From positions 100,754 through 164,753 of the forward strand of contig CADAPM010000007.1 in NCBI GenBank assembly GCA_902789795.1: a stretch of DNA of 64,000 nucleotides, read 5' to 3'. The notes below the pieces were generated by a model. That model was not told the origin of the DNA. It saw only the letters and a list, made by a program, of their open reading frames with translations, and did no database searches. Source of the stretch: an uncultured Eubacteriales bacterium. GTDB lineage: Bacteria; Bacillota; Clostridia; Christensenellales; Aristaeellaceae. Shown here piece after piece: positions 1 to 64,000 of this stretch (within the stretch, counting starts at the first letter, position 1; each line of letters opens with the position of its first letter). The position numbers were made by a program, and so were the translations under genes.

Positions 1-89
1 TTTTCACAGCTCCGGTCTTTTTTTGTGTGTCCGGCGTCCGTGGGGAAGAATCGAGACTGTTTGTATAAATCGATGGCACGGTTTCGCTA

Positions 90-118
90 TTTCTCCGAAG
101 AATGATCCATGATATACT
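90..118 (+). promoter_or_regulatory. Possible promoter of the first catabolic operon
   Basis: A good -10 box (TATACT, 113-118) lies 24 bases before the start codon of the first gene. The -35 region (TTTCTC at 90-95, 17-base spacer) is poor, which would fit a promoter needing an activator. A strong ribosome site (GGGGGA, about 131-136) follows. Confidence 0.4.
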
Positions 119-142
119 GGTCGAAAAAAGGGGGAATATGAC

Positions 143-1165
143 ATGGAAAAACTGAAGATCTGCCTGATCGGTTGCGGCCGGATCGCCCTGAGCCATCTGA
201 ACGCCGCAAAACAGTCTGATAAAGTGGAAGCCGTGGCCCTGGTGGACAGCGCCCTGGACCGCGCGGCCTCTTACGCGGAGCGGTACGGGATCCAGCATGT
301 TTTTGCCACCCCTGAGGAAGCGGCTGCCGCCTGCGATTTCGACGCCTTTGATATCTGCCTGCCCAACGACCTGCACAAGGGCATGACCCTGCGCTGCGCC
401 GCCCTGAAAAAGCACATTCTCCTGGAAAAGCCCATGGCCAATACCGCGGCGGACTGCGCGGAAATGATCCGCGAGGCGGAGAAGAACGGCATCACCCTGA
501 TGATCGGCCAGAGCCGCCGCTACTATCCGGCGGTCATGAAGTCCCGGGAGCTGGCGGGAAAGGTGTACAGCGTTTCGGCGGAGCTTTACGGCTACCTGGC
601 CGCGCCGCCCACCCCGTGGTGGAAATCCGCCGAAAAGACCGGCGGCCTGATGATCCCCCTGTGGGGCAACCACATCTTTGACTATATCCTGTGGATGTTC
701 GGCGAAATGCCCGAGACGGTCTACTGCGAGACCCAGCACCTGAACCCTGCCTGGGAGGGCGAGGATGAGGTGATGGCGATCCTCGGTTTCAGCGGGGGCC
801 GGTACGCCAATATCCGCATGTCGTGGAACACGCACCTGGACGGCGGCGCATGGAACGGGGAGGGCAAGATCCTGTCCTCCAAGGATATCCATTACCAGCG
901 CCTGGTGCTTTCCGAAAACGGCACCCTGATCCTGGAGGACGAGACCGGGCTTAAGCACAACGGCGTGACCGTGGTGGACGACCATGACGAGGTCAGCAAT
1001 TTCTGCCGCCAGTATGACGAGCTTGCCGCCTCCGTCCTGGAGCATCGGCGGCCGCTGACGGATGGGGCCGTCGGCATGCGCAACGTCCTCATTCAGGAGG
1101 CGTGCCTCAAGTCCGCGGCGGAGCACAGGATCCTGCTCAGGGAAGGAGAAGACGCCTATGTTTAA
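143..1165 (+). CDS. Gfo/Idh/MocA family NAD(P)-dependent oxidoreductase
   Basis: 340 residues, the usual family length. The N-terminal Rossmann fold shows the nucleotide-binding loop GCGRIALSH near residues 10-18 and the family signature EKP at 95-97, whose lysine normally sits in the active site. The C-terminal half is the mixed alpha/beta substrate domain. Such enzymes oxidise or epimerise cyclic polyols, sugars and glycosides. The start ATG has GGGGGA upstream. The stop overlaps the start of the next gene by 8 bases, so the two are translationally coupled. The partner is a sugar isomerase-type protein, so the pair may oxidise a polyol and then isomerise the keto product. The substrate cannot be read from sequence. 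Confidence 0.9.
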   Translation: MEKLKICLIGCGRIALSHLNAAKQSDKVEAVALVDSALDRAASYAERYGIQHVFATPEEAAAACDFDAFDICLPNDLHKGMTLRCAALKKHILLEKPMANTAADCAEMIREAEKNGITLMIGQSRRYYPAVMKSRELAGKVYSVSAELYGYLAAPPTPWWKSAEKTGGLMIPLWGNHIFDYILWMFGEMPETVYCETQHLNPAWEGEDEVMAILGFSGGRYANIRMSWNTHLDGGAWNGEGKILSSKDIHYQRLVLSENGTLILEDETGLKHNGVTVVDDHDEVSNFCRQYDELAASVLEHRRPLTDGAVGMRNVLIQEACLKSAAEHRILLREGEDAYV

Positions 1166-2837
1166 GATCACCCTGTCCGGGCAGATGTTCGACAGCCTGT
1201 CCGTCTGGGAGCATCTTTCCGCCGCCGCGGATTACCGCTACGACGGGATCGAGCTCCGTTCCACCCATATCAACCCGTCCTCCTCCCAGGAGAAGAAGGA
1301 CGCGGTGAAGGCCTATCTCCGGCGCAGGGGGCTTCCGGTCAGCTGCCTGTCCTGCTTCGTCGGGGACTTTGGGCTGCTCGACGACCAGGAATGTGCTGAG
1401 ACGCTGGAGACCTTCAAAAAGTGGCTGGATATCGCCGTGGAGTTCGAGGCCCCCATGGTCAGGATGTGGCCGGCTTGGGTGGAATCCGCCGCAGCGGAGC
1501 AGGCGGTCTATGACCGGGCGGCCCTCTGGATGCAGAAGTGCGCCGATCTGGCGCAGCAGCGGGAGCTCCGCATCGCCATGGAGATGCACCACGGCACCAT
1601 CCTGGACACGGCGGAATCGTCCCTGAAACTGCTGAAGCTGATCGACCGCCCCAACGTGGGCCTGATCGTGGACCCGGTCAATCTGTATCAGGTGCCGGTG
1701 GCGGATATCCCCGGCTGCATCCGGCAGCTGAAGGACTACATCTTTGACGTGCATATCAAGGACATCATCCACCTGGCGTCCCCCGCACACCGGGGGTGCT
1801 TTAGGTATGATTTCTACGCGGAGCACATCGGCCGCTTCACCCGCGTGGTGCCGCCGGCGAAGCCTAGGAACGACTACTACGCCCACCGCCGCATCGGCAT
1901 GGGCGGCGTAGACTGGCCGGCGATCATCGACGCGCTGGAGGAGATCGGGTATGACGGCTGCCTGGCGGTGGAGAGCGTATCGGAAAAGGACGCCTACATG
2001 CCCGCGGGCCGGGAGCTGGCTGCGGCCTGCATGCGGGACGTGATGAGCCTCTTGAAAAAGCAGCCCTCCCTGCCGCACTGGCACACCGTGTCGCCCGAGG
2101 AGCCCGGCCTGCACGAGGTCGTGGCGCCGGGCAGGACGCCCAACAAGGCCGCCCACATCCTGCGGCTGAACCTGCGCCCCGGCGAGGAGACCTGCCTGCG
2201 GTCTGAAGATCTTGAAATGAACCCCGTCCTGATCGAAGGCGGCTGCCACGTGAGCGGCTGCGGGATCGATGAGGAGCTTACACGCTTCGACAGCTTCTAT
2301 ATCCCCGGAAACTGCGAGGTCGCGATCAAAGCCGGCGCGGAAGGCGCGGTCTTCTACATCGGCGCGGGGAAATGCGAGGGCATCGGGAAGCCCTTCTTCC
2401 GGCGCTTTGACAAGACGGCGCCGATCGGGAAGATCCACCAGATCCACGGCGAAGGCAGCGGACAAAGGGAGGTCTTCTTCACGCTGGATGAGGACGTGCC
2501 CGCTTCCAGGCTGATCTGCGGCCTGACCTGGGGCGCGGACGGGATGTGGACCTCCTGGCCGCCGCACCAGCACGAGGCCCAGCTGGAGGAGGTCTATTGC
2601 TACTTCGATATGCCCGAGCCCCATGCGGGCTTCCACGTCTCCTACGGCACGGACGGGACCTTCAACGACCCGCGGATCAACGTGGTATCCTCCGGACACA
2701 TGGTCCTGGCGGCGGACGGGTACCATCCCACCGTGGCCGTGCCCGGGACGCGCAACGCCTATCTCTGGGTGCTGGTGGCCCATTCTCCGGAGACACGGGG
2801 CTACAATTACGCGAAGACCGACCCGCGGTTTTCCTGA
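1158..2837 (+). CDS. Fusion protein: TIM-barrel sugar isomerase/epimerase + IolB/KduI-like isomerase
   Basis: 559 residues from ATG 1158, which overlaps the upstream stop; GGAAGGAG lies just before it. Residues about 1-305 are an AP-endonuclease-2-type TIM barrel of the xylose isomerase-like/IolE class, with metal-ligand-like segments such as EMHHGTILD, DPVNL, DVHIKD and a late VESVSE. Residues about 320-559 resemble IolB/KduI cupins (5-deoxy-glucuronate or 5-keto-4-deoxyuronate isomerase), with the signature WPPHQHE followed by LEEVYCYF. In inositol catabolism these activities are separate proteins, so the fusion is unusual and suggests channelling of a keto intermediate. The dehydrogenase upstream is the likely partner. 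Domain calls are firm; the reaction is inferred. Confidence 0.85.
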   Translation: MFKITLSGQMFDSLSVWEHLSAAADYRYDGIELRSTHINPSSSQEKKDAVKAYLRRRGLPVSCLSCFVGDFGLLDDQECAETLETFKKWLDIAVEFEAPMVRMWPAWVESAAAEQAVYDRAALWMQKCADLAQQRELRIAMEMHHGTILDTAESSLKLLKLIDRPNVGLIVDPVNLYQVPVADIPGCIRQLKDYIFDVHIKDIIHLASPAHRGCFRYDFYAEHIGRFTRVVPPAKPRNDYYAHRRIGMGGVDWPAIIDALEEIGYDGCLAVESVSEKDAYMPAGRELAAACMRDVMSLLKKQPSLPHWHTVSPEEPGLHEVVAPGRTPNKAAHILRLNLRPGEETCLRSEDLEMNPVLIEGGCHVSGCGIDEELTRFDSFYIPGNCEVAIKAGAEGAVFYIGAGKCEGIGKPFFRRFDKTAPIGKIHQIHGEGSGQREVFFTLDEDVPASRLICGLTWGADGMWTSWPPHQHEAQLEEVYCYFDMPEPHAGFHVSYGTDGTFNDPRINVVSSGHMVLAADGYHPTVAVPGTRNAYLWVLVAHSPETRGYNYAKTDPRFS

Positions 2838-2874
2838 TGGGGCCGGCGGCTGAGCGAATGGGAGGAGGAGCTGT

Positions 2875-3939
2875 ATGTACCTGATTACGGATCCGGCATG
2901 GAAATTCGGCTGCGGGCGCTACATCCAGAAGCCCGGCGCCTTTGAATGCCTCCAGGAGGAGATCGCGCGCCTGGGCAAAAAGGCGCTGGTGATCAGCGGC
3001 CGCAGGGCCTGGCAGGCGGTGCTCGACTGCTATGACGAGCCCCTGGCGGGCATTTTCTGCCGCCATGTGATCCATACCCAGCCCTGCAGCGAGGACGCGG
3101 CCCGGGAATATGTCGACGTGCTCAGACAGGAAAACGCCGATGTCATCGTGGGCATCGGCGGCGGAAAGATCATGGACCTGGCGAAGCTGATGGGGGAATT
3201 CTCCGGCTGTCCGGTCATCAATGTGCCCACCATCTGTGCCACCTGCGCGGCTTACACGCCGCTGTCGGTCCTGTATACGCCCGAGGGCCGGGCGCTGGGC
3301 TCCTGGTTCTTTGAAAACGAGATCGCCTGCCTGATCGCGGATACCCGCATCATGGCCCTGCAGCCGGCCCGGTATGCCTTTTCCGGCATCGCCGACAGCA
3401 TGGCGAAGATGATCGAGATCGACCACAATATCCAGTATACATCCCGCGGCGCGGACATGGTGTTCGCCCGCTACAACGCGGAATATCTGTATAGAAGGCT
3501 CTCGGAGATCGCCCCGCTCATGCCGGAGGAGCTGGCCAAGGGTGTCCCCTCGCCGCTGGTGGAGGAGCTGGTGTATCTGACCATCGCGGCGACGGGCATG
3601 GTCTCCGGCTGCGCCCGGGGCCAGGGGCAGTCGGCCCTGGCGCATGGCTTATATGAAGCATCCCGGACCCTGTACACCCGCGAAGCCCAGGGCTATCTCC
3701 ACGGCGAGATCGTGGGCGTGGGCCTCCGGCTGCAATTGGCCTATGACAATGCCGACGGGGCGGACCTGGACAGGATCCTGTCCGCTCTGGCACTGCCGAT
3801 GCACCTGCGGGACATCGGCATCCCGGAAAACGAAGCGGCTTACGGCCTGATCGCCGAGGACCTGAAAAACCGCAGGCTGCTGGACCACGAAGGCGACAGT
3901 GCGCAGCGGGTCATCGCGGCGCTCAAGCGGATCGAGTGA
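2875..3939 (+). CDS. Glycerol dehydrogenase-like iron-containing alcohol dehydrogenase
   Basis: 354 residues, like GldA-type enzymes. The NAD-binding glycine motif GIGGGKIMD lies near residue 100, and LSVLYTPEGR and HGLYEAS...HGEIVGVG correspond to the nucleotide and metal-binding regions; the histidines near HGLYE and HGEIV are the expected metal ligands. The start has GGAGGAG at 2861-2867. It follows the fusion gene by 37 bases and probably shares its transcript. The expected reaction is oxidation of a small polyol or reduction of the matching ketone. The 3' end overlaps the convergent MBL hydrolase gene by 17 bases. Confidence 0.88.
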   Translation: MYLITDPAWKFGCGRYIQKPGAFECLQEEIARLGKKALVISGRRAWQAVLDCYDEPLAGIFCRHVIHTQPCSEDAAREYVDVLRQENADVIVGIGGGKIMDLAKLMGEFSGCPVINVPTICATCAAYTPLSVLYTPEGRALGSWFFENEIACLIADTRIMALQPARYAFSGIADSMAKMIEIDHNIQYTSRGADMVFARYNAEYLYRRLSEIAPLMPEELAKGVPSPLVEELVYLTIAATGMVSGCARGQGQSALAHGLYEASRTLYTREAQGYLHGEIVGVGLRLQLAYDNADGADLDRILSALALPMHLRDIGIPENEAAYGLIAEDLKNRRLLDHEGDSAQRVIAALKRIE

Positions 3940-4906
3940 AAGCCGGGTCGTCCCTGCGCTTCAGCAGCGCGGCGAGGGCTTCCTCCGTCAGGCCTTCCGG
4001 CAGAATGTCTCCGACGCAATAGACTCTTGCTTTGCTGAACAGCGCGGAGATCGGGGGCAGGGCCGGAGTTTCCTTGGCGAAAACGACCGCGTCGATCTCT
4101 ACGGGGTAGAGGCCGCTGTGATCAAAGAGCGCCCGGATCATCCCGGAAGCCGGGACAAAGGGATCCACGATCAGGCGGCAGTCCTCCTGCCGGAGCAGCC
4201 AGGCGCATTGGGCCATGTCGCCGGAAAACAGGCGCCGACAGTCCCAGGAAGGCGCGGTCTGACCGAAGGGGGAGCAGTCAGCGGCATAAAACCAGTCCCC
4301 GTGCCCGGGAATGACGATGTCCGCGCTGCCCGCCGCTTGGCGGATGGTTTCCGCGGAGGTCAGGGGCGCTTTATCGAACCAGTAGCCCTCCGCGTGGCGG
4401 AAAAAGTCCTGGTCCATCACGGCGTCGCCGGTGACCAGGACGCGCTGCTGTCCGCCGGACGTAAAGCTGAGCCCCGTCAAGCCCGCGGTGTGGCCGGGCA
4501 GGGGCACGAGGGCGATGCGGTTGGTCAGCTGTCCCCGCACTACCTGATAAGCCTCCGGCCTGTCGGGGGCCTGGGGGTCGCCCCCCGCAATGGCGGCCCG
4601 CATGTCGTTGAGCGTCCCTTCGGAGATGCAGCAGGCGGCATGGGGATAGGCGAGGGCATCCACCCGGTGATCCGCGTGATAGTGGGTGATGTAAACCAGG
4701 CCGATGTCCTCCGCGCTCAGGCCCGCCCGGCGGCGGAGCAGGGCGTCCATCTGCCCGATGGGCAGCGAGGGATCGACCAGGATGTTCGTGTTTCCGTCCC
4801 GGATCAGCGTGCTGGTGGCCACCACCGGGCGATAGGCCAGCAGGTCGGATTCTCCCCAGAATTTATTCCGGGTGAGGCGGCCGGCGGTCAGGAGCTTCCA
4901 TTCCAT
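3923..4906 (-). CDS. MBL-fold metallo-hydrolase
   Basis: 327 residues from the ATG whose complement is at 4904-4906. A longer frame to 4939 exists, but the chosen start has GGAGGG seven bases upstream. The binuclear zinc signature HYHADH lies at residues 75-80, followed by the downstream ligands in GHTAGL, GDAVMD and PGHGDW. The fold hydrolyses lactones, thioesters and similar bonds; in a sugar-acid cluster a lactonase or ester hydrolase is plausible but unproven. It is transcribed divergently from the tautomerase operon, and its promoter shares an operator-like sequence with that operon, so the GntR regulator probably controls both. Confidence 0.85.
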   Translation of the reverse strand: MEWKLLTAGRLTRNKFWGESDLLAYRPVVATSTLIRDGNTNILVDPSLPIGQMDALLRRRAGLSAEDIGLVYITHYHADHRVDALAYPHAACCISEGTLNDMRAAIAGGDPQAPDRPEAYQVVRGQLTNRIALVPLPGHTAGLTGLSFTSGGQQRVLVTGDAVMDQDFFRHAEGYWFDKAPLTSAETIRQAAGSADIVIPGHGDWFYAADCSPFGQTAPSWDCRRLFSGDMAQCAWLLRQEDCRLIVDPFVPASGMIRALFDHSGLYPVEIDAVVFAKETPALPPISALFSKARVYCVGDILPEGLTEEALAALLKRRDDPAFTRSA

Positions 4907-4937
4907 ATCGTTCCCTCCGTGTTTTGATGTTTGCACC

Positions 4938-4966
4938 ATTCTAACATGTTACTTTCAACGAATCAA
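4938..4966 (-). promoter_or_regulatory. Promoter of the MBL hydrolase gene
   Basis: On the minus strand: -35 TTGATT (complement of 4961-4966), a 17-base spacer, -10 TAGAAT (complement of 4938-4943). Spacing is ideal for the housekeeping sigma factor. The spacer ends in the ACATGT motif also found at the opposing promoter. Confidence 0.65.
4943..4952. promoter_or_regulatory. Putative GntR operator, copy 1
   Basis: AACATGTTAC, containing the perfect palindrome AACATGTT, abuts the -10 box of the minus-strand promoter. The same ACATGT core abuts the -10 of the divergent promoter at 5028. The likely ligand is the FadR-type regulator encoded at 5524; this is inferred from position. Confidence 0.5.
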
Positions 4967-5010
4967 GCGGTTATACTGTAAAAAACGGAAAAAAATCGGC
5001 CTATAAGGCC

Positions 5011-5039
5011 TTGACACGATAAAACTGACATGTTACTAT
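5011..5039 (+). promoter_or_regulatory. Promoter of the tautomerase-GntR-glycerate kinase operon
   Basis: Consensus -35 TTGACA (5011-5016), a 17-base spacer and -10 TACTAT (5034-5039). One of the clearest sigma-70-type promoters in the window. ACATGT (5028-5033) is immediately upstream of the -10 box, so a bound repressor would block it. Confidence 0.75.
5028..5036. promoter_or_regulatory. Putative GntR operator, copy 2
   Basis: ACATGTTAC repeats nine bases of the site at 4944-4952, 84 bases away. It overlaps the spacer and -10 of the rightward promoter in the same relative position as copy 1 at the leftward promoter. Confidence 0.5.
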
Positions 5040-5079
5040 GTAAAGGAGTGATGAGACAAACAGGCTGGAGATGACCCAT

Positions 5080-5475
5080 ATGCCCTTTTTGACCGTATAT
5101 GTCCAGGAAGGTATCAGCAGGGACCAGAAGCTTACATTACTGAAGCGGCTCACGGCGGTGACGCAGGAGGCCCTTGACGTCCGGCCCGAGGTGGTGCGCG
5201 TCGTGATCGAGGAGGCGCCGCGGGACAACTGGGCTTGGGCGGGGCTCACCCGGGAGGAGCTGAAGCGGCCGGACGGGACCGTCCCGCAGATCCCCTTCCT
5301 GATCGTCCGCTTCGTGGAGGGTTTCCCGGAAGAACGGAAGGTAAATCTGATCTCCGGCCTCTGCCGAACGGCGGCGGAGGTGCTCGATACGGAGCTTTCA
5401 CTGGTCAAGGGCATATTTGAGGAGGTGCCCCGCAGCGCCTGGGCCAACGGCGGCGTGCGGCTGAGCGATCTCTGA
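5080..5475 (+). CDS. Two-domain 4-oxalocrotonate tautomerase-like protein
   Basis: 131 residues. I chose ATG 5080 because it makes MPFLTVYV, placing the catalytic proline second, exposed after methionine removal, and because CTGGAG (5065-5070) then has a proper 9-base spacing. The ATG at 5071 would touch the ribosome site and bury the proline. Two similar beta-alpha-beta units follow each other: PFLTVYVQEG at 2-11 and PFLIVRFVEG at 72-81, so this is a fused-dimer tautomerase like the CaaD/MSAD-type groups. Only the first unit can offer an N-terminal proline. It may tautomerise or hydrate a 2-oxo acid made in the pathway. First gene of the rightward operon. Confidence 0.82.
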   Translation: MPFLTVYVQEGISRDQKLTLLKRLTAVTQEALDVRPEVVRVVIEEAPRDNWAWAGLTREELKRPDGTVPQIPFLIVRFVEGFPEERKVNLISGLCRTAAEVLDTELSLVKGIFEEVPRSAWANGGVRLSDL

Positions 5476-5523
5476 CGCTCCCCGGCCACAAGCAAATATC
5501 CACAGAACACGGAGAAAGACAGA

Positions 5524-6183
5524 ATGCAGACCAGACAGACGATCGCGGATCAGGTCAGGGAAAAGCTGATCGATGACATCGTAAAACTCAGGCTGAAGCC
5601 CAATGAGAAGCTGTCCGAACAGTTTCTGGCCGGCCGCTTCGGCACCAGCCGGGCCCCGGTCCATGACGCGCTGGCACAGCTGGAACCCATGGGGCTGGTG
5701 CACATTGTGCCCCAGAGCGGCACCTTCGTCAGTGAGCTCTCGGTCCGCCGCTGCTATGACATCTGCGATGTCCGGCTCCAGCTGGAGACCTACGCCGTCC
5801 GCGTCGCCGCGGAAAGGATCACCCAGGAGCAGCTGGACCAATTGCAGCAGCTCTTCGACCGCCTGGATACGATGGACCCCCAGCTGGAGGAGACGCGGAC
5901 CTTTATCCACGAGGTGGACGCGCAGCTGCACAAAACGATCTATGACGCCTGCGGCAATGCCCTGATCGCCGAGATCATCCGTCAGTATCTCCCGCTCATC
6001 GAGCGCATCCGCCACGCCAATATGAAGTTCAGCCACCGGCAGGAGGCCACCCTGGCGGAAATGAAGGAGATCTTCGAGGCCCTGAAGCACAGGAGCCCCG
6101 AGTGGGCCTGCAAGGCGATGGAGACGCACATCCGCAACATCCGGGCCGCCATCGCGTTCCCGGACGACCAGGCGGGAGCCTGA
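5524..6183 (+). CDS. GntR-family (FadR/FCD type) transcriptional regulator
   Basis: 219 residues. The winged-helix domain covers about residues 5-70, with the typical RFGTSRAPVHDAL recognition segment and SGTFV wing. An all-alpha FCD ligand domain covers about 75-215, with histidine and aspartate positions that often bind a metal and a carboxylate effector. ATG 5524 has GGAG upstream. It lies between the tautomerase and glycerate kinase genes, downstream of the divergent promoters with paired ACATGT sites, so local autoregulation by a sugar-acid ligand is the simplest reading. Confidence 0.9.
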   Translation: MQTRQTIADQVREKLIDDIVKLRLKPNEKLSEQFLAGRFGTSRAPVHDALAQLEPMGLVHIVPQSGTFVSELSVRRCYDICDVRLQLETYAVRVAAERITQEQLDQLQQLFDRLDTMDPQLEETRTFIHEVDAQLHKTIYDACGNALIAEIIRQYLPLIERIRHANMKFSHRQEATLAEMKEIFEALKHRSPEWACKAMETHIRNIRAAIAFPDDQAGA

Positions 6184-6201
6184 CACGGGGAGCGGGCGGA
6201 C

Positions 6202-7575
6202 ATGAGCATTTTTAAGAACCTCAGTCAGCTGACCGGTCACGGCAGCGCCGGGCTCAGGCGGGACGCGCTGGAGATCGCCAGCGCGGGCGTCGAGCGCGTG
6301 ATCCCCTACCAGTCCGTCCGGGAACTGGTGAGTTTGGAGAATGGGATCCTGCGCATCGGTGAGCTCTCTTTCGACCTCGCCGGGATCCGCAGCCTGTACG
6401 TCGTGGGCGCGGGCAAGGGCGCTTTCCCCATCGCCCAGGCCCTGGACGAGATCCTGGGGGACAGGATCAGCGAGGGCTTTGTGATCGTCAAGGAGGGCGA
6501 AAAGCGCCGCCTCGAGCACATCGGGATCTTTGAGTCCAGCCACCCGATCCCCGATGAAAGGAGCCTGCAGGGCGCTGAGAGGATCGAAAGGATCCTCGAA
6601 AAGGCGGGGGAAGGGGACCTGGTGCTGATGGCCGTGACCGGCGGCTCCTCCGCCCTCATGAACGCGCCGGTACCGGGCGTCAGTCTGGCGGACGTGCAGG
6701 CGGTCAACCGCCTGCTCCTGAACTGCGGGGCCTCCATCGGCAAGATCAACGCGGTCCGCAAGCACATCGACCGGCTCAAAGGCGGCGGGATGGTGCGTCT
6801 GGCCCAGCCCGCCCAGACCGTCACCATCACCTTTGACACCGCGCCGCCGGATATGCCCTGGCCTGACCTCTGCCTGCCGGATCCCTCCACCTTTTCCGAC
6901 GCCGTGCGCGTGCTCAGGGAGTACCGCCTGTGGGACCTTTGCCCCGACAGCATCCGGCAGCACATGCTCAGGGGGGTGGAGGGCGAAGTACCGGAAACGG
7001 TGAAGTCCCTGGCGGGCATGCGCCAGCACCTTTTCAGCGTGGCGGACCCGGGGCTGGCCTGCGCGGCAGCGGCCGAAAGGGCGCTCGCCCTGGGCTACGA
7101 GCCGCACATCCTGTCCACCACCATGGAGGGCGAGGCGAAGGACCTGGGCATCTTCATGGCGGGGATCGCGGATGAGATCCTGACCCGCGGCAGGCCCTTT
7201 AAGGCCCCCTGCGCGCTGATCACGGGCGGGGAGACCACCGTGACCATCACCGGCACGGCGAAGGGCGGCGGGCCCAACCAGGAGACGGCGCTGGGCTTCG
7301 CCTTAAAGATCAGAAGCGACGGCCCCTATGTGTTCCTGAGCGTGGATACCGACGGCACCGACGGCCCCTGTGACGCGGCGGGCGGCATCGCCGATGCCTC
7401 AACGGTCCGGAAGGCGCGGGAGGGCGTCGTCGACCTGCAGCGGGCGCTCCTGGAGCATGACTCCATGGACACGCTTGATCGGCTTGAGGATCTGCTGCTG
7501 ACCGGCCCCACCGGCACCAATGTGATGAACCTGCGGATCCTGCTGATCGGAAAGGAAGAGGGGGAAGCGCCGTGA
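6202..7575 (+). CDS. Glycerate 2-kinase (MOFRL family)
   Basis: 457 residues, close to the usual size. The N-terminal DUF4147 part shows VVGAGKGAFPIAQAL near residue 70 and ESSHPIPDE and GGSSALM segments. The C-terminal MOFRL domain shows LITGGETTVTITG, GGPNQETALGFA and DTDGTDGPCDAAGG. Family members phosphorylate D-glycerate to 2-phosphoglycerate with ATP. The next gene is an enolase paralogue and the one after a 2-hydroxyacid dehydrogenase, matching a hydroxypyruvate-glycerate-2PG-PEP route. The stop overlaps the next start as GTGA. Confidence 0.9.
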   Translation: MSIFKNLSQLTGHGSAGLRRDALEIASAGVERVIPYQSVRELVSLENGILRIGELSFDLAGIRSLYVVGAGKGAFPIAQALDEILGDRISEGFVIVKEGEKRRLEHIGIFESSHPIPDERSLQGAERIERILEKAGEGDLVLMAVTGGSSALMNAPVPGVSLADVQAVNRLLLNCGASIGKINAVRKHIDRLKGGGMVRLAQPAQTVTITFDTAPPDMPWPDLCLPDPSTFSDAVRVLREYRLWDLCPDSIRQHMLRGVEGEVPETVKSLAGMRQHLFSVADPGLACAAAAERALALGYEPHILSTTMEGEAKDLGIFMAGIADEILTRGRPFKAPCALITGGETTVTITGTAKGGGPNQETALGFALKIRSDGPYVFLSVDTDGTDGPCDAAGGIADASTVRKAREGVVDLQRALLEHDSMDTLDRLEDLLLTGPTGTNVMNLRILLIGKEEGEAP

Positions 7576-8816
7576 AGGACCGGATCAGAAAAGTGGTCGG
7601 CCGCGAGATCCTGAACGCGAAGGGCCGCCCGACCGTCGAAGCGGAGCTGGTGACCGAGGGCGGGATCCGGACGGTGGCGTCCGTACCGGTAGGCACCTCC
7701 CGGGGTAAGTACGAGGCCTGCGACCTGTATGACGGGGGAGAGCGGTACCGCGGCCTGGGCGTCCGCGCCGCAGCCGCCCATGTCTCCGGCTGCATCTCGG
7801 AAGCCCTGGCGGGCACAGAGGTGACCGATCAGAAGACGATCGACCGCATCCTGCTGGAGCTGGACGGCACGGAGAACAAATCCCGCCTGGGGGCAAACGC
7901 CATCCTGGCGACGTCTGTGGCGGCGGCCAAGGCGGGGGCGGCCGCGTCGGGCCTCGAGCCCTACGCCTATCTCTGCCCCGGCAGGACCGCTTACCGCATT
8001 CCCGACATCGTGGCGACGGTCATCGCGGGCGGCGTCTTTTCCACCTCGGGCCTGGAGTTTGAGGATTACATGCTGATCCTCCGGGACTTCGGGGAGTACC
8101 CCCGGGCGCTGGAAGCCCTGTGCGCCATGCGCGGCCTGCTCGAAAAGCGGCTGACGGAGCGCTACGGCATCTTCCCGGAGGACGGCGGCGCGCTCGCGCT
8201 CCCCTGCGCCTCCTCGGCGGAAGCGTTCGCGGAGATGCTTGAGACGGCGGACCGGCTGGGCTATTCAAAGAACGTCACCCTGGGCCTGGACGTGGCCGCC
8301 AGCGAACTGTACGAGCCGGAAACGGGAATGTACCGCCTTTCCAACGGCCGGAAGCTCGCGGCCGGGGAGCTCCTGGACTACTATGTTTCCCTGTGCCAGG
8401 ACTACCCCCTCACCTTTATCGAGGACGGCTTTGAGCAGGACCGGTTCGAGGATTTCAGCCGCCTGACCGCGCGGCTGCCGGGCATCCAGACCGTGGGCGA
8501 CGACCTGTTCGTCACCAATCCCGCCCGGCTGAAGCGGGGCATCGCGGCCAAAGCAGCCAACGGCCTGCTCATGAAGGTCAATCAGATCGGCACGGTCACC
8601 GAAGCCATCGCCGCCGCGCAGCTGGCGCAGGAGAACGACATGGACGTGATCGTTTCTCTGCGCTCGGGGGAGACCACCGATGACTTTATCGCGGATCTGG
8701 CGGTGGCCGTCGGGGCGCGGCAGATCAAGCTGGGCTCCCCGGTGCGGGCGGAGCGGATCGCCAAGTACAACCGGCTGCTGAAGATCTGGGACAGCCTGAC
8801 GAAATCGTCAGTATAG
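7572..8816 (+). CDS. Enolase paralogue with divergent active site
   Basis: 414 residues from GTG 7572, overlapping the glycerate kinase stop by four bases. The enolase fold is clear: SRLGANAILATSVA, LGLDVAASELY, FIEDGFEQDRFEDF, VGDDLFVTN, KVNQIGTVTEA and AKYNRLLKI. Metal ligands D240, E284 and D310 and the lysines K335 and K386 are kept, as are R364 and S365. Canonical catalytic positions are changed: the HRSGET histidine is L363, the GDEGG glutamate is D204 (EDGG), the QEF glutamate is D165, and the GGxH histidine is F156. A housekeeping enolase would not tolerate these. It may act on 2-phosphoglycerate inefficiently or on a related phospho-acid. Position in the operon supports the former, residues the latter. 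Confidence 0.85.
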   Translation: MKDRIRKVVGREILNAKGRPTVEAELVTEGGIRTVASVPVGTSRGKYEACDLYDGGERYRGLGVRAAAAHVSGCISEALAGTEVTDQKTIDRILLELDGTENKSRLGANAILATSVAAAKAGAAASGLEPYAYLCPGRTAYRIPDIVATVIAGGVFSTSGLEFEDYMLILRDFGEYPRALEALCAMRGLLEKRLTERYGIFPEDGGALALPCASSAEAFAEMLETADRLGYSKNVTLGLDVAASELYEPETGMYRLSNGRKLAAGELLDYYVSLCQDYPLTFIEDGFEQDRFEDFSRLTARLPGIQTVGDDLFVTNPARLKRGIAAKAANGLLMKVNQIGTVTEAIAAAQLAQENDMDVIVSLRSGETTDDFIADLAVAVGARQIKLGSPVRAERIAKYNRLLKIWDSLTKSSV

Positions 8817-8833
8817 GACGGAGGATAAGTGCG

Positions 8834-9784
8834 ATGGGCCTGAAAGTGCTGGTGACACGCCCTGTGGACCCCTGCGGGACCGATTATCTGGCCGAGCGGG
8901 GTTACGAGGTGCGCTTCGCCCCGTCCTGGGACGAGGAGACCCTCATTAGGGAAGCGGCGGATGTGAGCGGGATGCTGGTGCGCAACGACCGCATCACGAA
9001 GCGCATCATGGACGCGGCGCCGAAGCTCCGGGTGATCGGGCGGCATGGCGTGGGCGTGGAGCTGATCGACCTTGCGTACGCGAAGGAAAAGGGCATCCGC
9101 GTGACCAACACGCCCATTGCGAACTATACCGCGGTGGCGGAGCACACGCTGGGTCTCCTGCTGGACCTAGCCAAGCGCGCCCGGGAGACGGGGCTGGCGT
9201 TTTACGGCGGGGACTTCGAGATCCGCAACCGGATCAGGAACGTGGAATTGGCCGGGAAGACCCTGGCGGTCCTCGGCCTGGGCAAGATCGGCCGCACCGT
9301 GGCCCGGAAGGCCCTCTACGGCCTGGACATGAAGGTGCGCGCCTATGACCCCTATGTGGGGCAGGCGGAGGCCGGATCGGAGATCGCCATGGCGGCATCG
9401 CCCAAAGAGGCGGTGGCCGGGGCGGATTTCGTCACCGTGCACCTGCCGCTCACGGCGAAAACCCGCGGGATCGTGAGCCGGGAGCTGATTTCCTGCATGA
9501 AGGACGGCGCGTACCTCATCAACACCTCGAGGGGGGACACGGTCGATGAACAGGCCGTCGTGGAGGCCCTGCGCTCGGGCAAGCTGGCCGGTGGCGCCTT
9601 CGACGTGCTGCACGATGAGCCGCCGGCGCCCGATCATCCGCTGTTCAGCTGTCCCAACGTGATCCTGACCCCGCACAACGCGGCGCACACGGCGGAGGCC
9701 TTCCAGAGAATGTCCCTGCACGCCGCCATGGGCATCGACGAGGTATTGTCCGGCAAGCCCGTGACCTGGGAGGTCAAACTGTAG
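8834..9784 (+). CDS. D-isomer-specific 2-hydroxyacid dehydrogenase, probable hydroxypyruvate reductase
   Basis: 316 residues. The NAD loop GLGKIGRTVARKAL is near residue 153. The catalytic arginine lies in INTSRGD, the glutamate in the HDEPP segment, and the histidine in LTPHNAAHT. It lacks the regulatory C-terminal domains of full-length SerA. Linked to glycerate kinase and the enolase paralogue, reduction of hydroxypyruvate (or a related 2-oxo acid) to D-glycerate is the best guess; a phosphoglycerate dehydrogenase role is less likely without serine genes nearby. Last gene of the GntR operon, 17 bases after the enolase paralogue. Confidence 0.88.
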   Translation: MGLKVLVTRPVDPCGTDYLAERGYEVRFAPSWDEETLIREAADVSGMLVRNDRITKRIMDAAPKLRVIGRHGVGVELIDLAYAKEKGIRVTNTPIANYTAVAEHTLGLLLDLAKRARETGLAFYGGDFEIRNRIRNVELAGKTLAVLGLGKIGRTVARKALYGLDMKVRAYDPYVGQAEAGSEIAMAASPKEAVAGADFVTVHLPLTAKTRGIVSRELISCMKDGAYLINTSRGDTVDEQAVVEALRSGKLAGGAFDVLHDEPPAPDHPLFSCPNVILTPHNAAHTAEAFQRMSLHAAMGIDEVLSGKPVTWEVKL

Positions 9785-9797
9785 CGGATCAGCTGCG

Positions 9798-9860
9798 AAA
9801 GTTATCGCATATTCACGGTTTTTCCTGCTGAAAGATGAAAAAAGTTATTGCGTGTTCAAG
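9798..9860 (+). promoter_or_regulatory. Paired direct-repeat operator upstream of the transport/catabolic operon
   Basis: Two 20-base direct repeats with four differences occupy 9798-9817 (AAAGTTATCGCATATTCACG) and 9841-9860 (AAAGTTATTGCGTGTTCAAG). They start 43 bases apart, about four helical turns, so both face the same side of DNA. The second overlaps the -35 box. This looks like a double site for a regulator. Confidence 0.5.
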
Positions 9861-9876
9861 CTTGCTGTTGTATAAT
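9848..9876 (+). promoter_or_regulatory. Promoter of the cupin-Liv transporter-catabolic operon
   Basis: -35 TTGCGT (9848-9853), 17-base spacer, perfect -10 TATAAT (9871-9876). It lies 41 bases before the cupin start and is the only clear promoter before the 17-kb same-strand gene series. Confidence 0.7.
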
Positions 9877-9916
9877 AGGGCCAGTCGGATGTATTATCTG
9901 GGGGAATATTGAAGAA

Positions 9917-10264
9917 ATGAGCGGGTATTTGAAAGCTTCACTCACTGAAATCGAACCCTCCTCCTGCCCCTGCGGTCTGTCCCGCCGCGCGTTTATGGAC
10001 GCCGAGGGCAGGCCTGCCACGGTGCACCTGCTGGAGGTGAGCCGCGATACCGAGCCGCATTACCACAAAAAGATGCTGGAATGCTATACGATCCTGGAGG
10101 GCGAAGGCTGGCTGGAGCTGGACGGCGAAAGGGTGCCGGTCAAACCGATGGACACGGTGATGATCCGCCCCGGCTGCGTGCACCGGCCCATCGGACAGAT
10201 GAAGGTCCTGAATGTGGCGATCCCCGGCTTCGACCCCGCGGACGAATATGTGATCCCTCAATAG
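9917..10264 (+). CDS. Small cupin-domain protein
   Basis: 115 residues from ATG 9917; an in-frame upstream extension would run into the promoter, so the shorter start is preferred. A single cupin barrel shows metal-ligand histidines in EPHYHKKMLE and a second motif PGCVHRPIG, with the conserved GEGWLELDGERVPVKPMD between. Such small cupins bind or isomerise sugars and keto acids, or act as sensors. It is first in the operon, ahead of the importer binding protein. No specific reaction can be assigned. Confidence 0.8.
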   Translation: MSGYLKASLTEIEPSSCPCGLSRRAFMDAEGRPATVHLLEVSRDTEPHYHKKMLECYTILEGEGWLELDGERVPVKPMDTVMIRPGCVHRPIGQMKVLNVAIPGFDPADEYVIPQ

Positions 10265-10314
10265 TCATGGAGCCGCTGCTGAGCGGTAAAAATATCATGA
10301 AAGGAGAACTATCC

Positions 10315-11532
10315 ATGAAGAAGTTCCTCAGTATCCTCCTCGCAGTATGCCTCGTTCTGTCGCTGGCTTCCCTGGCGAGCGCTCAAGAGGCAAAGACCGT
10401 CAAGATCGGCACGATCCAGGCGCTGTCGGGCAGCTCCTCCGTCATGGGCAACATGATCGAGGGCGGCGTTGACTGGGCCGTCGAGCTGATCAACCGTGAA
10501 GGCGGCATCGATATCGGCGGAGAAAAGTATCAGGTCGAGCTGATCAAGAGAGACTCCAAGTCCGACGTCGATACCTCCATCACAGCGTACAAAGAGCTCG
10601 CTTCCCTGGGCTGTGTGGCCGTGGTTGGACCGCACCAGGCGAACATCGAGATCGCGCTGGCTCCCGTGGCTGAAGAAGTGGGCATGCCGATGTTCATGAT
10701 GGGCATGGACAGCCGCTGCACCCGCAGGGGCGAGATCGGTGCTCTGGGCGAGCCCTGGAGCTATATGTTCCTGTCCCAGCCCTCCTGCGACCTGCAGGGC
10801 GCTATCCAGGCCAAGTGGTGCCTGGAGCAGGGCTACAAGAACGTGGCCGTCCTCTACCGCGCTGACAACTCCTACAGCTACTCCCTCTACTATGCCTTCA
10901 CCGCTTACATGCGGGCCAATAACGGCAACATCACCACCGCCCAGAACTTCGTCGCCGGCGATACCGACTTCAGCACCCAGATCATGAAGATGCTCGAGTC
11001 CAATCCCGACGTCCTCTTCTGCCCCAACTACACCGGTGAGCTCGGCGGCATGATCGAGCAGATCCGCGCCAACGGCTGGGAAGGCGACATCGTCTGCGGT
11101 CTGGACGCCGCTCCCGTGCTCAACGAGCAGGTCTCTGCCGATGACATCAAGGGCGTCGTCTTCGTGTCCAACATCGACCTGGCCAGCGAAAAGATCGCCG
11201 GCATCTGGAACGATTACGCTGCCTGGGCCAAGTATGAAGGCGCGACCAACCTGATGAAGTTCTGCCTGGGCTATGACATGGCCAATGTGGTCGCCTATGC
11301 CATCGCCAACGGCGGCGCCACCACCCAGGGCGTGACCGAGCAACTGGCTGCTCTCAAGGACTATGAGGGCCTGACCGGCACCATCTCCATCGGCGCTGAC
11401 ACCCACCAGCCCTACGGCCTGGCCATGAGCATCTACAAGTACAACGGCGAAGGCCAGCCCTCCGGCTACGACTTGCTGGTCAACTACTCTGCGGAGACCG
11501 TCGACTACACGCTGGAAGAGTTCTCCTACTGA
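10315..11532 (+). CDS. Liv-type ABC transporter substrate-binding protein
   Basis: 405 residues from ATG 10315, with AAGGAGAA upstream. A signal peptide is clear: MKK, a hydrophobic core, then cleavage after ALA-like LASA at about residue 24. No positioned lipobox is seen, so membrane anchoring is uncertain. The mature protein is a type I periplasmic-binding fold of the LivJ/K and urea/amide group, with the N-terminal IGTIQALSGSSSVMG segment and ...VAVVGPHQANIEIA. Homologues bind branched-chain amino acids, amides or aromatic acids; the neighbourhood argues for a polar carboxylate or polyol. A hairpin follows, separating its expression from the permease genes. Confidence 0.88.
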   Translation: MKKFLSILLAVCLVLSLASLASAQEAKTVKIGTIQALSGSSSVMGNMIEGGVDWAVELINREGGIDIGGEKYQVELIKRDSKSDVDTSITAYKELASLGCVAVVGPHQANIEIALAPVAEEVGMPMFMMGMDSRCTRRGEIGALGEPWSYMFLSQPSCDLQGAIQAKWCLEQGYKNVAVLYRADNSYSYSLYYAFTAYMRANNGNITTAQNFVAGDTDFSTQIMKMLESNPDVLFCPNYTGELGGMIEQIRANGWEGDIVCGLDAAPVLNEQVSADDIKGVVFVSNIDLASEKIAGIWNDYAAWAKYEGATNLMKFCLGYDMANVVAYAIANGGATTQGVTEQLAALKDYEGLTGTISIGADTHQPYGLAMSIYKYNGEGQPSGYDLLVNYSAETVDYTLEEFSY

Positions 11533-11556
11533 GCAAAGCCTGAATTCCCGGTTATC

Positions 11557-11590
11557 AAGGGCTGCCATCTAATGGTGGCAGCCCTTCCTT
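11557..11590 (+). terminator. Intercistronic hairpin after the binding-protein gene
   Basis: Perfect 11-bp stem AAGGGCTGCCA/TGGCAGCCCTT with an 8-base loop, lacking a strong U-tract. Typical of partial terminators or mRNA-stabilising hairpins that allow more binding protein than permease. Confidence 0.7.
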
Positions 11591-11614
11591 AATACTCCTG
11601 GGAGGCATAACGAC

Positions 11615-12514
11615 ATGGCAATCACTGCTTTTGTACAGACCTTATTCAACGGCCTGGCGATCGGCGGCTCCTACTCCCTGATCGCGGTGGGCTTTTGTCT
11701 GGTCTATTCCATCATGAAGTTCACCAACTTCGCCCACGGATCGATGATCAGCGCGGCGGCCTTTGTCAGCTACTGGGTATGCAACAGGTTCAACCTGGGC
11801 CTTCTGGGCAGTTTGTTCGCGGCCATCGCCGCAGGCGCTCTGATCGGATCCATCACCGAATTCCTGGCCTTCCGGCGGATCGAGAAAAAGAGCGCGTCCA
11901 ATTTCTATTTCTTCGTTTCCTCCCTGACCTGGGGCACGTTTGTAGAACAGCTGGTGAACAACGGCGTGGGCATCCGCGCCCTGGCGTTCCCGAAGTTCTA
12001 TCCGTCGCTGTCCCTCAAGATCACTGTGTTCGGAACCAAATACACGATCATGACCAACTACCTGTACATGTTCGTTTCGGCGGTCATCGTACTGGGGCTC
12101 CTGTTCGTGTTCCTATATAAAACCAAATATGGCCGGGCCATCCGCGCCACCTCCTTTGACCGGGACACCGCCAACCTGATGGGCATCAACGTGGCTATGA
12201 CCATCCAGATCGTCTTCATCCTGGCGGGCATCATGGCCGGCGTGGGCGGCGTCTTCCTCGGCGTGAAAAACAAGATCTACGCCCAGCTGGGCAGCGACGT
12301 GGTGACCAAGGGCTTCATCTCCTCGGTGCTCGGCGGTCTGGGCAGCGTGTACGGCGCGGTCATCGGCGCCTTCGTGCTGGGCGTGGTGGAGCAGTTCCTG
12401 GTCTACTTTGTGGGCTCCAATATGGCCCGCGTGGTGATCTTTGTATTGATGCTGGTCTTCCTGCTGATCCGTCCGCAGGGCATCTCCGGCGTCATGGTCA
12501 AGGATAAGGCCTGA
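11615..12514 (+). CDS. LivH-type ABC transporter permease
   Basis: 299 residues, strongly hydrophobic, about eight membrane segments. The opening LFNGLAIGGSYSLIAVGFCLVYSIMK and the later GINVAMTIQIVFILAGIMAG and SSVLGGLGSVYGAVIGAF are family hallmarks of the LivH half of branched-chain-type importers. GGGAGG precedes the start. It pairs with the LivM-type permease encoded next to form the inner-membrane channel. Confidence 0.92.
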   Translation: MAITAFVQTLFNGLAIGGSYSLIAVGFCLVYSIMKFTNFAHGSMISAAAFVSYWVCNRFNLGLLGSLFAAIAAGALIGSITEFLAFRRIEKKSASNFYFFVSSLTWGTFVEQLVNNGVGIRALAFPKFYPSLSLKITVFGTKYTIMTNYLYMFVSAVIVLGLLFVFLYKTKYGRAIRATSFDRDTANLMGINVAMTIQIVFILAGIMAGVGGVFLGVKNKIYAQLGSDVVTKGFISSVLGGLGSVYGAVIGAFVLGVVEQFLVYFVGSNMARVVIFVLMLVFLLIRPQGISGVMVKDKA

Positions 12515-12532
12515 GGGAAGGAGCGTGCGGAA

Positions 12533-13435
12533 ATGAGTATTTATGTCGAATCGGTCCTGACCTTTACGTCCATCACCTGCATCACCGTGTGCGGGCTTTA
12601 TATCCTGACCGGCTTGACCGGCATGTTCTCCCTGGGCCAGGCCTCCTTTATGGCGCTGGGCGCTTACGCAGCGGCGGTGCTGGGCAAATTGTACCACTGG
12701 CCTTTCATCCCTTGCCTGCTGGTGGGCATCATCCTTTCCGTGGTCACGGGTTTCCTGTCCGGCTATCCGATCATGCGGCTGAGAAAAGAGTACCTGACCC
12801 TGATCACCCTGTGCTACGGCGAGGCGATCATCGCGCTGCTGAACCAATCCAACATCACCGGCGGCGCGCTGGGCATGTCTGACATCCCCAAGCACACCAC
12901 GCTCATCATCGCCATCCTTTTCCTGATCTTCGGCATCTACTTTGCCTGGTGCTTCCGGCATTCCAAGTTCGGGCGCATGGCCATCGCCATCAAGTCCGAT
13001 GAGCTGGCCAGCAAATCCATGGGCATCAACATGGCGGCGGTCAAGATGCGCTCCTTCCTGTGCGCGGCGGGCCTGGCCGGCCTGGCGGGTGGCCTGTACG
13101 CCTTCTACCTGCAGTATGTGGATCCCTCCCTCTTCGGCTGGCGCAAGTCCGGCGAGTGGGTCGCCTGGGTGTTCTTTGGCGGCGTCAACAGCCTGACGGG
13201 CTCCATCGTCGCCACCTTCGGCCTGAGCGCCCTGAGCCAGTTCTTCTCCCGCTTTGCGGATTACCAGGTGCTCATCTACAGCGCCATGGTGCTGCTGGTG
13301 CTCAACTTCAAGCCCAACGGCGTGTTCGGATACTGGGAGCTGTCCGACCTCTTCAATACCCGCGACCGGCGCATGCAGCGCCTGCTGAAGGAAGCACAAA
13401 CCAGGGAAGGAGCGCTGAAACATGAGCAGACTTGA
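12533..13435 (+). CDS. LivM-type ABC transporter permease
   Basis: 300 residues, multi-spanning. Hallmarks include GLTGMFSLGQASFMALGAYAA near the N-terminus, a MRLRKEYLTLITLCYGE segment and GRMAIAIKSDELASKSMGIN, the cytoplasmic coupling loop for the ATPases. The C-terminus overlaps the first ATPase gene by 14 bases, indicating tight translational coupling. Partner of the LivH-type subunit. Confidence 0.92.
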   Translation: MSIYVESVLTFTSITCITVCGLYILTGLTGMFSLGQASFMALGAYAAAVLGKLYHWPFIPCLLVGIILSVVTGFLSGYPIMRLRKEYLTLITLCYGEAIIALLNQSNITGGALGMSDIPKHTTLIIAILFLIFGIYFAWCFRHSKFGRMAIAIKSDELASKSMGINMAAVKMRSFLCAAGLAGLAGGLYAFYLQYVDPSLFGWRKSGEWVAWVFFGGVNSLTGSIVATFGLSALSQFFSRFADYQVLIYSAMVLLVLNFKPNGVFGYWELSDLFNTRDRRMQRLLKEAQTREGALKHEQT

Positions 13436-14186
13436 GCTGAAGCACGTATACCTGAGCTTTGGCGGCGTCAAGGCGGTCCAGGATTTTTCCATGCAGGCGG
13501 AGGAGGGCCAGATCATCGGCATCATCGGCCCTAACGGCGCCGGTAAGACCACCATCTTCAACGTCATCTCGGGCATCTATACGGCGGACAGCGGCCAGAT
13601 CTTCCTGGATGGGGAAGAGATCACCCAGCTGGCGCAGCACCGCATCGCCCTCAAAGGCATCTCCCGCACGTTCCAGAACATCCGCCTCTTCCACGGCCTG
13701 AACTGCCTGGAAAACGTGCAGACCACTCTGGACGCCTCTTCCAAGTACAACCTGCTGGACGCCATCCTGATGACCCCGCGCCGCCGGAAGGAAGAAAAGC
13801 GCACCCGGCAGCGGGCCTTGAGCGAGCTCGAATGGGTGGGCCTGGGCGAGTACGTGCTGGAGAACCCGGAAAACCTCTCCTACGGTCTGCAGCGGAAGCT
13901 GGAGATCGCCCGCGCCCTGGCGGCTGACCCCAAGGTCCTCCTGCTGGACGAGCCCGCCGCAGGCCTGAACCCCAAGGAAGTGCAGGAGCTGATGAAGCTG
14001 ATCCTGCGCATCCGGGACGAGCGGGGCATCACCATCCTGCTCATCGAGCACCGCCTGGAGCTGGTCATGACGGTCTCCGAACGGATCTATGTGCAGGACT
14101 TCGGCGAGACCATCGCCATTGGCACGCCGGCGGAAGTCCAGAACAATCCCGAGGTCATCAAGGCCTATCTGGGCGAGGAGGAATGA
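13422..14186 (+). CDS. LivG-type ABC transporter ATPase
   Basis: 254 residues. Walker A GPNGAGKTT near residue 37, a shortened signature LSYGLQRKLEIARAL, Walker B VLLLDEPAAGLNP and the switch histidine in LIEHRLELV. The long insertion between Walker A and the signature and the C-terminal extension are typical of LivG rather than LivF. It powers import with the partner ATPase encoded three bases downstream. Confidence 0.93.
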   Translation: MSRLELKHVYLSFGGVKAVQDFSMQAEEGQIIGIIGPNGAGKTTIFNVISGIYTADSGQIFLDGEEITQLAQHRIALKGISRTFQNIRLFHGLNCLENVQTTLDASSKYNLLDAILMTPRRRKEEKRTRQRALSELEWVGLGEYVLENPENLSYGLQRKLEIARALAADPKVLLLDEPAAGLNPKEVQELMKLILRIRDERGITILLIEHRLELVMTVSERIYVQDFGETIAIGTPAEVQNNPEVIKAYLGEEE

Positions 14187-14189
14187 CCT

Positions 14190-14903
14190 ATGATGCTTGA
14201 GATCAATCGCCTTTCGGTCAATTACGGGCATATCCAGGCCCTGCATGACGTGGCGCTGACGGCGGAACAGGGGAGCATCGTCTCCATCATCGGCGCCAAC
14301 GGCGCGGGCAAGTCTACGCTCCTGCGCACCATCTCGGGCCTGAACAGCCCCAAGAACGGCGGCTCCATCCGCTTCCTCGGCAAGGAGATCGTCAGCCTGG
14401 CGCCCCACAAGATCGTCCGCGCGGGCATCGTGCACGTGCCCGAAGGCCGCAAGGTCTTCGCCGGCCTGAGCGTCCTGGATAACCTGAAGATCGGCGGCTT
14501 CCTGTACAAAGGAGCCGAGCTGCAGAAGACCCTGGACCACGTGCTCACCATGTTCCCCATCCTGGCGGAGAGAAAGGACCAGTTCGCGGGCACGCTTTCG
14601 GGTGGCGAGCAGCAGATGCTGGCTATCGGCCGCGGATTGATGGCGCAGCCCAAGCTGCTGCTATTGGACGAGCCCTCCCTGGGCCTGGCCCCCATCGTGA
14701 TCAACACGGTGTTCAAAATGATCAATGAGATCCGCGATTCCGGGGTCTCGATCCTCCTGGTCGAACAGAACGCGCGCAAGGCCCTGACCATCTGCGATAA
14801 GGCCTACGTGCTCGAAAACGGCTACATCCGCAAAGAGGGCACCGGCCAGGCCCTGCTCAACGACCCGGACGTGATCACCGCTTTCCTCGGAGAGTCCGTA
14901 TAA
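14190..14903 (+). CDS. LivF-type ABC transporter ATPase
   Basis: 237 residues. Walker A GANGAGKST near residue 38, signature LSGGEQQMLAIGRGL, Walker B LLLLDEPSLGLAP and switch region LVEQNA. A second ATG three bases later is possible as the start. The stop shares one base with the next start (TAATG), so an MFS carrier is made from the same message. Confidence 0.93.
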   Translation: MMLEINRLSVNYGHIQALHDVALTAEQGSIVSIIGANGAGKSTLLRTISGLNSPKNGGSIRFLGKEIVSLAPHKIVRAGIVHVPEGRKVFAGLSVLDNLKIGGFLYKGAELQKTLDHVLTMFPILAERKDQFAGTLSGGEQQMLAIGRGLMAQPKLLLLDEPSLGLAPIVINTVFKMINEIRDSGVSILLVEQNARKALTICDKAYVLENGYIRKEGTGQALLNDPDVITAFLGESV

Positions 14904-16093
14904 TGGCAGGCAAAGCGGTCCGTACCGCCCACCCGCAGAGCGCCTTCTACGCCTATACGGCCATGGCGTTCCTCGGGGCCGCCGTGACCATCGTCAACGC
15001 GACCCAGGGGTCCCTGGCGGAGGCCTACCAGGTGGCGGTGCACCGCATCTCGCTTTTGATCAGCTGCATGGGCGTGGGCCGGCTGGTGATCCAGATCATC
15101 TGCGGCGCGCTGTCCGACCGGTTCGGGAGGCAGAAGCTGGTCCTGCTCGGCTTTGTGGGCATGGTCCTGTTTTTCGGCCTGATGCCGCTGGTCACTTCGC
15201 TCTACTGGGGCATGGCCCTGTGCGTGTTCGGCGGCATCTCCTACGGCATGATCAACACGACCTCCCTCGCCCTGGTGTTCGACTGCTATGCGGACACGGG
15301 GCGGACGGATCAGGCCCAGGTGCGGGTGCAGACCATCTATGCCGTGGGCGGCATCCTGGTGCCCATGGCGGCCAGCGCCCTGCTGACCGCCGGCGTGTCC
15401 TGGAAATACCTGTACTGGTTCTGCGCCCTGGCGAGCCTCCTGATGATCGCGGCGCGCTATCTGGTGCACTTCCCGCCCATGGCTGTCCGGGAGGCGCGGG
15501 ATAACGGCTACGTGACGGCCCCTTCCATCAGGCGGGAAGGCCTCCTGCTGATGGCGGCCGTCTTTTGCCTGTACGGCGCGCACATCATGGGCCTGACCTG
15601 GATCACGTCCCTGGCGCTCAGCAACACGTCCATGAATGAGGCGGAGGCGGTGCTGGTGCTGAGCCTGTACAGCCTGGGCGCTCTGATCGGCTCGCTCCTG
15701 ATCATGCTCCTGATCCGCCGGTTCAGGACCCTGCAGCTGCTCACCTGGCTGCCCATCGGAGCGGGCCTGTGTCTGGCTGTCTGCGTGCTGACGAAAAACG
15801 CCCTGCTGTTCAGAGTGTGCGCCATGCTGGCGGCCATGTGCACCGGCACGCTCTTTAATCTGCTGGTGGGCACGGGGGGACACATGTTCCCGCGCATCTC
15901 CGGCACCATCAGCGGGATGATGGCCACCGCCAGCTCCCTGGCGTCCCTGGTCATCCCCGCGGCGACGGGCTGGATGCTGGACAGCGTGAGCGTGCCGCAG
16001 ATGTACGCGGTCGTCTTTCCTCTGCTCCTACTGGGAGCAGTCTTGTCGGTGACCCTGAGATGGCGCGACGCCGTCCTGAGCGGGCGGCGCTGA
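14903..16093 (+). CDS. MFS transporter
   Basis: 396 residues with about 12 predicted membrane helices. The signature loop between helices 2 and 3 reads GALSDRFGRQKLVLLG. The N-half shows VGRLVIQIICG. Such a single-component carrier in the same operon as an ABC importer suggests either a second route for the same compound or export of a product. No substrate-specific motif is visible. Confidence 0.85.
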   Translation: MAGKAVRTAHPQSAFYAYTAMAFLGAAVTIVNATQGSLAEAYQVAVHRISLLISCMGVGRLVIQIICGALSDRFGRQKLVLLGFVGMVLFFGLMPLVTSLYWGMALCVFGGISYGMINTTSLALVFDCYADTGRTDQAQVRVQTIYAVGGILVPMAASALLTAGVSWKYLYWFCALASLLMIAARYLVHFPPMAVREARDNGYVTAPSIRREGLLLMAAVFCLYGAHIMGLTWITSLALSNTSMNEAEAVLVLSLYSLGALIGSLLIMLLIRRFRTLQLLTWLPIGAGLCLAVCVLTKNALLFRVCAMLAAMCTGTLFNLLVGTGGHMFPRISGTISGMMATASSLASLVIPAATGWMLDSVSVPQMYAVVFPLLLLGAVLSVTLRWRDAVLSGRR

Positions 16094-16113
16094 CTTAAAG
16101 AGAGGAGAACAGA

Positions 16114-17277
16114 ATGATTCGCATCGGAATGGTCGGTTCTGGCTTTGCCGCCAAACTCCACCTGGATTCCTACCGCCGCATCGGCGTGCAGGATACCGCC
16201 GTGACCGCGATCTGCTCCAAGGACGCGGACCTGGACCAGGTGGCGGAGCAATACGGCATCCCCCGCACCTATGGAGACTTGGAGCAGCTGCTCGGCGATC
16301 CAGACATCGACGTGGTGGACATCATCACCCCGCCCGCGCTGCACGAGGACATGATCGTCCGCGCCATGCGCGCCGGCAAGGACGTGATCTGCGAAAAGCC
16401 GCTGACGGGCTTCTTTGCGCCTGCCGTGGACGAAGCGGGGGTCCCGGTGCCCCGCAGCGAAATGCTGGCAAAGGCGGAAGCCTCGCTCAAAGCTATCGGC
16501 GCGGCCATGCGGGAGACGGGAAAGCGCCTCTATTACGCGGAGAATTACGTCTACGCGCCTTCCGTACAGAAGTGCGCCCAGTTTATCCGGCTCAAGAAGA
16601 GCAGGATCCTGCTGATCAAGGGCGAGGAGTCCCACAGCGGTTCCCACGCTGTCCACGCGCCCTATTGGAAGTTGAACGGCGGCGGCGCGCTGATCCGCCA
16701 GGGCTGCCACCCGCTGTCCGCCGCCTTGTACTTGAAAGCGGTGGAGGGCGAGGTCCGGGGGGAATCCATCCGCCCCGTGTCCGTCACCGCGGTCACCGGC
16801 TGCCTGAGCGATATGCTCAAGGGCGAGGAGCACCGCTACATCCATGCGCACCCGGTGGACGTGGAGGACTTTGCCGATGTCCTGATCACCTTCTCCGACG
16901 GGAGCATCGCCCAGATCCTGGCCAGCGACAATACCGTCGGCGGCACCCGGAACAATATGGAGGTCTTCACCAACGAGGGCCAGTACCAGTGCAATATCGC
17001 GCCTAACGACGCGCTGATGGTCTATCATGAGAACGACGAGCACCTGGACGAGATCTATATGACGGAAAAGCTCGGGCAGAAGGCCGGCTGGCAGCCCATC
17101 TTCCTGGAGGAGACGGTCATGCGCGGCTACCTGGGCGAGCTGCAGGACTTTTTATACTGCCTGAAGACGGGGGCCGAGCCGGCCTCGGGCTTCCCGCTGG
17201 CCTATGACGCGATCCGCGTCATCTATGCCGCCTACCGCTCCGCCCAGGAGGGCTGCGCGGTCCGGCTGGAGGACTGA
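16114..17277 (+). CDS. Gfo/Idh/MocA family oxidoreductase (second copy)
   Basis: 387 residues, longer than the copy at 143. Nucleotide loop GSGFAAKLH at residues 8-16, PPALHEDMIVRAM, and active-site ICEKPL near residue 92, followed by an insertion absent from the first copy. The C-terminal domain carries GGGALIRQGCHPLS with the histidine often used in catalysis. AGAGGAGA precedes the start. Together with the SDR encoded next, it likely oxidises hydroxyl groups of the imported compound. Confidence 0.88.
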   Translation: MIRIGMVGSGFAAKLHLDSYRRIGVQDTAVTAICSKDADLDQVAEQYGIPRTYGDLEQLLGDPDIDVVDIITPPALHEDMIVRAMRAGKDVICEKPLTGFFAPAVDEAGVPVPRSEMLAKAEASLKAIGAAMRETGKRLYYAENYVYAPSVQKCAQFIRLKKSRILLIKGEESHSGSHAVHAPYWKLNGGGALIRQGCHPLSAALYLKAVEGEVRGESIRPVSVTAVTGCLSDMLKGEEHRYIHAHPVDVEDFADVLITFSDGSIAQILASDNTVGGTRNNMEVFTNEGQYQCNIAPNDALMVYHENDEHLDEIYMTEKLGQKAGWQPIFLEETVMRGYLGELQDFLYCLKTGAEPASGFPLAYDAIRVIYAAYRSAQEGCAVRLED

Positions 17278-17324
17278 GGCCCGCAGGCGGCGCTCACTTT
17301 ACGGAACAGGAAAGGGAGGATATC

Positions 17325-18095
17325 ATGAGAAAGGTAGCTATCGTGACCGGCGGGAGCCGCGGCATCGGGAAGGCCATCGCGGCCCGGCTGCTGGACCTGG
17401 GCTATGCGGTCGGCATCATTGACCTGAATGAGGAGTCTACAGTGGCCGCGAACCTGGAGGAGCTCAAGGCGCGGGGGCCCATGTTCTATTACCGCGGCAG
17501 CACCACCTCCGCGGAGGACCGCACCGCCTTCATCGCGGAGGTCATCAAGCGGTACGGCAGGATCGACGTGCTGGTCAACAACGCGGGCGTGGCCCCGAAG
17601 GTGCGCCAGGACCTGCTGTGCGCCACGGAGGAATCCTTTGATTTCGTGGTTGGGGTCAACGTGAAGGGCACGATGTTCATGACCCAGGCCGTCGTCAACG
17701 AGATGCTCAAGCAGCCCGTGTGCGACGACGGCATCCGCGCCGTGATCGTCAACATCTCCAGCTTCTCCCAGTTCGTGTCCTCGCCCAACCGCCCGGAATA
17801 CTGCATCAGCAAGGCGGGTGTCAGCATGCTCACGCGCCTGTTCGCCGACCGTCTGGCCGGGGAGAGCATCTACGTGTACGAGGTGCAGCCCGGCGTCATC
17901 CGCACGGACATGACCGCCAAGGTGCAGGAGAAGTACGACCGCCTGCTGCAGGGCAGCGAGTTCCCCATCCACCGCTGGGGCACCCCGGAGGACGTGGCGA
18001 ACGTGGTCGCGCTGTTCACGGACGGGCACATGACCTATACTACCGGCCAGGTCATCCACGTGGACGGCGGGTACATGAACATCCGCACCCTCTGA
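17325..18095 (+). CDS. Short-chain dehydrogenase/reductase
   Basis: 256 residues. Classical SDR: TGGSRGIGKAIA cofactor loop at 8-19, NNAG near residue 85, the catalytic serine in ISSFSQF, then YCISK with tyrosine and lysine, and the C-terminal TGQVIHVDGGYMN. An acidic residue (D) after the second strand (IIDLN) suggests NAD preference. Acts on a ring or chain hydroxyl in the pathway; substrate unknown. Confidence 0.9.
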   Translation: MRKVAIVTGGSRGIGKAIAARLLDLGYAVGIIDLNEESTVAANLEELKARGPMFYYRGSTTSAEDRTAFIAEVIKRYGRIDVLVNNAGVAPKVRQDLLCATEESFDFVVGVNVKGTMFMTQAVVNEMLKQPVCDDGIRAVIVNISSFSQFVSSPNRPEYCISKAGVSMLTRLFADRLAGESIYVYEVQPGVIRTDMTAKVQEKYDRLLQGSEFPIHRWGTPEDVANVVALFTDGHMTYTTGQVIHVDGGYMNIRTL

Positions 18096-18111
18096 GGATC
18101 GGAGTACAGTG

Positions 18112-20058
18112 ATGAAAACGACGAGCATTCGCCTGAATGGCATGGAGATCCCGGTCAGCATCCGGGACGTCCTGGTGGTCGGGACGGGCTGCGCGGGCTA
18201 CAGCGCGGCGGACCGGCTGTACCAGTACGGGGTCCGCGATATCGCCATCGTGACCGACGACCGCCTGGCGGGCACCTCGCGCAACACGGGCTCGGACAAG
18301 CAGACCTATTATAAACTGACCCTGTCCGGGGATACGCCCGACAGCGTGCGCGACATGGCCGAGACCTACTTTGCCGGCCAGTGTATGGACGGCGAACACG
18401 CGCTGTGCGAGGCGGCGCTTTCCGCCGGGTGCTTCCTGCGGCTGTGCGACCTGGGCGTGCCCTTTCCCCGCAACCGCTATGGCGGCTATGTGGGGTACAA
18501 GACCGACCACGACCCGCGTACCCGGGCCACCTCGGTGGGACCCCTGACCAGCAAGCGCATGACGGAGGCGCTGGAAAAGTCTGTCCTGTCCAAGAACATC
18601 CCTATCCTGGACCGGCATATGGTCATCGCGATCCTGAAGGATGATGAGGGCCGCGCCGCCGGGCTTCTGTGCCTGTGCACTGATCACGGCGGATACGAGA
18701 TCCTCCTGGCCGGCAGCATCATTTATGCCACGGGCGGGCCCGCGGGCATCTATATGGACAGCTGCTATCCCACGCTGCAGCACGGCATGAGCGGCGCGGC
18801 CTACGAGGCCGGGGCCCTCGGCAAAAACCTGACGGAATGGCAGTACGGCCTGGCCTCCATCGCGCCTCGCTGGAATGTGAGCGGCACCTATATGCAGGTG
18901 CTGCCGCGTTTCATTTCCACGGACCGGCAGGGGGGCGACGCCCGGGAGTTCCTGCCGGACTATATCCAGGATCCGGCGGCCATCCTGGACCGCGTGTTCC
19001 TGAAGGGCTACCAGTGGCCCTTCGACGTGCGCAAGGCGCTGGACGGCTCCTCGCTGATCGACCTGATCGTCTATACGGAGAGCAAGGTCAAGAACCGCCG
19101 CATCTTCCTGGACTACCGGGAGAACCCGCTGGGCGGCGATTTCTCCTTCGACTGCCTGGGGGAGGAAGCCCACGAATACCTGCGCAAGACCGGCGCGCTC
19201 TTCGGCAAGCCCATCGACCGCCTGAACCATATGAACGCCCCCGCCGTGGAGTTCTACCGCAGCAAGGGCGTGGACCTGGCCACGGAAATGCTGGAGATCG
19301 CCCTGTGCGCCCAGCACAACAACGGTGGCCTGGCCATCGACGAGTGGTGGCAGAGCACCATCCCCGGCCTGTTCGTGTGCGGCGAGGCGGCGGGCAGCCA
19401 CGGCGTGTACCGCCCAGGCGGCAGCGCCTTGAACGCGGGCCAGGTAGGCGCGGAGCGGGCCGCCATGTATATCGCCCATCACGAACGGCCCGAAAGGACC
19501 GCCGACGACCTGCCCCTGTCCGAACGGCAGCGGATCCTGGACCTGATGGCGCTGCCGGACCGGGTCCTGGGCGCGGAAAGCACCCTGCCCGAGGCGCTGG
19601 GCTCCGTCATGCGGGATATGAGCCGCGCCGGCAGCGCCGTGCGCGACGCGGACGCTATCGAGGCGCTGTACCATACGGTGCGCGAGAAATATGTCCATTT
19701 GGAGGATACGGTGCGTATCGCTTCCCGGGCGGAGGCGGATAAGCTGTATCTGTACCGCGACGTGCTCTTGACCCAGCAGGTGTATTTGTATGCCATGATG
19801 GATTACAGCCGTCAGGGCGGCGGCAGCCGCGGGTCATCCCTGTATACGAATGCGGGCGGTGAAAAGGGTCTTGTCAGCCTGCCCGAGACCTGCCGCATGG
19901 TGCTGGACAACGGCCGCTTGGCCGGCCGCATCCAGGAGATCGCCTTCACGAAGGAGGGCGTCCAGGCCCATTGGCGCGACGTGCACCCGATCCCCGAGAC
20001 GGACGATACCTTTGAGAACGTCTGGCGGGAATGGCGGGAGAGCGGCTACGGAGACTGA
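18112..20058 (+). CDS. FAD-dependent oxidoreductase, fumarate reductase flavoprotein-like
   Basis: 648 residues from ATG 18112 with GGAG seven bases before it. The FAD dinucleotide loop VVGTGCAGYSAADRL begins near residue 22. The capping domain is in the middle. The second FAD region HNNGGLAIDEW...GLFVCGEAAG...GGSALNAGQVG lies near residues 402-445. C-terminal helices resemble those of L-aspartate oxidase and fumarate reductase subunits. These enzymes reduce or introduce C=C bonds next to a carboxylate. With the ene-reductase gene two genes on, a fermentative reduction step is plausible. No cytochrome or quinone partner is nearby. Confidence 0.85.
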   Translation: MKTTSIRLNGMEIPVSIRDVLVVGTGCAGYSAADRLYQYGVRDIAIVTDDRLAGTSRNTGSDKQTYYKLTLSGDTPDSVRDMAETYFAGQCMDGEHALCEAALSAGCFLRLCDLGVPFPRNRYGGYVGYKTDHDPRTRATSVGPLTSKRMTEALEKSVLSKNIPILDRHMVIAILKDDEGRAAGLLCLCTDHGGYEILLAGSIIYATGGPAGIYMDSCYPTLQHGMSGAAYEAGALGKNLTEWQYGLASIAPRWNVSGTYMQVLPRFISTDRQGGDAREFLPDYIQDPAAILDRVFLKGYQWPFDVRKALDGSSLIDLIVYTESKVKNRRIFLDYRENPLGGDFSFDCLGEEAHEYLRKTGALFGKPIDRLNHMNAPAVEFYRSKGVDLATEMLEIALCAQHNNGGLAIDEWWQSTIPGLFVCGEAAGSHGVYRPGGSALNAGQVGAERAAMYIAHHERPERTADDLPLSERQRILDLMALPDRVLGAESTLPEALGSVMRDMSRAGSAVRDADAIEALYHTVREKYVHLEDTVRIASRAEADKLYLYRDVLLTQQVYLYAMMDYSRQGGGSRGSSLYTNAGGEKGLVSLPETCRMVLDNGRLAGRIQEIAFTKEGVQAHWRDVHPIPETDDTFENVWREWRESGYGD

Positions 20059-20071
20059 GGAGGGAACGAAG

Positions 20072-21394
20072 GTGCTGAAGATCAACCAGGCCAAGACGGA
20101 TTTTGAGCGGGAACCCCTCATGCATCCCTTCGGGTTCAAGGGCGGCGCGCTGAACGAGATCTGGCAGTGCGCCTGCACTCTGACCGATGGGGAGGGGCGG
20201 ACCGGTACGGGCATCGGCTGCCAGAACGTATTGTGGTCGGACGCGCAGGTCTTCGCCTCCGGTTCTCCCGCGGCGGGAGCCAGCATGATGTACGCGATCA
20301 CGGATTACGCCGCGCGCCTGCTGGAGGGAAACAGCTATCAGGATCCCTTCGAGGCCCTGGACGCGATCCTGCCCCGGTGCCTGGAGTACGGGCGGCAGGT
20401 CACCCGCCGGCCGGACATGCGCACCACCTTTGTGCTGAACGCGCTGGTGCCGGTGGATATGGCCCTGTGGCAGCTGTACGAGCAGCAGACCGGACATCAG
20501 GGCTTCGACCATGTGGTCCCGGCGGCCGCTCAGCCCTGGCTTAAGGAGCGCTACGACCGGCTGCAGATCATCCCGCTGGTCTCCTACGGCGTATCGGCCC
20601 GGGAAGCCCGGGCATTGGCGGAGGAGGGGTACTTCTTCCTCAAGATCAAGCTGGGCTCCGACCCGGAGGGCGACGGCGACCAGGACAAGATGCTCGCCTG
20701 GGATATGAACAGGATCACCGAGATCCACGAAGCGGTGCGTGATATCCATACCCCCTGGACGGAAGACGGGCACATCGCCTATTATTTCGACTGCAACGGG
20801 CGCTATGACTCGGTGGAGCGCGTGCGCAGGCTCCTCGACCACGCGGAGAAGGTAGGCGCGCTCAAGCATACGGTCATCCTGGAGGAGCCGCTGCCCGAAA
20901 GCGACCTGAGCCCCGTGGGGAGCCTGCCGGTGATGGTGGCCGCGGATGAGAGCGCCCACTCCCCGGAGGATGTACGCCTGCGGCTGCAGCTGGGCTACCG
21001 CGCCATCGCGCTCAAGCCCATCGCCAAGACCATGTCGGTCACCTTCCGGATGATCGAGGAGGCCGGGAAGGCGGGGGCCGCCTTCTTCTGCGCCGATCTG
21101 ACCGTGGGCCCGCTCCAGGCGGACGTCAACAAGTGCTTCGCCGCCCGGCTCAAGTGCCTGCCGGGACTGAAGCTGCCGGTGATGGAGAGCAACGGCTGGC
21201 AGAACTATACGCACTGGGAACGCATGCGCGACGCCCTGCCGGACAAGAGCGCGGCCTGGACGCACATGTCCGGCGGCAGCGTCCTGCTGGCGGACGGCTT
21301 CTATGAGCGATCGGCCAATATCTTTGAACCCCTGCCGCACTACGCGGCGGTAGCAGCAGCGGAACTGAACGGAGGACACACCGATGAAGCATGA
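20072..21394 (+). CDS. Enolase-superfamily (mandelate racemase/muconate lactonizing type) enzyme
   Basis: 440 residues from GTG 20072, chosen because GAGGAGGG at 20056-20063 has ideal spacing; a longer frame runs into the previous gene. The barrel shows FLKIKLG (KxK lysines), YYFDCNGRYD (metal D), LEEPLPE (metal E), VAADES (metal D/E) and a late GGSVLLADGFYE. Family members abstract the proton alpha to a carboxylate, causing racemisation, cycloisomerisation or dehydration of sugar acids. A sugar-acid dehydratase fits the surrounding genes. Its end overlaps the next gene by 11 bases. Confidence 0.83.
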   Translation: MLKINQAKTDFEREPLMHPFGFKGGALNEIWQCACTLTDGEGRTGTGIGCQNVLWSDAQVFASGSPAAGASMMYAITDYAARLLEGNSYQDPFEALDAILPRCLEYGRQVTRRPDMRTTFVLNALVPVDMALWQLYEQQTGHQGFDHVVPAAAQPWLKERYDRLQIIPLVSYGVSAREARALAEEGYFFLKIKLGSDPEGDGDQDKMLAWDMNRITEIHEAVRDIHTPWTEDGHIAYYFDCNGRYDSVERVRRLLDHAEKVGALKHTVILEEPLPESDLSPVGSLPVMVAADESAHSPEDVRLRLQLGYRAIALKPIAKTMSVTFRMIEEAGKAGAAFFCADLTVGPLQADVNKCFAARLKCLPGLKLPVMESNGWQNYTHWERMRDALPDKSAAWTHMSGGSVLLADGFYERSANIFEPLPHYAAVAAAELNGGHTDEA

Positions 21395-22694
21395 GACTTT
21401 CCACTATAAGAGCCTGCAGGACGTCGCCGAACGGGCCACGGAGCTGAATGCTTATCTGCCCCTCAGCGAGGATGTGGGGGCGCTGCTGTCCCCCTTCGAG
21501 CTGGCGGGGCGCAGGATCGACAACCATATCGCCTTCCAGGCCATGGAGGGCACGGACGGCACGGAAGACGGCGCGCCGGGGGAAAAGACCATCCGGCGGT
21601 ACGACCGCTTTTCCAAGGCGGGCCCGGGCGTGATCTGGTTCGAGGCCGTGGCGACGGTCAAGGAGGGGCGCGCCAGCGCGCACCAGCTCTGGATCACGCC
21701 TGAAAACGTCGGCGAATTCAAGCGCCTGACGGACCGCATGCGCGAAAACTGCCTGAAGGAAAACGGCTATGAGCCGCTGATCGTGATGCAGGCCACCAAC
21801 TCCGGCCGCTATTCCAAGCCCCACGGCTATCCGGAACCCATGATCCTCTACAATTGTCCGCCCCTGGAGGATACGCCCTGGCCTGCCGACCGGATCCTGA
21901 GTGACGATCAGATCAAGCGCTTTGAGGAAGCCTTTGGACGGGCGGCCCTGCTGGCCCAGGAAGCGGGCTTTGACGGCATGGACCTCAAGAGCTGCCATCG
22001 CTACCTGATCTGCGAGTCCCTGAGCGCCTTTACCCGGCCCGGGGAGTACGGCGGCAGCTATGAGAACCGGACCCGGTTCATCAAAAACGCCTACCGCGCC
22101 GCCCAGGCCAATGTGCGGGGGGACAGCTTTTTCCTGACCAGCCGGCTGAACGCCTATGACGGCTTCCCTTACCCCTACGGCTTCGGCATCGGGGAGGGCA
22201 GCATGGAGCCGGTGCTCACGGAGCCCATCCGCCTTTTGAAAGAGCTGAAGGAGGAGTTCCATATCCCCCTCATCAACATCAGCATGGGCAATCCCTACAA
22301 GAACCCGCACGTGAACCGGCCCTACGACCACGGCAATTACGTGCCGGAGGAGCACCCGCTGGAGGGCCTGGGCCGCATGATGAAGGGGCTGATGGAGATC
22401 CATGAGGCGATCCCGGACCTGCCCATCATCGGGTCGGCCTTTACCTACCTGAGGCAGTTCAGCGTCAACCAGGCCGCTGCCATGGTCGAAAACGGCGCGT
22501 GCAGTTTGGCGGGCTTCGGGCGCATGGCGTTTGCCTACCCGGAATTCATCCATGACCTGAAGGCCCAGGGGCGCATCGACGAGAAAAAGGTCTGCATCAC
22601 CTGCGGCGGCTGCGCGGTCCTGCTCAGGGCGGGCATCCCGGCGGGCTGCGTGATCCGGGACCGGGAAGTCTATCAGCTGCCGTCGGCAGATTAA
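21384..22694 (+). CDS. Old yellow enzyme-type ene-reductase with Fe-S site
   Basis: 436 residues. An FMN TIM barrel of the NADH:flavin oxidoreductase family: FQAMEGTDG near the start, [20 protein letters not shown] and SRLNAYDGF; these resemble the active-site HGAHGYL region with altered residues. The C-terminal end has C-x2-C-x2-C (CITCGGC) and a further cysteine 12 residues later, the expected [4Fe-4S] ligands of 2,4-dienoyl-CoA reductase-like enzymes. The flavodoxin and FAD/NAD domains that normally follow are absent, so electrons must come from another protein. Likely reduces an activated C=C bond. Confidence 0.83.
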
Positions 22695-22714
22695 GCAGGA
22701 CGAGGAGAGATACC

Positions 22715-24394
22715 ATGAAAGGTGAAAAGATCAGAAACTGGAACGAGGAATCCCTGGACCACCGCAACGCGCTGCTCTATGCCATGGGGCGGACGGAGGA
22801 AGAGGTCCGGCGTCCCGTTATCGGGCTCATCAACTCCTGGAACGAGATGAATCCGGGCCACTATCCCTTTGATAAGTCCGTGATCCAGGAGATGAAAGAG
22901 GAGATCGAGAAGGCCGGCGGCCTGGCCGTGGAGCTGCCCACCACTGGCATCTGCGACGGCATGTGCTCCAACACGCCCGGCGACCGGTATACCCTGCCGG
23001 CCCGGGACCTGGTGTCCTCCGAGGTGGAGATGCTGGCCGAGCTGAACGGCCTGGAGGGCATGGTCATGATGGCCACCTGCGACAAGGTGGTGCCGGGCAT
23101 GATCATGGGCGCGCTGCGCGTGAACATCCCCGCGGTCATGATGACGGGCGGCTACATGGCTGCCGGCCACTACCAGGGGAAAATGCTGACCCTGACCCAC
23201 ACCAAGCAGGCCTATGCCGCCTACGTGGCGGGAGATATCGACCGCAGCGACTATAAGGGCGTGGTGCGCAACGCCTGCCCGACGCCTGGCGCGTGCCCCT
23301 TCATGGGCACGGCCAACACCATGTGCGCTATGGCGGAGATCCTGGGCTTCTCGCCCCATGGCGCGGCCAGCTGCCGCAGCCAGACGCCCAAGTGGCACGA
23401 GCTCGCCCGCACCGCGGCCCGGCAGATCATGGCGGCCTGGCAGCAGGACGTCCGGCCCCGGGACATTTTGAGCCAGTCGAGCTTTGAAAACGTGGTGGCT
23501 TACATGATGGCGACGGGCGGCAGCACCAACTCCGTCCTGCATATCCCGGCTATCGCGCGGCAGATCGGCGTTCACATCACGCCGGAAACCTTTGACCGCA
23601 TCAGCCGCCGGGTGCCGCTGATCAGCACCATCTATCCCAACCACCCCACCTACACCATGGAGGAGTTCGAGGCCGCCGGCGGCCTGGGCGCGGTGGTCAA
23701 GGAGCTTTGCAAGGCGGGCCTGCTCGACGCGGAGGCCAAGGGCATGTTCGGCACCATCGGCGATAAGGCCGCGCTGTCCAAAAACCTGGATCCCGGCGTC
23801 ATCCATCCGGTCACCGACCCCATCAACCCCCAGGGCGGGCTTGCGGTGCTGCACGGCAATATCGGCACCGACAGCGCCATCGTGAAATTCAGCGCCGTGG
23901 AGAAGGAGGCCTGGAAGTTCTCCGGCCCCGCCCGGTGCTATGACAGCCAGGACGACGCCTGGCACGCCATCCTGAAGGACGAGATCAAGCCCGGGGACGT
24001 GGTGGTCATCCGCTATGAGGGCCCCAAGGGCAGCCCGGGTATGCCGCACATGGAGACCTTTATGGCCGCGGTGCTGGGCAAGGGCATGGGCACCCAGATC
24101 GCGCTGGTCTCCGACGGCCGCTTCAGCGGCGCCACAGGCGGCCTGGCCATTGGCCATGTGAGCCCCGAGGCGGAGGAGGGCGGCAATATCGCCCTGATCC
24201 GGGACGGAGACCGGATCGAGATCGACATCGAGGCCCGCAGCCTGTTAGTGGACGTATCGGAAGAAGAGCTGGCCCGGCGCAGGGAAGCGTGGCAGCCCAT
24301 GAAGAAACCTGCCACCGGCTGGCTGGACCTCTACCGCAGGAACTGCACCTCCGCCCATCGCGGCGCGACCGTGTACTGGGGCAGCGAAGACTGA
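22715..24394 (+). CDS. IlvD/Edd-family dehydratase (sugar-acid or dihydroxy-acid)
   Basis: 559 residues, full length. Fe-S cysteines lie in [10 protein letters not shown] and [18 protein letters not shown], with GICDGMC further upstream. [22 protein letters not shown] and [11 protein letters not shown] are family signatures. The GACPFMG segment differs from the GSCGGM of biosynthetic dihydroxy-acid dehydratase, favouring a sugar-acid dehydratase role. No other branched-chain amino acid biosynthesis genes are nearby. Removes water from a 2,3-dihydroxy acid to give a 2-keto-3-deoxy acid. Confidence 0.9.
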
Positions 24395-24412
24395 CAGGGG
24401 CAGGTGACCAGG

Positions 24413-25474
24413 ATGAAACTTTCAAGACCGCTCGACAACCGGGTGGGGCAGATCTACGAGCCCTTCAAGACCCGCTTCCTGACGCGGACCATCACGGAGC
24501 TGGCCGAGGACGAGGTGCTGGTTCATATCCGGGCCAGCGCCATCTGCGGCAGCGACCTGCACATCGCCCGGGGCAGGCACCCCTCCGCGCCTATCCCGTG
24601 CACCATCGGGCATGAGTTTTCGGGCGACGTCATCGCGGTGGGCGAAGGGGTCAGCACCGTCTTCCCCGGCGAACGGGTCACGGTGGAGCCCTGCATCGTC
24701 TGCGGAAAGTGCGCGGCCTGCCGCCGCGGGGAGTACTCCTACTGCGAGCACATCTCCTTCACCTACCGCAACGGCGACGGGGCCATGGCGGATTACATCG
24801 CGGTCAAGGCGCCCTATGTGTATGAGCTGCCGGACTATCTGACCTATGAGACCGGCGCGCTGACGGAGCCCCTCAGCGTGGCCACCCACGCGGTCCGGCG
24901 GGCGGATATCCGCCTGGGGGAGAGCGTGCTGATCATCGGCGCGGGGGCCATCGGCATGCTGGTGGCCGCCATGTGCCGCCAGAGCGGGGCCAAGCAGATC
25001 GTGATCGCGGACGTTTCGGACGCGCGGCTGGAGACAGCCCTGCAGCTGGGCGCGACCCATGCCGTGAACAGCGAGAAATGTGATCTGGAGGCGGAGATCA
25101 GCCGCCTCACCGACGGCCGGGGCGTGGACAAGAGCTTCGAGTGCGTAGGCCTCGAGAGCTGCTTCCACCAGGCGGTAAACACCTTGCGGCGCGGCGGCAC
25201 CGCGACCGTGGTGGGCATCTATGAGAACCAGGACCTGCACTTTGCGCCGGCAAGGCTGGTCACCCACGAGATCCGGATCCAGGGGGCCCAGGGCTACTGC
25301 TGGGATTTCCCCATCGCCATCGCCGCGGCCAAGGATATCCCGCTGGACAAGCTGATCACCCACCGCTTTCCGCTGGCTGACCTGCAGGCGGCCCTCGATA
25401 CCGCCCTGGACCGCTTGAGCGGCAGCATCAAGGTGGTGCTCACCTCTGGCCCTGAAGCCGGGGAACTGAGCTGA
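24413..25474 (+). CDS. Zinc-dependent medium-chain alcohol dehydrogenase
   Basis: 353 residues from ATG 24413; GTG 24404 is an alternative. Catalytic zinc cysteine in SAICGSDLH, GHEFSGDVIAVG, structural zinc cysteines in CIVCGKCAACRRGEYSYC, NAD loop IIGAGAIGMLVAAM near residue 175 and an acidic VIADVSDARLE that fits NAD. Closest in style to threonine, sorbitol or L-idonate 5-dehydrogenases. In this operon it probably oxidises a secondary alcohol of a sugar acid. Confidence 0.9.
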   Translation: MKLSRPLDNRVGQIYEPFKTRFLTRTITELAEDEVLVHIRASAICGSDLHIARGRHPSAPIPCTIGHEFSGDVIAVGEGVSTVFPGERVTVEPCIVCGKCAACRRGEYSYCEHISFTYRNGDGAMADYIAVKAPYVYELPDYLTYETGALTEPLSVATHAVRRADIRLGESVLIIGAGAIGMLVAAMCRQSGAKQIVIADVSDARLETALQLGATHAVNSEKCDLEAEISRLTDGRGVDKSFECVGLESCFHQAVNTLRRGGTATVVGIYENQDLHFAPARLVTHEIRIQGAQGYCWDFPIAIAAAKDIPLDKLITHRFPLADLQAALDTALDRLSGSIKVVLTSGPEAGELS

Positions 25475-25491
25475 CCAATACGGAGGAGACC

Positions 25492-26595
25492 ATGGGAGAC
25501 CATTTTCTGGATGCGGACAGCGTCCGCTGCTACTGTGAGGAGATCTTCAAGCGCCACGGCTTTGCGGAGGAGGACTGCCGCCGCATCGTGGACGTGATCC
25601 TGACGGCCGACCTGTACGGCATCGAGTCCCACGGCATCCAGCGGATGCAGCGCTACCACGATTCGCTCCGGCGCGGGCTGGTGGATGTGAACGCCCGGCC
25701 CGAGGTGGTCTTTGAGACGCCGCTGAGCGCCGTGCTCGAGGCCAATCAGGCCATGGGCCAGACCACCGCGCACCAGGCCATGCGCATGGCTATTGACAAG
25801 GCGAAGCAACACGGCTTCGGCATGGTGACGGTGCGGAACTGCAACCATTACGGCATTGCCGGGTACTATGCGAAAATGGCGGCGGCGGAGGACCTGATCG
25901 GCTTCAGCTCCACCAATACGGAGGCCATCGCCATCCCGACCTTCGGCAAGCAGCCCATGCTGGGCACGAGCCCCCTGGCCTTCGCCATGCCGGCTGATCC
26001 CTATGATTTCCTGTATGATTGCGCCACCACCGTGGTGCCCCGCGGGAAGCTGGAGATCTACAACAAGCGCGGTCTCCCGCTGGTGCCGGGCTGGGCGGCG
26101 GACGAGAACGGCAGGCCCTGCGAGGACGCCGCGCACGTCCTTGACAACATCAACCGCAAGGAGTACGGCGGCATCTTCCCCATCGGCGGGGACGACAAGG
26201 CGACGGGATCCCACAAGGGCTACGGCCTGGGCATCATCGCGGAGATCTTCACGGGCATCCTGGCCGGCGGAGATACCTCGCCCCACGTGAAGAACGGCGG
26301 CATGGGCGACACGAGCTTCGGCTTCTTCGCCCTGGATTACGGGCTCTTCGGGGATAAGCGGGAGATCCGCAGCCGCCTGTCCACCCTGCTTCAGGAGCTC
26401 AGGGACAGCGCCAAGGCGGAGGGACGCGACCGGATCTACACCCACGGCGAGCCGGAAATGCTTTCGCTGAAGGAGAAGACGGAAAACGGCATCCCCGCCA
26501 ATCAGAAGACGGTGGACGAGTTAGTGCAGATTGGCGCGGACATGGGGCTGCGCTATGCCGATTATGTGTGTGAAAAGGAAAAGGCGAACCAATAA
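25492..26595 (+). CDS. LDH2/MDG-family malate/L-lactate-type dehydrogenase
   Basis: 367 residues. Family marks: SHGIQRMQRYHDSLRRG with the conserved histidine, NCNHYGIAGYYA with the catalytic histidine, TEAIAIPTFGKQPMLGTSPLAFAMPA and GSHKGYGLGIIAEI. This Rossmann-independent NAD(P) family includes malate, ureidoglycolate and 2,3-diketo-L-gulonate (YiaK) reductases. It ends the catabolic series and probably reduces a 2-keto acid. GGAGGAGACC precedes the start. Confidence 0.9.
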   Translation: MGDHFLDADSVRCYCEEIFKRHGFAEEDCRRIVDVILTADLYGIESHGIQRMQRYHDSLRRGLVDVNARPEVVFETPLSAVLEANQAMGQTTAHQAMRMAIDKAKQHGFGMVTVRNCNHYGIAGYYAKMAAAEDLIGFSSTNTEAIAIPTFGKQPMLGTSPLAFAMPADPYDFLYDCATTVVPRGKLEIYNKRGLPLVPGWAADENGRPCEDAAHVLDNINRKEYGGIFPIGGDDKATGSHKGYGLGIIAEIFTGILAGGDTSPHVKNGGMGDTSFGFFALDYGLFGDKREIRSRLSTLLQELRDSAKAEGRDRIYTHGEPEMLSLKEKTENGIPANQKTVDELVQIGADMGLRYADYVCEKEKANQ

Positions 26596-26615
26596 GGTCC
26601 GCCTGATAAAAACAC

Positions 26616-26993
26616 ATGCTGAGTACAGAGGAATATCAAAACATCATATCAGAGCTGTTGGATGAGCTCCCGGAGGCTTTCTTCCGGGAGCTCACCGGCG
26701 GTGTGGTCGTGTCCGAAGCGTCGGCGCTGCCGGACTACGCCCGGGGAAACGACCTGTACACCCTGGGCCTGTACAAGGCCTACCACGGCGTGCGCCAGAT
26801 CATCATGTACAAGGGCTCCTTCGACCGGGTGTACCCCCTGGCAGACGCGGAGGAAGCCCGCGTGCTTCTGCGCGGCATCCTGCGCCATGAGTTCCGCCAC
26901 CATCTGGAGTTCCTGGGCGGCATCCATGACGAGACCTCGCTGGAGGCGGAGGACGAGTGGAAGAAGCAGGATTACATCAATCGAGCTGACTGA
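26616..26993 (+). CDS. Small zincin-like metallopeptidase
   Basis: 125 residues. The only clear motif is HEFRHHLEF near residue 92, an HExxH zinc site, followed by an acidic stretch that could give the third ligand. Size and motif resemble the minimal zincin families found in Clostridia and Actinobacteria. 20 bases after the dehydrogenase gene; its 3' end overlaps the convergent EamA transporter gene by 17 bases. The proteolytic role is inferred only from the motif. Confidence 0.65.
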   Translation: MLSTEEYQNIISELLDELPEAFFRELTGGVVVSEASALPDYARGNDLYTLGLYKAYHGVRQIIMYKGSFDRVYPLADAEEARVLLRGILRHEFRHHLEFLGGIHDETSLEAEDEWKKQDYINRAD

Positions 26994-27855
26994 CCAGGGC
27001 CGAGCCGATGATCAGCACCGCGCCCAGCAGGCTCAGCGGGCTCAGGGCCTCCCCGAGCAGCAGGCCGGAGAACAGGAGCGCGGACACCGGGTCGATGTAG
27101 CTGAAGATGGCGATGGTCTGCACGCTCAGGCCGCTCATGCTGCCGAAGTACAAAGCATAGGCGACGCCGGTGTGCAGGATGCCGATCACCAGGAGCAAAA
27201 GGACGCCGGAGGCGTCAAAGCTGATCCCGGCAAAGCCGTCCGTCAGGAGCAGGTAGGGGATCATCACCGTGCCGGCTGACAGCAGCTGGATGGTGGTGCG
27301 CTCAAAAGCGTCGCCCTCCGGCAGCTTCTTGTTCAGGATCACCACGGCGGAGTACAGCGCCGCCGCGCCCAGTCCCAGCAGGATGCCTGCGGCGTCGCCG
27401 CCCCGAGCGCTGCCGTCGCCGACCACGCTGGACACCAGCACCATGCCGATGATGGAGACGAGGGCGCAGACGCCCTTTTTGATCGTCAAGCGCTCCCGAA
27501 AGAGCAGCGGGGACAGGAGCAGCACGATGGTGGGCTGCATGTAGTAGCACAGCGTGGCCACGGCCACGGTCGTGTGGTTGTAGGCCTCAAAGAGCAGCAT
27601 CCAGTTGAAGCCGATCATGGCCCCGGTGGCGATCAGGCCCAGGAATGTGCGCCGGGGCAGTTTTTCATGGGCTCGCCTGCCGCTCAGCCGGACGAAAACG
27701 AGCAGGAACAGCCCGCCCAGGATGCCCCGGGCGAAGGCCAGGAAGGCGGAGGGCAGGGGACAGTACCGCCGGAAGATGCCGATGGTGCCGAAAATCAGCA
27801 TGGAGCCGATGAACATGGCCAGCGGCCGGCGGGTAGGTTTCCGTTCGGAGGTCAT
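26977..27855 (-). CDS. EamA/DMT-family transporter
   Basis: 292 residues with about ten hydrophobic helices in two repeated halves, the EamA layout (FGTIGIFRRY near the start; TGVAYALYFGSMSGLSVQTIAIFSYIDPVSALLFSGLLLGE in the second half, typical of the family's final helices). Probable exporter of small metabolites. It overlaps the S9 peptidase gene (ATGA type) and is probably co-transcribed with it. Confidence 0.85.
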   Translation of the reverse strand: MTSERKPTRRPLAMFIGSMLIFGTIGIFRRYCPLPSAFLAFARGILGGLFLLVFVRLSGRRAHEKLPRRTFLGLIATGAMIGFNWMLLFEAYNHTTVAVATLCYYMQPTIVLLLSPLLFRERLTIKKGVCALVSIIGMVLVSSVVGDGSARGGDAAGILLGLGAAALYSAVVILNKKLPEGDAFERTTIQLLSAGTVMIPYLLLTDGFAGISFDASGVLLLLVIGILHTGVAYALYFGSMSGLSVQTIAIFSYIDPVSALLFSGLLLGEALSPLSLLGAVLIIGSALVSQLD

Positions 27856-29843
27856 ATGCGGGTGTGGTTCTCAAACCATTCGGTGATCTCTTTGAGCCGG
27901 CGGATCCGGTGCTTGGGCTTGCCGGAGCGGGAAAGCTCGTGGTTCTCTCCCTTGAAGATGACCATTCGGGTCTCCACGCCGTTGACGGCCAGGGCCTGCA
28001 TCATCTGCATGCCTTCGGGCAGAGGGCAGCGGTAATCCTCCTCGCTGTGGATGAACAGCGTGGGGGTTTTTGCGTTCGCGGCATATTTGAGGGGAGAATG
28101 GGCCCAGAGGGCTTCGGTGTTCTTGTCGCCGAACAGGCCCTTCGCGCCGCACTGGTCGGGGCCGAAATAGGGCCCGATATCGGATATGAAGCTCATGGAC
28201 ACCCAGTTGGAGATGGAGCGCTGGCTGGCGGCGCAGCAGAAGCGGTCCGTATGCCCGATGATCCAGTTGGTCATGAAGCCGCCGTAGCTGCCGCCGGTCT
28301 CGCACAGGCGCTTCCTATCGATGGCGGGATAGGCCTTCAGCACCGCGTCGGTGAAGTCCATCAGGTTCTGGTAGTCGGTCCCGCCGTAATCGCCCCGGAT
28401 GTCCGCAAAGGCGTCGCCGCGCCCGTCGGAGCCCTTGATGTTGGTGAAGAACACGATGAAGCCCCGGGCCGCCCACAATTGCATCTCATGGAAGAAGGTC
28501 TCGCCGTAGGCGCAGCGCGGGCCGCCGTGCACGTCCAGTACGGCGGGATATTTTTTCCTGGAGTTGTAGCCCTGGGGCAGCAGCACCCAGCCGCGCAGGT
28601 CGTACCCGCAGGAGGTGTAATCGATGCGCTGCGGCTCCGCCACGTAGCGGCCTTCGAGGGCGCTGTCGTTCAGGTGGGTGATGCGGGTCATGCCGCTGCC
28701 ATCCCGGCCCATCTCAAAGACCTCGGCCACGTGATCCCAGCCCTGGTAGACCACGGCGATCTTGTCCTTGCAGGCGTCCATGGTGCAGGTGAGGCCCTCC
28801 TGCTCCCATATGGTGCGGCAGGAAAGGCCGTCTTGATCGGGCTTCAGGGCGAAGATGGCGTTGTGGGCTTCCACGGTGGCCAGGGTCAGGTATTCGCCCT
28901 CGCCCGCATGGCTGCCGCCGTGGCCCTCGGCGGTATCGCCCAGGACACTCGAATACAGGGATACCGGCGGGACGAAGGCCTTGGTGACGCTGTTTTTGCC
29001 GATGCGGCAGATGTCCGAGGTCTGGTTGACTCCGTAGGTCTTCATATCGCTCGCGTGGGCGTAGAGCTGCCCGTCCAGCGTGAACAGGCCGCCGAAGGAA
29101 TAGCCGTTCTTCCGCCACAGGGTCTCGGTCTTCTGGGTCCGGGCGTTCCAGGCGTAGAGCTGGTTGTACATGGACTCGTGCCCCTGCTTGACGGCGCCGG
29201 AATAGTACACCATATCGCCGTCCACGCAGAGGCTGTCTACGCTGAATGCGGGCGCGGTCAGGCGCTTGCAGACGGGTTTTCCGTCCTTGACCTTTACCAG
29301 GAAGAGGGCGCTGCGGGAGCCGTTCACATAGCCCGCACCGTTGAACCAGTAGGGGACCTCGTCCACCACGTGGTAGTCCTGCTCCTCCTTTTCGGCCTCG
29401 GCTTTTTCCTTGCGCTTTTCCGGGCCGTCCAGATAGGCGTCGGGATCGTTCACGCGGATGCCGCCTACGCAGATGTAGCCCTCTTCCAGCTTTTCCATCC
29501 TGCGCAGGGAGAAGGGCAGGGTGATCCAGGGCTCGGCCTCGCCGCCGGAAAGATTCAGGCGGAAGAGCTCCGTCGCCCCGGGCTGGGCGTCCGGCAGGCT
29601 GCGGCGAAGGATCAGGGTGTCCTCATCCTCCCACAGCACGATGCCCGCGTCGATGCTGAAGGTCATGCGCCGGGCTTTGCCGCCCTCGGCGATGTAGACG
29701 TCGGTGTGGTATTCATTCTTTTCCAGGTCCGTGCGCGTCACCTCGAAGGCCAGGCGCGAGCCGGCGGGGCTGTAGCGCAGGCCGGAGGGGATCCTGTAAA
29801 GGGCGATATCCTCCATCAGGATGGGCTGAAGCTTTTTCGTCAT
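27852..29843 (-). CDS. S9-family prolyl oligopeptidase-like serine peptidase
   Basis: 663 residues, cytoplasmic, no signal peptide. An N-terminal beta-propeller covers about residues 1-390 and a C-terminal alpha/beta hydrolase domain follows. The nucleophile lies in ETGGSYGGFM, the acid in HSEEDYRCP and the histidine in KGENHELSR. LDVHGGPRCAYGE gives the oxyanion region. This is the acylaminoacyl-peptidase/dipeptidyl-peptidase type that degrades short peptides. Co-directional with the EamA gene downstream. Confidence 0.92.
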   Translation of the reverse strand: MTKKLQPILMEDIALYRIPSGLRYSPAGSRLAFEVTRTDLEKNEYHTDVYIAEGGKARRMTFSIDAGIVLWEDEDTLILRRSLPDAQPGATELFRLNLSGGEAEPWITLPFSLRRMEKLEEGYICVGGIRVNDPDAYLDGPEKRKEKAEAEKEEQDYHVVDEVPYWFNGAGYVNGSRSALFLVKVKDGKPVCKRLTAPAFSVDSLCVDGDMVYYSGAVKQGHESMYNQLYAWNARTQKTETLWRKNGYSFGGLFTLDGQLYAHASDMKTYGVNQTSDICRIGKNSVTKAFVPPVSLYSSVLGDTAEGHGGSHAGEGEYLTLATVEAHNAIFALKPDQDGLSCRTIWEQEGLTCTMDACKDKIAVVYQGWDHVAEVFEMGRDGSGMTRITHLNDSALEGRYVAEPQRIDYTSCGYDLRGWVLLPQGYNSRKKYPAVLDVHGGPRCAYGETFFHEMQLWAARGFIVFFTNIKGSDGRGDAFADIRGDYGGTDYQNLMDFTDAVLKAYPAIDRKRLCETGGSYGGFMTNWIIGHTDRFCCAASQRSISNWVSMSFISDIGPYFGPDQCGAKGLFGDKNTEALWAHSPLKYAANAKTPTLFIHSEEDYRCPLPEGMQMMQALAVNGVETRMVIFKGENHELSRSGKPKHRIRRLKEITEWFENHTRI

Positions 29844-29861
29844 AGCGTTCTCCTTTGTCGA

Positions 29862-30788
29862 TCAGGGCAGGTACTTGCCGGAGGCCAGGTACAGCTGGTA
29901 CCACTCGTGGTGGGTCAGGTCGACCTTGCACGCCTGGCAGACGTCTTTGAGGTGCTCCGGGTTCATGGTGCCGGCCACAGCCTGCATCTTCGCCGGATGC
30001 CTCAGGATCCAGGCGATGGCCACGGCCGTCTTGGGCACGCCGTACTTTTCGGCGATCTCGCCCAGGGCCTTGTTCAGCTCGGGGAACTGGGGATCATCCA
30101 CGAAGCAGCCCTTGAAGAACCCGTACTGCAGGGGGGACCAGGCCTGGACGGTGATGTCGTGCAGGCGGCAGTAATCCAGGGTGCCGTTGTCGCGGTCCAG
30201 GGACAGGTCCGTGGTCTTGTTGTTCAGGTACAGGGCCTGGTCGATCAGCTGGCTCTGCTCCAGGGAGAACTGCAGCTGGTTGAAGACCAGGGGCTGGCGA
30301 ACATACCTGCGCAGCAGCGCCATCTGCAGCGTGGGCACGTTGCTGACGCCGAACCAGCGCACCTTGCCGTTCTTTTCAAGGATGTCGAAGGCCTCGGCCA
30401 CCTCCTCGGGGTCGAAGATCAGGTCCGGCCGGTGCAGGAGCAGCACGTCCAGGTAGTCGGTCCGCATCCGTCGCAGGCTGTCGTCCACGCTGGAAAGGAT
30501 GTTCTCCTTGGTCCAGTCGAACTCGCTGCGCTCAAAGTTCAGCCCGCACTTGGACTGGATGATCACGTCCTCGCGCGGGATGCCGGACTGGGCGAAGGCG
30601 TCGCCGAAGCGGATCTCTGCCTCGCCGGCGGTATAACAGGTGGCGTTGTCGAAGAAATTGACGCCTAAGGACATGGCGGTCTGGATCATCTTTTCCGCGT
30701 CGTTGACGCTCAGGGCGGGCATGCGCATGCAGCCCAGGATGATGGCGGATGCGTTCTGGGGACCGTTGACCACGTTGATCTTCTTCAT
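29862..30788 (-). CDS. Aldo/keto reductase
   Basis: 308 residues. Catalytic tetrad visible: aspartate and tyrosine in NFFDNATCYT, lysine in IQSKCGLNF and histidine in LLHRPDL. The sequence resembles YdhF-type reductases. Reduces aldehydes or keto-sugars with NADPH. It lies upstream of the S9 peptidase gene on the same strand, after a recognisable promoter. Confidence 0.88.
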   Translation of the reverse strand: MKKINVVNGPQNASAIILGCMRMPALSVNDAEKMIQTAMSLGVNFFDNATCYTAGEAEIRFGDAFAQSGIPREDVIIQSKCGLNFERSEFDWTKENILSSVDDSLRRMRTDYLDVLLLHRPDLIFDPEEVAEAFDILEKNGKVRWFGVSNVPTLQMALLRRYVRQPLVFNQLQFSLEQSQLIDQALYLNNKTTDLSLDRDNGTLDYCRLHDITVQAWSPLQYGFFKGCFVDDPQFPELNKALGEIAEKYGVPKTAVAIAWILRHPAKMQAVAGTMNPEHLKDVCQACKVDLTHHEWYQLYLASGKYLP

Positions 30789-30853
30789 AGCCTACTCTCC
30801 TTTATCTGAAAATGTACGGATGCTCAAAAAGCGCCTCTGAATACGCTTGAAAC

Positions 30854-30882
30854 AGTATAACACAGGATCGTTGAGCGGGCAA
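30854..30882 (-). promoter_or_regulatory. Promoter of the aldo/keto reductase operon
   Basis: Minus strand: -35 TTGCCC (complement of 30877-30882), 17-base spacer, -10 TATACT (complement of 30854-30859). Confidence 0.6.
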
Positions 30883-30982
30883 CCAGCAGAAGAAATAAGA
30901 ATGGGTGGCGCAGGGATGCTCCGCGAGAAGCGCCGTTCATTGCCCGCAGCCAAACCCTCTCGTCTATGAAATGAAAAGGCTC

Positions 30983-31011
30983 TTCACAAGGAAGAGCATC
31001 TATGCTATATT
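30983..31011 (+). promoter_or_regulatory. Promoter of the Pr6Pr membrane protein gene, overlapped by a palindrome
   Basis: -35 TTCACA (30983-30988), 17-base spacer, -10 TATATT (31006-31011). A perfect palindrome GCTCTTC-acaag-GAAGAGC (30979-30997) overlaps the -35, making it a candidate operator. Confidence 0.45.
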
Positions 31012-31042
31012 ACCAGCAAATAAGCTTCATGGAGGCTGAACG

Positions 31043-31741
31043 ATGAGCACTGAGCGCGCGCGCCTGTCCGCCTGGCAAAGGGCCGTATCCTTCTTTCTCA
31101 AGCTGGTGGTGATCCTCTCGGCGGCGGTGGGCACCTATCTGAGCACCGGCGCGGTGCGGCGCGCCTTCATGGGAGGCAGCCGGGCGCTCATGTACTTTAC
31201 GATCCAGTCGAACATCCTGATCGCGGTCATCTGCCTGGTGAGCGGCGTGCTGATGCTCAGGAAGAAGCCGATCCCCGTCGCATGGCAGGTGGTCACCTTC
31301 GTCGGCACGGTGGCGATCACGCTGACGGGCGTGGTCTACTGCATCATGCTGGCGCCCCTGCTGGGGAATTACGCCTGGCGGCTCAACAACGTGCTGACCC
31401 ATGTGGTGGTGCCAGCGGCGGCGATCCTGGATTTCTTCGTGATGGGGGAGGGCGGCAGGATCCCCCGGCGCAGCGTGCTGCTGGTCACGCTGCCGCCCTT
31501 GGCCTACGCAGTGTATGCGGGCATCGGCTATTTGGCCAAATGGGAGTTCTCCGACGGCGTCTATTACCCCTATTTCTTCCTGAACTGGGGCAGCCCTGCC
31601 GGTGCGTTCGGCTTCACGGATGAGCTGCCGTACATGGGCTGTGTCTGGTGGATCCTGCTGATCTTCCTGTTCCTGATCGGTATCGGCTGGCTGTACCTGG
31701 CCCTCCTGGACAGGATCAATGGCCGGAAACAGGCGGAATAA
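31043..31741 (+). CDS. Pr6Pr-family integral membrane protein
   Basis: 232 residues with about six membrane helices. YFTIQSNILIAV, LTHVVVPAAAILDFF and the late YPYFFLNW are the conserved segments of the Pr6Pr (FAR-17a/AIG1-like) family, whose function is unsettled; conserved threonine and histidine positions in related eukaryotic proteins hydrolyse lipids. GGAGG precedes the start. Its TAA stop is in the same frame as the remnant that follows. Confidence 0.8.
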   Translation: MSTERARLSAWQRAVSFFLKLVVILSAAVGTYLSTGAVRRAFMGGSRALMYFTIQSNILIAVICLVSGVLMLRKKPIPVAWQVVTFVGTVAITLTGVVYCIMLAPLLGNYAWRLNNVLTHVVVPAAAILDFFVMGEGGRIPRRSVLLVTLPPLAYAVYAGIGYLAKWEFSDGVYYPYFFLNWGSPAGAFGFTDELPYMGCVWWILLIFLFLIGIGWLYLALLDRINGRKQAE

Positions 31742-32398
31742 AGCGCCGGCAAGGAAGACTCGGCAGAATATGCGCGTGCGGCAGAGATCATAGAACAGGG
31801 CAAACGGTACTATAAAGCGCTGCAGCCGGACTACCGGGAAAACTGTATGGCAGCAAACTTTATATGGGAGTTCGACAGGCTCGGCGATAAAGATGTGATG
31901 GCAATCTACGGCGCAGCGCATACGGATCCGTACAGTTTGGATCATAGCGGCAGAGTCGATTCCATGGCAAAGCAGCTCTTCGCCTGTTATGGAGAGGCGC
32001 TGCATATAAAGGACCTGCGTTATGCCGATCCCATTCGGACGGATCGGATCGTGATCCGCGGAAAGGAATATGAGGCGACCTACTTTGGAAGAATGCTGCC
32101 GGAGGACTACGGTCCCAATGTCGAGTTTCCGGACGGGATCCAGTACCTGGATTTTTGGATACTGGAGAACGCTTACGATGATTTCAATCCCTGCCCATCC
32201 GTACTGTACGAGGGAGAAGAAGCTCTGGTGCCGTCTTCCCAATTTCCCATGAAAATCACAGAAGGGCAAATCATAAGAATTGAAGGCGGAACGCAGAACG
32301 GAACGATCGGATGCGAGTATTACTGCTCCGATGGCACCGTGTATCAGGGCATGCCCGTTGCACGACAGATCGAGGTCAAGGAATCTGAGAATGAATAA
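31742..32398 (+). pseudogene. 5'-truncated hypothetical gene
   Basis: An open frame begins right after the TAA of the Pr6Pr gene and runs to 32398 (about 218 codons). The first ATG is at 31847, but the protein-like sequence (SAEYARAAEIIEQGKRYY, then RENCMAANFIWEFDRLG) extends upstream of it without a start codon or ribosome site. The segment GDKDVMAIYGAAHTDPYS resembles the histidine-containing core of larger hydrolase-type proteins, but I do not recognise the family with certainty. It looks like the 3' part of a gene joined to the Pr6Pr gene by rearrangement. It may be dead, or expressed from 31847 as a 183-residue protein. Confidence 0.55.
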
Positions 32399-32409
32399 CG
32401 ATCACAAGG

Positions 32410-32676
32410 CGGACGGGACACCTGGCCCGCTCGCCCTGTCAGCGGTACGTCATGCCAAATAAACGGCGATCCTCCGATTTCCGCCGATGGTCGGGATAAG
32501 GTTTCCCAAAGTCCTGCCCCCTCCCAGTACATTAGGACACAAAAAGTGTACATCCGATACCAGCTATAATCTATACGACCGTCACACAACGGGCAAAAAC
32601 CGCCCGGCCTGGGCAATGCCCAGCCCCGCCCCTGGGTTTTTCCGGGCAGAATTTACAAAGCGGCACCAGCCGGATC
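32410..32676 (+). repeat. Dispersed intergenic repeat, copy A
   Basis: About 267 bases closely matching copy B (33344-33577) in the same orientation. Shared blocks include GCGGTACGTCATGCCAAATA, TTAGGACACAAAAA, GTGTACATCCGATACCAGCT, GACCGTCAC, CCGCCCGGCCTGGG and TTTACAAAGCGGCACC, ending in GCCGGATC. Copy A carries about 25 extra bases near 32470-32500. No coding frame is conserved, so it is a non-coding element. Confidence 0.75.
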
Positions 32677-32813
32677 ATTGACGGGAGCGGAACGGTGGTT
32701 GTAGAATATATCTGCGAAGAGATATGCTCATGAAGTAAGGATGGGGGTATGATCCTGGGCACAGATATGTTTGGGTGTGCCAATAATAGCCAATCAACCG
32801 GGAGAACTGAATC

Positions 32814-33107
32814 ATGAAATGTACTTTGATAAAATGGAAGCCGCTGCTGCATAACTATGAATTAGTCGACTCAAAAAACGACAAATCCTATGGACATTTG
32901 CCACACGCAAGGATGATCAGCACATTGATCAATGTTTGTCTGTGGTTGATTATATATGTAATCTTGAAATATCATTCTCCACGTTTTTCTGCTGAGTTAT
33001 TTGCTGTCTCAGTGCTGGCGGAAGGAATACTCCGTTGTTGTCTGCTGTATATTATTGCAGTTTTATATGTCAATTTTTTGAATGATAATCGTGCTTCTCT
33101 TGAATGA
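32814..33107 (+). CDS. Small hypothetical membrane protein
   Basis: 97 residues, AT-rich compared with neighbours. Two hydrophobic helices (about residues 37-52 and 64-88), charged ends, no recognised domain. GGGAGAA lies 10-12 bases before the ATG. It sits between two repeat copies, suggesting that it arrived with or was trapped by them. It could be a non-functional frame. Confidence 0.4.
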   Translation: MKCTLIKWKPLLHNYELVDSKNDKSYGHLPHARMISTLINVCLWLIIYVILKYHSPRFSAELFAVSVLAEGILRCCLLYIIAVLYVNFLNDNRASLE

Positions 33108-33217
33108 TCTGACAAGGATTTTGGATAGAGGAGCAAGGGCAGGGGAATGGCTAACGAAAACAGGAGCTACAAAAACAGTATAGAAACGCAAAAGATGATG
33201 ATGCGGAAAGAATAGGG

Positions 33218-33386
33218 TGACGTTACGCCAACAAGGCGGGAGGGCCCGGTGTCCCTCCCCTACAAGGTGACCGTTGCTCGATTTCTTACCGACAAACAGA
33301 CTGCTGATCGTTGGGTAGGAAACGTATCGCCGGTTTTGCCGTAGGGGCGGGACACCGGGCCCACCCGCCCTGTTGGCGGTACGTCA
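33218..33386. repeat. Large imperfect palindrome (REP/BIME-like)
   Basis: Left arm 33218-33265 and right arm 33336-33386 are inverted copies matching at roughly nine of ten positions, with cores GGGCCCGGTGTCCC and GGGACACCGGGCCC. The centre is 70 bases. The right arm is also the start of repeat copy B. Transcribed, it would form a very stable hairpin. It lies in the 33108-33691 stretch, which has no supportable gene. Confidence 0.7.
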
Positions 33387-33577
33387 TGCCAAATAAACGG
33401 AGATTTCAAGATAAGGTCCCAGAGTCCTATTAGGACACAAAAAAGTGTACATCCGATACCAGCTATAATTTTTGCGACCGTCACGCAGCGGGCAAAGCCC
33501 GCCCGGCCTGGGGCGATCCCCGGGACCGCCCCTGCGATTTACCCGGGCAGGATTTACAAAGCGGCACCTGCCGGATC
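33344..33577 (+). repeat. Dispersed intergenic repeat, copy B
   Basis: About 234 bases matching copy A at 32410-32676 in direct orientation. Both copies end at GCCGGATC, and both contain TTAGGACACAAAAA and the CGGGCAAA...CCGCCCGGCCTGGG block. Confidence 0.75.
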
Positions 33578-33641
33578 GGACCTTCCGGGTCCTATGCGTT
33601 CTGTACCGCTCATCGAAAAATGGGTTTTCACTGCACATGAC

Positions 33642-33676
33642 AAAACCGGCTCCCTTAGCAGGGGAGCCGGCTTTTG
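33642..33676 (-). terminator. Terminator of the HAD hydrolase gene
   Basis: Stem CCGGCTCCC (33646-33654)/GGGAGCCGG (33662-33670), loop of seven, flanked by A-runs and T-runs on both sides. It lies 16 bases beyond the stop of the minus-strand gene and could work in both directions. Confidence 0.8.
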
Positions 33677-33691
33677 AACGGAGGGACCGGG

Positions 33692-34348
33692 TCAGCCAAA
33701 CAGGTATTTTCCCAGTTCCTCCGGCGTGTCGAAGCACAGCTTGCTGTACTTGGCCATGAAGGCCTTGATCTCGGGCACGTCGTAGGCCCAGCAGGCGGCG
33801 GCGAAGGGCACGCCCGCGGCCTGGGCCATGTCGAAGCCGGGCTTCAGGTCGTCCACCATCAGCAGCTCTTCGGGCTTCAGACCGAGCCTGCGCATGATCT
33901 CCTGCAGGGGCCAGGGCTCGGGCTTGCGGCGGTCGTGGGGCTGCTCCCAGCCGAACACGATGTCCGGCTCCGGCAGGCCGTTCTCCCGGTAATCCCGGCG
34001 GATGTTGAAATCCATGGAGTGGGAGACCACGCAGACGTACCCGCCCTCGGCCTTCTGCCGACGGATGATCTCCGCCATGCCGGGATAGACCTTGGGCACG
34101 GTGCGGCGCACCCAGGACTGCCAGATCTCGTACTCCTGCTTCATCTCTTCATCGGTGAAGTGCAGTACGTCGGTCATGTAGGGCAAGAAGCCCGGATCAA
34201 AATTGATGCGGAAGTAGTCCTGCAGGGACATCCACACCCCCGGCCGCATCTGCTGCATTTCATCCAGAAACGCCGGGTAATGGATGTGCGCCGTGGAATC
34301 CATGACGGTATCGTCATGGTCAAGGACAAGGCAGGGGTAACGAAGCAT
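33692..34348 (-). CDS. HAD-superfamily hydrolase (phosphatase-like)
   Basis: 218 residues. Motif I DHDDTV at residues 10-15 with the nucleophilic aspartate, motif II serine in VVSHS, motif III lysine in RRKPEPWP and motif IV MVDDLKPG. The helical cap lies between motifs I and II, like phosphoglycolate-phosphatase subfamily members. Acts on a small phosphorylated metabolite. Single gene with its own terminator. Confidence 0.88.
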   Translation of the reverse strand: MLRYPCLVLDHDDTVMDSTAHIHYPAFLDEMQQMRPGVWMSLQDYFRINFDPGFLPYMTDVLHFTDEEMKQEYEIWQSWVRRTVPKVYPGMAEIIRRQKAEGGYVCVVSHSMDFNIRRDYRENGLPEPDIVFGWEQPHDRRKPEPWPLQEIMRRLGLKPEELLMVDDLKPGFDMAQAAGVPFAAACWAYDVPEIKAFMAKYSKLCFDTPEELGKYLFG

Positions 34349-34390
34349 AGGACTCCTTACATGATGTGTCGAGTGAAAAGAGATGTAAAC

Positions 34391-34556
34391 AAGTGATAAA
34401 CGATAAGAGATAAGTGATGAGTTGTTGATGAAACTGTGCAGAGCACAGTTTCTTTTATTCTGGAACGGAAAAGACAGTTGTAATGATTCAATCTCTGAGT
34501 GGAAGCGAAGAGATTTGTACCTGAACTTATCACTTATCTCTCATCACTTATCACTT
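34391..34556. mobile_element. MITE-like element with 33-base terminal inverted repeats
   Basis: 34391-34423 and 34524-34556 are inverted copies, 33 bases with four or five differences, made of AAGTGATAA/GATAAGTGAT units. The 166-bp unit is AT-rich and has no gene. Inside, GAAACTGTGC-AGA-GCACAGTTTC (34430-34452) followed by TTTTATT is a perfect hairpin with a T-run. No transposase is encoded, so any movement would need one in trans. No clear target duplication is seen. Confidence 0.6.
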
Positions 34557-34560
34557 CGTA

Positions 34561-36456
34561 TTACGACAGTTCAAACATCCCCGTATACAACTGATAATAT
34601 CTCCCCTTCTGCGCGATCAGGGCTTCGTGGTCGCCGCGCTCGATGATGCGGCCGTTTTCGAGTACCATGATGGCCTGGGAGTTGCGGACGGTGGACAGGC
34701 GGTGGGCGATGACGAACACGGTGCGGCCCTTCATCAGGCCGTCCATGCCCTTTTCGATCAGCGCCTCGGTGCGCGTGTCGATGCTGCTGGTGGCCTCGTC
34801 CAGGATCAGGACGGGCGGGTCGGCCACGGCCGCGCGGGCAATGGCCAGCAGCTGGCGCTGGCCCTGACTGAGGTTCGCGCCGTCGTTGGTCAGCATGGTG
34901 TCATAGCCCTCCGGCAGGTGGCGGATAAAGAAGTCCGCGTTGGCGATCTTCGCCGCGCGCTCGATCTCCTCGTCCGTGGCGTCCAGCTTGCCGTAGCGGA
35001 TGTTGTCCCGCACGGTGCCGGTAAAGAGGTGCGTGTCCTGCAGCACCATGCCCAGGGAGCGGCGCAGGTCGTCCTTCTTGATCTTGCCGATGTTGATGCC
35101 GTCGTAGCGGATCTTGCCGCCCTGGATCTCGTAGAAGCGGTTGATCAGGTTAGTGATGGTGGTCTTGCCCGCACCGGTGGAGCCGACGAAGGCGATCTTT
35201 TCGCCCGGGCGCGCGTAGAGCGAAATGTCGTGCAGGACGGTCTTTTCCGGCACATAGCCGAAGGTCACGTCCTCAAAGACCACGTCGCCCTTGAGCTCCG
35301 TATAGGTAACGCTGCCGTCCGCGCTGTGGGGGTGCTTCCAGGCCCACAGGCCGGTGCGCGTCTCGCTCTCGGTCAGGCTACCGTCCGGCTCGCGCTTCGC
35401 GTTCACCAGCTGCACATAGCCCTCGTCGGTCTCGGGCGGCAGGTCCATGATCTCAAACACGCGCTCCGCGCCGGCCATGGCCAGCAGGATGGTATTGAAC
35501 TGCTGGGAAAGCTGGGTGATGGGCATGGAGAAGTTGCGCGCGAACTGCATGAAGGCCACCAGGGAGCCCACGGACGCGATCAGGTTGGAGTGGGTCAGCA
35601 GCGCCGCGCCGATGATGGCGATGATGACGTACTGGATGTTGCCCAGGTTGGCCATGATGGGCATCAGGATGCTCGCCAGGGTGTTGGCCTGGGTGCCCGC
35701 CTCGCGCAGGCGCTCGTTGCGCTCGTCGAATTCCTGCTGCGCCTTCTCCTCATGGTTGAAGACCTTGACCACGCGCTGGCCGGCCATCATCTCCTCGATG
35801 TAGCCGTTCACCTCGCCCACCGCCTTCTGCTGGGCGGCGAAGTAGCGGCCGGAGCGCTTGCCGATGGCGCTGATGACCACCAGGTTGATGGGCAGCAGCG
35901 CGAACAGGATGATGGTCAGCAGCCAGGACAGCCGCAACATGCCCACCAGGGTGGAGGTCAGGGTGATGACGCTGGACACGGTCTGGGGCAGGCTCTGGGA
36001 CAGGAACTCGCGCAGGGTGTCCGTGTCGTTGGTAAAGCGGCTCATGAGCTCACCGTGGGTATGGCTGTCAAAGAAGCTCAGCGGCAGGGACTGCATGTGG
36101 TCGAAGAGCTCCTTGCGGATGCGGTTCATGGTGCCGGTGGAGATCTTCATCGTCAGGCGGTTGTTGATGTAGGTGGCGGCCGCGCTGGTCAGGTACATGA
36201 GCGCGAGCACTGACAGGATGTAGGCCAGGCCGCTGAAATCGGGGCTGTCCTGCCCGATCAGGGGACGGATATAGCTGTCGATGATGTCCTTGAGCATATA
36301 GGTGCCCAGGGCGGAGATGACGGCGCTGACGGCGATGCACACGAGCACGGCAATCAGCTTGTAACGGTCCTTGCCGACGTAGGAGAACATGCGCCGGATG
36401 GTGCCTTTCAGGTCCTTGGGCTTGGCAACGGGCCTCATATTGCGGGCTGGCGGCAT
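34561..36456 (-). CDS. ABC exporter, permease-ATPase fusion (second half)
   Basis: 631 residues. Residues about 30-350 are a six-helix exporter domain, and about 390-625 the ATPase: Walker A GSTGAGKTT, signature LSQGQRQLLAIARA, Walker B VLILDEATSSID and switch IAHRLSTV. An insertion of about 40 residues precedes the ATPase (ETRTGLWAWKHPHSADG). Its start overlaps the stop of the partner by one base, so the two are made together and probably form a heterodimeric exporter of the MdlAB/multidrug type. Confidence 0.92.
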   Translation of the reverse strand: MPPARNMRPVAKPKDLKGTIRRMFSYVGKDRYKLIAVLVCIAVSAVISALGTYMLKDIIDSYIRPLIGQDSPDFSGLAYILSVLALMYLTSAAATYINNRLTMKISTGTMNRIRKELFDHMQSLPLSFFDSHTHGELMSRFTNDTDTLREFLSQSLPQTVSSVITLTSTLVGMLRLSWLLTIILFALLPINLVVISAIGKRSGRYFAAQQKAVGEVNGYIEEMMAGQRVVKVFNHEEKAQQEFDERNERLREAGTQANTLASILMPIMANLGNIQYVIIAIIGAALLTHSNLIASVGSLVAFMQFARNFSMPITQLSQQFNTILLAMAGAERVFEIMDLPPETDEGYVQLVNAKREPDGSLTESETRTGLWAWKHPHSADGSVTYTELKGDVVFEDVTFGYVPEKTVLHDISLYARPGEKIAFVGSTGAGKTTITNLINRFYEIQGGKIRYDGINIGKIKKDDLRRSLGMVLQDTHLFTGTVRDNIRYGKLDATDEEIERAAKIANADFFIRHLPEGYDTMLTNDGANLSQGQRQLLAIARAAVADPPVLILDEATSSIDTRTEALIEKGMDGLMKGRTVFVIAHRLSTVRNSQAIMVLENGRIIERGDHEALIAQKGRYYQLYTGMFELS

Positions 36457-38192
36457 TACTCATCGCCTCCCTTCTGCTGGGACTGGTAGACATCCTTGTA
36501 GATCTCGGAGCGCTGCATGAGCTCCTCGTGGGTGCCGATATCGGTGATGCGGCCCTCGTCCAGCACGATGATGCGATCCGCGTCCTTGACGGAGGTGATG
36601 CGCTGGGCGATGATGATCTTGGTGGTATCGGGCATCTGCGTGCGCAGGGCCTCGCGGATGCGCGCGTCGGTGGCCGTATCCACGGCGCTGGTGGCGTCGT
36701 CCAGGATCATGACCTTGGGGGATTTGAGCAGCGCACGCGCGATGCACAGGCGCTGCTTCTGGCCGCCGGATACGTTCACGCCGCCCTGGCCCAGGTCCAT
36801 ATCGTACCCGCCCGGGAAGGAGCGTACGAAGTCGTCCGCCTGGGCGACCTTGCACGCGGCGGTGATCTCCTCATCCGTGGCGTTCTCGTTGCCCCAGCGC
36901 AGGTTATCCTTGATGGAGCCGGAGAACAGCACGTTCTTCTGCAGCACCACGGACACCGCGTCGCGCAGCACGGCGGTGTCGTACTCGCGCACGTCCCGGC
37001 CGCCCACCAGCACTCTGCCGGCGGTCACGTCGTACAGGCGCGGGATCAGGGAGATGAGGGAGGACTTGCCCGAGCCCGTCGCGCCGATCAGGCCGATGGT
37101 CTCGCCGGAGCGGATGGATACGTTGATATCCTTGAGCACCGCCCGGTCCTCCGCGCCGGTGTAGCTGAAGTCCACGTGCTCAAAGACGATGCTGCCATCC
37201 TTGACCTCGGTCTTCGCGTTCTCCGGGGACTCGATGTCCGGCTCCTCCTCGAGCACCTCCAGGATGCGGGCGGTGGAGGCCTTGGACATGACGTAGGACA
37301 CGAAGATGAAGGAGAGCATCATCAGGCTCATCAGGATCTGCGTGATATAGGTGATGAAGGCCGTCAGGTCGCCCAGCTCCATGGAGCCCACGGCGATCTG
37401 CTTGCCGCCGAGCCACAGCACGGCCACGATGCAGCCGTTCATCAGGATCTGCATCAGCGGCGCGTTCAGGATGACCACCTTTTCCGCCCGGCGCTGGGCG
37501 TCCATCAGGTCGTCCGCGGTCTTGGCGAACTTGCTCTTTTCAAAGGCCTCGCGCACGAAAGCCTTGACCACGCGGATGCCGGTCAGGTTCTCCTGCACGG
37601 CGCTGTTCATGCCGTCATACTTGGTCATGAGCGCGCGGAAGCGCGGGTAGGCCAGGCGCGTGATGGTGCCCATGCCGATGAACAGGATGGGCACAGCCAC
37701 CAGCAGGATGGTGATCAGGCTCGGGTTCAGCCGCCAGGCCCAGTAGAAGGCCATGATGAACATGACCGGCGAGCGGAAGGCCATGCGCACCAGCATCATC
37801 AGCATGTTCTGGGTCAGGTTCACGTCCGTGGTGAGGCGCGTGACCAGCGAGGCCGTGCTGAACTTGTCGATGTTTTTGAATGAGAAGTGCTGCACCTTGT
37901 CAAACAGCACGCGGCGCAGGTTGCGCGAAAAGCCCATGGCGCCCACGGACGCGCAGCGCGCGGAGCCCGCGCCGAAGCCCAGGGACAGGAAGGCCATCAG
38001 TACCATCAGTCCGCCCAGCTTCAGCATCTCGCCCATGTCGATGGCGGTCTCCTCCGCCTGGGAGATCATGTTGATCAGCTGCGCGATCAGCTGGGGGATG
38101 AAGGTCTCCATCACCACCTCGCCGATGATCAGTATGGGGGCCAGGAACAGGTAGACCTTGTACTTGCCCGCGTACCGGAACAGTTTTCTCAA
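36456..38192 (-). CDS. ABC exporter, permease-ATPase fusion (first half)
   Basis: 578 residues from TTG (complement of 38190-38192). I chose it because GGAGGG is about six bases upstream and the protein then begins MRKLFRYAGKYKVYLF, the usual start of this family. An in-frame ATG at 38252 would add 20 residues encoded by the leader hairpin. Walker A GATGSGKSS, signature VSGGQKQRLCIARAL, Walker B VMILDDATSAVD (D in place of the catalytic E) and switch IAQRITSV (Q in place of H) show a degenerate catalytic site, normal for one half of heterodimeric exporters. The second subunit keeps E and H. Confidence 0.92.
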   Translation of the reverse strand: MRKLFRYAGKYKVYLFLAPILIIGEVVMETFIPQLIAQLINMISQAEETAIDMGEMLKLGGLMVLMAFLSLGFGAGSARCASVGAMGFSRNLRRVLFDKVQHFSFKNIDKFSTASLVTRLTTDVNLTQNMLMMLVRMAFRSPVMFIMAFYWAWRLNPSLITILLVAVPILFIGMGTITRLAYPRFRALMTKYDGMNSAVQENLTGIRVVKAFVREAFEKSKFAKTADDLMDAQRRAEKVVILNAPLMQILMNGCIVAVLWLGGKQIAVGSMELGDLTAFITYITQILMSLMMLSFIFVSYVMSKASTARILEVLEEEPDIESPENAKTEVKDGSIVFEHVDFSYTGAEDRAVLKDINVSIRSGETIGLIGATGSGKSSLISLIPRLYDVTAGRVLVGGRDVREYDTAVLRDAVSVVLQKNVLFSGSIKDNLRWGNENATDEEITAACKVAQADDFVRSFPGGYDMDLGQGGVNVSGGQKQRLCIARALLKSPKVMILDDATSAVDTATDARIREALRTQMPDTTKIIIAQRITSVKDADRIIVLDEGRITDIGTHEELMQRSEIYKDVYQSQQKGGDE

Positions 38193-38212
38193 GCGTTTCC
38201 CTCCTTTTCCAT

Positions 38213-38241
38213 CAAAAAGACCGGCCGTAAGGGAACGGCCG
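38213..38241 (-). terminator. Leader hairpin (possible attenuator) before the ABC exporter operon
   Basis: On the transcript: CGGCCGT, six-base loop, ACGGCCG, then GTCTTTTT. It lies between the promoter at 38267-38294 and the TTG start, so it may terminate transcription early unless relieved. Confidence 0.55.
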
Positions 38242-38266
38242 ATCTGAATCATCAGACCTGTTTCCG

Positions 38267-38294
38267 ATTATAACACCTGACCCTGTACTGTCAA
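38267..38294 (-). promoter_or_regulatory. Strong promoter of the ABC exporter operon
   Basis: Minus strand: consensus TTGACA (complement of 38289-38294), 16-base spacer, consensus TATAAT (complement of 38267-38272). Both hexamers are perfect. Confidence 0.8.
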
Positions 38295-38365
38295 GCGATC
38301 CGGGGGGACGGGAATCGTGCAAAAAATGGGCAGGGCAGCAACTTATCTCCGGGCCCTTCTCAGAA

Positions 38366-38402
38366 TGGAAAAGCAGCGGCAGCCTCAGGGCATACCGCTG
38401 CT
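38366..38402 (-). terminator. Terminator of the coiled-coil/coaD/rsmD operon
   Basis: Stem AGCAGCGG/CCGCTGCT with a 15-base loop followed by TTTT on the minus strand, 16 bases past the stop of the coiled-coil gene. Confidence 0.65.
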
Positions 38403-38417
38403 GTGGACAGGATCAGC

Positions 38418-39065
38418 TTACATCTCATCCTGGATCTCATTCTGCCGGGTGCTGAAGTTCTGGCGCAGGCGGCGGAGCTGGTCCAGCTGCTGGCTCAGGA
38501 TGCCGTCGGCGTTCTGCAGGGCGTGCTGGATGTCGTTTTCCATATTGATGCGGTACTGGTCGCAGTCCATATGCGTGCGCTGCAGGAGCTGGGAGGCCTC
38601 GGCGTTGGCGCGCTGGGTGATGGCGTCTTCGGCCACCAGCTGTTCGGCGCGGGCCTGGGCGTCGGCGATCATGGCCTGGGCGCGGGCCTGGGCATCGGCG
38701 ATCATGGCGTTGGCCTTGTCCGCGGCGTCACGGCTGAGGTCCGCGGCGCGGGCCTGGGCTTCGGCCAGGGCGGTCTGGGCGCGCATGGTGGCGTCATCCA
38801 CGGTACGGCGGGCGTTCTCGTTGGCTTCCGAGGTCACCTGCTCGGCCTGCTGGTTCGCCTTCTGGATGAGCTCGTCATACTGCTGGATGATGTCCTTGGC
38901 GGAGCGGATGTCGGGGTCGATGCTGGATTCCAGCCGCTGCAGGAGCTGTTTCAGGTCCTGCTTGTCCACGACGATGCGGGTGGAAAGCGGCACCTTGGTG
39001 GCTCTGTCGATGATCGAATTCAGCTGATCCACATAATCGAAAACGCGCAGTTTGCTGTCGGCCAT
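38418..39065 (-). CDS. Alanine-rich coiled-coil protein (DivIVA/ATP synthase subunit-H-like)
   Basis: 215 residues. A short globular N-terminus (FDYVDQLNSIID...STRIVVDKQDL) is followed by a long continuous helix from about residue 55 to the end, rich in A, Q, E and R with heptad spacing. An internal tandem repeat AMIADAQARAQ/AMIADAQARAE occurs near residue 120. Proteins of this kind are often encoded beside coaD in Clostridia and are thought to be membrane- or division-associated scaffolds. No catalytic motif. Ends the coaD operon. Confidence 0.7.
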   Translation of the reverse strand: MADSKLRVFDYVDQLNSIIDRATKVPLSTRIVVDKQDLKQLLQRLESSIDPDIRSAKDIIQQYDELIQKANQQAEQVTSEANENARRTVDDATMRAQTALAEAQARAADLSRDAADKANAMIADAQARAQAMIADAQARAEQLVAEDAITQRANAEASQLLQRTHMDCDQYRINMENDIQHALQNADGILSQQLDQLRRLRQNFSTRQNEIQDEM

Positions 39066-39068
39066 GGG

Positions 39069-39560
39069 TTAGCCCTCCCTTTTGTAATGGTTTATTATTT
39101 CGTCCCTCACCTGCGGAGGAACGAACTGATCGATGTTACCGCCCAGCGAGGCCAGCTCCCGCACTAAGCTGGAGCTGACGGCTTCGCAGCCCTCCTCCGG
39201 CGGGAAGAAGATGGTCTCCAGTTCCGGGTTGAGCCGGCGGTTGATCTTCGCCATCGCCAGCTCGGAGTCCAGGTCCTGAAGCCCCCGGAGCCCACGGATG
39301 AGGACGGTGGCGTTCAGCTGGGCCGCCAGCACGCTGGTCAGGCCTTCGGCGGCCAGCACGCGCACGTTTTCAAACGGCGCGCAGACTTCCGCCAGCATTT
39401 TGAGCCGCTCGCCCACCGGGAAAGTGCCCTGCTTGGCGGAATTGCGCATCACCGCCACGAACACCTTGTCAAAGCGCAGGGCGGCGCGGCGGATCAGGCT
39501 CAGGTGGCCGTTGGTCACCGGGTCGAAGCTGCCGGCGTACAGGCAGATGGTCTGGCTCAT
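39069..39560 (-). CDS. coaD: Pantetheine-phosphate adenylyltransferase
   Basis: 163 residues, full length. Nucleotidyltransferase signature YAGSFDPVTNGHLSLI with the HxGH-like TNGH, RGLRGLQDLDSE in the substrate loop and FFPPEEGCEAVSSSLVREL at the C-terminal ISSS(L)VR-type motif. Transfers AMP from ATP to 4'-phosphopantetheine to make dephospho-CoA. The start overlaps the rsmD stop by four bases, a common rsmD-coaD pair. Confidence 0.95.
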   Translation of the reverse strand: MSQTICLYAGSFDPVTNGHLSLIRRAALRFDKVFVAVMRNSAKQGTFPVGERLKMLAEVCAPFENVRVLAAEGLTSVLAAQLNATVLIRGLRGLQDLDSELAMAKINRRLNPELETIFFPPEEGCEAVSSSLVRELASLGGNIDQFVPPQVRDEIINHYKREG

Positions 39561-40105
39561 GCGTCCTCCTCGTAAAAGCTGAGCGCCGTGTCGCGGTAGG
39601 TCTTGCGCCGGGCCATACGCCAGCCCTCAGGCGCGGGGAAATCGGCGTGGGCGTCGTGCTCGGCGATGATCAGGCCGCCCTCGGCCAGCAGCTGCGCGTC
39701 TTTAAGGGCCGCGAGCACCGGCGCAAGATCCATGGCGTAGGGCGGGTCGAGATAGATCAGGTCAAAGCGGGCGCTCTCCTTTTCCAGCAAGGCGATGGCC
39801 CGCTGGTCCGGCATTTCGAGCAGCCGCGCGCGGTCCCCGCAGCCAAGCCGGGCGATGTTTTCCCGGATGCACTGGCAGGCCGCCCGGGACTGATCGCAGA
39901 GCACTGCCGAACAAGCGCCGCGGCTCAGGGCTTCCAGCGCCACTGCGCCGGAGCCTGCGTACAGGTCCAGGAAGCGCGCGTCCGCCACGCGCATCTGCAG
40001 GATGTTGAAGACCGCCTCCCGGGTCTGGTCCAGGGTGGGCCGGGTGGTCTGGCCCTTGGGCGCGTTCAAGGTCCGGGAGCGGTAGGTGCCGCCGATGATG
40101 CGCAT
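39557..40105 (-). CDS. rsmD: 16S rRNA (guanine966-N2)-methyltransferase
   Basis: 182 residues. RIIGGTYRSRTLNAPKG at the N-terminus, SAM-binding FLDLYAGSGAVALEALSRG and the catalytic motif LIYLDPPYAMDL are RsmD hallmarks. Methylates one guanine in 16S rRNA. Coupled to coaD by overlap; the start overlaps the stop of the membrane-protein gene by one base. Confidence 0.94.
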   Translation of the reverse strand: MRIIGGTYRSRTLNAPKGQTTRPTLDQTREAVFNILQMRVADARFLDLYAGSGAVALEALSRGACSAVLCDQSRAACQCIRENIARLGCGDRARLLEMPDQRAIALLEKESARFDLIYLDPPYAMDLAPVLAALKDAQLLAEGGLIIAEHDAHADFPAPEGWRMARRKTYRDTALSFYEEDA

Positions 40106-40911
40106 CAGATCAGTTCCGTCTTGTTCCGGGGCTTGCGCTGCTGCTGCCGGGTCTTCCGGCGGCGCTTGCGGTCCGCGGCGGCGATGCTGCCGTGCACCAT
40201 CGCGCGGCTGTTGCGGCCGAGCAGGTAGCCCAGGATGTAGCCCAGGAAGGGCAGGAACAGGGCGACGGGGGAGAGCCGGTCGACCAGCAGCATCATTTCC
40301 GTATTGCGGCTGCCGGCCAGGTTGATATAGGGGAAGAGCATCAGCCGCATGACGACCCTCAGGATCGCCCCGGCCGTCAGCGTTTCCGTGGTCTGATAGT
40401 AGGCCAGCGGGGCCATGATGGCGCTCTGGTTCTCGTAGGAGCTGAGCCAGGAGGGCAGGGCGGGCAGGGAATACTGCTGCTTCTGCGCGGTCAGTGCGTA
40501 GATCAGGGCCAGGATCAGGAAGGGCAGGTACCCGATCAGGGCGGTCACGACGCCCTTCAAGGGGTGATAGCAGCGGTCCAGATCCTTCGGGGAGACCGGC
40601 TTGCCTTCCTGCTGGTGGTTATACATGATCTCCGCCAGGGTGATATCCCCGTAGCCGGTGTTCTGACCGTTGTTGAACACCAGGAAAATGGTGAACAGGA
40701 TCAGGATCAGGTTGAGGGGGATGCGCAGGATGGGCAGCCCGTCAAAGCTGAAGGCGGCGCCGATGAACAGGTTGATCAGGATGAAGATCAGCGGGTACAG
40801 CCACAGCTTGATCCCGCGCACGACCGAGAGCCGGCTCAGGACATTGCCCTTCAGGTAGGGCTTGGCGATGGGCTTGACCTGGTTCTTCTTTTTCTTGACA
40901 GGGTTCGACAT
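40105..40911 (-). CDS. Multi-spanning membrane protein of unknown function
   Basis: 268 residues: a basic N-terminus (MSNPVKKKKNQ), about five to six hydrophobic helices, and a very basic C-terminal tail (RKRRRKTRQQQRKPRNK) that may contact RNA or phospholipids. GGAGG is eight bases before the start. It leads into rsmD by a one-base overlap. No domain recognised. Confidence 0.75.
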   Translation of the reverse strand: MSNPVKKKKNQVKPIAKPYLKGNVLSRLSVVRGIKLWLYPLIFILINLFIGAAFSFDGLPILRIPLNLILILFTIFLVFNNGQNTGYGDITLAEIMYNHQQEGKPVSPKDLDRCYHPLKGVVTALIGYLPFLILALIYALTAQKQQYSLPALPSWLSSYENQSAIMAPLAYYQTTETLTAGAILRVVMRLMLFPYINLAGSRNTEMMLLVDRLSPVALFLPFLGYILGYLLGRNSRAMVHGSIAAADRKRRRKTRQQQRKPRNKTELI

Positions 40912-40932
40912 TGATGAGGCCTCCGGGGAACG

Positions 40933-41352
40933 TCAGTCCACTTCTTCTTCGCTGGCGAGCTCGTACCCGGCGGCCGTCAGCGCCGCTTCGGCGCGGGCGG
41001 TGTCCGCGATGCCGAACACCACGGTGCGGATGCCGGTGCGGGTCTTGAGCATGTACAGGTATTCCACGTCGATGGCGGCGGCGCTCAGCGCTTTCAGGGC
41101 GTTGGTGAGGCCTGCGCCTTCATCCGGCGCTTTGACGGCCACGACTTCGGTCAGGCAGCCGGAATAACCGGCGTCCTGGATGGCCTTCAGGGCCTGATCC
41201 GGCTGGCTCACGATAGCGCGCACCACGCCGAAGCGCGAGGCATCCGCCAGCGCCAGGGAGTGGATGATGATCTCCCGGCTTTCCAGCGCCTGGGTGAGGT
41301 CTGCCAGGGAACCCTGATTATTTTCGATAAACACGGACAATTGTCTCAGCAT
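40933..41352 (-). CDS. Tandem ACT-domain protein
   Basis: 139 residues made of two ACT folds (about 1-65 and 70-135). The first begins LRQLSVFIENNQGSLADLTQAL, a typical amino-acid-binding loop; the second contains GAGLTNALKALSAAAIDVEYLY. Similar stand-alone proteins sense amino acids in Clostridia, often near phenylacetate-CoA ligase genes, which are absent here. Strong GGAGGATG ribosome site. Confidence 0.85.
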   Translation of the reverse strand: MLRQLSVFIENNQGSLADLTQALESREIIIHSLALADASRFGVVRAIVSQPDQALKAIQDAGYSGCLTEVVAVKAPDEGAGLTNALKALSAAAIDVEYLYMLKTRTGIRTVVFGIADTARAEAALTAAGYELASEEEVD

Positions 41353-41431
41353 GGATGCACATCCTCCTCGAAACAGTTGCTGCGAAACAGTCGCTATATT
41401 CTACCACCACAGGCAGATGATGTCAAACCGG

Positions 41432-41640
41432 CTTACGCTGGCGCGTAAGCCTTGGCGGGGAAATCCTTTCCCCGCCAATATCACCCCTTGGGCGGATTTG
41501 CCTCTCGTACCTACGGTACTCCCGGGCGGCAAATCCGGGAGGAATGAATTTTTGCTCCCGGATGGCAAGCTAACCTCCGCAAAAATTCTCCTCGAACCGG
41601 CAAAGCCGGTCCTGCGGATCACACTGAAGGGGGCTGCTGT
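41432..41640. repeat. Cluster of palindromes in an intergenic stretch
   Basis: The 323-base gap 41353-41675 has no gene but several hairpins: CTTACGC/GCGTAAG (41432-41449), GGCGGGGAAA-TCC-TTTCCCCGCC (41454-41476), a long GGATTTGCC/GGCAAATCC stem, and ACCGGC/GCCGGT. It lies after the DUF218 gene and before the ACT gene on the minus strand. It may be an extragenic palindromic element or terminator array. Confidence 0.6.
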
Positions 41641-41675
41641 TTGTCTTTTGTATTTCTTTGGTGCGTTTACCTTGT

Positions 41676-42272
41676 TTATCGCCCCAGGAATCGGTTGAGC
41701 AGGTACTTGCCCCAGCCCAGAGCCTCGCGGGCGCGGTTTTTGAGCCAGTATTCGGGCAGGGTCGGGGCGCTCATGCCCCAGGCCTGCAGGCCCTGGTCCC
41801 GGGCGATCTGCAGCGCGCGGGGCACATGGTAATCGCTGGTCACGATCAGCACCTTCTCCGGCGTGTAGCCCAGCAGGCGGATGGCGTTGCGGATGTTCTC
41901 CCTGGTGTCCCCGGAGGCGGTCTCGGCCAGCACGTCCGCTTCCGGCACGCCGCGGGCAATCAGCCAGTCCGCCATGACGCGCCCCTCCGGCGCGGGCTCG
42001 GTGCCCGCCTGGCCGCCGCAGCACACGATGGGCTGGGCCAGCTGCTGATAAGCGCTGAGGGCGGTCTCCAGGCGGTATTCCAGTTGCACGCTGGGGGTGC
42101 CGTCGGGCTTCACCTGCGCGCCGAGCACGATGATGGCGTCGGTCTCGGGCGGCGTCTCCACGTGGCTCTCCGCGTAGCAGACCCAGCCGAACAGGCCCAG
42201 GTACAGCAGGGCGAACAGCCCCACGGCGATGAGCGCCAGGAGGATCAGGCGATGGAACAGGGTCTGTCTCAT
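41676..42272 (-). CDS. DUF218 (YdcF/SanA-like) membrane-anchored protein
   Basis: 198 residues. One N-terminal membrane helix (residues about 8-30), then the DUF218 fold: DAIIVLGAQVKPDGTPS, GGQAG, EGRVMADWLIARGVP, TRENIRNA and VTSDYHVPRALQIA. E. coli SanA-type proteins affect envelope permeability; the biochemical reaction is not established. Adjacent to radC, one base apart. Confidence 0.88.
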   Translation of the reverse strand: MRQTLFHRLILLALIAVGLFALLYLGLFGWVCYAESHVETPPETDAIIVLGAQVKPDGTPSVQLEYRLETALSAYQQLAQPIVCCGGQAGTEPAPEGRVMADWLIARGVPEADVLAETASGDTRENIRNAIRLLGYTPEKVLIVTSDYHVPRALQIARDQGLQAWGMSAPTLPEYWLKNRAREALGWGKYLLNRFLGR

Positions 42273-42273
42273 A

Positions 42274-42966
42274 TCAGGTCTCCGTTTCTGAAGTCAGCAT
42301 ACCGGCCTGGGCAAAGCTGTAGGTGCCGTCGGTGCCGGCGATGACGTGGTCGTGCAGGGTGATGCCGATCTCGCCCAAGAGGCGGTGCAGGCGGCACGTC
42401 AGCTCGATATCCGCCTTGGAGGGCGCAGAGGTCTGGCCGGGATGGTTGTGGGAGATGACTGCGCCGGCGGCCTTCTGCCTGAGCAGGATGCCGACCACCT
42501 CCCGGGGATAGACCGGCACCTCGTCCAGAGTGCCCTCGGCGATGACGCGCACGTCCAGCAGCTTGAGCTGGCTGTCCAGGCTGAGCAGGTAGAATTTTTC
42601 CACCGTCACCCCGTGGTAGAGGGACCAGCAGTAGTCCCTGACCAGGCGGTAACTGTCCAGGGTCGCGCGCTTCTGCAGCCGGTCGTTCTCGTACAGGCGG
42701 AACAGGGGCAGCAGCATGGTGATCAGCTGCGCCGCCCGCTGGCCGATCTCCGGCACGGCGGTCAGCTCGTCCGCCGGCGCTTCCAGCACCGCGTGCAGCG
42801 AACCGAAGTGATCGATCAGCCGGTGGGCGATGGGGTTGGTATCCTTGCGCGGGATGGCGTAGGTCAGCAGCAGCTCCAGCGCCTCGTGCGGCGCGAAGCT
42901 CTCCATGCCGCTGTCGCGCTCAAAGCGCGCCCGCATGCGCTCCCGGTGGCCTTGGTGTTCGGACAT
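42274..42966 (-). CDS. radC: RadC-family JAB-domain protein
   Basis: 230 residues from ATG (complement of 42964-42966), with AAAGGA upstream; a TTG six codons earlier lies inside that ribosome site. N-terminal helix-hairpin-helix LTAVPEIGQRAAQLI, then the metal-binding JAB/MPN motif SHNHPGQTSAPSKAD. RadC was named a DNA repair protein, but its role remains disputed. The metal ligands are intact. Confidence 0.9.
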   Translation of the reverse strand: MSEHQGHRERMRARFERDSGMESFAPHEALELLLTYAIPRKDTNPIAHRLIDHFGSLHAVLEAPADELTAVPEIGQRAAQLITMLLPLFRLYENDRLQKRATLDSYRLVRDYCWSLYHGVTVEKFYLLSLDSQLKLLDVRVIAEGTLDEVPVYPREVVGILLRQKAAGAVISHNHPGQTSAPSKADIELTCRLHRLLGEIGITLHDHVIAGTDGTYSFAQAGMLTSETET

Positions 42967-43054
42967 GAGAGGGATTCCTTTCAAAGGTTCAGGATGTGTT
43001 CGGAAGATCGTCAGCCCAAAAGCTGTCAGCCTGCGGGCCGATGACCGGAAAGCC

Positions 43055-45025
43055 TCATTCCAGCCCGGCTTCCAGCACCTTCAGCACTTCCCCGAAATAC
43101 TGATCCACTTCAGCCTGGGTCAGCTTCATGGCGGTCTGAAGGAGGGCGGGGATCCTGGTGGGGCGCAGGCGGGCGTAGTGGCGGGCGGCGTTCACGTTGG
43201 CGGTCCACTTGTCCATGGTCAGGTTCTTCCAGCGGTCGATGTGCCGGGGCAGGATGGGGCGCAGGGCGTCCTGCCAGTATTCAAACTTCTCCCGCACGTC
43301 GGGCCAGGTGAAGTGGGTCACCAGCAGCTCCGCCACGCGGTTCAGGAATTTCGCTTTCATTTCGGGCACGGCGAGCAGCGCGTTCAAGGGCTCGTGCCTG
43401 AAGCCCTGGATCTTGCCCTTGACGGGCTTGATGTAGTACTCCAGCGGGGTCTTGTCCAGGGACTTGAAGGAGGCCTCCACGTCGAAGAGCAGGTATTTCC
43501 ACTTCCCGCCGGGCACGCGGTACAGACGGACGTTGGTGAAATCCGTGTTGCCCAGGATGATCTCGTAGGCGGCATGGGTGAAGAGACTGTCCACGTCCAG
43601 CCGGTCGAGCACATATTGCAGGTTGCTGGGGTCGTTCAGGTCGTTCTTCTTGCAGAAGTCCGCCAGGGCCACCCAGTCCTCTCCGCTGCCGTTGGAGGTG
43701 AAGCGCGGGGTGCCGGTGCGGGAGATGACGTCGATCATGTCGATGTCCTCGTCGTCCGTCACGCCCTCGTACTGGGCGATCATGTACTTGTTGATCTTCT
43801 CGCGCAGGTTGTAGTGGCCCCAGTACTCGCCGTTGATGTACACCTGGATGCACAGGGCGTCCTGATACAGCAGGCTTTCGCCCTCGGCCAGGGAGGAATA
43901 TACCACGTCCCGGAGCCTGCAGAAGAAGGCGTCGGAATTGGTGGAGCGCAGCAGCAGGGACTTGTAGCTGTCATAATCCCGGTGGGGGAAGGGATTGAAG
44001 GCAAAGCGCTCCGGCCCGAAGGCGGAACGCGCGTACAGCGCGATGGACTTCTGGGTGTTCTGCCGCGCGGAGTGGCCCGCCGCGGTGAAGGTGCCCATCT
44101 GGTTGATCTGCGCCTTCCCGTCCATGCCGTAGTATTCGATGTTGATGGGGTACTCCCATTCCTTGTCGTAGTTCGGCACGGTGCCGGTGCCCTTGACCAG
44201 CGCGCCGGTCTTGCGGTTGAACAGGTACTTGTCGTCCGTGGTCAGGCAGATGATGGGCGTCAGCTGCTCGTCGTCGATCAGGTAGGTGGCGCTGACGGGG
44301 GCCGAGGGGACCTCGCCCTCCCGGAAGGCGCAGACGCGCAGGGGCGCGGTCTTGCTGATCTTAAGCCCGCCGTCGGGGAAGGCCTTCGACTTCGCGGTGG
44401 GCGTGTCCCCGTTCAGGGTGTAGCGCAGCACGGCTCCTTCCGGGGCCTGGGCCTGCACGGTGACGCTCTTTTGATAAAAACCGCCCGCCGTCAGCAGGAC
44501 GGGAGCGTCCGTCCGTCCGGAATAGGTCCGGGCGGCGTTCTTCTTATTCGGGGTCGCGCTGGCAAAAAATCCCGGCTCGCTCTCTCCCGGGGCAAAGCCG
44601 TAGGAGATGTTGCCGTACTGGGCGGGCAGCACTAGGCGGTCGACCTCGTTCAGGTCCGGGTCGCTCAAAAGCAGGGTCTCCCCGGAAGCGGAGATCTTGA
44701 AATCGGCATAGAAGGTCTTGTTTTTGCCGGGGGCCAAGCTGCTGTCGCCGGTGCAGTAGATGAGCACATACCCGCCCTTGGCGATCTTCGCGCCGCCGGG
44801 AAAGGTCCAGAGCCCCGGCTTGCCCTCCTTGTCGCTCAGGTGCCAGCCGCTCAGGTCCACGGCCTTCTTGCCGTCGTTGTACAGCTCGATCCAGTCATAG
44901 GCGTGGCCGTCCGTATAGGTGCCGTTCTGGGCCATGACCTCATTGATGCGCACCTCCGCCCGGGCCGCGCCGCCCACGAGGAGCAGCAGCGCCAGACAGC
45001 CTAAGATCCTACAGATACTTTTCAT
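43055..45025 (-). CDS. Secreted CotH-kinase-family protein with lamin-tail domain
   Basis: 656 residues from ATG (complement of 45023-45025). Signal peptide MKSICRILGCLALLLLVG ending near AARA. Order: lamin-tail domain (about 25-140; INEVMAQN, YDWIELYN, DLSGWHLSDK), a chitobiase-like beta domain (about 165-250; LRYTLNGDTPT), and a CotH protein-kinase-like domain (about 270-620; QVYINGEYWGHYNLREKI, NTDFTNVRLYR, LLFDVEAS with the catalytic DxE-type site). CotH kinases phosphorylate spore-coat or surface proteins. Overlaps the small gene upstream by 17 bases. Confidence 0.88.
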   Translation of the reverse strand: MKSICRILGCLALLLLVGGAARAEVRINEVMAQNGTYTDGHAYDWIELYNDGKKAVDLSGWHLSDKEGKPGLWTFPGGAKIAKGGYVLIYCTGDSSLAPGKNKTFYADFKISASGETLLLSDPDLNEVDRLVLPAQYGNISYGFAPGESEPGFFASATPNKKNAARTYSGRTDAPVLLTAGGFYQKSVTVQAQAPEGAVLRYTLNGDTPTAKSKAFPDGGLKISKTAPLRVCAFREGEVPSAPVSATYLIDDEQLTPIICLTTDDKYLFNRKTGALVKGTGTVPNYDKEWEYPINIEYYGMDGKAQINQMGTFTAAGHSARQNTQKSIALYARSAFGPERFAFNPFPHRDYDSYKSLLLRSTNSDAFFCRLRDVVYSSLAEGESLLYQDALCIQVYINGEYWGHYNLREKINKYMIAQYEGVTDDEDIDMIDVISRTGTPRFTSNGSGEDWVALADFCKKNDLNDPSNLQYVLDRLDVDSLFTHAAYEIILGNTDFTNVRLYRVPGGKWKYLLFDVEASFKSLDKTPLEYYIKPVKGKIQGFRHEPLNALLAVPEMKAKFLNRVAELLVTHFTWPDVREKFEYWQDALRPILPRHIDRWKNLTMDKWTANVNAARHYARLRPTRIPALLQTAMKLTQAEVDQYFGEVLKVLEAGLE

Positions 45026-45293
45026 TGACGGACTTCTTTGCCTCCGGATCGATGTACTCGACCTCCATACGGTCGAAGGAAACGCTCTCCACAAAATGCT
45101 CGGGCAGGAAGCGGGCCTGGTGGAAGCTGTGGTAATCCCGCTCGTGGCGCGGCAGGATCACCGGCTTCGGCGCGTCCAGCGCGCGGCAGGCCTTGGTCAG
45201 GGCCTCCTCCCATTCGTCGGGGGCGCAGGGCTGCACGTTGGATTCCATGATCTTGCCGTGTTTGATCAGCCGCACCCAGATCCCCTGTGACAT
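45009..45293 (-). CDS. Conserved-looking small hypothetical protein
   Basis: 94 residues, soluble, no signal. WVRLIKHGKIMESNVQPC and RHERDYHSFHQARFLPEHFVE are rich in histidine and aromatic residues but match no domain I know. It is squeezed between nadK (two bases) and the CotH gene (overlap), which supports a real gene in the operon. Confidence 0.65.
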   Translation of the reverse strand: MSQGIWVRLIKHGKIMESNVQPCAPDEWEEALTKACRALDAPKPVILPRHERDYHSFHQARFLPEHFVESVSFDRMEVEYIDPEAKKSVNEKYL

Positions 45294-45295
45294 GC

Positions 45296-46078
45296 TTACA
45301 TATCCTTTCTACGCAGCAGTCGCAGGCTGCGTTCGTGTTTTCTGATGAACAGCGGCTCATTGAGGCTGCCCAGGGTCACGCCGTCGGCCAGCACGTCCGC
45401 CGTGTCGGTGCCGGTCTCGGTCACGATCACCTGATAGGTGCCGCTGTCCGGCACCACCATGGGCGCGGTGCCCGGCGTATGGGCGCAGATGGGGGTCAGC
45501 GCGAAGCACCCGGTGTCCGGCGCCAGCACGGGCCCGCCGGCGGAACGGCTGTAGGCGGTGGACCCGGTGGGGGTCGCCACGATCAGCCCGTCGCCGCGGA
45601 AGTGCATCAGTGTGTCCCGGCCGCGGATGATGGCGGCGCTCAGGGTGCCCGCCAGGCGGGGGCGCGCGATGACCACGTCGTTCAGCGCCAGCCGGGTCTG
45701 GCCATCGATCTGGATGCTCAGCATGGTGCGCTCCTCGCTGCGCAGGCCGTGGAGCATTTCCCCGGTCAGCGAGGACAGCTCGTTCATCTCCAGCGCGCAC
45801 AGGTAGCCCAGCCGGCCGGAATTGACGCCCAGCAGGGGCAGGTCCGCCGCCGCGGCCGTCTTCGCGGCGCGCAGCACGGAGCCGTCGCCGCCCACGCTGA
45901 CCACCAGCCGCGCCTCTTTCACGTCTCCGGCATGGGTATCCGAGCCGCACAGGCGCAGGCTGTTTTCCACGCTCATGAGCACCTGCTCGTTCAGCTGCTT
46001 TTCAAAACAATCGATGACCCGGAGCGCTGCGTTTTCGCGCTCCGGGGTCGAAAGGTTCGGACAAAGATAGATCGCCAT
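45296..46078 (-). CDS. nadK: NAD kinase
   Basis: 260 residues from ATG (complement of 46076-46078); a longer frame would overlap nfnB. GGDGS in VVSVGGDGSVLRAAK is the catalytic/ATP motif; GVNSGRLGYLC, LNDVVIARP and DGLIVATPTGSTAYSRSAGGP are diagnostic. Makes NADP from NAD and ATP, sensible beside the NADPH-using Nfn genes. Confidence 0.93.
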   Translation of the reverse strand: MAIYLCPNLSTPERENAALRVIDCFEKQLNEQVLMSVENSLRLCGSDTHAGDVKEARLVVSVGGDGSVLRAAKTAAAADLPLLGVNSGRLGYLCALEMNELSSLTGEMLHGLRSEERTMLSIQIDGQTRLALNDVVIARPRLAGTLSAAIIRGRDTLMHFRGDGLIVATPTGSTAYSRSAGGPVLAPDTGCFALTPICAHTPGTAPMVVPDSGTYQVIVTETGTDTADVLADGVTLGSLNEPLFIRKHERSLRLLRRKDM

Positions 46079-46094
46079 ATCTGCTCCGATAGTA

Positions 46095-47510
46095 TTAGTT
46101 TTGTTCGCCGCAGAGGGCCTTGTCGATGGCGGCGGCGGCCGTCTTACCCGCGCCCATGGCGGAGATGACGGTGGCCGCGCCGGTGACCGCATCGCCGCCG
46201 GCGTAGACGTTTTTGCGGGAGGTCAGGCCGTCCTCATTGATCACGATGCCGCCGCGCCGGTTGACCTCGAGGCCCTCGGTGGTGGATTTGATCAGCGGGT
46301 TCGGGCTGGTGCCGATGGCGATGACCACGGTATCCACATCCAGGGTGAACTCGCTGCCCGGGATCTCCACCGGGCGGCGGCGGCCGGAGGCGTCGGGCTC
46401 GCCCAGCTGCATGCGGATGCAGCGCATGGCCTTCACGAAGCCATTCTTCGGGTCGCGGGGGTTCTCCGGGTCGTTCCAGCCCAGGACCTCCACGGGGTTG
46501 CACAGCAGGCGGAAGTCGATGCCCTCCTCCTCGGCGTGCTCCACCTCCTCGCGGCGGGCGGGCAGCTCCTCCATGGAGCGGCGGTACACGATGTACACGT
46601 GCTCCGCGCCCAGGCGCAGGGCGGTGCGCGCGGCGTCCATGGCCACGTTGCCGCCGCCCACCACCGCGACGCTGCCGCCCTTCATGATGGGCGTGTCGGC
46701 GTCGTCCCGGTAGGCCTTCATCAGGTTGGAGCGGGTCAGGTATTCGTTGGCGGAATAGACGCCCTTCAGGGATTCGCCAGGGATGCCCATGAAGTTGGGC
46801 AGGCCCGCGCCGGAGCCGATGAACACGGCCTCGTAGCCCTGTTCGAACAGCTCGTCCACGGTCAGCGTCTTGCCGATGATCACGTTGGTCTCGATATCCA
46901 CGCCCAGGGCCTTCAGCGTCTCCACCTCCCGGGCCACGATGGCCTTGGGCAGGCGGAACTCGGGGATGCCGTACACCAGCACGCCGCCGGCGGTGTGCAG
47001 GGCTTCAAACACGGTCACCTGATAGCCCTTCTTGGCCAGGTCGCCGGCGCAGGTGAGCCCGCTCGGGCCGGAGCCCACGATGGCCACGCGGTGGCCGTTG
47101 CTCTCAGGCTTCTGCGGGGCCTCGGTGCTGTGCTCGTTGTGCCAGTCGGCCACAAAGCGCTCCAGGCGGCCGATGCCCACCGGCTCATAGCGGATGCCCA
47201 GAGTGCACTGCTGCTCGCACTGGGTCTCCTGGGGGCAGACGCGGCCGCAGATCGCGGGCAGGGAGCTGGTCAGGCTGATGATCTGGTAGGCTTCCTCGAT
47301 CTCGCCCTTGCGTAGCGCCTGGATGAACTGGGGGATATGGATGCCCACCGGGCAGCCCTTCACGCAGGGCTGGTTCTTGCAGTTCAGGCAGCGGGAGGCC
47401 TCCTCGCGGGCGACCTCCAGGGTATAGCCCAGGGCGACCTCGCGGAAGTTATGGGCGCGCTCCTCGGGCGCCTGGGTCGGCATCGGGTGCTTGTTGGGAT
47501 CGATCGCCAT
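46095..47510 (-). CDS. nfnB: NADPH-dependent oxidoreductase, NfnB/glutamate synthase small-subunit type
   Basis: 471 residues. N-terminal Fe-S region CLNCKNQPCVKGCPVGI and CGRVCPQETQCEQQC, FAD loop VAIVGSGPSGLTCAGDLA, NADPH loop VAVVGGGNVAMDAARTAL and the final GGDAVTGAATVISAMGAGKTAA. Next to an NfnA-type gene in one overlapping pair, it is best read as the large subunit of the electron-bifurcating NADH-dependent ferredoxin:NADP oxidoreductase. A stand-alone role is possible since nfnA is broken here. Confidence 0.88.
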   Translation of the reverse strand: MAIDPNKHPMPTQAPEERAHNFREVALGYTLEVAREEASRCLNCKNQPCVKGCPVGIHIPQFIQALRKGEIEEAYQIISLTSSLPAICGRVCPQETQCEQQCTLGIRYEPVGIGRLERFVADWHNEHSTEAPQKPESNGHRVAIVGSGPSGLTCAGDLAKKGYQVTVFEALHTAGGVLVYGIPEFRLPKAIVAREVETLKALGVDIETNVIIGKTLTVDELFEQGYEAVFIGSGAGLPNFMGIPGESLKGVYSANEYLTRSNLMKAYRDDADTPIMKGGSVAVVGGGNVAMDAARTALRLGAEHVYIVYRRSMEELPARREEVEHAEEEGIDFRLLCNPVEVLGWNDPENPRDPKNGFVKAMRCIRMQLGEPDASGRRRPVEIPGSEFTLDVDTVVIAIGTSPNPLIKSTTEGLEVNRRGGIVINEDGLTSRKNVYAGGDAVTGAATVISAMGAGKTAAAAIDKALCGEQN

Positions 47511-48351
47511 TACTGATCCCTCCCTTCGGCTTTGCGGAACAGGTTGCAGGCTTCGTCATAGGCGCGGCGCTCGAAGTCCTGGTACATGCGCCCGCGGGAC
47601 ATGGCCTCGTCAAAGTCGATCAGGTGGCCGTCGAACTCGGGGCCGTCCACGCAGGCGAACTTCGTTTCCCCGCCCACGGTCAGGCGGCAGTGCCCGTGCC
47701 GTCGATCATGATGGGGTTCATGCTGGCCACGGTCTTGATGCCGTACTGCTTAGTGATGGCGCAGACGAACTTCATCATGATCAGCGGGCCGATGGTGATG
47801 ACCTCGTCGTACTGGTTCCCAGCCTCGATCAGCTGTTTCAGCGCGTCGGTGACCAGGCCCTTCTCACCCCAGCTGCCGTCGTCGCTCATGCGGCAGAACA
47901 GCGTGGAGTGGGCGGCAAACTCGTCCTCCAGGATCACCAGGTCCTTCGTGCGGAAGCCGGCCACGGCGTGCACCTCGGCGCCCTGCTCAAAGAGCTTTTT
48001 CGCCACGGGATAGGCAATGGCGCAGCCGACGCCGCCGCCCACCACCGCGACCTTCTTGAGGCCCTCGGTGTGGGTGGCCCTGCCCAGGGGGCCGGCGATA
48101 TCCTGCACGCAGCCGCCTTCCATCAGGTGGTTGAGCTTCTCCGTGGTCGCGCCCACGATCTGGAAGATGATGGTCACGGTGCCGGCCTCGCGGTCAAAGT
48201 CCGCGATGGTCAGGGGGATGCGCTCCCCTTCGGCGTCCGGGCGCACGATGACGAACTGCCCCGGCTCGGCCTTGCGTGCGATCAGCGGCGCTTCCACGGT
48301 CAGCAGAGTGACCGTCGGGTTCAGCTCCCGCCGTACCAAGATTTTGTTCAC
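47510..48351 (-). pseudogene. nfnA: NfnA/ferredoxin-NADP reductase alpha-type subunit, frameshifted
   Basis: Frame one runs from ATG (complement of 48349-48351) through VVGGGVGCAIAYPVAKKLFEQG and MNPIMIDGTGT and stops at 47680. The expected continuation (LTVGGETKFACVDGPEFDGH to GRMYQDFERRAYDEACNLF) is open in another frame down to a TAA at 47510-47512 that overlaps nfnB as TAATG. The junction is at 47690/47691. Ten bases appear missing from the region that should read GTGMCGGCR, removing the first two [2Fe-2S] cysteines' context. With ten bases restored the length is exactly 283 residues. Real mutation and assembly error cannot be told apart here. Confidence 0.82.
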
Positions 48352-48361
48352 AGCTTTCTCC

Positions 48362-48883
48362 TTACCGTGCGTTCAATTTGGTGAAGGGATACTCCTTGCC
48401 GTAGGTCTCCACGCGGATGGACTTGATCTTCTGCTCCTGGAGGGGCCGGTCGTTGTAGTCGCGCTTGACGTTCACGATCTCGTAGGCGGTTTCCAGGCCT
48501 TCCGTGACCTTGCCGAAGGCCGCGTAAGCGCCGTCCAGGTGCGGGGAGGTGCTGGTCATGATGAAGAACTGACTGCCGGCGGAGTTGGGCATCATGCTGC
48601 GCGCCATGGAGAGCACTCCCTCGGTGTGCTTCAGGTCGTTCTTGACGCCGTTCTGGCGGAATTCACCCTTGATCGAATAGCCCGGGCCGCCCATGCCGGT
48701 GCCCTGGGGGTCGCCACCCTGGATCATGAAGTCCGGGATCACGCGGTGGAAGATCAGGCCGTCATAAAAGCCGCTGTTGGCCAGGGCGATGAAGTTGCCC
48801 ACGGACTCGGGCGCGATGTCGGGATAGAGCTCGCCGCTCATTTTCTTGCCGTTTTCCATTTCGATGACGAAAATCGGGATCAT
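48362..48883 (-). CDS. Peptidyl-prolyl cis-trans isomerase (cyclophilin)
   Basis: 173 residues from ATG (complement of 48881-48883), with GGAGAG eight bases before. Cyclophilin core: GNFIALANSGFYDGLIFHRVIPDFMIQGGDPQGTG, GVLSMARS, SAGSQFFI and GKVTEGLE. Cytoplasmic, no signal. Catalytic arginine in FHRVIP. Helps protein folding. Confidence 0.93.
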   Translation of the reverse strand: MIPIFVIEMENGKKMSGELYPDIAPESVGNFIALANSGFYDGLIFHRVIPDFMIQGGDPQGTGMGGPGYSIKGEFRQNGVKNDLKHTEGVLSMARSMMPNSAGSQFFIMTSTSPHLDGAYAAFGKVTEGLETAYEIVNVKRDYNDRPLQEQKIKSIRVETYGKEYPFTKLNAR

Positions 48884-48907
48884 CGTTTTCTCTCCTTTAC
48901 TATTTGG

Positions 48908-48932
48908 AAAAAGAGCCGCCCGCAGGCGGCTC
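48908..48932 (-). terminator. Terminator after rubredoxin
   Basis: Perfect 8-bp stem GAGCCGCC/GGCGGCTC with a four-base loop and a run of five T on the minus strand. It lies between the rubredoxin and cyclophilin genes. Confidence 0.82.
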
Positions 48933-48941
48933 TCACTGTTG

Positions 48942-49097
48942 TCACGCAACCGTGAAGGCATCCTTGCCCAGGCCGCAGACGGGGCAGACCCAATCCTCGG
49001 GGATGTCCTCGAAGGCCGTGCCGGGCGCGATGCCGCCTTCGGGATCGCCTACCTCGGGGTCGTACACATAGCCGCAGGGGCACTCATACTTATCCAT
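48942..49097 (-). CDS. Rubredoxin
   Basis: 51 residues, ATG at the complement of 49095-49097, with AAAGGAG upstream. Reads [18 protein letters not shown]..., then [19 protein letters not shown]. The second iron site CPVCG and the [13 protein letters not shown] segment are standard. The first site is C-P-C-G (C6, C8), one residue shorter than the usual C-x2-C-G. Small one-electron carrier of anaerobes, often serving oxygen or peroxide detoxification. Own promoter and terminator. Confidence 0.93.
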
Positions 49098-49147
49098 GAC
49101 GCAAGCTCCTTTCAAGGCCGCTCATTGCCGGCGGCCACCTGATGCGA

Positions 49148-49176
49148 TTATACATGAATGCAGTTAAAAATGCAAT
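49148..49176 (-). promoter_or_regulatory. Promoter of the rubredoxin gene
   Basis: Minus strand: -35 TTGCAT (complement of 49171-49176), 17-base spacer, perfect -10 TATAAT (complement of 49148-49153). Confidence 0.75.
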
Positions 49177-49219
49177 GAAATTACTGTTTTTTATCGGGAT
49201 TGGATCAGGACCGCCGCTG

Positions 49220-49248
49220 TTGACGAACGTCCGGCCGCGTGGTATCCT
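49220..49248 (+). promoter_or_regulatory. Promoter of the DNA glycosylase gene
   Basis: -35 TTGACG (49220-49225), 17-base spacer, -10 TATCCT (49243-49248), 31 bases before the start codon. Confidence 0.6.
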
Positions 49249-49279
49249 TCGGGTGTCATGAAGGACGGCGGAGGCGGGT

Positions 49280-50107
49280 ATGTACAGACTGCGCATCGAG
49301 GATGATCTGGACCTCACAAAAATCGCGGACAGCGGGCAGTGCTTCCGCTGGGAGGCGCTGGCGGGCGGCGCGTACCGCATCGTGCACCGGGCCCACTGCG
49401 TGACGGTCACGCCCCGGGGCGAGGGGGTATTCGACTTCTCCTGCGACGAGGAGGAGTTCAGGTCTGTGTGGCGGGAGTACTTCGACCTCGGCACCGACTA
49501 CCGCGCGGTGCGCAGCCGGGTGCGCCGGGAGGAGGACCCTTACCTCTTTGACGCGTGTGAGTTTGGCCGCGGCATCCGCATCCTGCGCCAGGACCCCTGG
49601 GAGACCCTTGTCAGCTTCATCATCTCCCAGAACCGGAATATCCCCGCCATCAAGCGGAGCATCGAGCTGATATGCCGGGCGGTGGGGGAGAGGCGGACGG
49701 ACAGCCTGGGCGGAGCATATACCCTCTTCCCGACTCCCGTAGCGGTGCTGGCCCTGGACGACGAGGCATTGTCTGCCTGCCGCCTCGGCTACCGCTGCCG
49801 GTATGTGCGGGCGGCGGCCCGGGCCGTCGTGGATGGGACGCTGGATCTGCGCGCCCTGCAGGACTGCGGGGAGGAAGAGGCGCTGAAGGCATTGACCGCC
49901 CTGTGCGGCGTCGGCATCAAGGTGGCCAGCTGCGTCCTCCTGTTCGGCCTGCACTACACGGACGCCTTCCCGGTGGACGTGTGGATCCGAAGGGTGCTCG
50001 CTCAGGAATATCCCCAGGGCTGGCCGATGGAAAAGTACTCTCCCTACAACGGGATCTATCAGCAGTACCTGTTCTTCCGCGCCCGGACCCAACCGGAATT
50101 TAAATAA
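49280..50107 (+). CDS. 8-oxoguanine DNA glycosylase (OGG1 type)
   Basis: 275 residues. N-terminal OGG domain with SGQCFRWE, then HhH-GPD: SFIISQNRNIPAIKRSIELIC, LCGVGIKVASCVLLFGL carrying the catalytic lysine (about residue 215) and FPVDVWIRRVL with the catalytic aspartate. Removes oxidised guanine from DNA with lyase action. Same length as other clostridial OGG proteins. Confidence 0.92.
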   Translation: MYRLRIEDDLDLTKIADSGQCFRWEALAGGAYRIVHRAHCVTVTPRGEGVFDFSCDEEEFRSVWREYFDLGTDYRAVRSRVRREEDPYLFDACEFGRGIRILRQDPWETLVSFIISQNRNIPAIKRSIELICRAVGERRTDSLGGAYTLFPTPVAVLALDDEALSACRLGYRCRYVRAAARAVVDGTLDLRALQDCGEEEALKALTALCGVGIKVASCVLLFGLHYTDAFPVDVWIRRVLAQEYPQGWPMEKYSPYNGIYQQYLFFRARTQPEFK

Positions 50108-50122
50108 AAGCAAAAAAAGTGC

Positions 50123-50151
50123 TTGCATTTTTGAATAAACTGCGGTATAAT
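50123..50151 (+). promoter_or_regulatory. Promoter of tRNA-Arg
   Basis: -35 TTGCAT (50123-50128), 17-base spacer, perfect -10 TATAAT (50146-50151), 28 bases before the mature tRNA. Confidence 0.78.
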
Positions 50152-50179
50152 ACCTCACGTTCCGCAAAACGGAACGAAT

Positions 50180-50256
50180 GCGCCCTTAGCTCAGCTGGAT
50201 AGAGTGTTTGACTACGAATCAAAAGGCCGAGGGTTCGAATCCCCCAGGGCGCGCCA
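50180..50256 (+). tRNA. tRNA-Arg (anticodon ACG)
   Basis: 77 bases. Acceptor stem GCGCCCT/AGGGCGC, D-arm TTAGCTCAGCTGGATAGAG, anticodon stem TTTGA/TCAAA with loop CTACGAA (anticodon ACG), T-arm GAGGGTTCGAATCCCCC-like, discriminator G and an encoded CCA. A is presumably edited to inosine at the wobble position. The 3' end is the likely integration site of the island that follows. Confidence 0.95.
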
Positions 50257-50261
50257 AAGAA

Positions 50262-50304
50262 AAAGCCTTGATCTCACAAAGAGATTCAAGGCTTTCTTTT
50301 TTTG
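50262..50304 (+). terminator. Terminator after tRNA-Arg
   Basis: Stem AAAGCCTTGA (50262-50271)/TCAAGGCTTT (50286-50295), extended by CTC/GAG, followed by CTTTTTTTT. Confidence 0.85.
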
Positions 50305-50349
50305 CTTTGGAGGAGAAATCGGCCTCTTTTTTGGTGTTTTTACCCGAAG

Positions 50350-50437
50350 TGTCGCAAATAGTGTCGCATTTTCGGACTTTAAAATAGAGCAAAAACTCTG
50401 ATATATCAATGACTTTCGTGCATCAAAAAATGTCGCA
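50350..50437. repeat. Three TGTCGCA repeats between tRNA and integrase
   Basis: TGTCGCA occurs at 50350-50356, 50362-50368 and 50431-50437, in direct orientation; the last two continue as TGTCGCATTTT. The first two are 12 bases apart. The position beside the integrase and attachment site suits arm-type integrase binding sites. Confidence 0.5.
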
Positions 50438-50439
50438 TT

Positions 50440-51465
50440 TTATGTCTCGAAAATATCGATTTTGCCAAGTGCTGTGATGTTGTCTAAAATGGGATGGGTG
50501 TATCGGTTCAGTGTAGTGGAAATGTCTGCATGACCCATGACCGATTGAAGTGTTTTTGCATCGGTGTATGGTTCCATGAGAGAAGCGTAAGTGTGCCGAA
50601 AGACATGAGGCGTCGCACCATATAGATTTATTTTACTACTGATACGTTCCCATAATCTTTTGAACCCTGTTTCAGTTAAGGGGATGCTTTCGTCTTTGCG
50701 GTTTTTAACCACAAAACCCGTGCGTTCCTGAGTGCTGGTAAGTATGCTTAAGAGATGGGCGTTAATTGATATAAATCGAATACCCGCTGCACTCTTTGGA
50801 TTTCCAATAACTGGACGATTCATATTGTATGTTACAGCATGTTGCACATGGATCAAACGTTTTTCCAGATCAATATCTTGCCACATCAGGGCAATTATTT
50901 CTCCTCGACGCATTCCTGTAAAAATAGCAAGCCCCAAGAAGAGTTTTTCATCATCGTCCAATTTGTCCAATTGATAGATGATACTTTGAACATGCTCTTT
51001 TGACAAGGCGTCCCGCTTTGTGGCTTTTTTACTCATTACATAACGTTTTGAGTCGATAATGTTTGTTGCGATGATGCCATCTTCAACTGCGTTTTTAAAA
51101 ATCTGGTTAAGGACAATGCGAACTTTATTTACCGAAGACTTCGAAAGCAGACTCATATTGTTATAAAGCATTTGGACATCATCATGAGTGATTTGATTCA
51201 GTTGCTTGTCCCCGATATAAGGATAGATGTGCTTCTCGAGGTGAAGCTTTGTTTGCATCGCGGTATTTGGTTTTACTTTCGGTACATGATATGTTTTGAA
51301 CCAGTTGTCACCGTATTCTTTCAGTGACTGTGAGACTGCCTGTTGTGATACCAGACCATTTGTGCATTTGGCCAGCAGATTAGCAAACGCATCACTGATT
51401 GTTTTTCCAGTACAGTTGACAATTTCTCCATTGGGTAAGGTTATTTTTGCCTTGAATCTTGACAT
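50440..51465 (-). CDS. int: Tyrosine recombinase (integrase)
   Basis: 341 residues from ATG (complement of 51463-51465), with GAGAGG upstream. Layout: N-terminal arm-binding region, SAM-like core-binding domain (about 50-150), catalytic domain. Catalytic residues: R in FTGMRRGEIIAL, the K region before VIGNPKSAAGIRF, H-x-x-R in TPHVFRHTYASLM, H in VMGHADISTTLNRY and the nucleophile Y in the same segment. Typical of integrative elements using tRNA targets. Transcribed toward the tRNA. Confidence 0.93.
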   Translation of the reverse strand: MSRFKAKITLPNGEIVNCTGKTISDAFANLLAKCTNGLVSQQAVSQSLKEYGDNWFKTYHVPKVKPNTAMQTKLHLEKHIYPYIGDKQLNQITHDDVQMLYNNMSLLSKSSVNKVRIVLNQIFKNAVEDGIIATNIIDSKRYVMSKKATKRDALSKEHVQSIIYQLDKLDDDEKLFLGLAIFTGMRRGEIIALMWQDIDLEKRLIHVQHAVTYNMNRPVIGNPKSAAGIRFISINAHLLSILTSTQERTGFVVKNRKDESIPLTETGFKRLWERISSKINLYGATPHVFRHTYASLMEPYTDAKTLQSVMGHADISTTLNRYTHPILDNITALGKIDIFET

Positions 51466-51544
51466 GACTGCCTCTCTTTCAGCCATATCACGATTTATCC
51501 AGATGTGAAGTTGTCAAGCTCCGCTGCCATTTTACGGCACAACT

Positions 51545-51573
51545 ATTATAACATATTGCTGGCAGATAAGCCA
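51545..51573 (-). promoter_or_regulatory. Possible integrase promoter
   Basis: Minus strand -10 TATAAT (complement of 51545-51550), with a weak -35 TGGCTT 17 bases upstream (complement of 51568-51573). Confidence 0.4.
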
Positions 51574-51655
51574 CAAGATATAAGGGTTTTAGGAGTTTAG
51601 AATCGGATAATTCGCAGCAAGTTTTGGCTAATGATTCAGAACTTCAGGTCAGCAC

Positions 51656-51730
51656 TTTACAACTTTCGGATAACAACTTACAACTTTTGAGTAAGGCGCT
51701 TGCCAATCACGGGCAGCGCCTTTATTTTTT
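51656..51730 (+). terminator. ACAACTT repeats followed by an orphan terminator
   Basis: ACAACTT occurs three times at 51659-51687. A GC-rich stem AAGGCGC/GCGCCTT (51693-51722, extended by TGCC/GGCA) with TATTTTTTTT follows. No convincing gene precedes it; the 544-base stretch 51466-52009 holds only this, the integrase promoter and the first regulatory cassette. It may end a small RNA or be a relic. Related ACAACT repeats recur at 52248-52294. Confidence 0.55.
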
Positions 51731-51897
51731 TGCTAAAGCCGCTGTATTTCGCTGCGCTGCTCTGAAAATCGGGTCATATGTCAAGCATGATTTTTTAGAT
51801 GTTATACTTTCACATTTTTATATACATTCATAATCTTCAAATGCATTTGATTTCACTTGTATTCCCGCTCATTTATGCCATTAACTTTTGAAATTAT

Positions 51898-51999
51898 AAG
51901 TCCCGTTTATTGGACAATACTGATGGTATCATTAAGTCACAAGGTTGAGGGAAGCAACCGAAACCTTGAAAGGCTAGCGGATAAGCCAACAACCGCGGA
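51898..51999 (+). promoter_or_regulatory. Small-gene regulatory cassette 1
   Basis: AAGTCCCGTTTATTGGACA: dyad GTCC-N8-GGAC (51900-51915), then exactly 11 bases to TATCAT (51927-51932), then AAGTCACAAGG and a leader with GGTTG-agggaag-CAACC inside an outer CAAGG/CCTTG stem, and GCGG...CCGC before the ribosome site. The same plan precedes four further genes. Confidence 0.65.
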
Positions 52000-52009
52000 A
52001 AGGAAGATT

Positions 52010-52228
52010 ATGAAGATGGCAAAGGTTATCACGATGAAGATTGCTCTGAACAAAAGGCACACGCTGGAACTGGTAACGACTGTTGACCCCAATATGACTG
52101 TTGAAAAGCTGCTCTCCATGCTCTGCATAAGCGGATTTGTCATCAAAGCTGAGGAAACACCCATTATGCCGCTGCCCGTTGCACTGATCCATTCGGCTAA
52201 CGTGCAAAGGAATCTGGGCATCATCTGA
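52010..52228 (+). CDS. Small hypothetical protein of the cassette array
   Basis: 72 residues from ATG 52010, with AAAGGAAG upstream; an upstream in-frame extension would translate the regulatory cassette and is rejected. Sequence begins MKMAKVITMKIALNKRHTLE and has one CISG segment. No domain, signal or membrane helix is certain. First of five genes with the shared cassette. Confidence 0.55.
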   Translation: MKMAKVITMKIALNKRHTLELVTTVDPNMTVEKLLSMLCISGFVIKAEETPIMPLPVALIHSANVQRNLGII

Positions 52229-52295
52229 CAAGAGTCGCGTTTTCAATTACAACTATCGGCTATAAAGCTACAACTTATGGATAAGCAGCTACAAG

Positions 52296-52400
52296 TCCCA
52301 ATTATTGGACAATACATTATATATAATAAAGTCACAAGGTAAGGGAAGAACCCAGAGCCTTGAAGAAGAAAGGCAGCGGATAAGCCATCAAGCCGCGGGA
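52296..52400 (+). promoter_or_regulatory. Small-gene regulatory cassette 2
   Basis: GTCCcaattattGGAC (52295-52310), 11 bases, perfect TATAAT (52322-52327), AAAGTCACAAGG, then GGG-aagaa-CCC within CAAGG/CCTTG, followed by GCGGATAAGCC...CCGCGGGAAGG. It shares its whole leader with cassette 1. Confidence 0.7.
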
Positions 52401-52410
52401 AGGAAAAACA

Positions 52411-52776
52411 ATGAGCGCCACCACCAACATGATCATCAAGCTGAACAACAACACCGATGCCAACAAAGCTGCCGCTATCATGAAGGAAGTTGCTTCCAAA
52501 GTCACCCCCGATTATCCTACCGAAATCAGCAAGTTCGTTGCTGACATCACCGTTGAAGGCTGCACCGTAAAGGTTGAAGAAAGCTTCTCTCTCATGAGCT
52601 GCACCTTCTGCGACATGATTCCGCAGATCATGAGGGCGATTGCAAAGAACGGCTTTGGCCCCATCGCCATGGAAGCCTGGTTTACCTCTTTCTCCTCCGA
52701 TTATGAGGCCGAATTCAGCGCACGGGTTTACAAGAACGGTAAGTTCACGATGACCTTCAACGAGCATGATGATTAA
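52411..52776 (+). CDS. Hypothetical protein of the cassette array
   Basis: 121 residues, soluble, mildly acidic. Starts MSATTNMIIKLNNNTDANKAA; a cysteine pair occurs in SLMSCTFCDMIPQIM near residue 63, and aromatic residues cluster in MEAWFTSFSSDYEAEFSARVYKNGKF. The beta-rich pattern with one helix suggests a small alpha/beta fold. GGGAAGGAAAA precedes the ATG. No homology recognised. Confidence 0.65.
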   Translation: MSATTNMIIKLNNNTDANKAAAIMKEVASKVTPDYPTEISKFVADITVEGCTVKVEESFSLMSCTFCDMIPQIMRAIAKNGFGPIAMEAWFTSFSSDYEAEFSARVYKNGKFTMTFNEHDD

Positions 52777-52790
52777 AGCCAAACATAAAT

Positions 52791-52870
52791 AAGTCCCGAT
52801 TATTGGACAACACAACTGATAGAATGTAATCACAGGATGAGGGAAGGAACCTCACCTGAAGATAAAAAAC
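52791..52870 (+). promoter_or_regulatory. Small-gene regulatory cassette 3
   Basis: GTCCcgattattGGAC (52793-52808), 11 bases, TAGAAT (52820-52825), then GTAATCACAGGATGAGGGAA and a hairpin AGG.GAGG-gaaggaa-CCTC.CCT. Confidence 0.7.
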
Positions 52871-52909
52871 AAGAGGAAGGACACCTCACAAACCAGAAAG
52901 GAAACTATT

Positions 52910-53299
52910 ATGAAGCAGAATCACAACTACGAGATCAACTACATCGAGAACACCATCACCGTGACCAAGAAGTTCCTGAAAGAAGCGGGTGTCATCGGTA
53001 GCGCTGCTTACAAAGAGCTGGCGCAACTGCGCAAAGACCTCCCCGACTTCCAGATCGTTCAGCGGGAAATCAGCAAGAAGAAGGATAAGAAGACGTACGG
53101 AAAGCTGGATTACAAGGCCATGGGCGAGTTCATCAAAGAGAAAGAAGAAGATGCTGCGGACACGGTACTGGCTGAATTCGAGCACGTAAAGCAACTTTCC
53201 AAGATCAGGAGCGGTTCCTACGCTTATGTGAAGACGTGGTTCCTTGCCCGCTACAAGGACGAGTTCGCCGCGGCAGAAACCGAAGAAGAAGTAGCATAA
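52910..53299 (+). CDS. Array paralogue A (hypothetical)
   Basis: 129 residues. Shares with the next two genes an N-terminal motif Y-x-I-[NDS]-x-x-x-N-T-[IL]-T-[VMI]-[ST]-x-x-F and a C-terminal Y-x-Y-V-[KR]-x-W-F (here YAYVKTWFL). The middle is strongly charged (SKKKDKKTYGKLDYKAM; EFIKEKEEDAADT) and probably helical. AGAAAGGAAAC precedes the ATG. Likely an intracellular binding protein; function unknown. Confidence 0.75.
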   Translation: MKQNHNYEINYIENTITVTKKFLKEAGVIGSAAYKELAQLRKDLPDFQIVQREISKKKDKKTYGKLDYKAMGEFIKEKEEDAADTVLAEFEHVKQLSKIRSGSYAYVKTWFLARYKDEFAAAETEEEVA

Positions 53300-53300
53300 G

Positions 53301-53370
53301 ACCCGATTATTGGACACATCAACCGCTATAATAAAGACACAAGATGAGGGAAGGAAAACCCATTAAACCA
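53301..53370 (+). promoter_or_regulatory. Small-gene regulatory cassette 4
   Basis: GACCcgattattGGAC (53300-53315), 11 bases, perfect TATAAT (53327-53332), then AAGACACAAGATGAGGG and a hairpin ATG.GGG-aaggaaaa-CCC.AT. The first half-site differs from the others by one base. Confidence 0.7.
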
Positions 53371-53387
53371 GAAAGTGAGTAAGAAGT

Positions 53388-53822
53388 ATGGCTAACAAGA
53401 ATCAGGGTTACAAAATCAATTGGAGCACCAACACCATTACCATGACCAAGAAGTTCGCGGCTGAAGCTAACCAGTATGGCACGGAGGCCTACAACATGAT
53501 GATGGATATCCGCGGCAAGGGCTTCACCGTCGCTATCAAGGAATCCGCTCCCCGTAAGGCTTGCCCCACCCGACTCACATTCAAGCAGATGGAGACCCTT
53601 CTCTCTTGCATGGACTACGCGGACGAACGTCTGGCACAACTCCACATCGTCATGGACGCGGGCAAGGGCCAGAAGAACCAGTATGAATACGTGCGGCGCT
53701 GGTTTCTGAAGAACTATCCCCACTTCGCGGAGACCCCCGTGCTGAACAGCAGCAACCATCTGGTTGCCCCGCGGGTGGAACTGATGCCCGAAGCTGCCGA
53801 ACCGCTGAAGCTGACCGCGTAA
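53388..53822 (+). CDS. Array paralogue B (hypothetical)
   Basis: 144 residues, paralogous to genes A and C: YKINWSTNTITMTKKF at residues 8-23 and YEYVRRWFLKNYP near 105. The centre differs (SAPRKACPTRLTFKQMETLLSCMDYADERL), and the tail is proline-rich. Basic overall. Start ATG 53388; ribosome site weak (AAGAAG). Confidence 0.75.
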   Translation: MANKNQGYKINWSTNTITMTKKFAAEANQYGTEAYNMMMDIRGKGFTVAIKESAPRKACPTRLTFKQMETLLSCMDYADERLAQLHIVMDAGKGQKNQYEYVRRWFLKNYPHFAETPVLNSSNHLVAPRVELMPEAAEPLKLTA

Positions 53823-53895
53823 GACCATATTATTGGACGCCGATACTGATAAAATGTAATCACAGGATGAGGGAAGGAACCTCACCTAAAAGAGG
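53821..53895 (+). promoter_or_regulatory. Small-gene regulatory cassette 5
   Basis: GACCatattattGGAC (53823-53838), 11 bases, TAAAAT (53850-53855), then GTAATCACAGGATGAGGGAA and hairpin AGG.GAGG-gaaggaa-CCTC.CCT, almost identical to cassette 3. Confidence 0.7.
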
Positions 53896-53931
53896 TCAAG
53901 GACAGACCGAAAAACCAGAAAGGATAAGAAA

Positions 53932-54387
53932 ATGACTAACGGCTACAATTACGACGCTCTGAGCAACACCCTGACCATCTCCGCTTCCTTTGCCAAGAAG
54001 GCTTCCAAGGTTGGTTCGCTGGAATACAACATTATTCTGAAGCTGCGTCACGACTTCCCCGATCTGACGATCCAGCAGGAAGCCAAGCGGGAAGCGGAAA
54101 AGAAGCTGAATTACCACCAGATGGAAGAGTTCATCGACATGCACCGCAACGCCACCGAACTGCGTGCAACCTTTGAGAAAGTCAAGAAGCTTTCCCACAT
54201 TCAGTCCATGCCCTATAGGTACGTGAAGAATTGGTTTGAGCGCACCTTCCCCTATTACGACAATCCCGCCATGGATGATGATGGTTTTGTAGTAGACCCT
54301 ATGACCCTGAACAGCATGAAAGAAATGATAAATGAAGTGACTGCTGGAAACATTCAGGAAGCTGTACCCGTGAAAGCTGCTGCCTGA
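53932..54387 (+). CDS. Array paralogue C (hypothetical)
   Basis: 151 residues, paralogous to A and B: YNYDALSNTLTISASF at 4-19, LNYHQMEEFIDMHRN in the middle (matching LDYKAMGEFIKEK of A) and YRYVKNWFERTFPYY near 100. An extended tail of about 40 residues ends in VKAAA. CCAGAAAGGATAAG precedes the start. Confidence 0.75.
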   Translation: MTNGYNYDALSNTLTISASFAKKASKVGSLEYNIILKLRHDFPDLTIQQEAKREAEKKLNYHQMEEFIDMHRNATELRATFEKVKKLSHIQSMPYRYVKNWFERTFPYYDNPAMDDDGFVVDPMTLNSMKEMINEVTAGNIQEAVPVKAAA

Positions 54388-54466
54388 TTGTGATAGAAAG
54401 ACGATTGAAGGGAGTGATGGCGATTGATTGTGCTATAACAGGCAAATACAAAGTATATCAACGACG

Positions 54467-54913
54467 ATGAAGAAATACATTAATACACCGAGAATTAAAG
54501 GAGCCTGCGTTGAGATAAGGCGCAGGAATTTACAAGGTATGAAAAAGACAGAACGTAATGCCCATCTTGACAACATTCTAAGCATGATCCATATGGATGA
54601 GATAGCAGGTAAAAATATATCCGTTCGCTATCATACCCAATGCTATGCGTTGAGAATTGATACTCTGGAATGCGGTATTTGGTTTTCCGAAGACAGTGCA
54701 GGCGTATTTGGACCAGTTGAAACAGAACCTATAATAAGTTGTTATTGGGACGCTAACGCCAATAGCATTGAAGAGTTCCTTAATGAAGCAGAAAACCTAA
54801 AGGACAAAGCACAACGTGTCACCTCGATTCTATTGGACTTTATCCAGATGATTGAAGCATTAAGGGGAGACGAATTTGTAAAAGAACCAATTCTGTCAAA
54901 AACAGCAGTGTAA
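54467..54913 (+). CDS. Hypothetical protein, paralogue pair member 1
   Basis: 148 residues from ATG 54467; a TTG at 54428 is an alternative, and neither has a good ribosome site. AT-rich. The segment CGIWFSEDSAGVFGP...CYWDANANSIEEFLNEAENL matches GIFASEDAEFGVYG...GYWDTHEDQIKEALNSA in the next gene, so the two are paralogues. The N-terminus is basic (RGIKGACVEIRRRN-like). No shared regulatory cassette. Confidence 0.6.
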   Translation: MKKYINTPRIKGACVEIRRRNLQGMKKTERNAHLDNILSMIHMDEIAGKNISVRYHTQCYALRIDTLECGIWFSEDSAGVFGPVETEPIISCYWDANANSIEEFLNEAENLKDKAQRVTSILLDFIQMIEALRGDEFVKEPILSKTAV

Positions 54914-55012
54914 ATAGACTATACGGGCGAAAGCATAGATAACCGCATTTAAACCAAAATAATAAAGAATTGCGGAGGGAAACCGCGTAAACAAACCAGA
55001 AAGGAAATTTAT

Positions 55013-55369
55013 ATGACTAATACGAATAAGAATGACATTTTCAACTCTGTGCCCTCTTGCTGCGTCATCAAAGTCGCTTTTGATGGAGAAATGTGCGAAG
55101 CACTTAATGAAGAATATGGAAAAGAATTCCTGGCTTTCAAGAATGAAGAATATGGAATGGGCATCTTTGCATCAGAAGATGCGGAGTTCGGAGTTTATGG
55201 TGACGATCTGGTTTCTATACTTGCAATCAATGGATATTGGGATACTCATGAAGACCAAATCAAAGAAGCGCTCAATAGTGCAACCAGTATGGATGAACTT
55301 TGCGGCGCTTTGAGCAGAATCGTAGTTGAATGCATTATGGATATTTTGAGAACCGCAAACGCTGCATAA
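55013..55369 (+). CDS. Hypothetical protein, paralogue pair member 2
   Basis: 118 residues, acidic. Shares with the preceding gene the GI[WF]-x-x-SED...YWD...I-[EK]-E-[AF]-L-N pattern. CCAGAAAGGAAA is the same ribosome-site context used by the cassette genes. A strong terminator follows, ending the small-gene array. Function unknown. Confidence 0.65.
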   Translation: MTNTNKNDIFNSVPSCCVIKVAFDGEMCEALNEEYGKEFLAFKNEEYGMGIFASEDAEFGVYGDDLVSILAINGYWDTHEDQIKEALNSATSMDELCGALSRIVVECIMDILRTANAA

Positions 55370-55412
55370 CACATCCACTCTGATAGGAACTGAAAAAAAT
55401 GAATAAGAAACG

Positions 55413-55443
55413 AAAAGGAAGCAAAAAACCGCTTCCTTTTTTC
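55413..55443 (+). terminator. Terminator of the small-gene array
   Basis: Perfect stem AAAAGGAAGC/GCTTCCTTTT, eight-base loop, continuing TTCTG. Confidence 0.85.
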
Positions 55444-55483
55444 TGTTATTCTCACAGAGTCTCGCAACATCATGCGATTCATC

Positions 55484-55513
55484 CTTGAAATGTTCAAGAA
55501 AACTTGTTATACT
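55484..55513 (+). promoter_or_regulatory. Promoter and operator of the Type I restriction operon
   Basis: -35 TTGAAA (55485-55490), 17-base spacer, -10 TATACT (55508-55513). A perfect palindrome CTTGAA-ATG-TTCAAG (55484-55498) covers the -35, a natural operator for the XRE regulator encoded just downstream. Confidence 0.72.
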
Positions 55514-55541
55514 GGTTTTATTACACAGAGGAGGGCTGATT

Positions 55542-55769
55542 ATGGCTGTCCAATACAACAAGCTATGGAAAATCTTGATCGATAAAAAGATGAGTAAAGG
55601 CGAACTGGGCAAGATAACGGGTATCTGCCCCAATACCATGACAAAGCTGAACAGGGACGAATTTGTCGCTATGCCGATTCTGGACAGGATTTGCGAAGCC
55701 CTGAATGTGGATTACGGCGATATCGTGGAGCATATAAAGGACGAACAGGAGGCCGCTCAAAATGGCTGA
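55542..55769 (+). CDS. XRE-family helix-turn-helix regulator
   Basis: 75 residues from ATG 55542, with GAGGAGGG seven bases upstream. [33 protein letters not shown] is a Cro/CI-type helix-turn-helix, then [16 protein letters not shown]. The domain fills the whole protein. It overlaps hsdM by eight bases. Probably delays or limits restriction operon expression on entry into a new host, like controller proteins. Confidence 0.88.
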
Positions 55770-57324
55770 CGTAAAGAAAGAGCAGGAGCGCGACGAACTG
55801 CACCGTGCGATCTGGGCGATTGCCGATGAACTGCGCGGCAGCGTGGATGGTTGGGATTTCAAAAATTACGTGCTGGGCACGATGTTTTATCGCTACATCA
55901 GCGAAAACCTGACCGCCTACATCAACGATGGCGAACACGAAGCGGGCAATACTGATTTTGACTATGCTGCCATGTCTGATGCGGACGCCGAAGAGGCGCG
56001 GAGCGGCCTGATCGAGGAAAAGGGCTTCTTCATTCTGCCGAGCGAATTGTTCTGCAATGTATGTGTGAGAGCAGCGGAGGATGAAAACCTGAACGAAACC
56101 CTGGAAACGGTGTTCCGTCACATTGAGGACAGCGCCAAGGGCAGCGTGTCAGAAAGCGACTTCGCGGGCCTGTTTGATGATTTTGACGTGAATAGCAATA
56201 AGCTTGGCGCAACGGTTGCCAAGCGCAACGAACGGCTGTGCAAGCTGCTGTGGGGCGTTCGTGATATGCGGCTGGGTGAAGTGAAGAATCACGATATTGA
56301 CGCTTTCGGCGACGCCTATGAATACCTGATGACTATGTATGCCAGCAACGCGGGCAAAAGCGGCGGTGAGTTCTTTACGCCCGCTGACGTTTCTGAACTG
56401 CTGACCCGTTTGGGGACTGTGGGCAAAACGGAGATCAATAAGGTGTATGACCCTGCCTGCGGCTCTGGATCGCTATTGCTGAAAGCCGAAAAGGTGCTGG
56501 GACATGATGCTGTGCGCAACGGCTTCTTTGGACAGGAAATTAACATTACCACCTACAACCTGTGCCGCATCAACATGTTCCTGCATGATGTGGGCTTTGA
56601 TAAATTCAATATCGCCTGCGAAGACACACTGACTGCGCCGCAGCATTGGGACGATGAACCGTTTGAACTGATCGTTTCCAATCCACCTTATTCCATCAAA
56701 TGGGCAGGTGACAGCAACCCCATCCTGATCAATGACCCGCGCTATTCGCCCGCTGGTGTGCTGGCCCCTAAGAGCGCTGCAGACTTTGCATTCATCATGC
56801 ACTCCCTTTCCTGGCTGGCAGCGAATGGTACTGCTGCAATCGTCTGTTTCCCTGGTATTATGTATCGCGGCGGTGCGGAGCAGAAGATCCGCAAATACCT
56901 GATCGACAACAACTTTGTGGATTGCGTGATCCAGTTGCCTGGCAACCTGTTTTTCGGTACGTCCATTGCCACCTGCATCATGGTGCTGAAAAAGAACAAG
57001 ACGGACAACAAGACCCTGTTCATCGATGCCACCAAAGAGTGCATCAAGGTAACGAAAAACAACAGGCTGACCGCTGACAACATTGAAACCATTGTCGGCA
57101 CCTTTGCCAACCGCGAAGAAAAGCCTCATTTCTCACACGTTGCCGCGTATGACGAAATCGTAGGAAACGACTATAACCTGTCTGTCAGCACCTATGTGGA
57201 AGCGGAAGACACGCGGGAAAAGGTGGACATCATGAAGCTGAACGCGGAGATTGAGGATATCGTGAAGCGGGAAGATGAACTGCGGGCTGCCATCCGACAA
57301 ATCATTGCGGAAATCGAGGGATAA
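55762..57324 (+). CDS. hsdM: Type I restriction-modification methyltransferase subunit
   Basis: 520 residues. N-terminal HsdM helical domain ([14 protein letters not shown]...[18 protein letters not shown]), SAM site [17 protein letters not shown] near residue 230, catalytic NPPYSIKW near residue 307 (adenine-N6 type). The C-terminal coiled coil ([21 protein letters not shown]) contacts HsdS. Full length, so active methylation is expected. Confidence 0.95.
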
Positions 57325-57328
57325 GGGC

Positions 57329-58492
57329 ATGAGCAGACTGGATGAATTGATTAGGGAGCTGTGTCCTGATGGGGTAGTACATCTCCCTCTTGGAAAAGTT
57401 TGCGACGTTGACAAAGGCGTTCAGTTCAATAAAACTGACATGCAAGAAACAGGAAGTTATCCAGTAATTAATGGTGGTATAAATCCTTCTGGATATATCG
57501 AACAATATAATCAAGCAGAGAATACGATTACAATATCGCAGGGCGGTGCGTCAGCGGGTTATGTCAACTGGTTGCAGGTGAAATTTTGGGCTGGTGCACA
57601 TTGCTATGTGTTAAAACCAAGGGATTGCATTGAGAACAGGTATCTATATCATTTTGTAAAAGCTAATGAACGAAAACTGCAAGAATGCCAGTATGGTGCG
57701 GGCATTCCTGCCCTTGGAAAAGCAACAGTTATCAACCTTCCAATTCCTGTCCCACCGCTGCCAGTGCAGCGTGAAATTGTCAGGATACTTGATAATTTCA
57801 CGGAACTTACAGCAGAGCTTACAGCAGAACTTACAGCCCGCCAAAAGCAGTATGAATACTATAATACAGCGTTGCTCCATTTTCCAGATTGTCCATATTT
57901 TAGTTTGGAAGAATTATGTGATATTGTTGACTATCGTGGAAAAACGCCTAGGAAAACAGATAAAGGTGTTTTCCTTGTAACTGCAAAAAATATTAGGAAA
58001 GGCTATATTGATTATGAAAAGTCTCAAGAATTCATATCAGAAAGTGATTATGACGAAGTAATGCATCGTGGATATCCTCAAATTGGAGATGTATTAATAA
58101 CGACAGAAGCTCCCTGTGGAAATGTTGCTCAAATTGATAGAGATAATGTTGCTTTGGCACAGCGAGTTATAAAATATCGACCTAAAGTGAATAACCTCAA
58201 TAGTACTTTTTTAAAATATATCCTATTAGGAAATGAATTTCAAAGCAAGTTGTTAGCGCAGGCGACAGGTGGAACCGTTAAGGGTATAAAAGGAAGCCGT
58301 CTTCATAAGTTGACAATACCAGTTCCACCAATAGAAGAACAAGAAAAAGTAGTTGGAATATTGACAGAATTTGAAACAATGATTTATAGCATCACCAATG
58401 GGCTTCCCGCAGAAATCGCCGCACGCCAAAGACAGTATGAGTATTACCGTGACAAGCTGCTGACATTCAAGGAAAGGAAGGAATTGGCATGA
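57329..58492 (+). CDS. hsdS: Type I restriction-modification specificity subunit
   Basis: 387 residues from ATG 57329. Two target-recognition domains (about 15-155 and 190-335), each followed by a helix: TARQKQYEYYNTALLHF and AARQRQYEYYRDKLLTF. The first helix begins with a repeat of ELTA units (residues 159-170, DNA 57803-57838), the TAEL-type spacer known from EcoR124. The TRDs look unlike each other, so the target is bipartite and asymmetric. The end overlaps the next gene by four bases. AT-rich in the second TRD. Confidence 0.93.
   Translation: MSRLDELIRELCPDGVVHLPLGKVCDVDKGVQFNKTDMQETGSYPVINGGINPSGYIEQYNQAENTITISQGGASAGYVNWLQVKFWAGAHCYVLKPRDCIENRYLYHFVKANERKLQECQYGAGIPALGKATVINLPIPVPPLPVQREIVRILDNFTELTAELTAELTARQKQYEYYNTALLHFPDCPYFSLEELCDIVDYRGKTPRKTDKGVFLVTAKNIRKGYIDYEKSQEFISESDYDEVMHRGYPQIGDVLITTEAPCGNVAQIDRDNVALAQRVIKYRPKVNNLNSTFLKYILLGNEFQSKLLAQATGGTVKGIKGSRLHKLTIPVPPIEEQEKVVGILTEFETMIYSITNGLPAEIAARQRQYEYYRDKLLTFKERKELA
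57803..57838 (+). repeat. 12-bp tandem repeat in hsdS encoding ELTA units
   Basis: Three 12-base units, GAACTTACAGCA, GAGCTTACAGCA and GAACTTACAGCC, each differing by one base. In EcoR124-type enzymes the number of these units sets the length of the non-specific spacer in the recognition sequence. Confidence 0.85.
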
Positions 58493-58986
58493 TTAGTATT
58501 CTACAAGAGACGCCAATGATTCTTTTTCGTTTCAAAAGCTACAAGCATCATGATTTCATATCTTCTCATAACGAAGTATGTAAGCTGAATGGTTCTGCGT
58601 GGATGATGAAGGCTGGAAAACGGACGAGTATCGAAAAAATCAATAATGTCTTGAAAAAGGGCGGGTGGATGATACTTCGTTCGCCCAAAAGCGAGGGAAG
58701 TAAATCGTACCTGGCACACTTTTCAGAGTTTTCAGAAGAGATTCCGTCAGATAGTAATTATCCTGCATACTATCAGGAGATTCTTGAAGAAGAAAATGAT
58801 GAAGTGTTCAGCATGTACAATGATTATCAGTGGTTTCACTTGACCCAAATATGCTCGTTACCCGAAAAATACATACCTGAAATTGTCCTTACAAATACAC
58901 AAAAACCGATTGACAAAATCATCGGAACCACCCGAACAGCAGTAATGTTTGTCAATAACCGAATAGCAATCAACATAAACGAATGA
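58489..58986 (+). CDS. Hypothetical cargo protein in the hsd operon
   Basis: 165 residues; ATGA overlap with hsdS. N-terminal ILFRFKSYKHHDFISSHNEVCKL and WMMKAGKRTSIEKINNVLKKGGWMILRSPK suggest a small alpha/beta fold, possibly nucleic-acid-binding from the basic WMMKAGKR region; the tail is VMFVNNRIAININE. No known family. Translational coupling to hsdS argues for a function tied to the restriction system. Confidence 0.72.
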   Translation: MISILQETPMILFRFKSYKHHDFISSHNEVCKLNGSAWMMKAGKRTSIEKINNVLKKGGWMILRSPKSEGSKSYLAHFSEFSEEIPSDSNYPAYYQEILEEENDEVFSMYNDYQWFHLTQICSLPEKYIPEIVLTNTQKPIDKIIGTTRTAVMFVNNRIAININE

Positions 58987-59019
58987 TAGATAATGAAAGC
59001 ATCGTAATGAGGTAAGTGC

Positions 59020-59943
59020 ATGAAACTTGGAAAGTTGAAAGAAATTGACATCCGCAAAGTCTGGGCGCATGAACAATATGATTTTTCTAAATGGCTTGCC
59101 AGTGAAAGCAACATTCAGGAATTAGGCGATGTTCTCAATTTGTCCTTGACGAATGTTGAAACCGAAAAGTTTGTTGGCAATTACCGTTGCGACATTCTCT
59201 GTCAGGATGAATTGACTGGAAAAACGGTTTTGATTGAAAATCAGTTGGAGTCCACCAATCATGACCATCTGGGAAAAATCATCACCTATGCTTCTGGACT
59301 GGATGCAGCCGTTGTGGTTTGGATCGTCGCCGAGGCGCGGGACGAACACGCCAGCGCCATCGAATGGCTGAACAAGCATACGGATGAAGATGTATCCTTT
59401 TTCCTGTTGGAAATCCATGCCTATACCATCGGTGATTCAGATCCCGCCCCTCAGTTTCACATCGTGCAGCAGCCGAATGATTTTGCAAAAACTGCGAAGA
59501 GCTTGGCCCAGAAAGGCGATCTGAACTCGACACAAACCAGCCGCTTGGAATTCTGGACGAAGCTGAATGACGCAATCGACCAGAAAGGAAAGCCTTTCAA
59601 TAAACACAAGCCATCAACTGACCATTGGTATAATGTTGCTATTGGAACATCCCAGTGCCATATTTCGATTGAGTTGGTGAACAAGGATCACAAAATATGG
59701 ATCAGCCTGTGGATTCCTGACAACAAAGAGCTTTTCGATTCATTCCTGGAACACAAGGCAGAAATTGAAGAAACAACAGGATTCCCACTGAAATGGAACA
59801 GACTGGAAGGCAAAAAAGGTTCCTTCATTGGCAAGGATATTCCTGGCTTGGATTTTAGCAAGCAAGAGAATTACCCCGAATTGATGGAAGAAGTTATTGA
59901 TATGGTGATGCTGTTTAAGAAAGCATTTTCACCGTACATATAA
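59020..59943 (+). CDS. DUF4268 / PD-(D/E)XK nuclease-like protein
   Basis: 307 residues. The core reads YRCDILCQDELTGKTVLIENQLESTNHDHLGKIITYASGLDAAVVVWI: D-x12-E-x-Q is a nuclease-type metal site (D at about 67, E at about 81, Q at 83), and the NHDHLGK...TYA.GLDA part is diagnostic of DUF4268. The C-terminal half holds the DUF4268 domain (YNVAIGTSQCHISIEL). Found with restriction and other defence genes; probably an accessory nuclease or anti-phage effector. Confidence 0.8.
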   Translation: MKLGKLKEIDIRKVWAHEQYDFSKWLASESNIQELGDVLNLSLTNVETEKFVGNYRCDILCQDELTGKTVLIENQLESTNHDHLGKIITYASGLDAAVVVWIVAEARDEHASAIEWLNKHTDEDVSFFLLEIHAYTIGDSDPAPQFHIVQQPNDFAKTAKSLAQKGDLNSTQTSRLEFWTKLNDAIDQKGKPFNKHKPSTDHWYNVAIGTSQCHISIELVNKDHKIWISLWIPDNKELFDSFLEHKAEIEETTGFPLKWNRLEGKKGSFIGKDIPGLDFSKQENYPELMEEVIDMVMLFKKAFSPYI

Positions 59944-60002
59944 ACCAGTTATGAAATCATACTTAACCAAATCATAAGCTGCTGTGAGGGAAAGCAAAGA
60001 AA

Positions 60003-60401
60003 ATGAAAAGAGATATGGAACTAGTTCGGAAATTGCTGCTTGAAATTGAACGCCTCCATATATCCTATGATTTGACAAACCATGACTTAGTAATAGAAAA
60101 CTATGATATGTATACTATCGCTTATCACTGTCAAATCATGTTTGAGAAAGGGCTCATATCCTCTTACAAACCGATAGAAGTAGATGGTGGCATTGCTGGA
60201 TTTCGTGTTGGTGGTTTGACGTGGGATGGAAATGATTTTTTGGAGAAAATTCGCGATAACAGCGTTTGGCACAAAACGAAAGAGACAATCAAAGAAAAAG
60301 GATTACCATTACTCATTGAAACGATCAAAGAAATCGCCAATGGGTTTATTGCTGCTGCCACACAAGGAGCAGTAGATGCTATTATGAAGAATGGTGGTTA
60401 A
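60003..60401 (+). CDS. DUF2513-family protein
   Basis: 132 residues. MKRDMELVRKLLLEIE, YHCQIMFEKGLI and GLTWDGNDFLEKIRDNSVWHKTKE are the family signature, a winged-helix-like small protein common on phages and islands. A C-terminal hydrophobic segment (ANGFIAAATQGAVDAIM) follows. Stop and hsdR start overlap as TAATG. The role is unknown; it may act as a regulator or a toxin-type partner. Confidence 0.82.
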   Translation: MKRDMELVRKLLLEIERLHISYDLTNHDLVIENYDMYTIAYHCQIMFEKGLISSYKPIEVDGGIAGFRVGGLTWDGNDFLEKIRDNSVWHKTKETIKEKGLPLLIETIKEIANGFIAAATQGAVDAIMKNGG

Positions 60402-63400
60402 TGAAAATGCCCTACTTCAACATCGTTGCTGAAACCAACGAAAACACCGTTGTCACCACCTATGAGCCACTCCCCAAACGCCCCGAAGCATACCAGAGCG
60501 AAGCGGCATTGGAGCGGGAGTTCATTCGCTTGCTTTCGCAGCAGGGCTATGAGGACAAGACCATCCATTCGGAGGAAGAGCTGATCTCCAACCTGCGGGT
60601 GCAGTTGGAGAAGTTGAATAACTACCATTTTTCCGATGACGAATGGCAGCGGTTCTTTTCTTCCGCAATCGCCAACCCCAACGAGCATATCGTGGAAAAA
60701 ACCCGTAAAATCCAGGAAGACAATGTGCAAGTGCTGACCCGCGACGATGGCACCAGCAAGAACATCACGCTGATCGATCGCAAGAACATCCACAACAATT
60801 ATCTGCAAGTGATTGACCAGTTTGTGATGGGCTTGAAAGAAGGGGCGAAGCACGATAACCGCTATGACGTGACCATTCTGGTGAACGGATTGCCGCTGGT
60901 GCATGTGGAATTGAAACGCCGCGGCGTGGCGATCCGCGAAGCCTTTAACCAAATCAACCGCTATCAGCGGGATTCTTTCTGGGCAGGCCACGGCTTGTTT
61001 GAGTTCGTGCAGATTTTCGTGATCTCCAACGGCACCAACACCAAGTATTACTCCAACAGCACCCGCTTCAATGCTATCAGGGAGCAAGCGGGTACCAGCT
61101 GGCCGAAGAAAAAGACCAGCAACAGTTTTGAATTCACCTGCTTCTGGGCTGACGCCAACAACCGCGTGATCCCCGACCTGATGGACTTCACCCGCACCTT
61201 TTTTGCCAAACATACGCTGCTAAACATACTGACTAAATACTGTATTTTCACTTCGGAAAACCTGCTGCTGGTGATGCGGCCTTACCAGATCACCGCTACA
61301 GAACGAATCCTTAACCGCATTGAGGTTTCCACCAATTATAAGAAATACGGCACAGTAGCAGCGGGAGGCTATATCTGGCATACCACTGGCAGTGGCAAAA
61401 CGTTGACTTCCTTCAAAACGGCAAGAACGGCTTCCCAATTGCCTTATATCGACAAGGTGCTGTTTGTCGTAGACAGAAAAGACCTGGATTACCAGACCAT
61501 GAAGGAATACGACCGCTTTGAAAAAGGCTGTGCCAACAGCAACACCAGTACGGCGGTCTTGAAAAAGCAGTTGGAAGACCCTAATGCCAGAATCATCATT
61601 ACCACTATTCAAAAGCTATCCAATTTCGTAAATCGAAACAAGACGCATGACGTGTATAACCAACATGTGGTCATGATTTTTGACGAGTGCCACCGCAGCC
61701 AGTTCGGCGACATGCGGAACGACATCGTAAAGAGCTTCAAAAAGTATCATATTTTCGGCTTCACAGGCACGCCCATTTTCGCGCAAAACGCAGGCGCACA
61801 GCGCGGCCAGATTTACACCACAGCACAGGCATTCGGTGATCAACTGCATACCTATACCATCGTGGACGCCATTAACGATAAAAACGTGTTGCCTTTCCGC
61901 GTGGATTATATCAAGACCATGGACGTGGATGATAACATCGACGATGAACAGGTATGGGACATTCTGCGTGAAAAGGCGTACATGGCTTCTGAACGCATCG
62001 CACTGGTGACAAAATACATTCTGGAACACTTTGAGCAGAAGACCTACCGCACCAGTGGGCCAAGCTATTCCTTCAACCGCCTGACCAACATTGCGGAAGT
62101 GGCAGGTGCCAAGCGGGACAGCGCAAAAGAGAAAAAGGACGCACAGCATATCAGAGGCTTCAATTCCATTTTTGCCGTTGCGTCAGTCCCCATGGCGAAG
62201 CTGTATTATAACGAATTCAAAAAACAGATGACCGCCGATCCATCCAGGAAGCTGAAAATCGCCACCATATTCAGTTATGGCGCGAATGAAGCGGAAGCGG
62301 ATGGCATACTGGACGAGGAAAACCCTGAAGATACCAGCGCCCTTGACCAGACGAGCCGCGACTTCCTGGACGCGGCGATTGCCGATTATAACGAAATGTT
62401 CCAGACCAACTACGATACCAGCAGCGACAAATTCCAGAATTATTATAAAGACGTTTCGCTGCGGATGAAAAACAAGGAACTGGATTTGCTGATCGTGGTG
62501 AATATGTTCCTGACGGGTTTTGACGCCACAACGCTGAACACGCTGTGGGTAGATAAAAACCTGAAAATGCACGGCCTGATCCAGGCTTTCAGCAGAACCA
62601 ACCGCATTTTGAATTCCATCAAGACCTTCGGCAATATCGTGTGTTTCCGCAACCTTCAAAAGCGGGTAGACAGCGCGATTTCACTGTTCGGCGACAAGGA
62701 AGCAAACGGCATCGTGCTACTGAAACCTTTCAAAGATTATTTTGAAGGATATTTGGGTGAGGATGGCAAACGGCATGACGGTTATGTGGACATGGTGAAC
62801 AATCTGCAAACCGATTTCCCGCTGACAGAGCCGCAAATCATCGGAGAAGAAAATCAGAAGAAGTTTATCGCCTTGTTCGGGGCTATCCTGCGGATGCGGA
62901 ACCTGCTTTCATCCTTTGATGAATTCCAGGGAAACGAAATGCTGAACGAGCGCGACATGCAGGATTACCTTGGAAGGTATCAGGATTTACGCGACGAATG
63001 GCGTGAAAAGAATAAACATAAAGGCACTGACATCACAGACGATATTGTTTTTGAAGTAGAACTGATCCGTCAAATCGAAATCAATATCGATTATATCCTG
63101 ATGCTAGTGAAGAAGTACCATGACAGCCATTGCGAAGATAAGAGCGTGCTAATTGATATTCGGAAGGCCATAGATTCATCGCCAGAATTGCGCAGCAAGA
63201 AAGACCTGATCGAAAGCTTCATCGCGGGCGTGAACGACGTGGAAGATGTCATGGCTGAATGGCATGATTTCGTGGCGGAAGAGCGCGAAAAAGAATTGAC
63301 TGCCATCATCCAAAGCGAAAAGCTGAAGGAAGCAGAAACCCGCAAATTCATTGAGAACGCTTTCCGTGATGGTGAGATAAAGACCACTGGCACAGATATT

Positions 63401-63514
63401 GACAGCATCATGCCACCCACTTCCCGCTTCGGCGGTGGAAACCGCGCTGCGAAGAAACAGGGGATCATTGAGAAGTTGAAAGCGTTCTTTGAGCGGTTCT
63501 TTGGGATTGGGTGA
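60401..63514 (+). CDS. hsdR: Type I restriction endonuclease/translocase subunit
   Basis: 1037 residues. The nuclease domain has YDVTILVNGLPLVHVELKRRG near 155-175 (D...ExK). The superfamily 2 motor has Walker A HTTGSGKTLTSF near 327, DECHRSQFG near 427, GFTGTPIF near 452, and later LIVVNMFLTGFD...QAFSRTNR. A C-terminal helical region docks to the methyltransferase. All motifs are intact, so the enzyme should cleave unmodified DNA. Confidence 0.95.
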   Translation: MKMPYFNIVAETNENTVVTTYEPLPKRPEAYQSEAALEREFIRLLSQQGYEDKTIHSEEELISNLRVQLEKLNNYHFSDDEWQRFFSSAIANPNEHIVEKTRKIQEDNVQVLTRDDGTSKNITLIDRKNIHNNYLQVIDQFVMGLKEGAKHDNRYDVTILVNGLPLVHVELKRRGVAIREAFNQINRYQRDSFWAGHGLFEFVQIFVISNGTNTKYYSNSTRFNAIREQAGTSWPKKKTSNSFEFTCFWADANNRVIPDLMDFTRTFFAKHTLLNILTKYCIFTSENLLLVMRPYQITATERILNRIEVSTNYKKYGTVAAGGYIWHTTGSGKTLTSFKTARTASQLPYIDKVLFVVDRKDLDYQTMKEYDRFEKGCANSNTSTAVLKKQLEDPNARIIITTIQKLSNFVNRNKTHDVYNQHVVMIFDECHRSQFGDMRNDIVKSFKKYHIFGFTGTPIFAQNAGAQRGQIYTTAQAFGDQLHTYTIVDAINDKNVLPFRVDYIKTMDVDDNIDDEQVWDILREKAYMASERIALVTKYILEHFEQKTYRTSGPSYSFNRLTNIAEVAGAKRDSAKEKKDAQHIRGFNSIFAVASVPMAKLYYNEFKKQMTADPSRKLKIATIFSYGANEAEADGILDEENPEDTSALDQTSRDFLDAAIADYNEMFQTNYDTSSDKFQNYYKDVSLRMKNKELDLLIVVNMFLTGFDATTLNTLWVDKNLKMHGLIQAFSRTNRILNSIKTFGNIVCFRNLQKRVDSAISLFGDKEANGIVLLKPFKDYFEGYLGEDGKRHDGYVDMVNNLQTDFPLTEPQIIGEENQKKFIALFGAILRMRNLLSSFDEFQGNEMLNERDMQDYLGRYQDLRDEWREKNKHKGTDITDDIVFEVELIRQIEINIDYILMLVKKYHDSHCEDKSVLIDIRKAIDSSPELRSKKDLIESFIAGVNDVEDVMAEWHDFVAEEREKELTAIIQSEKLKEAETRKFIENAFRDGEIKTTGTDIDSIMPPTSRFGGGNRAAKKQGIIEKLKAFFERFFGIG

Positions 63515-63561
63515 AACTCGATATATAAGCCTTATTATGGTTGTCAAAGGAGAAGTACCTT

Positions 63562-63901
63562 ATGAAGCATTCTGTTATTCTGGTTGTTATGCTGGTGCTT
63601 GTAATCTTCGCATTGGCAGGATGCAGCGGCGAGAAAGAAACAGACCCGAAGTCGTTTACCTATGTGGTTGAAAATGGCAATGCCATTATTACGGGATATA
63701 CTGGGGAAGAAACGAAAATTGTTATACCCCCAAAGATTGATGGGTACCCAGTCATTAGAATAGGGGCGAGAGCGTTTAAAGATAATCGTCATATTGATAA
63801 CATAATAATACCTAATGGTGTAACTTCTATTGGAGAAAGTGCCTTCGAGCACTGTTCTCTGACAACAATAACAATCCCCAATAGTGTAACTTCTATTGAA
63901 G
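63562..63901 (+). pseudogene. BspA-like leucine-rich-repeat lipoprotein, interrupted
   Basis: Begins at ATG 63562 with AAAGGAG nine bases upstream. Lipoprotein signal MKHSVILVVMLVLVIFALAGC with the lipobox cysteine. The mature part shows LRR_5 repeats: VIRIGARAFKDNRHIDNIIIPNGVTSIGESAFEHCSLTTITIPNSVTSIEG, the BspA pattern usually found in many copies. It stops after two repeats because an IS66-type end begins at 63902; the next codons (KRSMIHTRF, stop at 63933) are IS sequence. Surface adhesion-type protein of the island, now truncated. Confidence 0.82.
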
Positions 63902-64000
63902 GTAAGCGCTCAATGATCCACACTAGATTTTAAATTGTTTCCGAATCGAAGCATCCCAAGGCATCAGATCATCAATCGCTGCCTCGGGATGCTTCCCGAA
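63902..64000. mobile_element. IS66-family insertion sequence (end)
   Basis: Starts with GTAAGCG, the IS66-family terminal sequence, directly at the break in the lipoprotein gene. A transposase C-terminus runs in from the window edge 21 bases inside. Only one end is in view. Confidence 0.72.
63923..64000 (-). CDS. IS66-family transposase, C-terminal fragment
   Basis: 25 codons to a TAG (complement of 63923-63925): FGKHPEAAIDDLMPWDASIR then KQFKI. The LMPW motif near the end matches the IS66 C-terminal region, and its position just inside the GTAAGCG end is right. The rest lies beyond the window. Confidence 0.7.
   Translation of the reverse strand, partial: FGKHPEAAIDDLMPWDASIRKQFKI

Follow-up and report, generated by a model that had tools for sequence, protein, structure and literature searches.

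In a gut-type Clostridia bacterium, a mobile DNA island carries five consecutive short genes, each behind a copy of the same promoter-like block, which raises the question of what reads this block and in answer to which signal. The window analyzed here is the 64,000-nucleotide stretch that holds them.

Anatomy of the array and its island

Read directly from the sequence, each of the five tandem genes is preceded by GTCC-N8-GGAC (GACC-N8-GGAC in cassettes 4 and 5), exactly 11 bp, a TAnnnT -10 hexamer and a CACARG leader, with one short open reading frame per dyad (Table 1). This common upstream plan, the five identical spacings and the TATAAT-like hexamers had been described in the original prediction and are all borne out. 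Because it lies 11 bp from the -10 hexamer, TTGGAC is not a normal -35 box, as had been argued. The five cassettes are the only exact matches to TTATTGGAC-N11-TAnnnT in the window and, when up to two mismatches are allowed, seven matches are obtained against a shuffle mean of 1.38; together with the own-genome and order-wide counts given below, this led us to reject a chance origin of the repeated motif. A LexA operator was also rejected as the identity of the dyad, since the sequence differs and none of the five window promoters contains a LexA box (GAAC-N4/5-GTTC).

Table 1. Features of the array and its island within the window
Feature	Positions	Strand	Remarks
tRNA-Arg(ACG)	50180..50256	+	likely attachment side of island
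Tyrosine integrase	50440..51486	-	Pfam PF00589
Cassette 1 promoter	51900..51932	+	dyad 51900-51915 GTCCCGTTTATTGGAC, N11, -10 TATCAT 51927-51932
Cassette 1 leader (predicted 5' UTR)	51936..52009	+	two predicted hairpins, z -2.44
Gene 1	52010..52228	+	72 aa; 93% identical copy (67/72) in sister island L008
Cassette 2 promoter	52295..52327	+	dyad 52295-52310 GTCCCAATTATTGGAC, N11, -10 TATAAT 52322-52327
Cassette 2 leader	52331..52410	+	z -1.07
Gene 2	52411..52776	+	121 aa
Cassette 3 promoter	52793..52825	+	dyad 52793-52808 GTCCCGATTATTGGAC, N11, -10 TAGAAT 52820-52825
Cassette 3 leader	52829..52909	+	hairpin with AAGGA loop, z -3.59
Gene 3 (paralogue A)	52910..53299	+	129 aa
Cassette 4 promoter	53300..53332	+	dyad 53300-53315 GACCCGATTATTGGAC (GACC), N11, -10 TATAAT 53327-53332
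Cassette 4 leader	53336..53387	+	weak structure, z -0.46
Gene 4 (paralogue B)	53388..53822	+	144 aa
Cassette 5 promoter	53823..53855	+	dyad 53823-53838 GACCATATTATTGGAC (GACC), N11, -10 TAAAAT 53850-53855
Cassette 5 leader	53859..53931	+	hairpin with AAGGA loop, z -2.76
Gene 5 (paralogue C)	53932..54387	+	151 aa
Small HTH_26 regulator	55542..55769	+	Pfam PF13443; directly before hsdM; rival regulator candidate
Type I methyltransferase hsdM	55762..57324	+	island cargo; PADLOC MTase_I
Type I restriction subunit hsdR	60530..63514	+	island cargo; PADLOC REase_I

Downstream of all five hexamers we find (G/A)(T/A)CACA(A)G. The (G)TCACA-AGG leader that had been predicted is thus present in the copies, but the leader is longer than was stated and is predicted to fold into hairpins in most of them; a leader hairpin is conserved, and its stems co-vary among 16 leaders less the short one of genome G044. 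An Rfam search of the array found nothing. Promoters repeated in front of small element genes near ArdC, which is encoded in a relative's island (L048), resemble the leading regions of elements, and could be single-stranded-DNA promoters of the Frpo type, used during the entry of the element into a new cell. However, the strand folds no better than its shuffles in the five copies (z -0.47 to +0.63) and the dyad stem is only 4 bp long; we rejected this reading as highly improbable.

The cassettes had been taken to be repeated in cis within an integrated island, which is supported. The tRNA-Arg gene is the likely attachment side because the integrase adjoins it; its 3' part and flank have no repeat of at least 14 bases elsewhere in the window. 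No relaxase was recognized on reading through stretches of the islands.

The five products gave no match over the cut-off in Pfam, NCBIfam or PADLOC, in keeping with the expectation of proteins of no known family, and weak matches only in PHROGs. The AlphaFold model of gene 3 is weak (pLDDT 72, pTM 0.39) and had no PDB match at E<=0.001, a PDB profile search with its family gave weak matches only, and no relatives of gene 3 turned up among plasmids, phages or viral contigs; for gene 2, none were found in phages. At the place of gene 2, the sister island has a divergent gene with weak similarity to it (28% across 82 columns; E 2e-4 in a single comparison). Paralogues A, B and C are 28 to 43% identical among themselves and 60 to 78% identical to their own counterparts in G044 and G050, and since each is nearest its counterpart, in the same order, a recent duplication of genes 3 to 5 was rejected. 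The three corresponding genes of G004 are not assignable to A, B or C by identity alone. Arrays of this protein family in other islands are also driven by the dyad promoter.

The dyad promoter in islands, hosts and phages

The pattern TTATTGGACN11TA has seven exact matches in the bacterium's own genome, five here and two in the sister island (reversed control pattern, 0), and GTCCN5ATTGGACN11TANNNT occurs in 7 of the 396 genomes searched in the order, own genome included (control, 0). As judged by exact matches, which are island-only, a host-wide regulon was therefore rejected for this genome; across the order the motif is also rare, and the genome-wide occurrence at unrelated genes against which the original prediction had been set was not seen. 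The recA of this genome has no dyad. No paper on the dyad turned up in a text search, and none of the matches listed by a literature string search concerned it by title.

The dyad-N11-TAnnnT arrangement is a widespread Clostridia promoter class in which the 11-bp geometry is preferred. Among 27 viral stretches with GTCCNNNTTATTGGAC and a TATAAT 4 to 24 bp downstream, the spacing is exactly 11 bp in 12, two of them identical in sequence. What had been called a private regulon is accordingly private only in that no exact copy lies outside islands in its own genome, and a dedicated regulator is likewise not supported; the geometry also occurs in many phage contigs, other islands and a few chromosomal genes, including recA.

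Such a wide distribution could mean that the TTTATTGGAC block is a noncanonical element of a constitutive promoter class, which the RNA polymerase of Clostridia reads directly and without a dedicated regulator, and among 24 listed cassettes, a list selected for similarity, the right half and the spacing are indeed more conserved than the left half. Yet host genomes rarely carry the motif. Furthermore, the half-sites of the G004 array are changed in the same frame, and unlike sequence occupies the place of the dyad in G057 and G008, while the -10 hexamer and leader are kept in all three, which suggests a co-evolving regulator. The associations with LexA, recA and WYL genes described below also count against direct reading by the polymerase, which we consider improbable. 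What the block resembles is a promoter of the regulator or activator type, as had been proposed, not one with a -35 box.

In phages, a LexA box lies within 60 nt downstream of 7 of the 44 distinct dyad promoters whose -10 is good and of 1 of the 36 whose -10 is poor, against a background at the same loci of 1/44 upstream, 1/188 for sigmaA-type and 0/158 for extended -10 promoters. For these counts, and for those of downstream proteins, promoters that share all 24 bases after the dyad were counted once. Nineteen of the 44 have no called downstream open reading frame, and Peptidase_M78 (ImmA/IrrE) makes up 13 of the 25 proteins counted, some being closely related to one another. The dyad is also found at recA in G458 (L169), G459 (L188) and, with one half-site changed, G113; the L169 recA has both the dyad and LexA boxes. 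DNA-damage genes are therefore among the targets, as in regulons of the DriD or PafBC type, outside the genes of the window.

The phage dyad often abuts the 3' end of an XRE-like gene and precedes the M78 protease, and small XRE-like genes were noted by eye near arrays in L008, L189, L047, L167 and L366, so an XRE regulator stays a candidate. The dyad would then be the operator of an element-borne repressor of the Cro/CI type, and the array would be repressed in residence and burst on entry until the repressor accumulates, as do the establishment genes of plasmid p576, which has the same layout with a repressor (PMC8708921). On the other hand, a second GTCC-N8-GGAC copy is absent from 11 of 12 phage loci and present in L077 (exact matches in parts of contigs), the XRE genes near arrays look, by eye, to be of different kinds, and some chromosomal WYL genes are flanked by dyads. 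A repressor operator would not need the fixed 11 bp either, which nevertheless recurs in the viral cases. We regard repression by an XRE protein as rather unlikely.

Association with WYL-family regulator genes

A WYL protein is encoded in 22 of 24 genomes with the motif or array (21 at E<=1e-30), compared to 31 of 100 relatives at E<=1e-30, the genomes not being phylogenetically matched; the 24 include G004, whose array has changed half-sites, and the genome of the WYL query itself, which was picked because its gene adjoins the motif. The other motif genomes of the order scan have one in 6/6 cases, once as a fragment only, and same-genus genomes without arrays in 0/6. In relatives the WYL gene lies inside the island, and it is located ~5 to 15 kb from the array on the same contig in G004, G044, G050, G100, G109, G111 and G115. 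At L337 a dyad promoter starts 55 nt before the WYL gene (1 of 30 loci, besides the query-source locus), and dyad promoters stand beside WYL genes in 5 of 40 WYL loci (L415, L424, L452, L453 and L454). This set, taken from 41 matches with the one on contig C7 of G044 left out, holds seven dyad matches in all against 0 to 2 in 10 Markov controls. In G097 the dyad adjoining the WYL gene is followed by a 64-aa protein that is hydrophobic by eye, and in G070 by a similar start. These sequence associations point to a WYL family common to hosts and elements as the likely regulator.

Several observations speak against a WYL regulator. The window promoters lack a LexA box, the remaining 35 of the 40 WYL loci have no adjacent dyad, and the dyad is found at recA in only 3 of 22 genomes with a recA locus. 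Neither Pfam nor single-protein or 13-sequence profile searches found a WYL gene in the own genome, whose assembly is 88% complete and in which the window island and the sister island both end at contig ends. At the right end of an ArdC-bearing island on contig C10 there is likewise none, and G458, with its dyad at recA, has no WYL protein at E<=1e-3.

On balance we lean, with moderate confidence, toward a DriD/PafBC-like WYL activator that binds at the dyad and takes the place of the -35 contact; binding, activation, trigger and protein role are all predicted here. Each of the five genes would have an activator-dependent promoter, in which a dimeric winged-helix WYL-domain protein binds the GTCC...ATTGGAC dyad, centered at about -31 if transcription starts 6 to 7 nt past the -10 hexamer, overlaps the place of the absent -35 there and keeps RNA polymerase on the -10 exactly 11 bp away. 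For known WYL activators of this kind the signal is single-stranded DNA or DNA damage, and the array would therefore most likely be fired by host damage or movement of the element, as a damage- or single-stranded-DNA-triggered regulon. It could then be the element's own branch of a damage-type regulon that in Clostridia acts independently of LexA and also covers some recA genes, the surroundings of some WYL genes and the phage M78 proteases. Its products may aid the survival or establishment of the element, beside ArdC (in relatives) and the restriction-modification genes.

More tentatively, Clostridia integrative elements might own a WYL activator that senses single-stranded DNA or damage and fires a multi-promoter array of small proteins at the very time when their DNA is in single-stranded form or the host begins to fail, with phages tapping the same signal for ImmA-type anti-repressors and some hosts for recA, in a LexA-independent network common to hosts and parasites. 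WYL-driven LexA-independent damage responses have been worked out in Caulobacter and mycobacteria; among the literature matches listed, as represented by titles and the openings of abstracts, none on such responses in Clostridia was found. If true, GTCC-N8-GGAC-N11-TAnnnT would be a readable promoter code for predicting the phage, island and host genes that respond to one common signal, prophage anti-repressor expression would be tied to that signal, and a candidate regulator would be named for mobile-element protein families without known function.

Comparison with known regulons

PafBC of mycobacteria is described as a WYL activator that works with the housekeeping polymerase and forms a second damage pathway beside SOS, which the recA with both dyad and LexA boxes recalls. 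It differs in its motif, TTGTCRGTG-N8-TAnnnT, and in using PafB plus PafC where a single WYL gene is found here. The defense-linked WYL proteins BrxR and CapW, which likewise occur in mobile islands with restriction-modification genes, are described as repressors, which counts against activation by a WYL protein. CapW sites overlap the -10 and BrxR repeats lie downstream of its own promoter, whereas the dyad here spans ~-39 to -24 at a fixed spacing.

The array appears to be laid out like plasmid establishment regulons. Those of the pLS20 family (p576, EGeRS2; PMC8708921) comprise several small element genes, each behind a copied promoter/operator as found in the window, with ArdC in the element and two short inverted repeats in the leader. 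By contrast, in p576 a ribbon-helix-helix repressor acts at TTATCCC motifs, the promoter is strong and ardC lies under it; here Pfam found no such repressor among the five genes, and no exact dyad precedes ArdC in L048.

DriD of Caulobacter is a WYL activator whose pseudo-palindromic sites coincide in part with poor -35 boxes and keep a constant distance to the -10 (PMC12340889), as the dyad does here. Its target DidA is a small transmembrane protein of 71 aa with one helix (PMC12340889, PMC4211646), comparable to the hydrophobic protein after the G097 dyad. The sites differ, ATACGAC-N7-GTCGTAT there and GTCC-N8-GGAC here, and the targets here, where binding and activation are predicted, include island arrays and phage proteases.

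The repeated cassette and its island

Five short genes are arranged head to tail in the window, each with its own 33-bp promoter that reads, in order, a half-site (GTCC or GACC), an 8-base stretch closing with TATT, GGAC (together the dyad), exactly 11 bases, and a TAnnnT −10 element. A leader with CACARG begins close to the predicted +1, 3′ of each −10. The pattern TTATTGGACN11TA has seven exact matches in the whole of the window's own genome (G000), five in this array and two near the beginning of contig C3, where a sister island lies, against none for the reversed control. The cassette recurs beyond chance, and the original prediction of five genes under one repeated promoter plan stands. 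The sister island carries a different integrase; its gene 1 is 93% identical to gene 1 of the window, and the gene standing in the place of gene 2 is weakly related to it, at 28% over 82 columns.

Downstream of the array are two further small genes; an HTH_26 protein, likewise small, and a type I restriction-modification system also lie there. The 3′ edge of the window (C7:100754-164753) coincides with the end of the contig at 164753, which leaves the distal end of the island beyond the visible sequence. A locus on contig C10 of the same genome (L388), with ArdC and resolvase-type genes at the contig start and chromosomal-type genes after them, probably represents the distal end of one of the islands in this genome. 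Repeated TACAACTT-type words, seen by eye also upstream of the arrays in loci L189 and L049, are possibly integrase arm sites. A gene beyond the array has the leader end AAACCAGAAAGGA as in the cassette genes, yet no dyad promoter before it.

Coordinates of features in the window and in other loci
Feature	Sequence	Position	Strand	Remarks
Tyrosine integrase	window	50440-51486	minus	adjoins tRNA-Arg; array beside integrase
TACAACTT-type words	window	51650-51690		integrase to cassette 1
TACAACTT-type words	window	52245-52295		genes 1 to 2
Leader end AAACCAGAAAGGA	window	54993-55005		gene at 55013
PDC-S11 candidate defence protein (DUF4268)	window	59020-59943		between hsdS and hsdR; PADLOC
ArdC-side locus	L388 (G000, C10)	821-2600
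Dyad promoter	L169	5027		LexA boxes further down from dyad
recA	L169	3822-4844
Dyad promoter	L311	7739-7771

The leaders of cassettes 1, 3 and 5 fold better than their shuffles (z of −2.44, −3.59 and −2.76), and folding of those of cassettes 2 and 4 is not clearly above shuffles. Among 15 leaders (a set of 16 minus the short one of genome G044), nine have an AAGGA loop closed by a perfect 4-bp stem, with five different stem sequences; when arms were exchanged between different stems, pairing stayed complete in 1 of 58 cases, and 14 of 4500 shuffled leaders had a hairpin of this kind. Our guess is that this hairpin acts in mRNA stability or translation.

Distribution across genomes, phages and recA

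GTCCN5ATTGGACN11TANNNT occurs in 7 of 396 genomes of the order, own genome counted (control 0). The looser TTATTGGACN11TANNNT matched 12 of 100 relatives, barely above control, so its single matches mean little. The stricter pattern with a YACAR leader was found in 26 stretches among 84,980 species genomes, all MAGs with Clostridia-group titles, and once in IMG/VR. By family profile, eight of the 26 loci hold relatives of genes 3-5 (L167, L168, L173, L182, L184, L189, L190 and L191), and L176, a short contig, has the same leader. Elsewhere the cassette precedes a small MYxMRYVxGH-type gene (six loci, truA called beside it in five), small hydrophobic proteins (five, by eye) or recA (L169 and L188), with four loci at further, different places. 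The "private regulon" originally proposed survives as an island-borne set and loses its privacy: the array is one branch, on an island, of a broader promoter network.

Genes 3, 4 and 5 are paralogues A, B and C, whose order and identity are kept in G000, G044 and G050; G004 also has three, which identity does not assign to A, B and C. In the G004 array (L049) the leader and −10 are kept and the right half-site of the cassettes is altered to CCCC or GAAC, in sequence terms an apparent operator drift in a fixed frame. By eye, the L311 dyad promoter is immediately 5′ of a type III modification-methylase-like gene, and no array was seen within the 15 kb of that locus.

Host genomes show a link to DNA damage at recA: the dyad is present there in G458 (L169) and G459 (L188) and, with one half-site altered, in G113, the recA locus having been obtained in 22 of 24 genomes (two of these without a readable start; G459 read from L188); it is absent at the recA locus read in the window's genome. 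Mycobacterial recA has a two-promoter arrangement, which the G458 locus resembles, with LexA boxes between dyad and recA start codon.

The promoter class has a favoured spacing: when the distance was left free (4-24 bp), 12 of 27 viral matches had exactly 11 bp to TATAAT. A scan with the dyad core alone, a sample that includes many chance matches, returned at least 120 stretches, 94 of them new loci among the matches listed; 11-bp spacing occurred in 1 of 87 new loci among those listed, hence no peak, because spacing-11 loci were already in the earlier set and did not count as new. A canonical LexA box lies ≤60 nt downstream of 7 of 44 distinct viral dyad promoters with a good −10 and 1 of 36 with a poor one; controls at the same loci gave 1/44 upstream, 1/188 for TTGACA-type and 0/158 for extended −10 promoters. 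A Peptidase_M78 (ImmA/IrrE) protein is found downstream of 13 of 25 good-−10 viral promoters with a called ORF, some of these proteins being near relatives. In six phages (L096, L100, L105, L107, L128 and L139), GTCCAATAA of the dyad, on the opposite strand, resembles an XRE repressor gene end and, by eye, would encode its last two codons and stop.

A WYL protein as candidate regulator

We consider a WYL activator the leading regulator candidate for the dyad network, with confidence slightly better than even. In locus L174 the dyad precedes a small gene, 26 nt after which lies a WYL-WCX protein. Of 24 genomes that have the motif or an array, among them G004 and the genome that supplied this query protein, 22 hold a relative of it; G000 and G458 lack one. 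At E≤1e-30 they are found in 21/24 such genomes versus 31/100 relatives, the genomes not being matched for phylogeny and the query having been picked as a motif neighbour. A 13-row WYL profile matched all six genomes in which the order scan had found the motif (G331 by a fragment only) and none of six same-genus genomes without an array match.

A WYL gene lies ∼5-15 kb from the array on seven array contigs (G004, G044, G050, G100, G109, G111 and G115), and in six of them its neighbours are, by eye or Pfam, of integrase, resolvase, methylase or restriction type, with none within the 5 kb viewed in G100; that of G114, 15 kb from the array in a phage-like region, was counted as uncertain. Where arrays have no dyad in that position (G008, G057 and G056), no WYL gene was found on the array contig, two of these contigs being short; G008 has one elsewhere in the genome. 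A dyad promoter begins 55 nt upstream of the WYL gene in G110, and same-strand dyad promoters flank five WYL genes among the loci of 40 of 41 WYL matches, upstream in G019 and just downstream in G047, G027, G070 and G097. Two further matches in this 40-locus set resemble chance and 35 loci have none; Markov copies gave 0-2 matches per set.

Against the WYL reading, no WYL gene was found in the window's assembly or at the ArdC-side island end on C10, XRE-like regulators lie near several arrays and phage dyads, and known defence-island WYL proteins are repressors.

Comparison with known systems

The WYL activator DriD is switched by ssDNA and binds a pseudo-palindrome that overlaps a poor −35, at a constant distance from the −10 (PMC12340889); the dyad shares this geometry. 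DriD drives DidA, a division inhibitor of 71 aa with a single helix (PMC4211646), and in G097 the WYL gene has a dyad after it that leads into a hydrophobic protein of 64 aa, with a similar start in G070 (by eye). On the geometry and this arrangement we read the array as activator targets. By analogy, it would be the element's own target set of a DriD-like WYL activator, triggered perhaps by damage, by entry as ssDNA, or by both. Its layout, several small genes with copied promoters and ArdC nearby, is also reminiscent of the establishment regulons of pLS20-family plasmids, where the p576 ardC leader has two short inverted repeats (PMC8708921).
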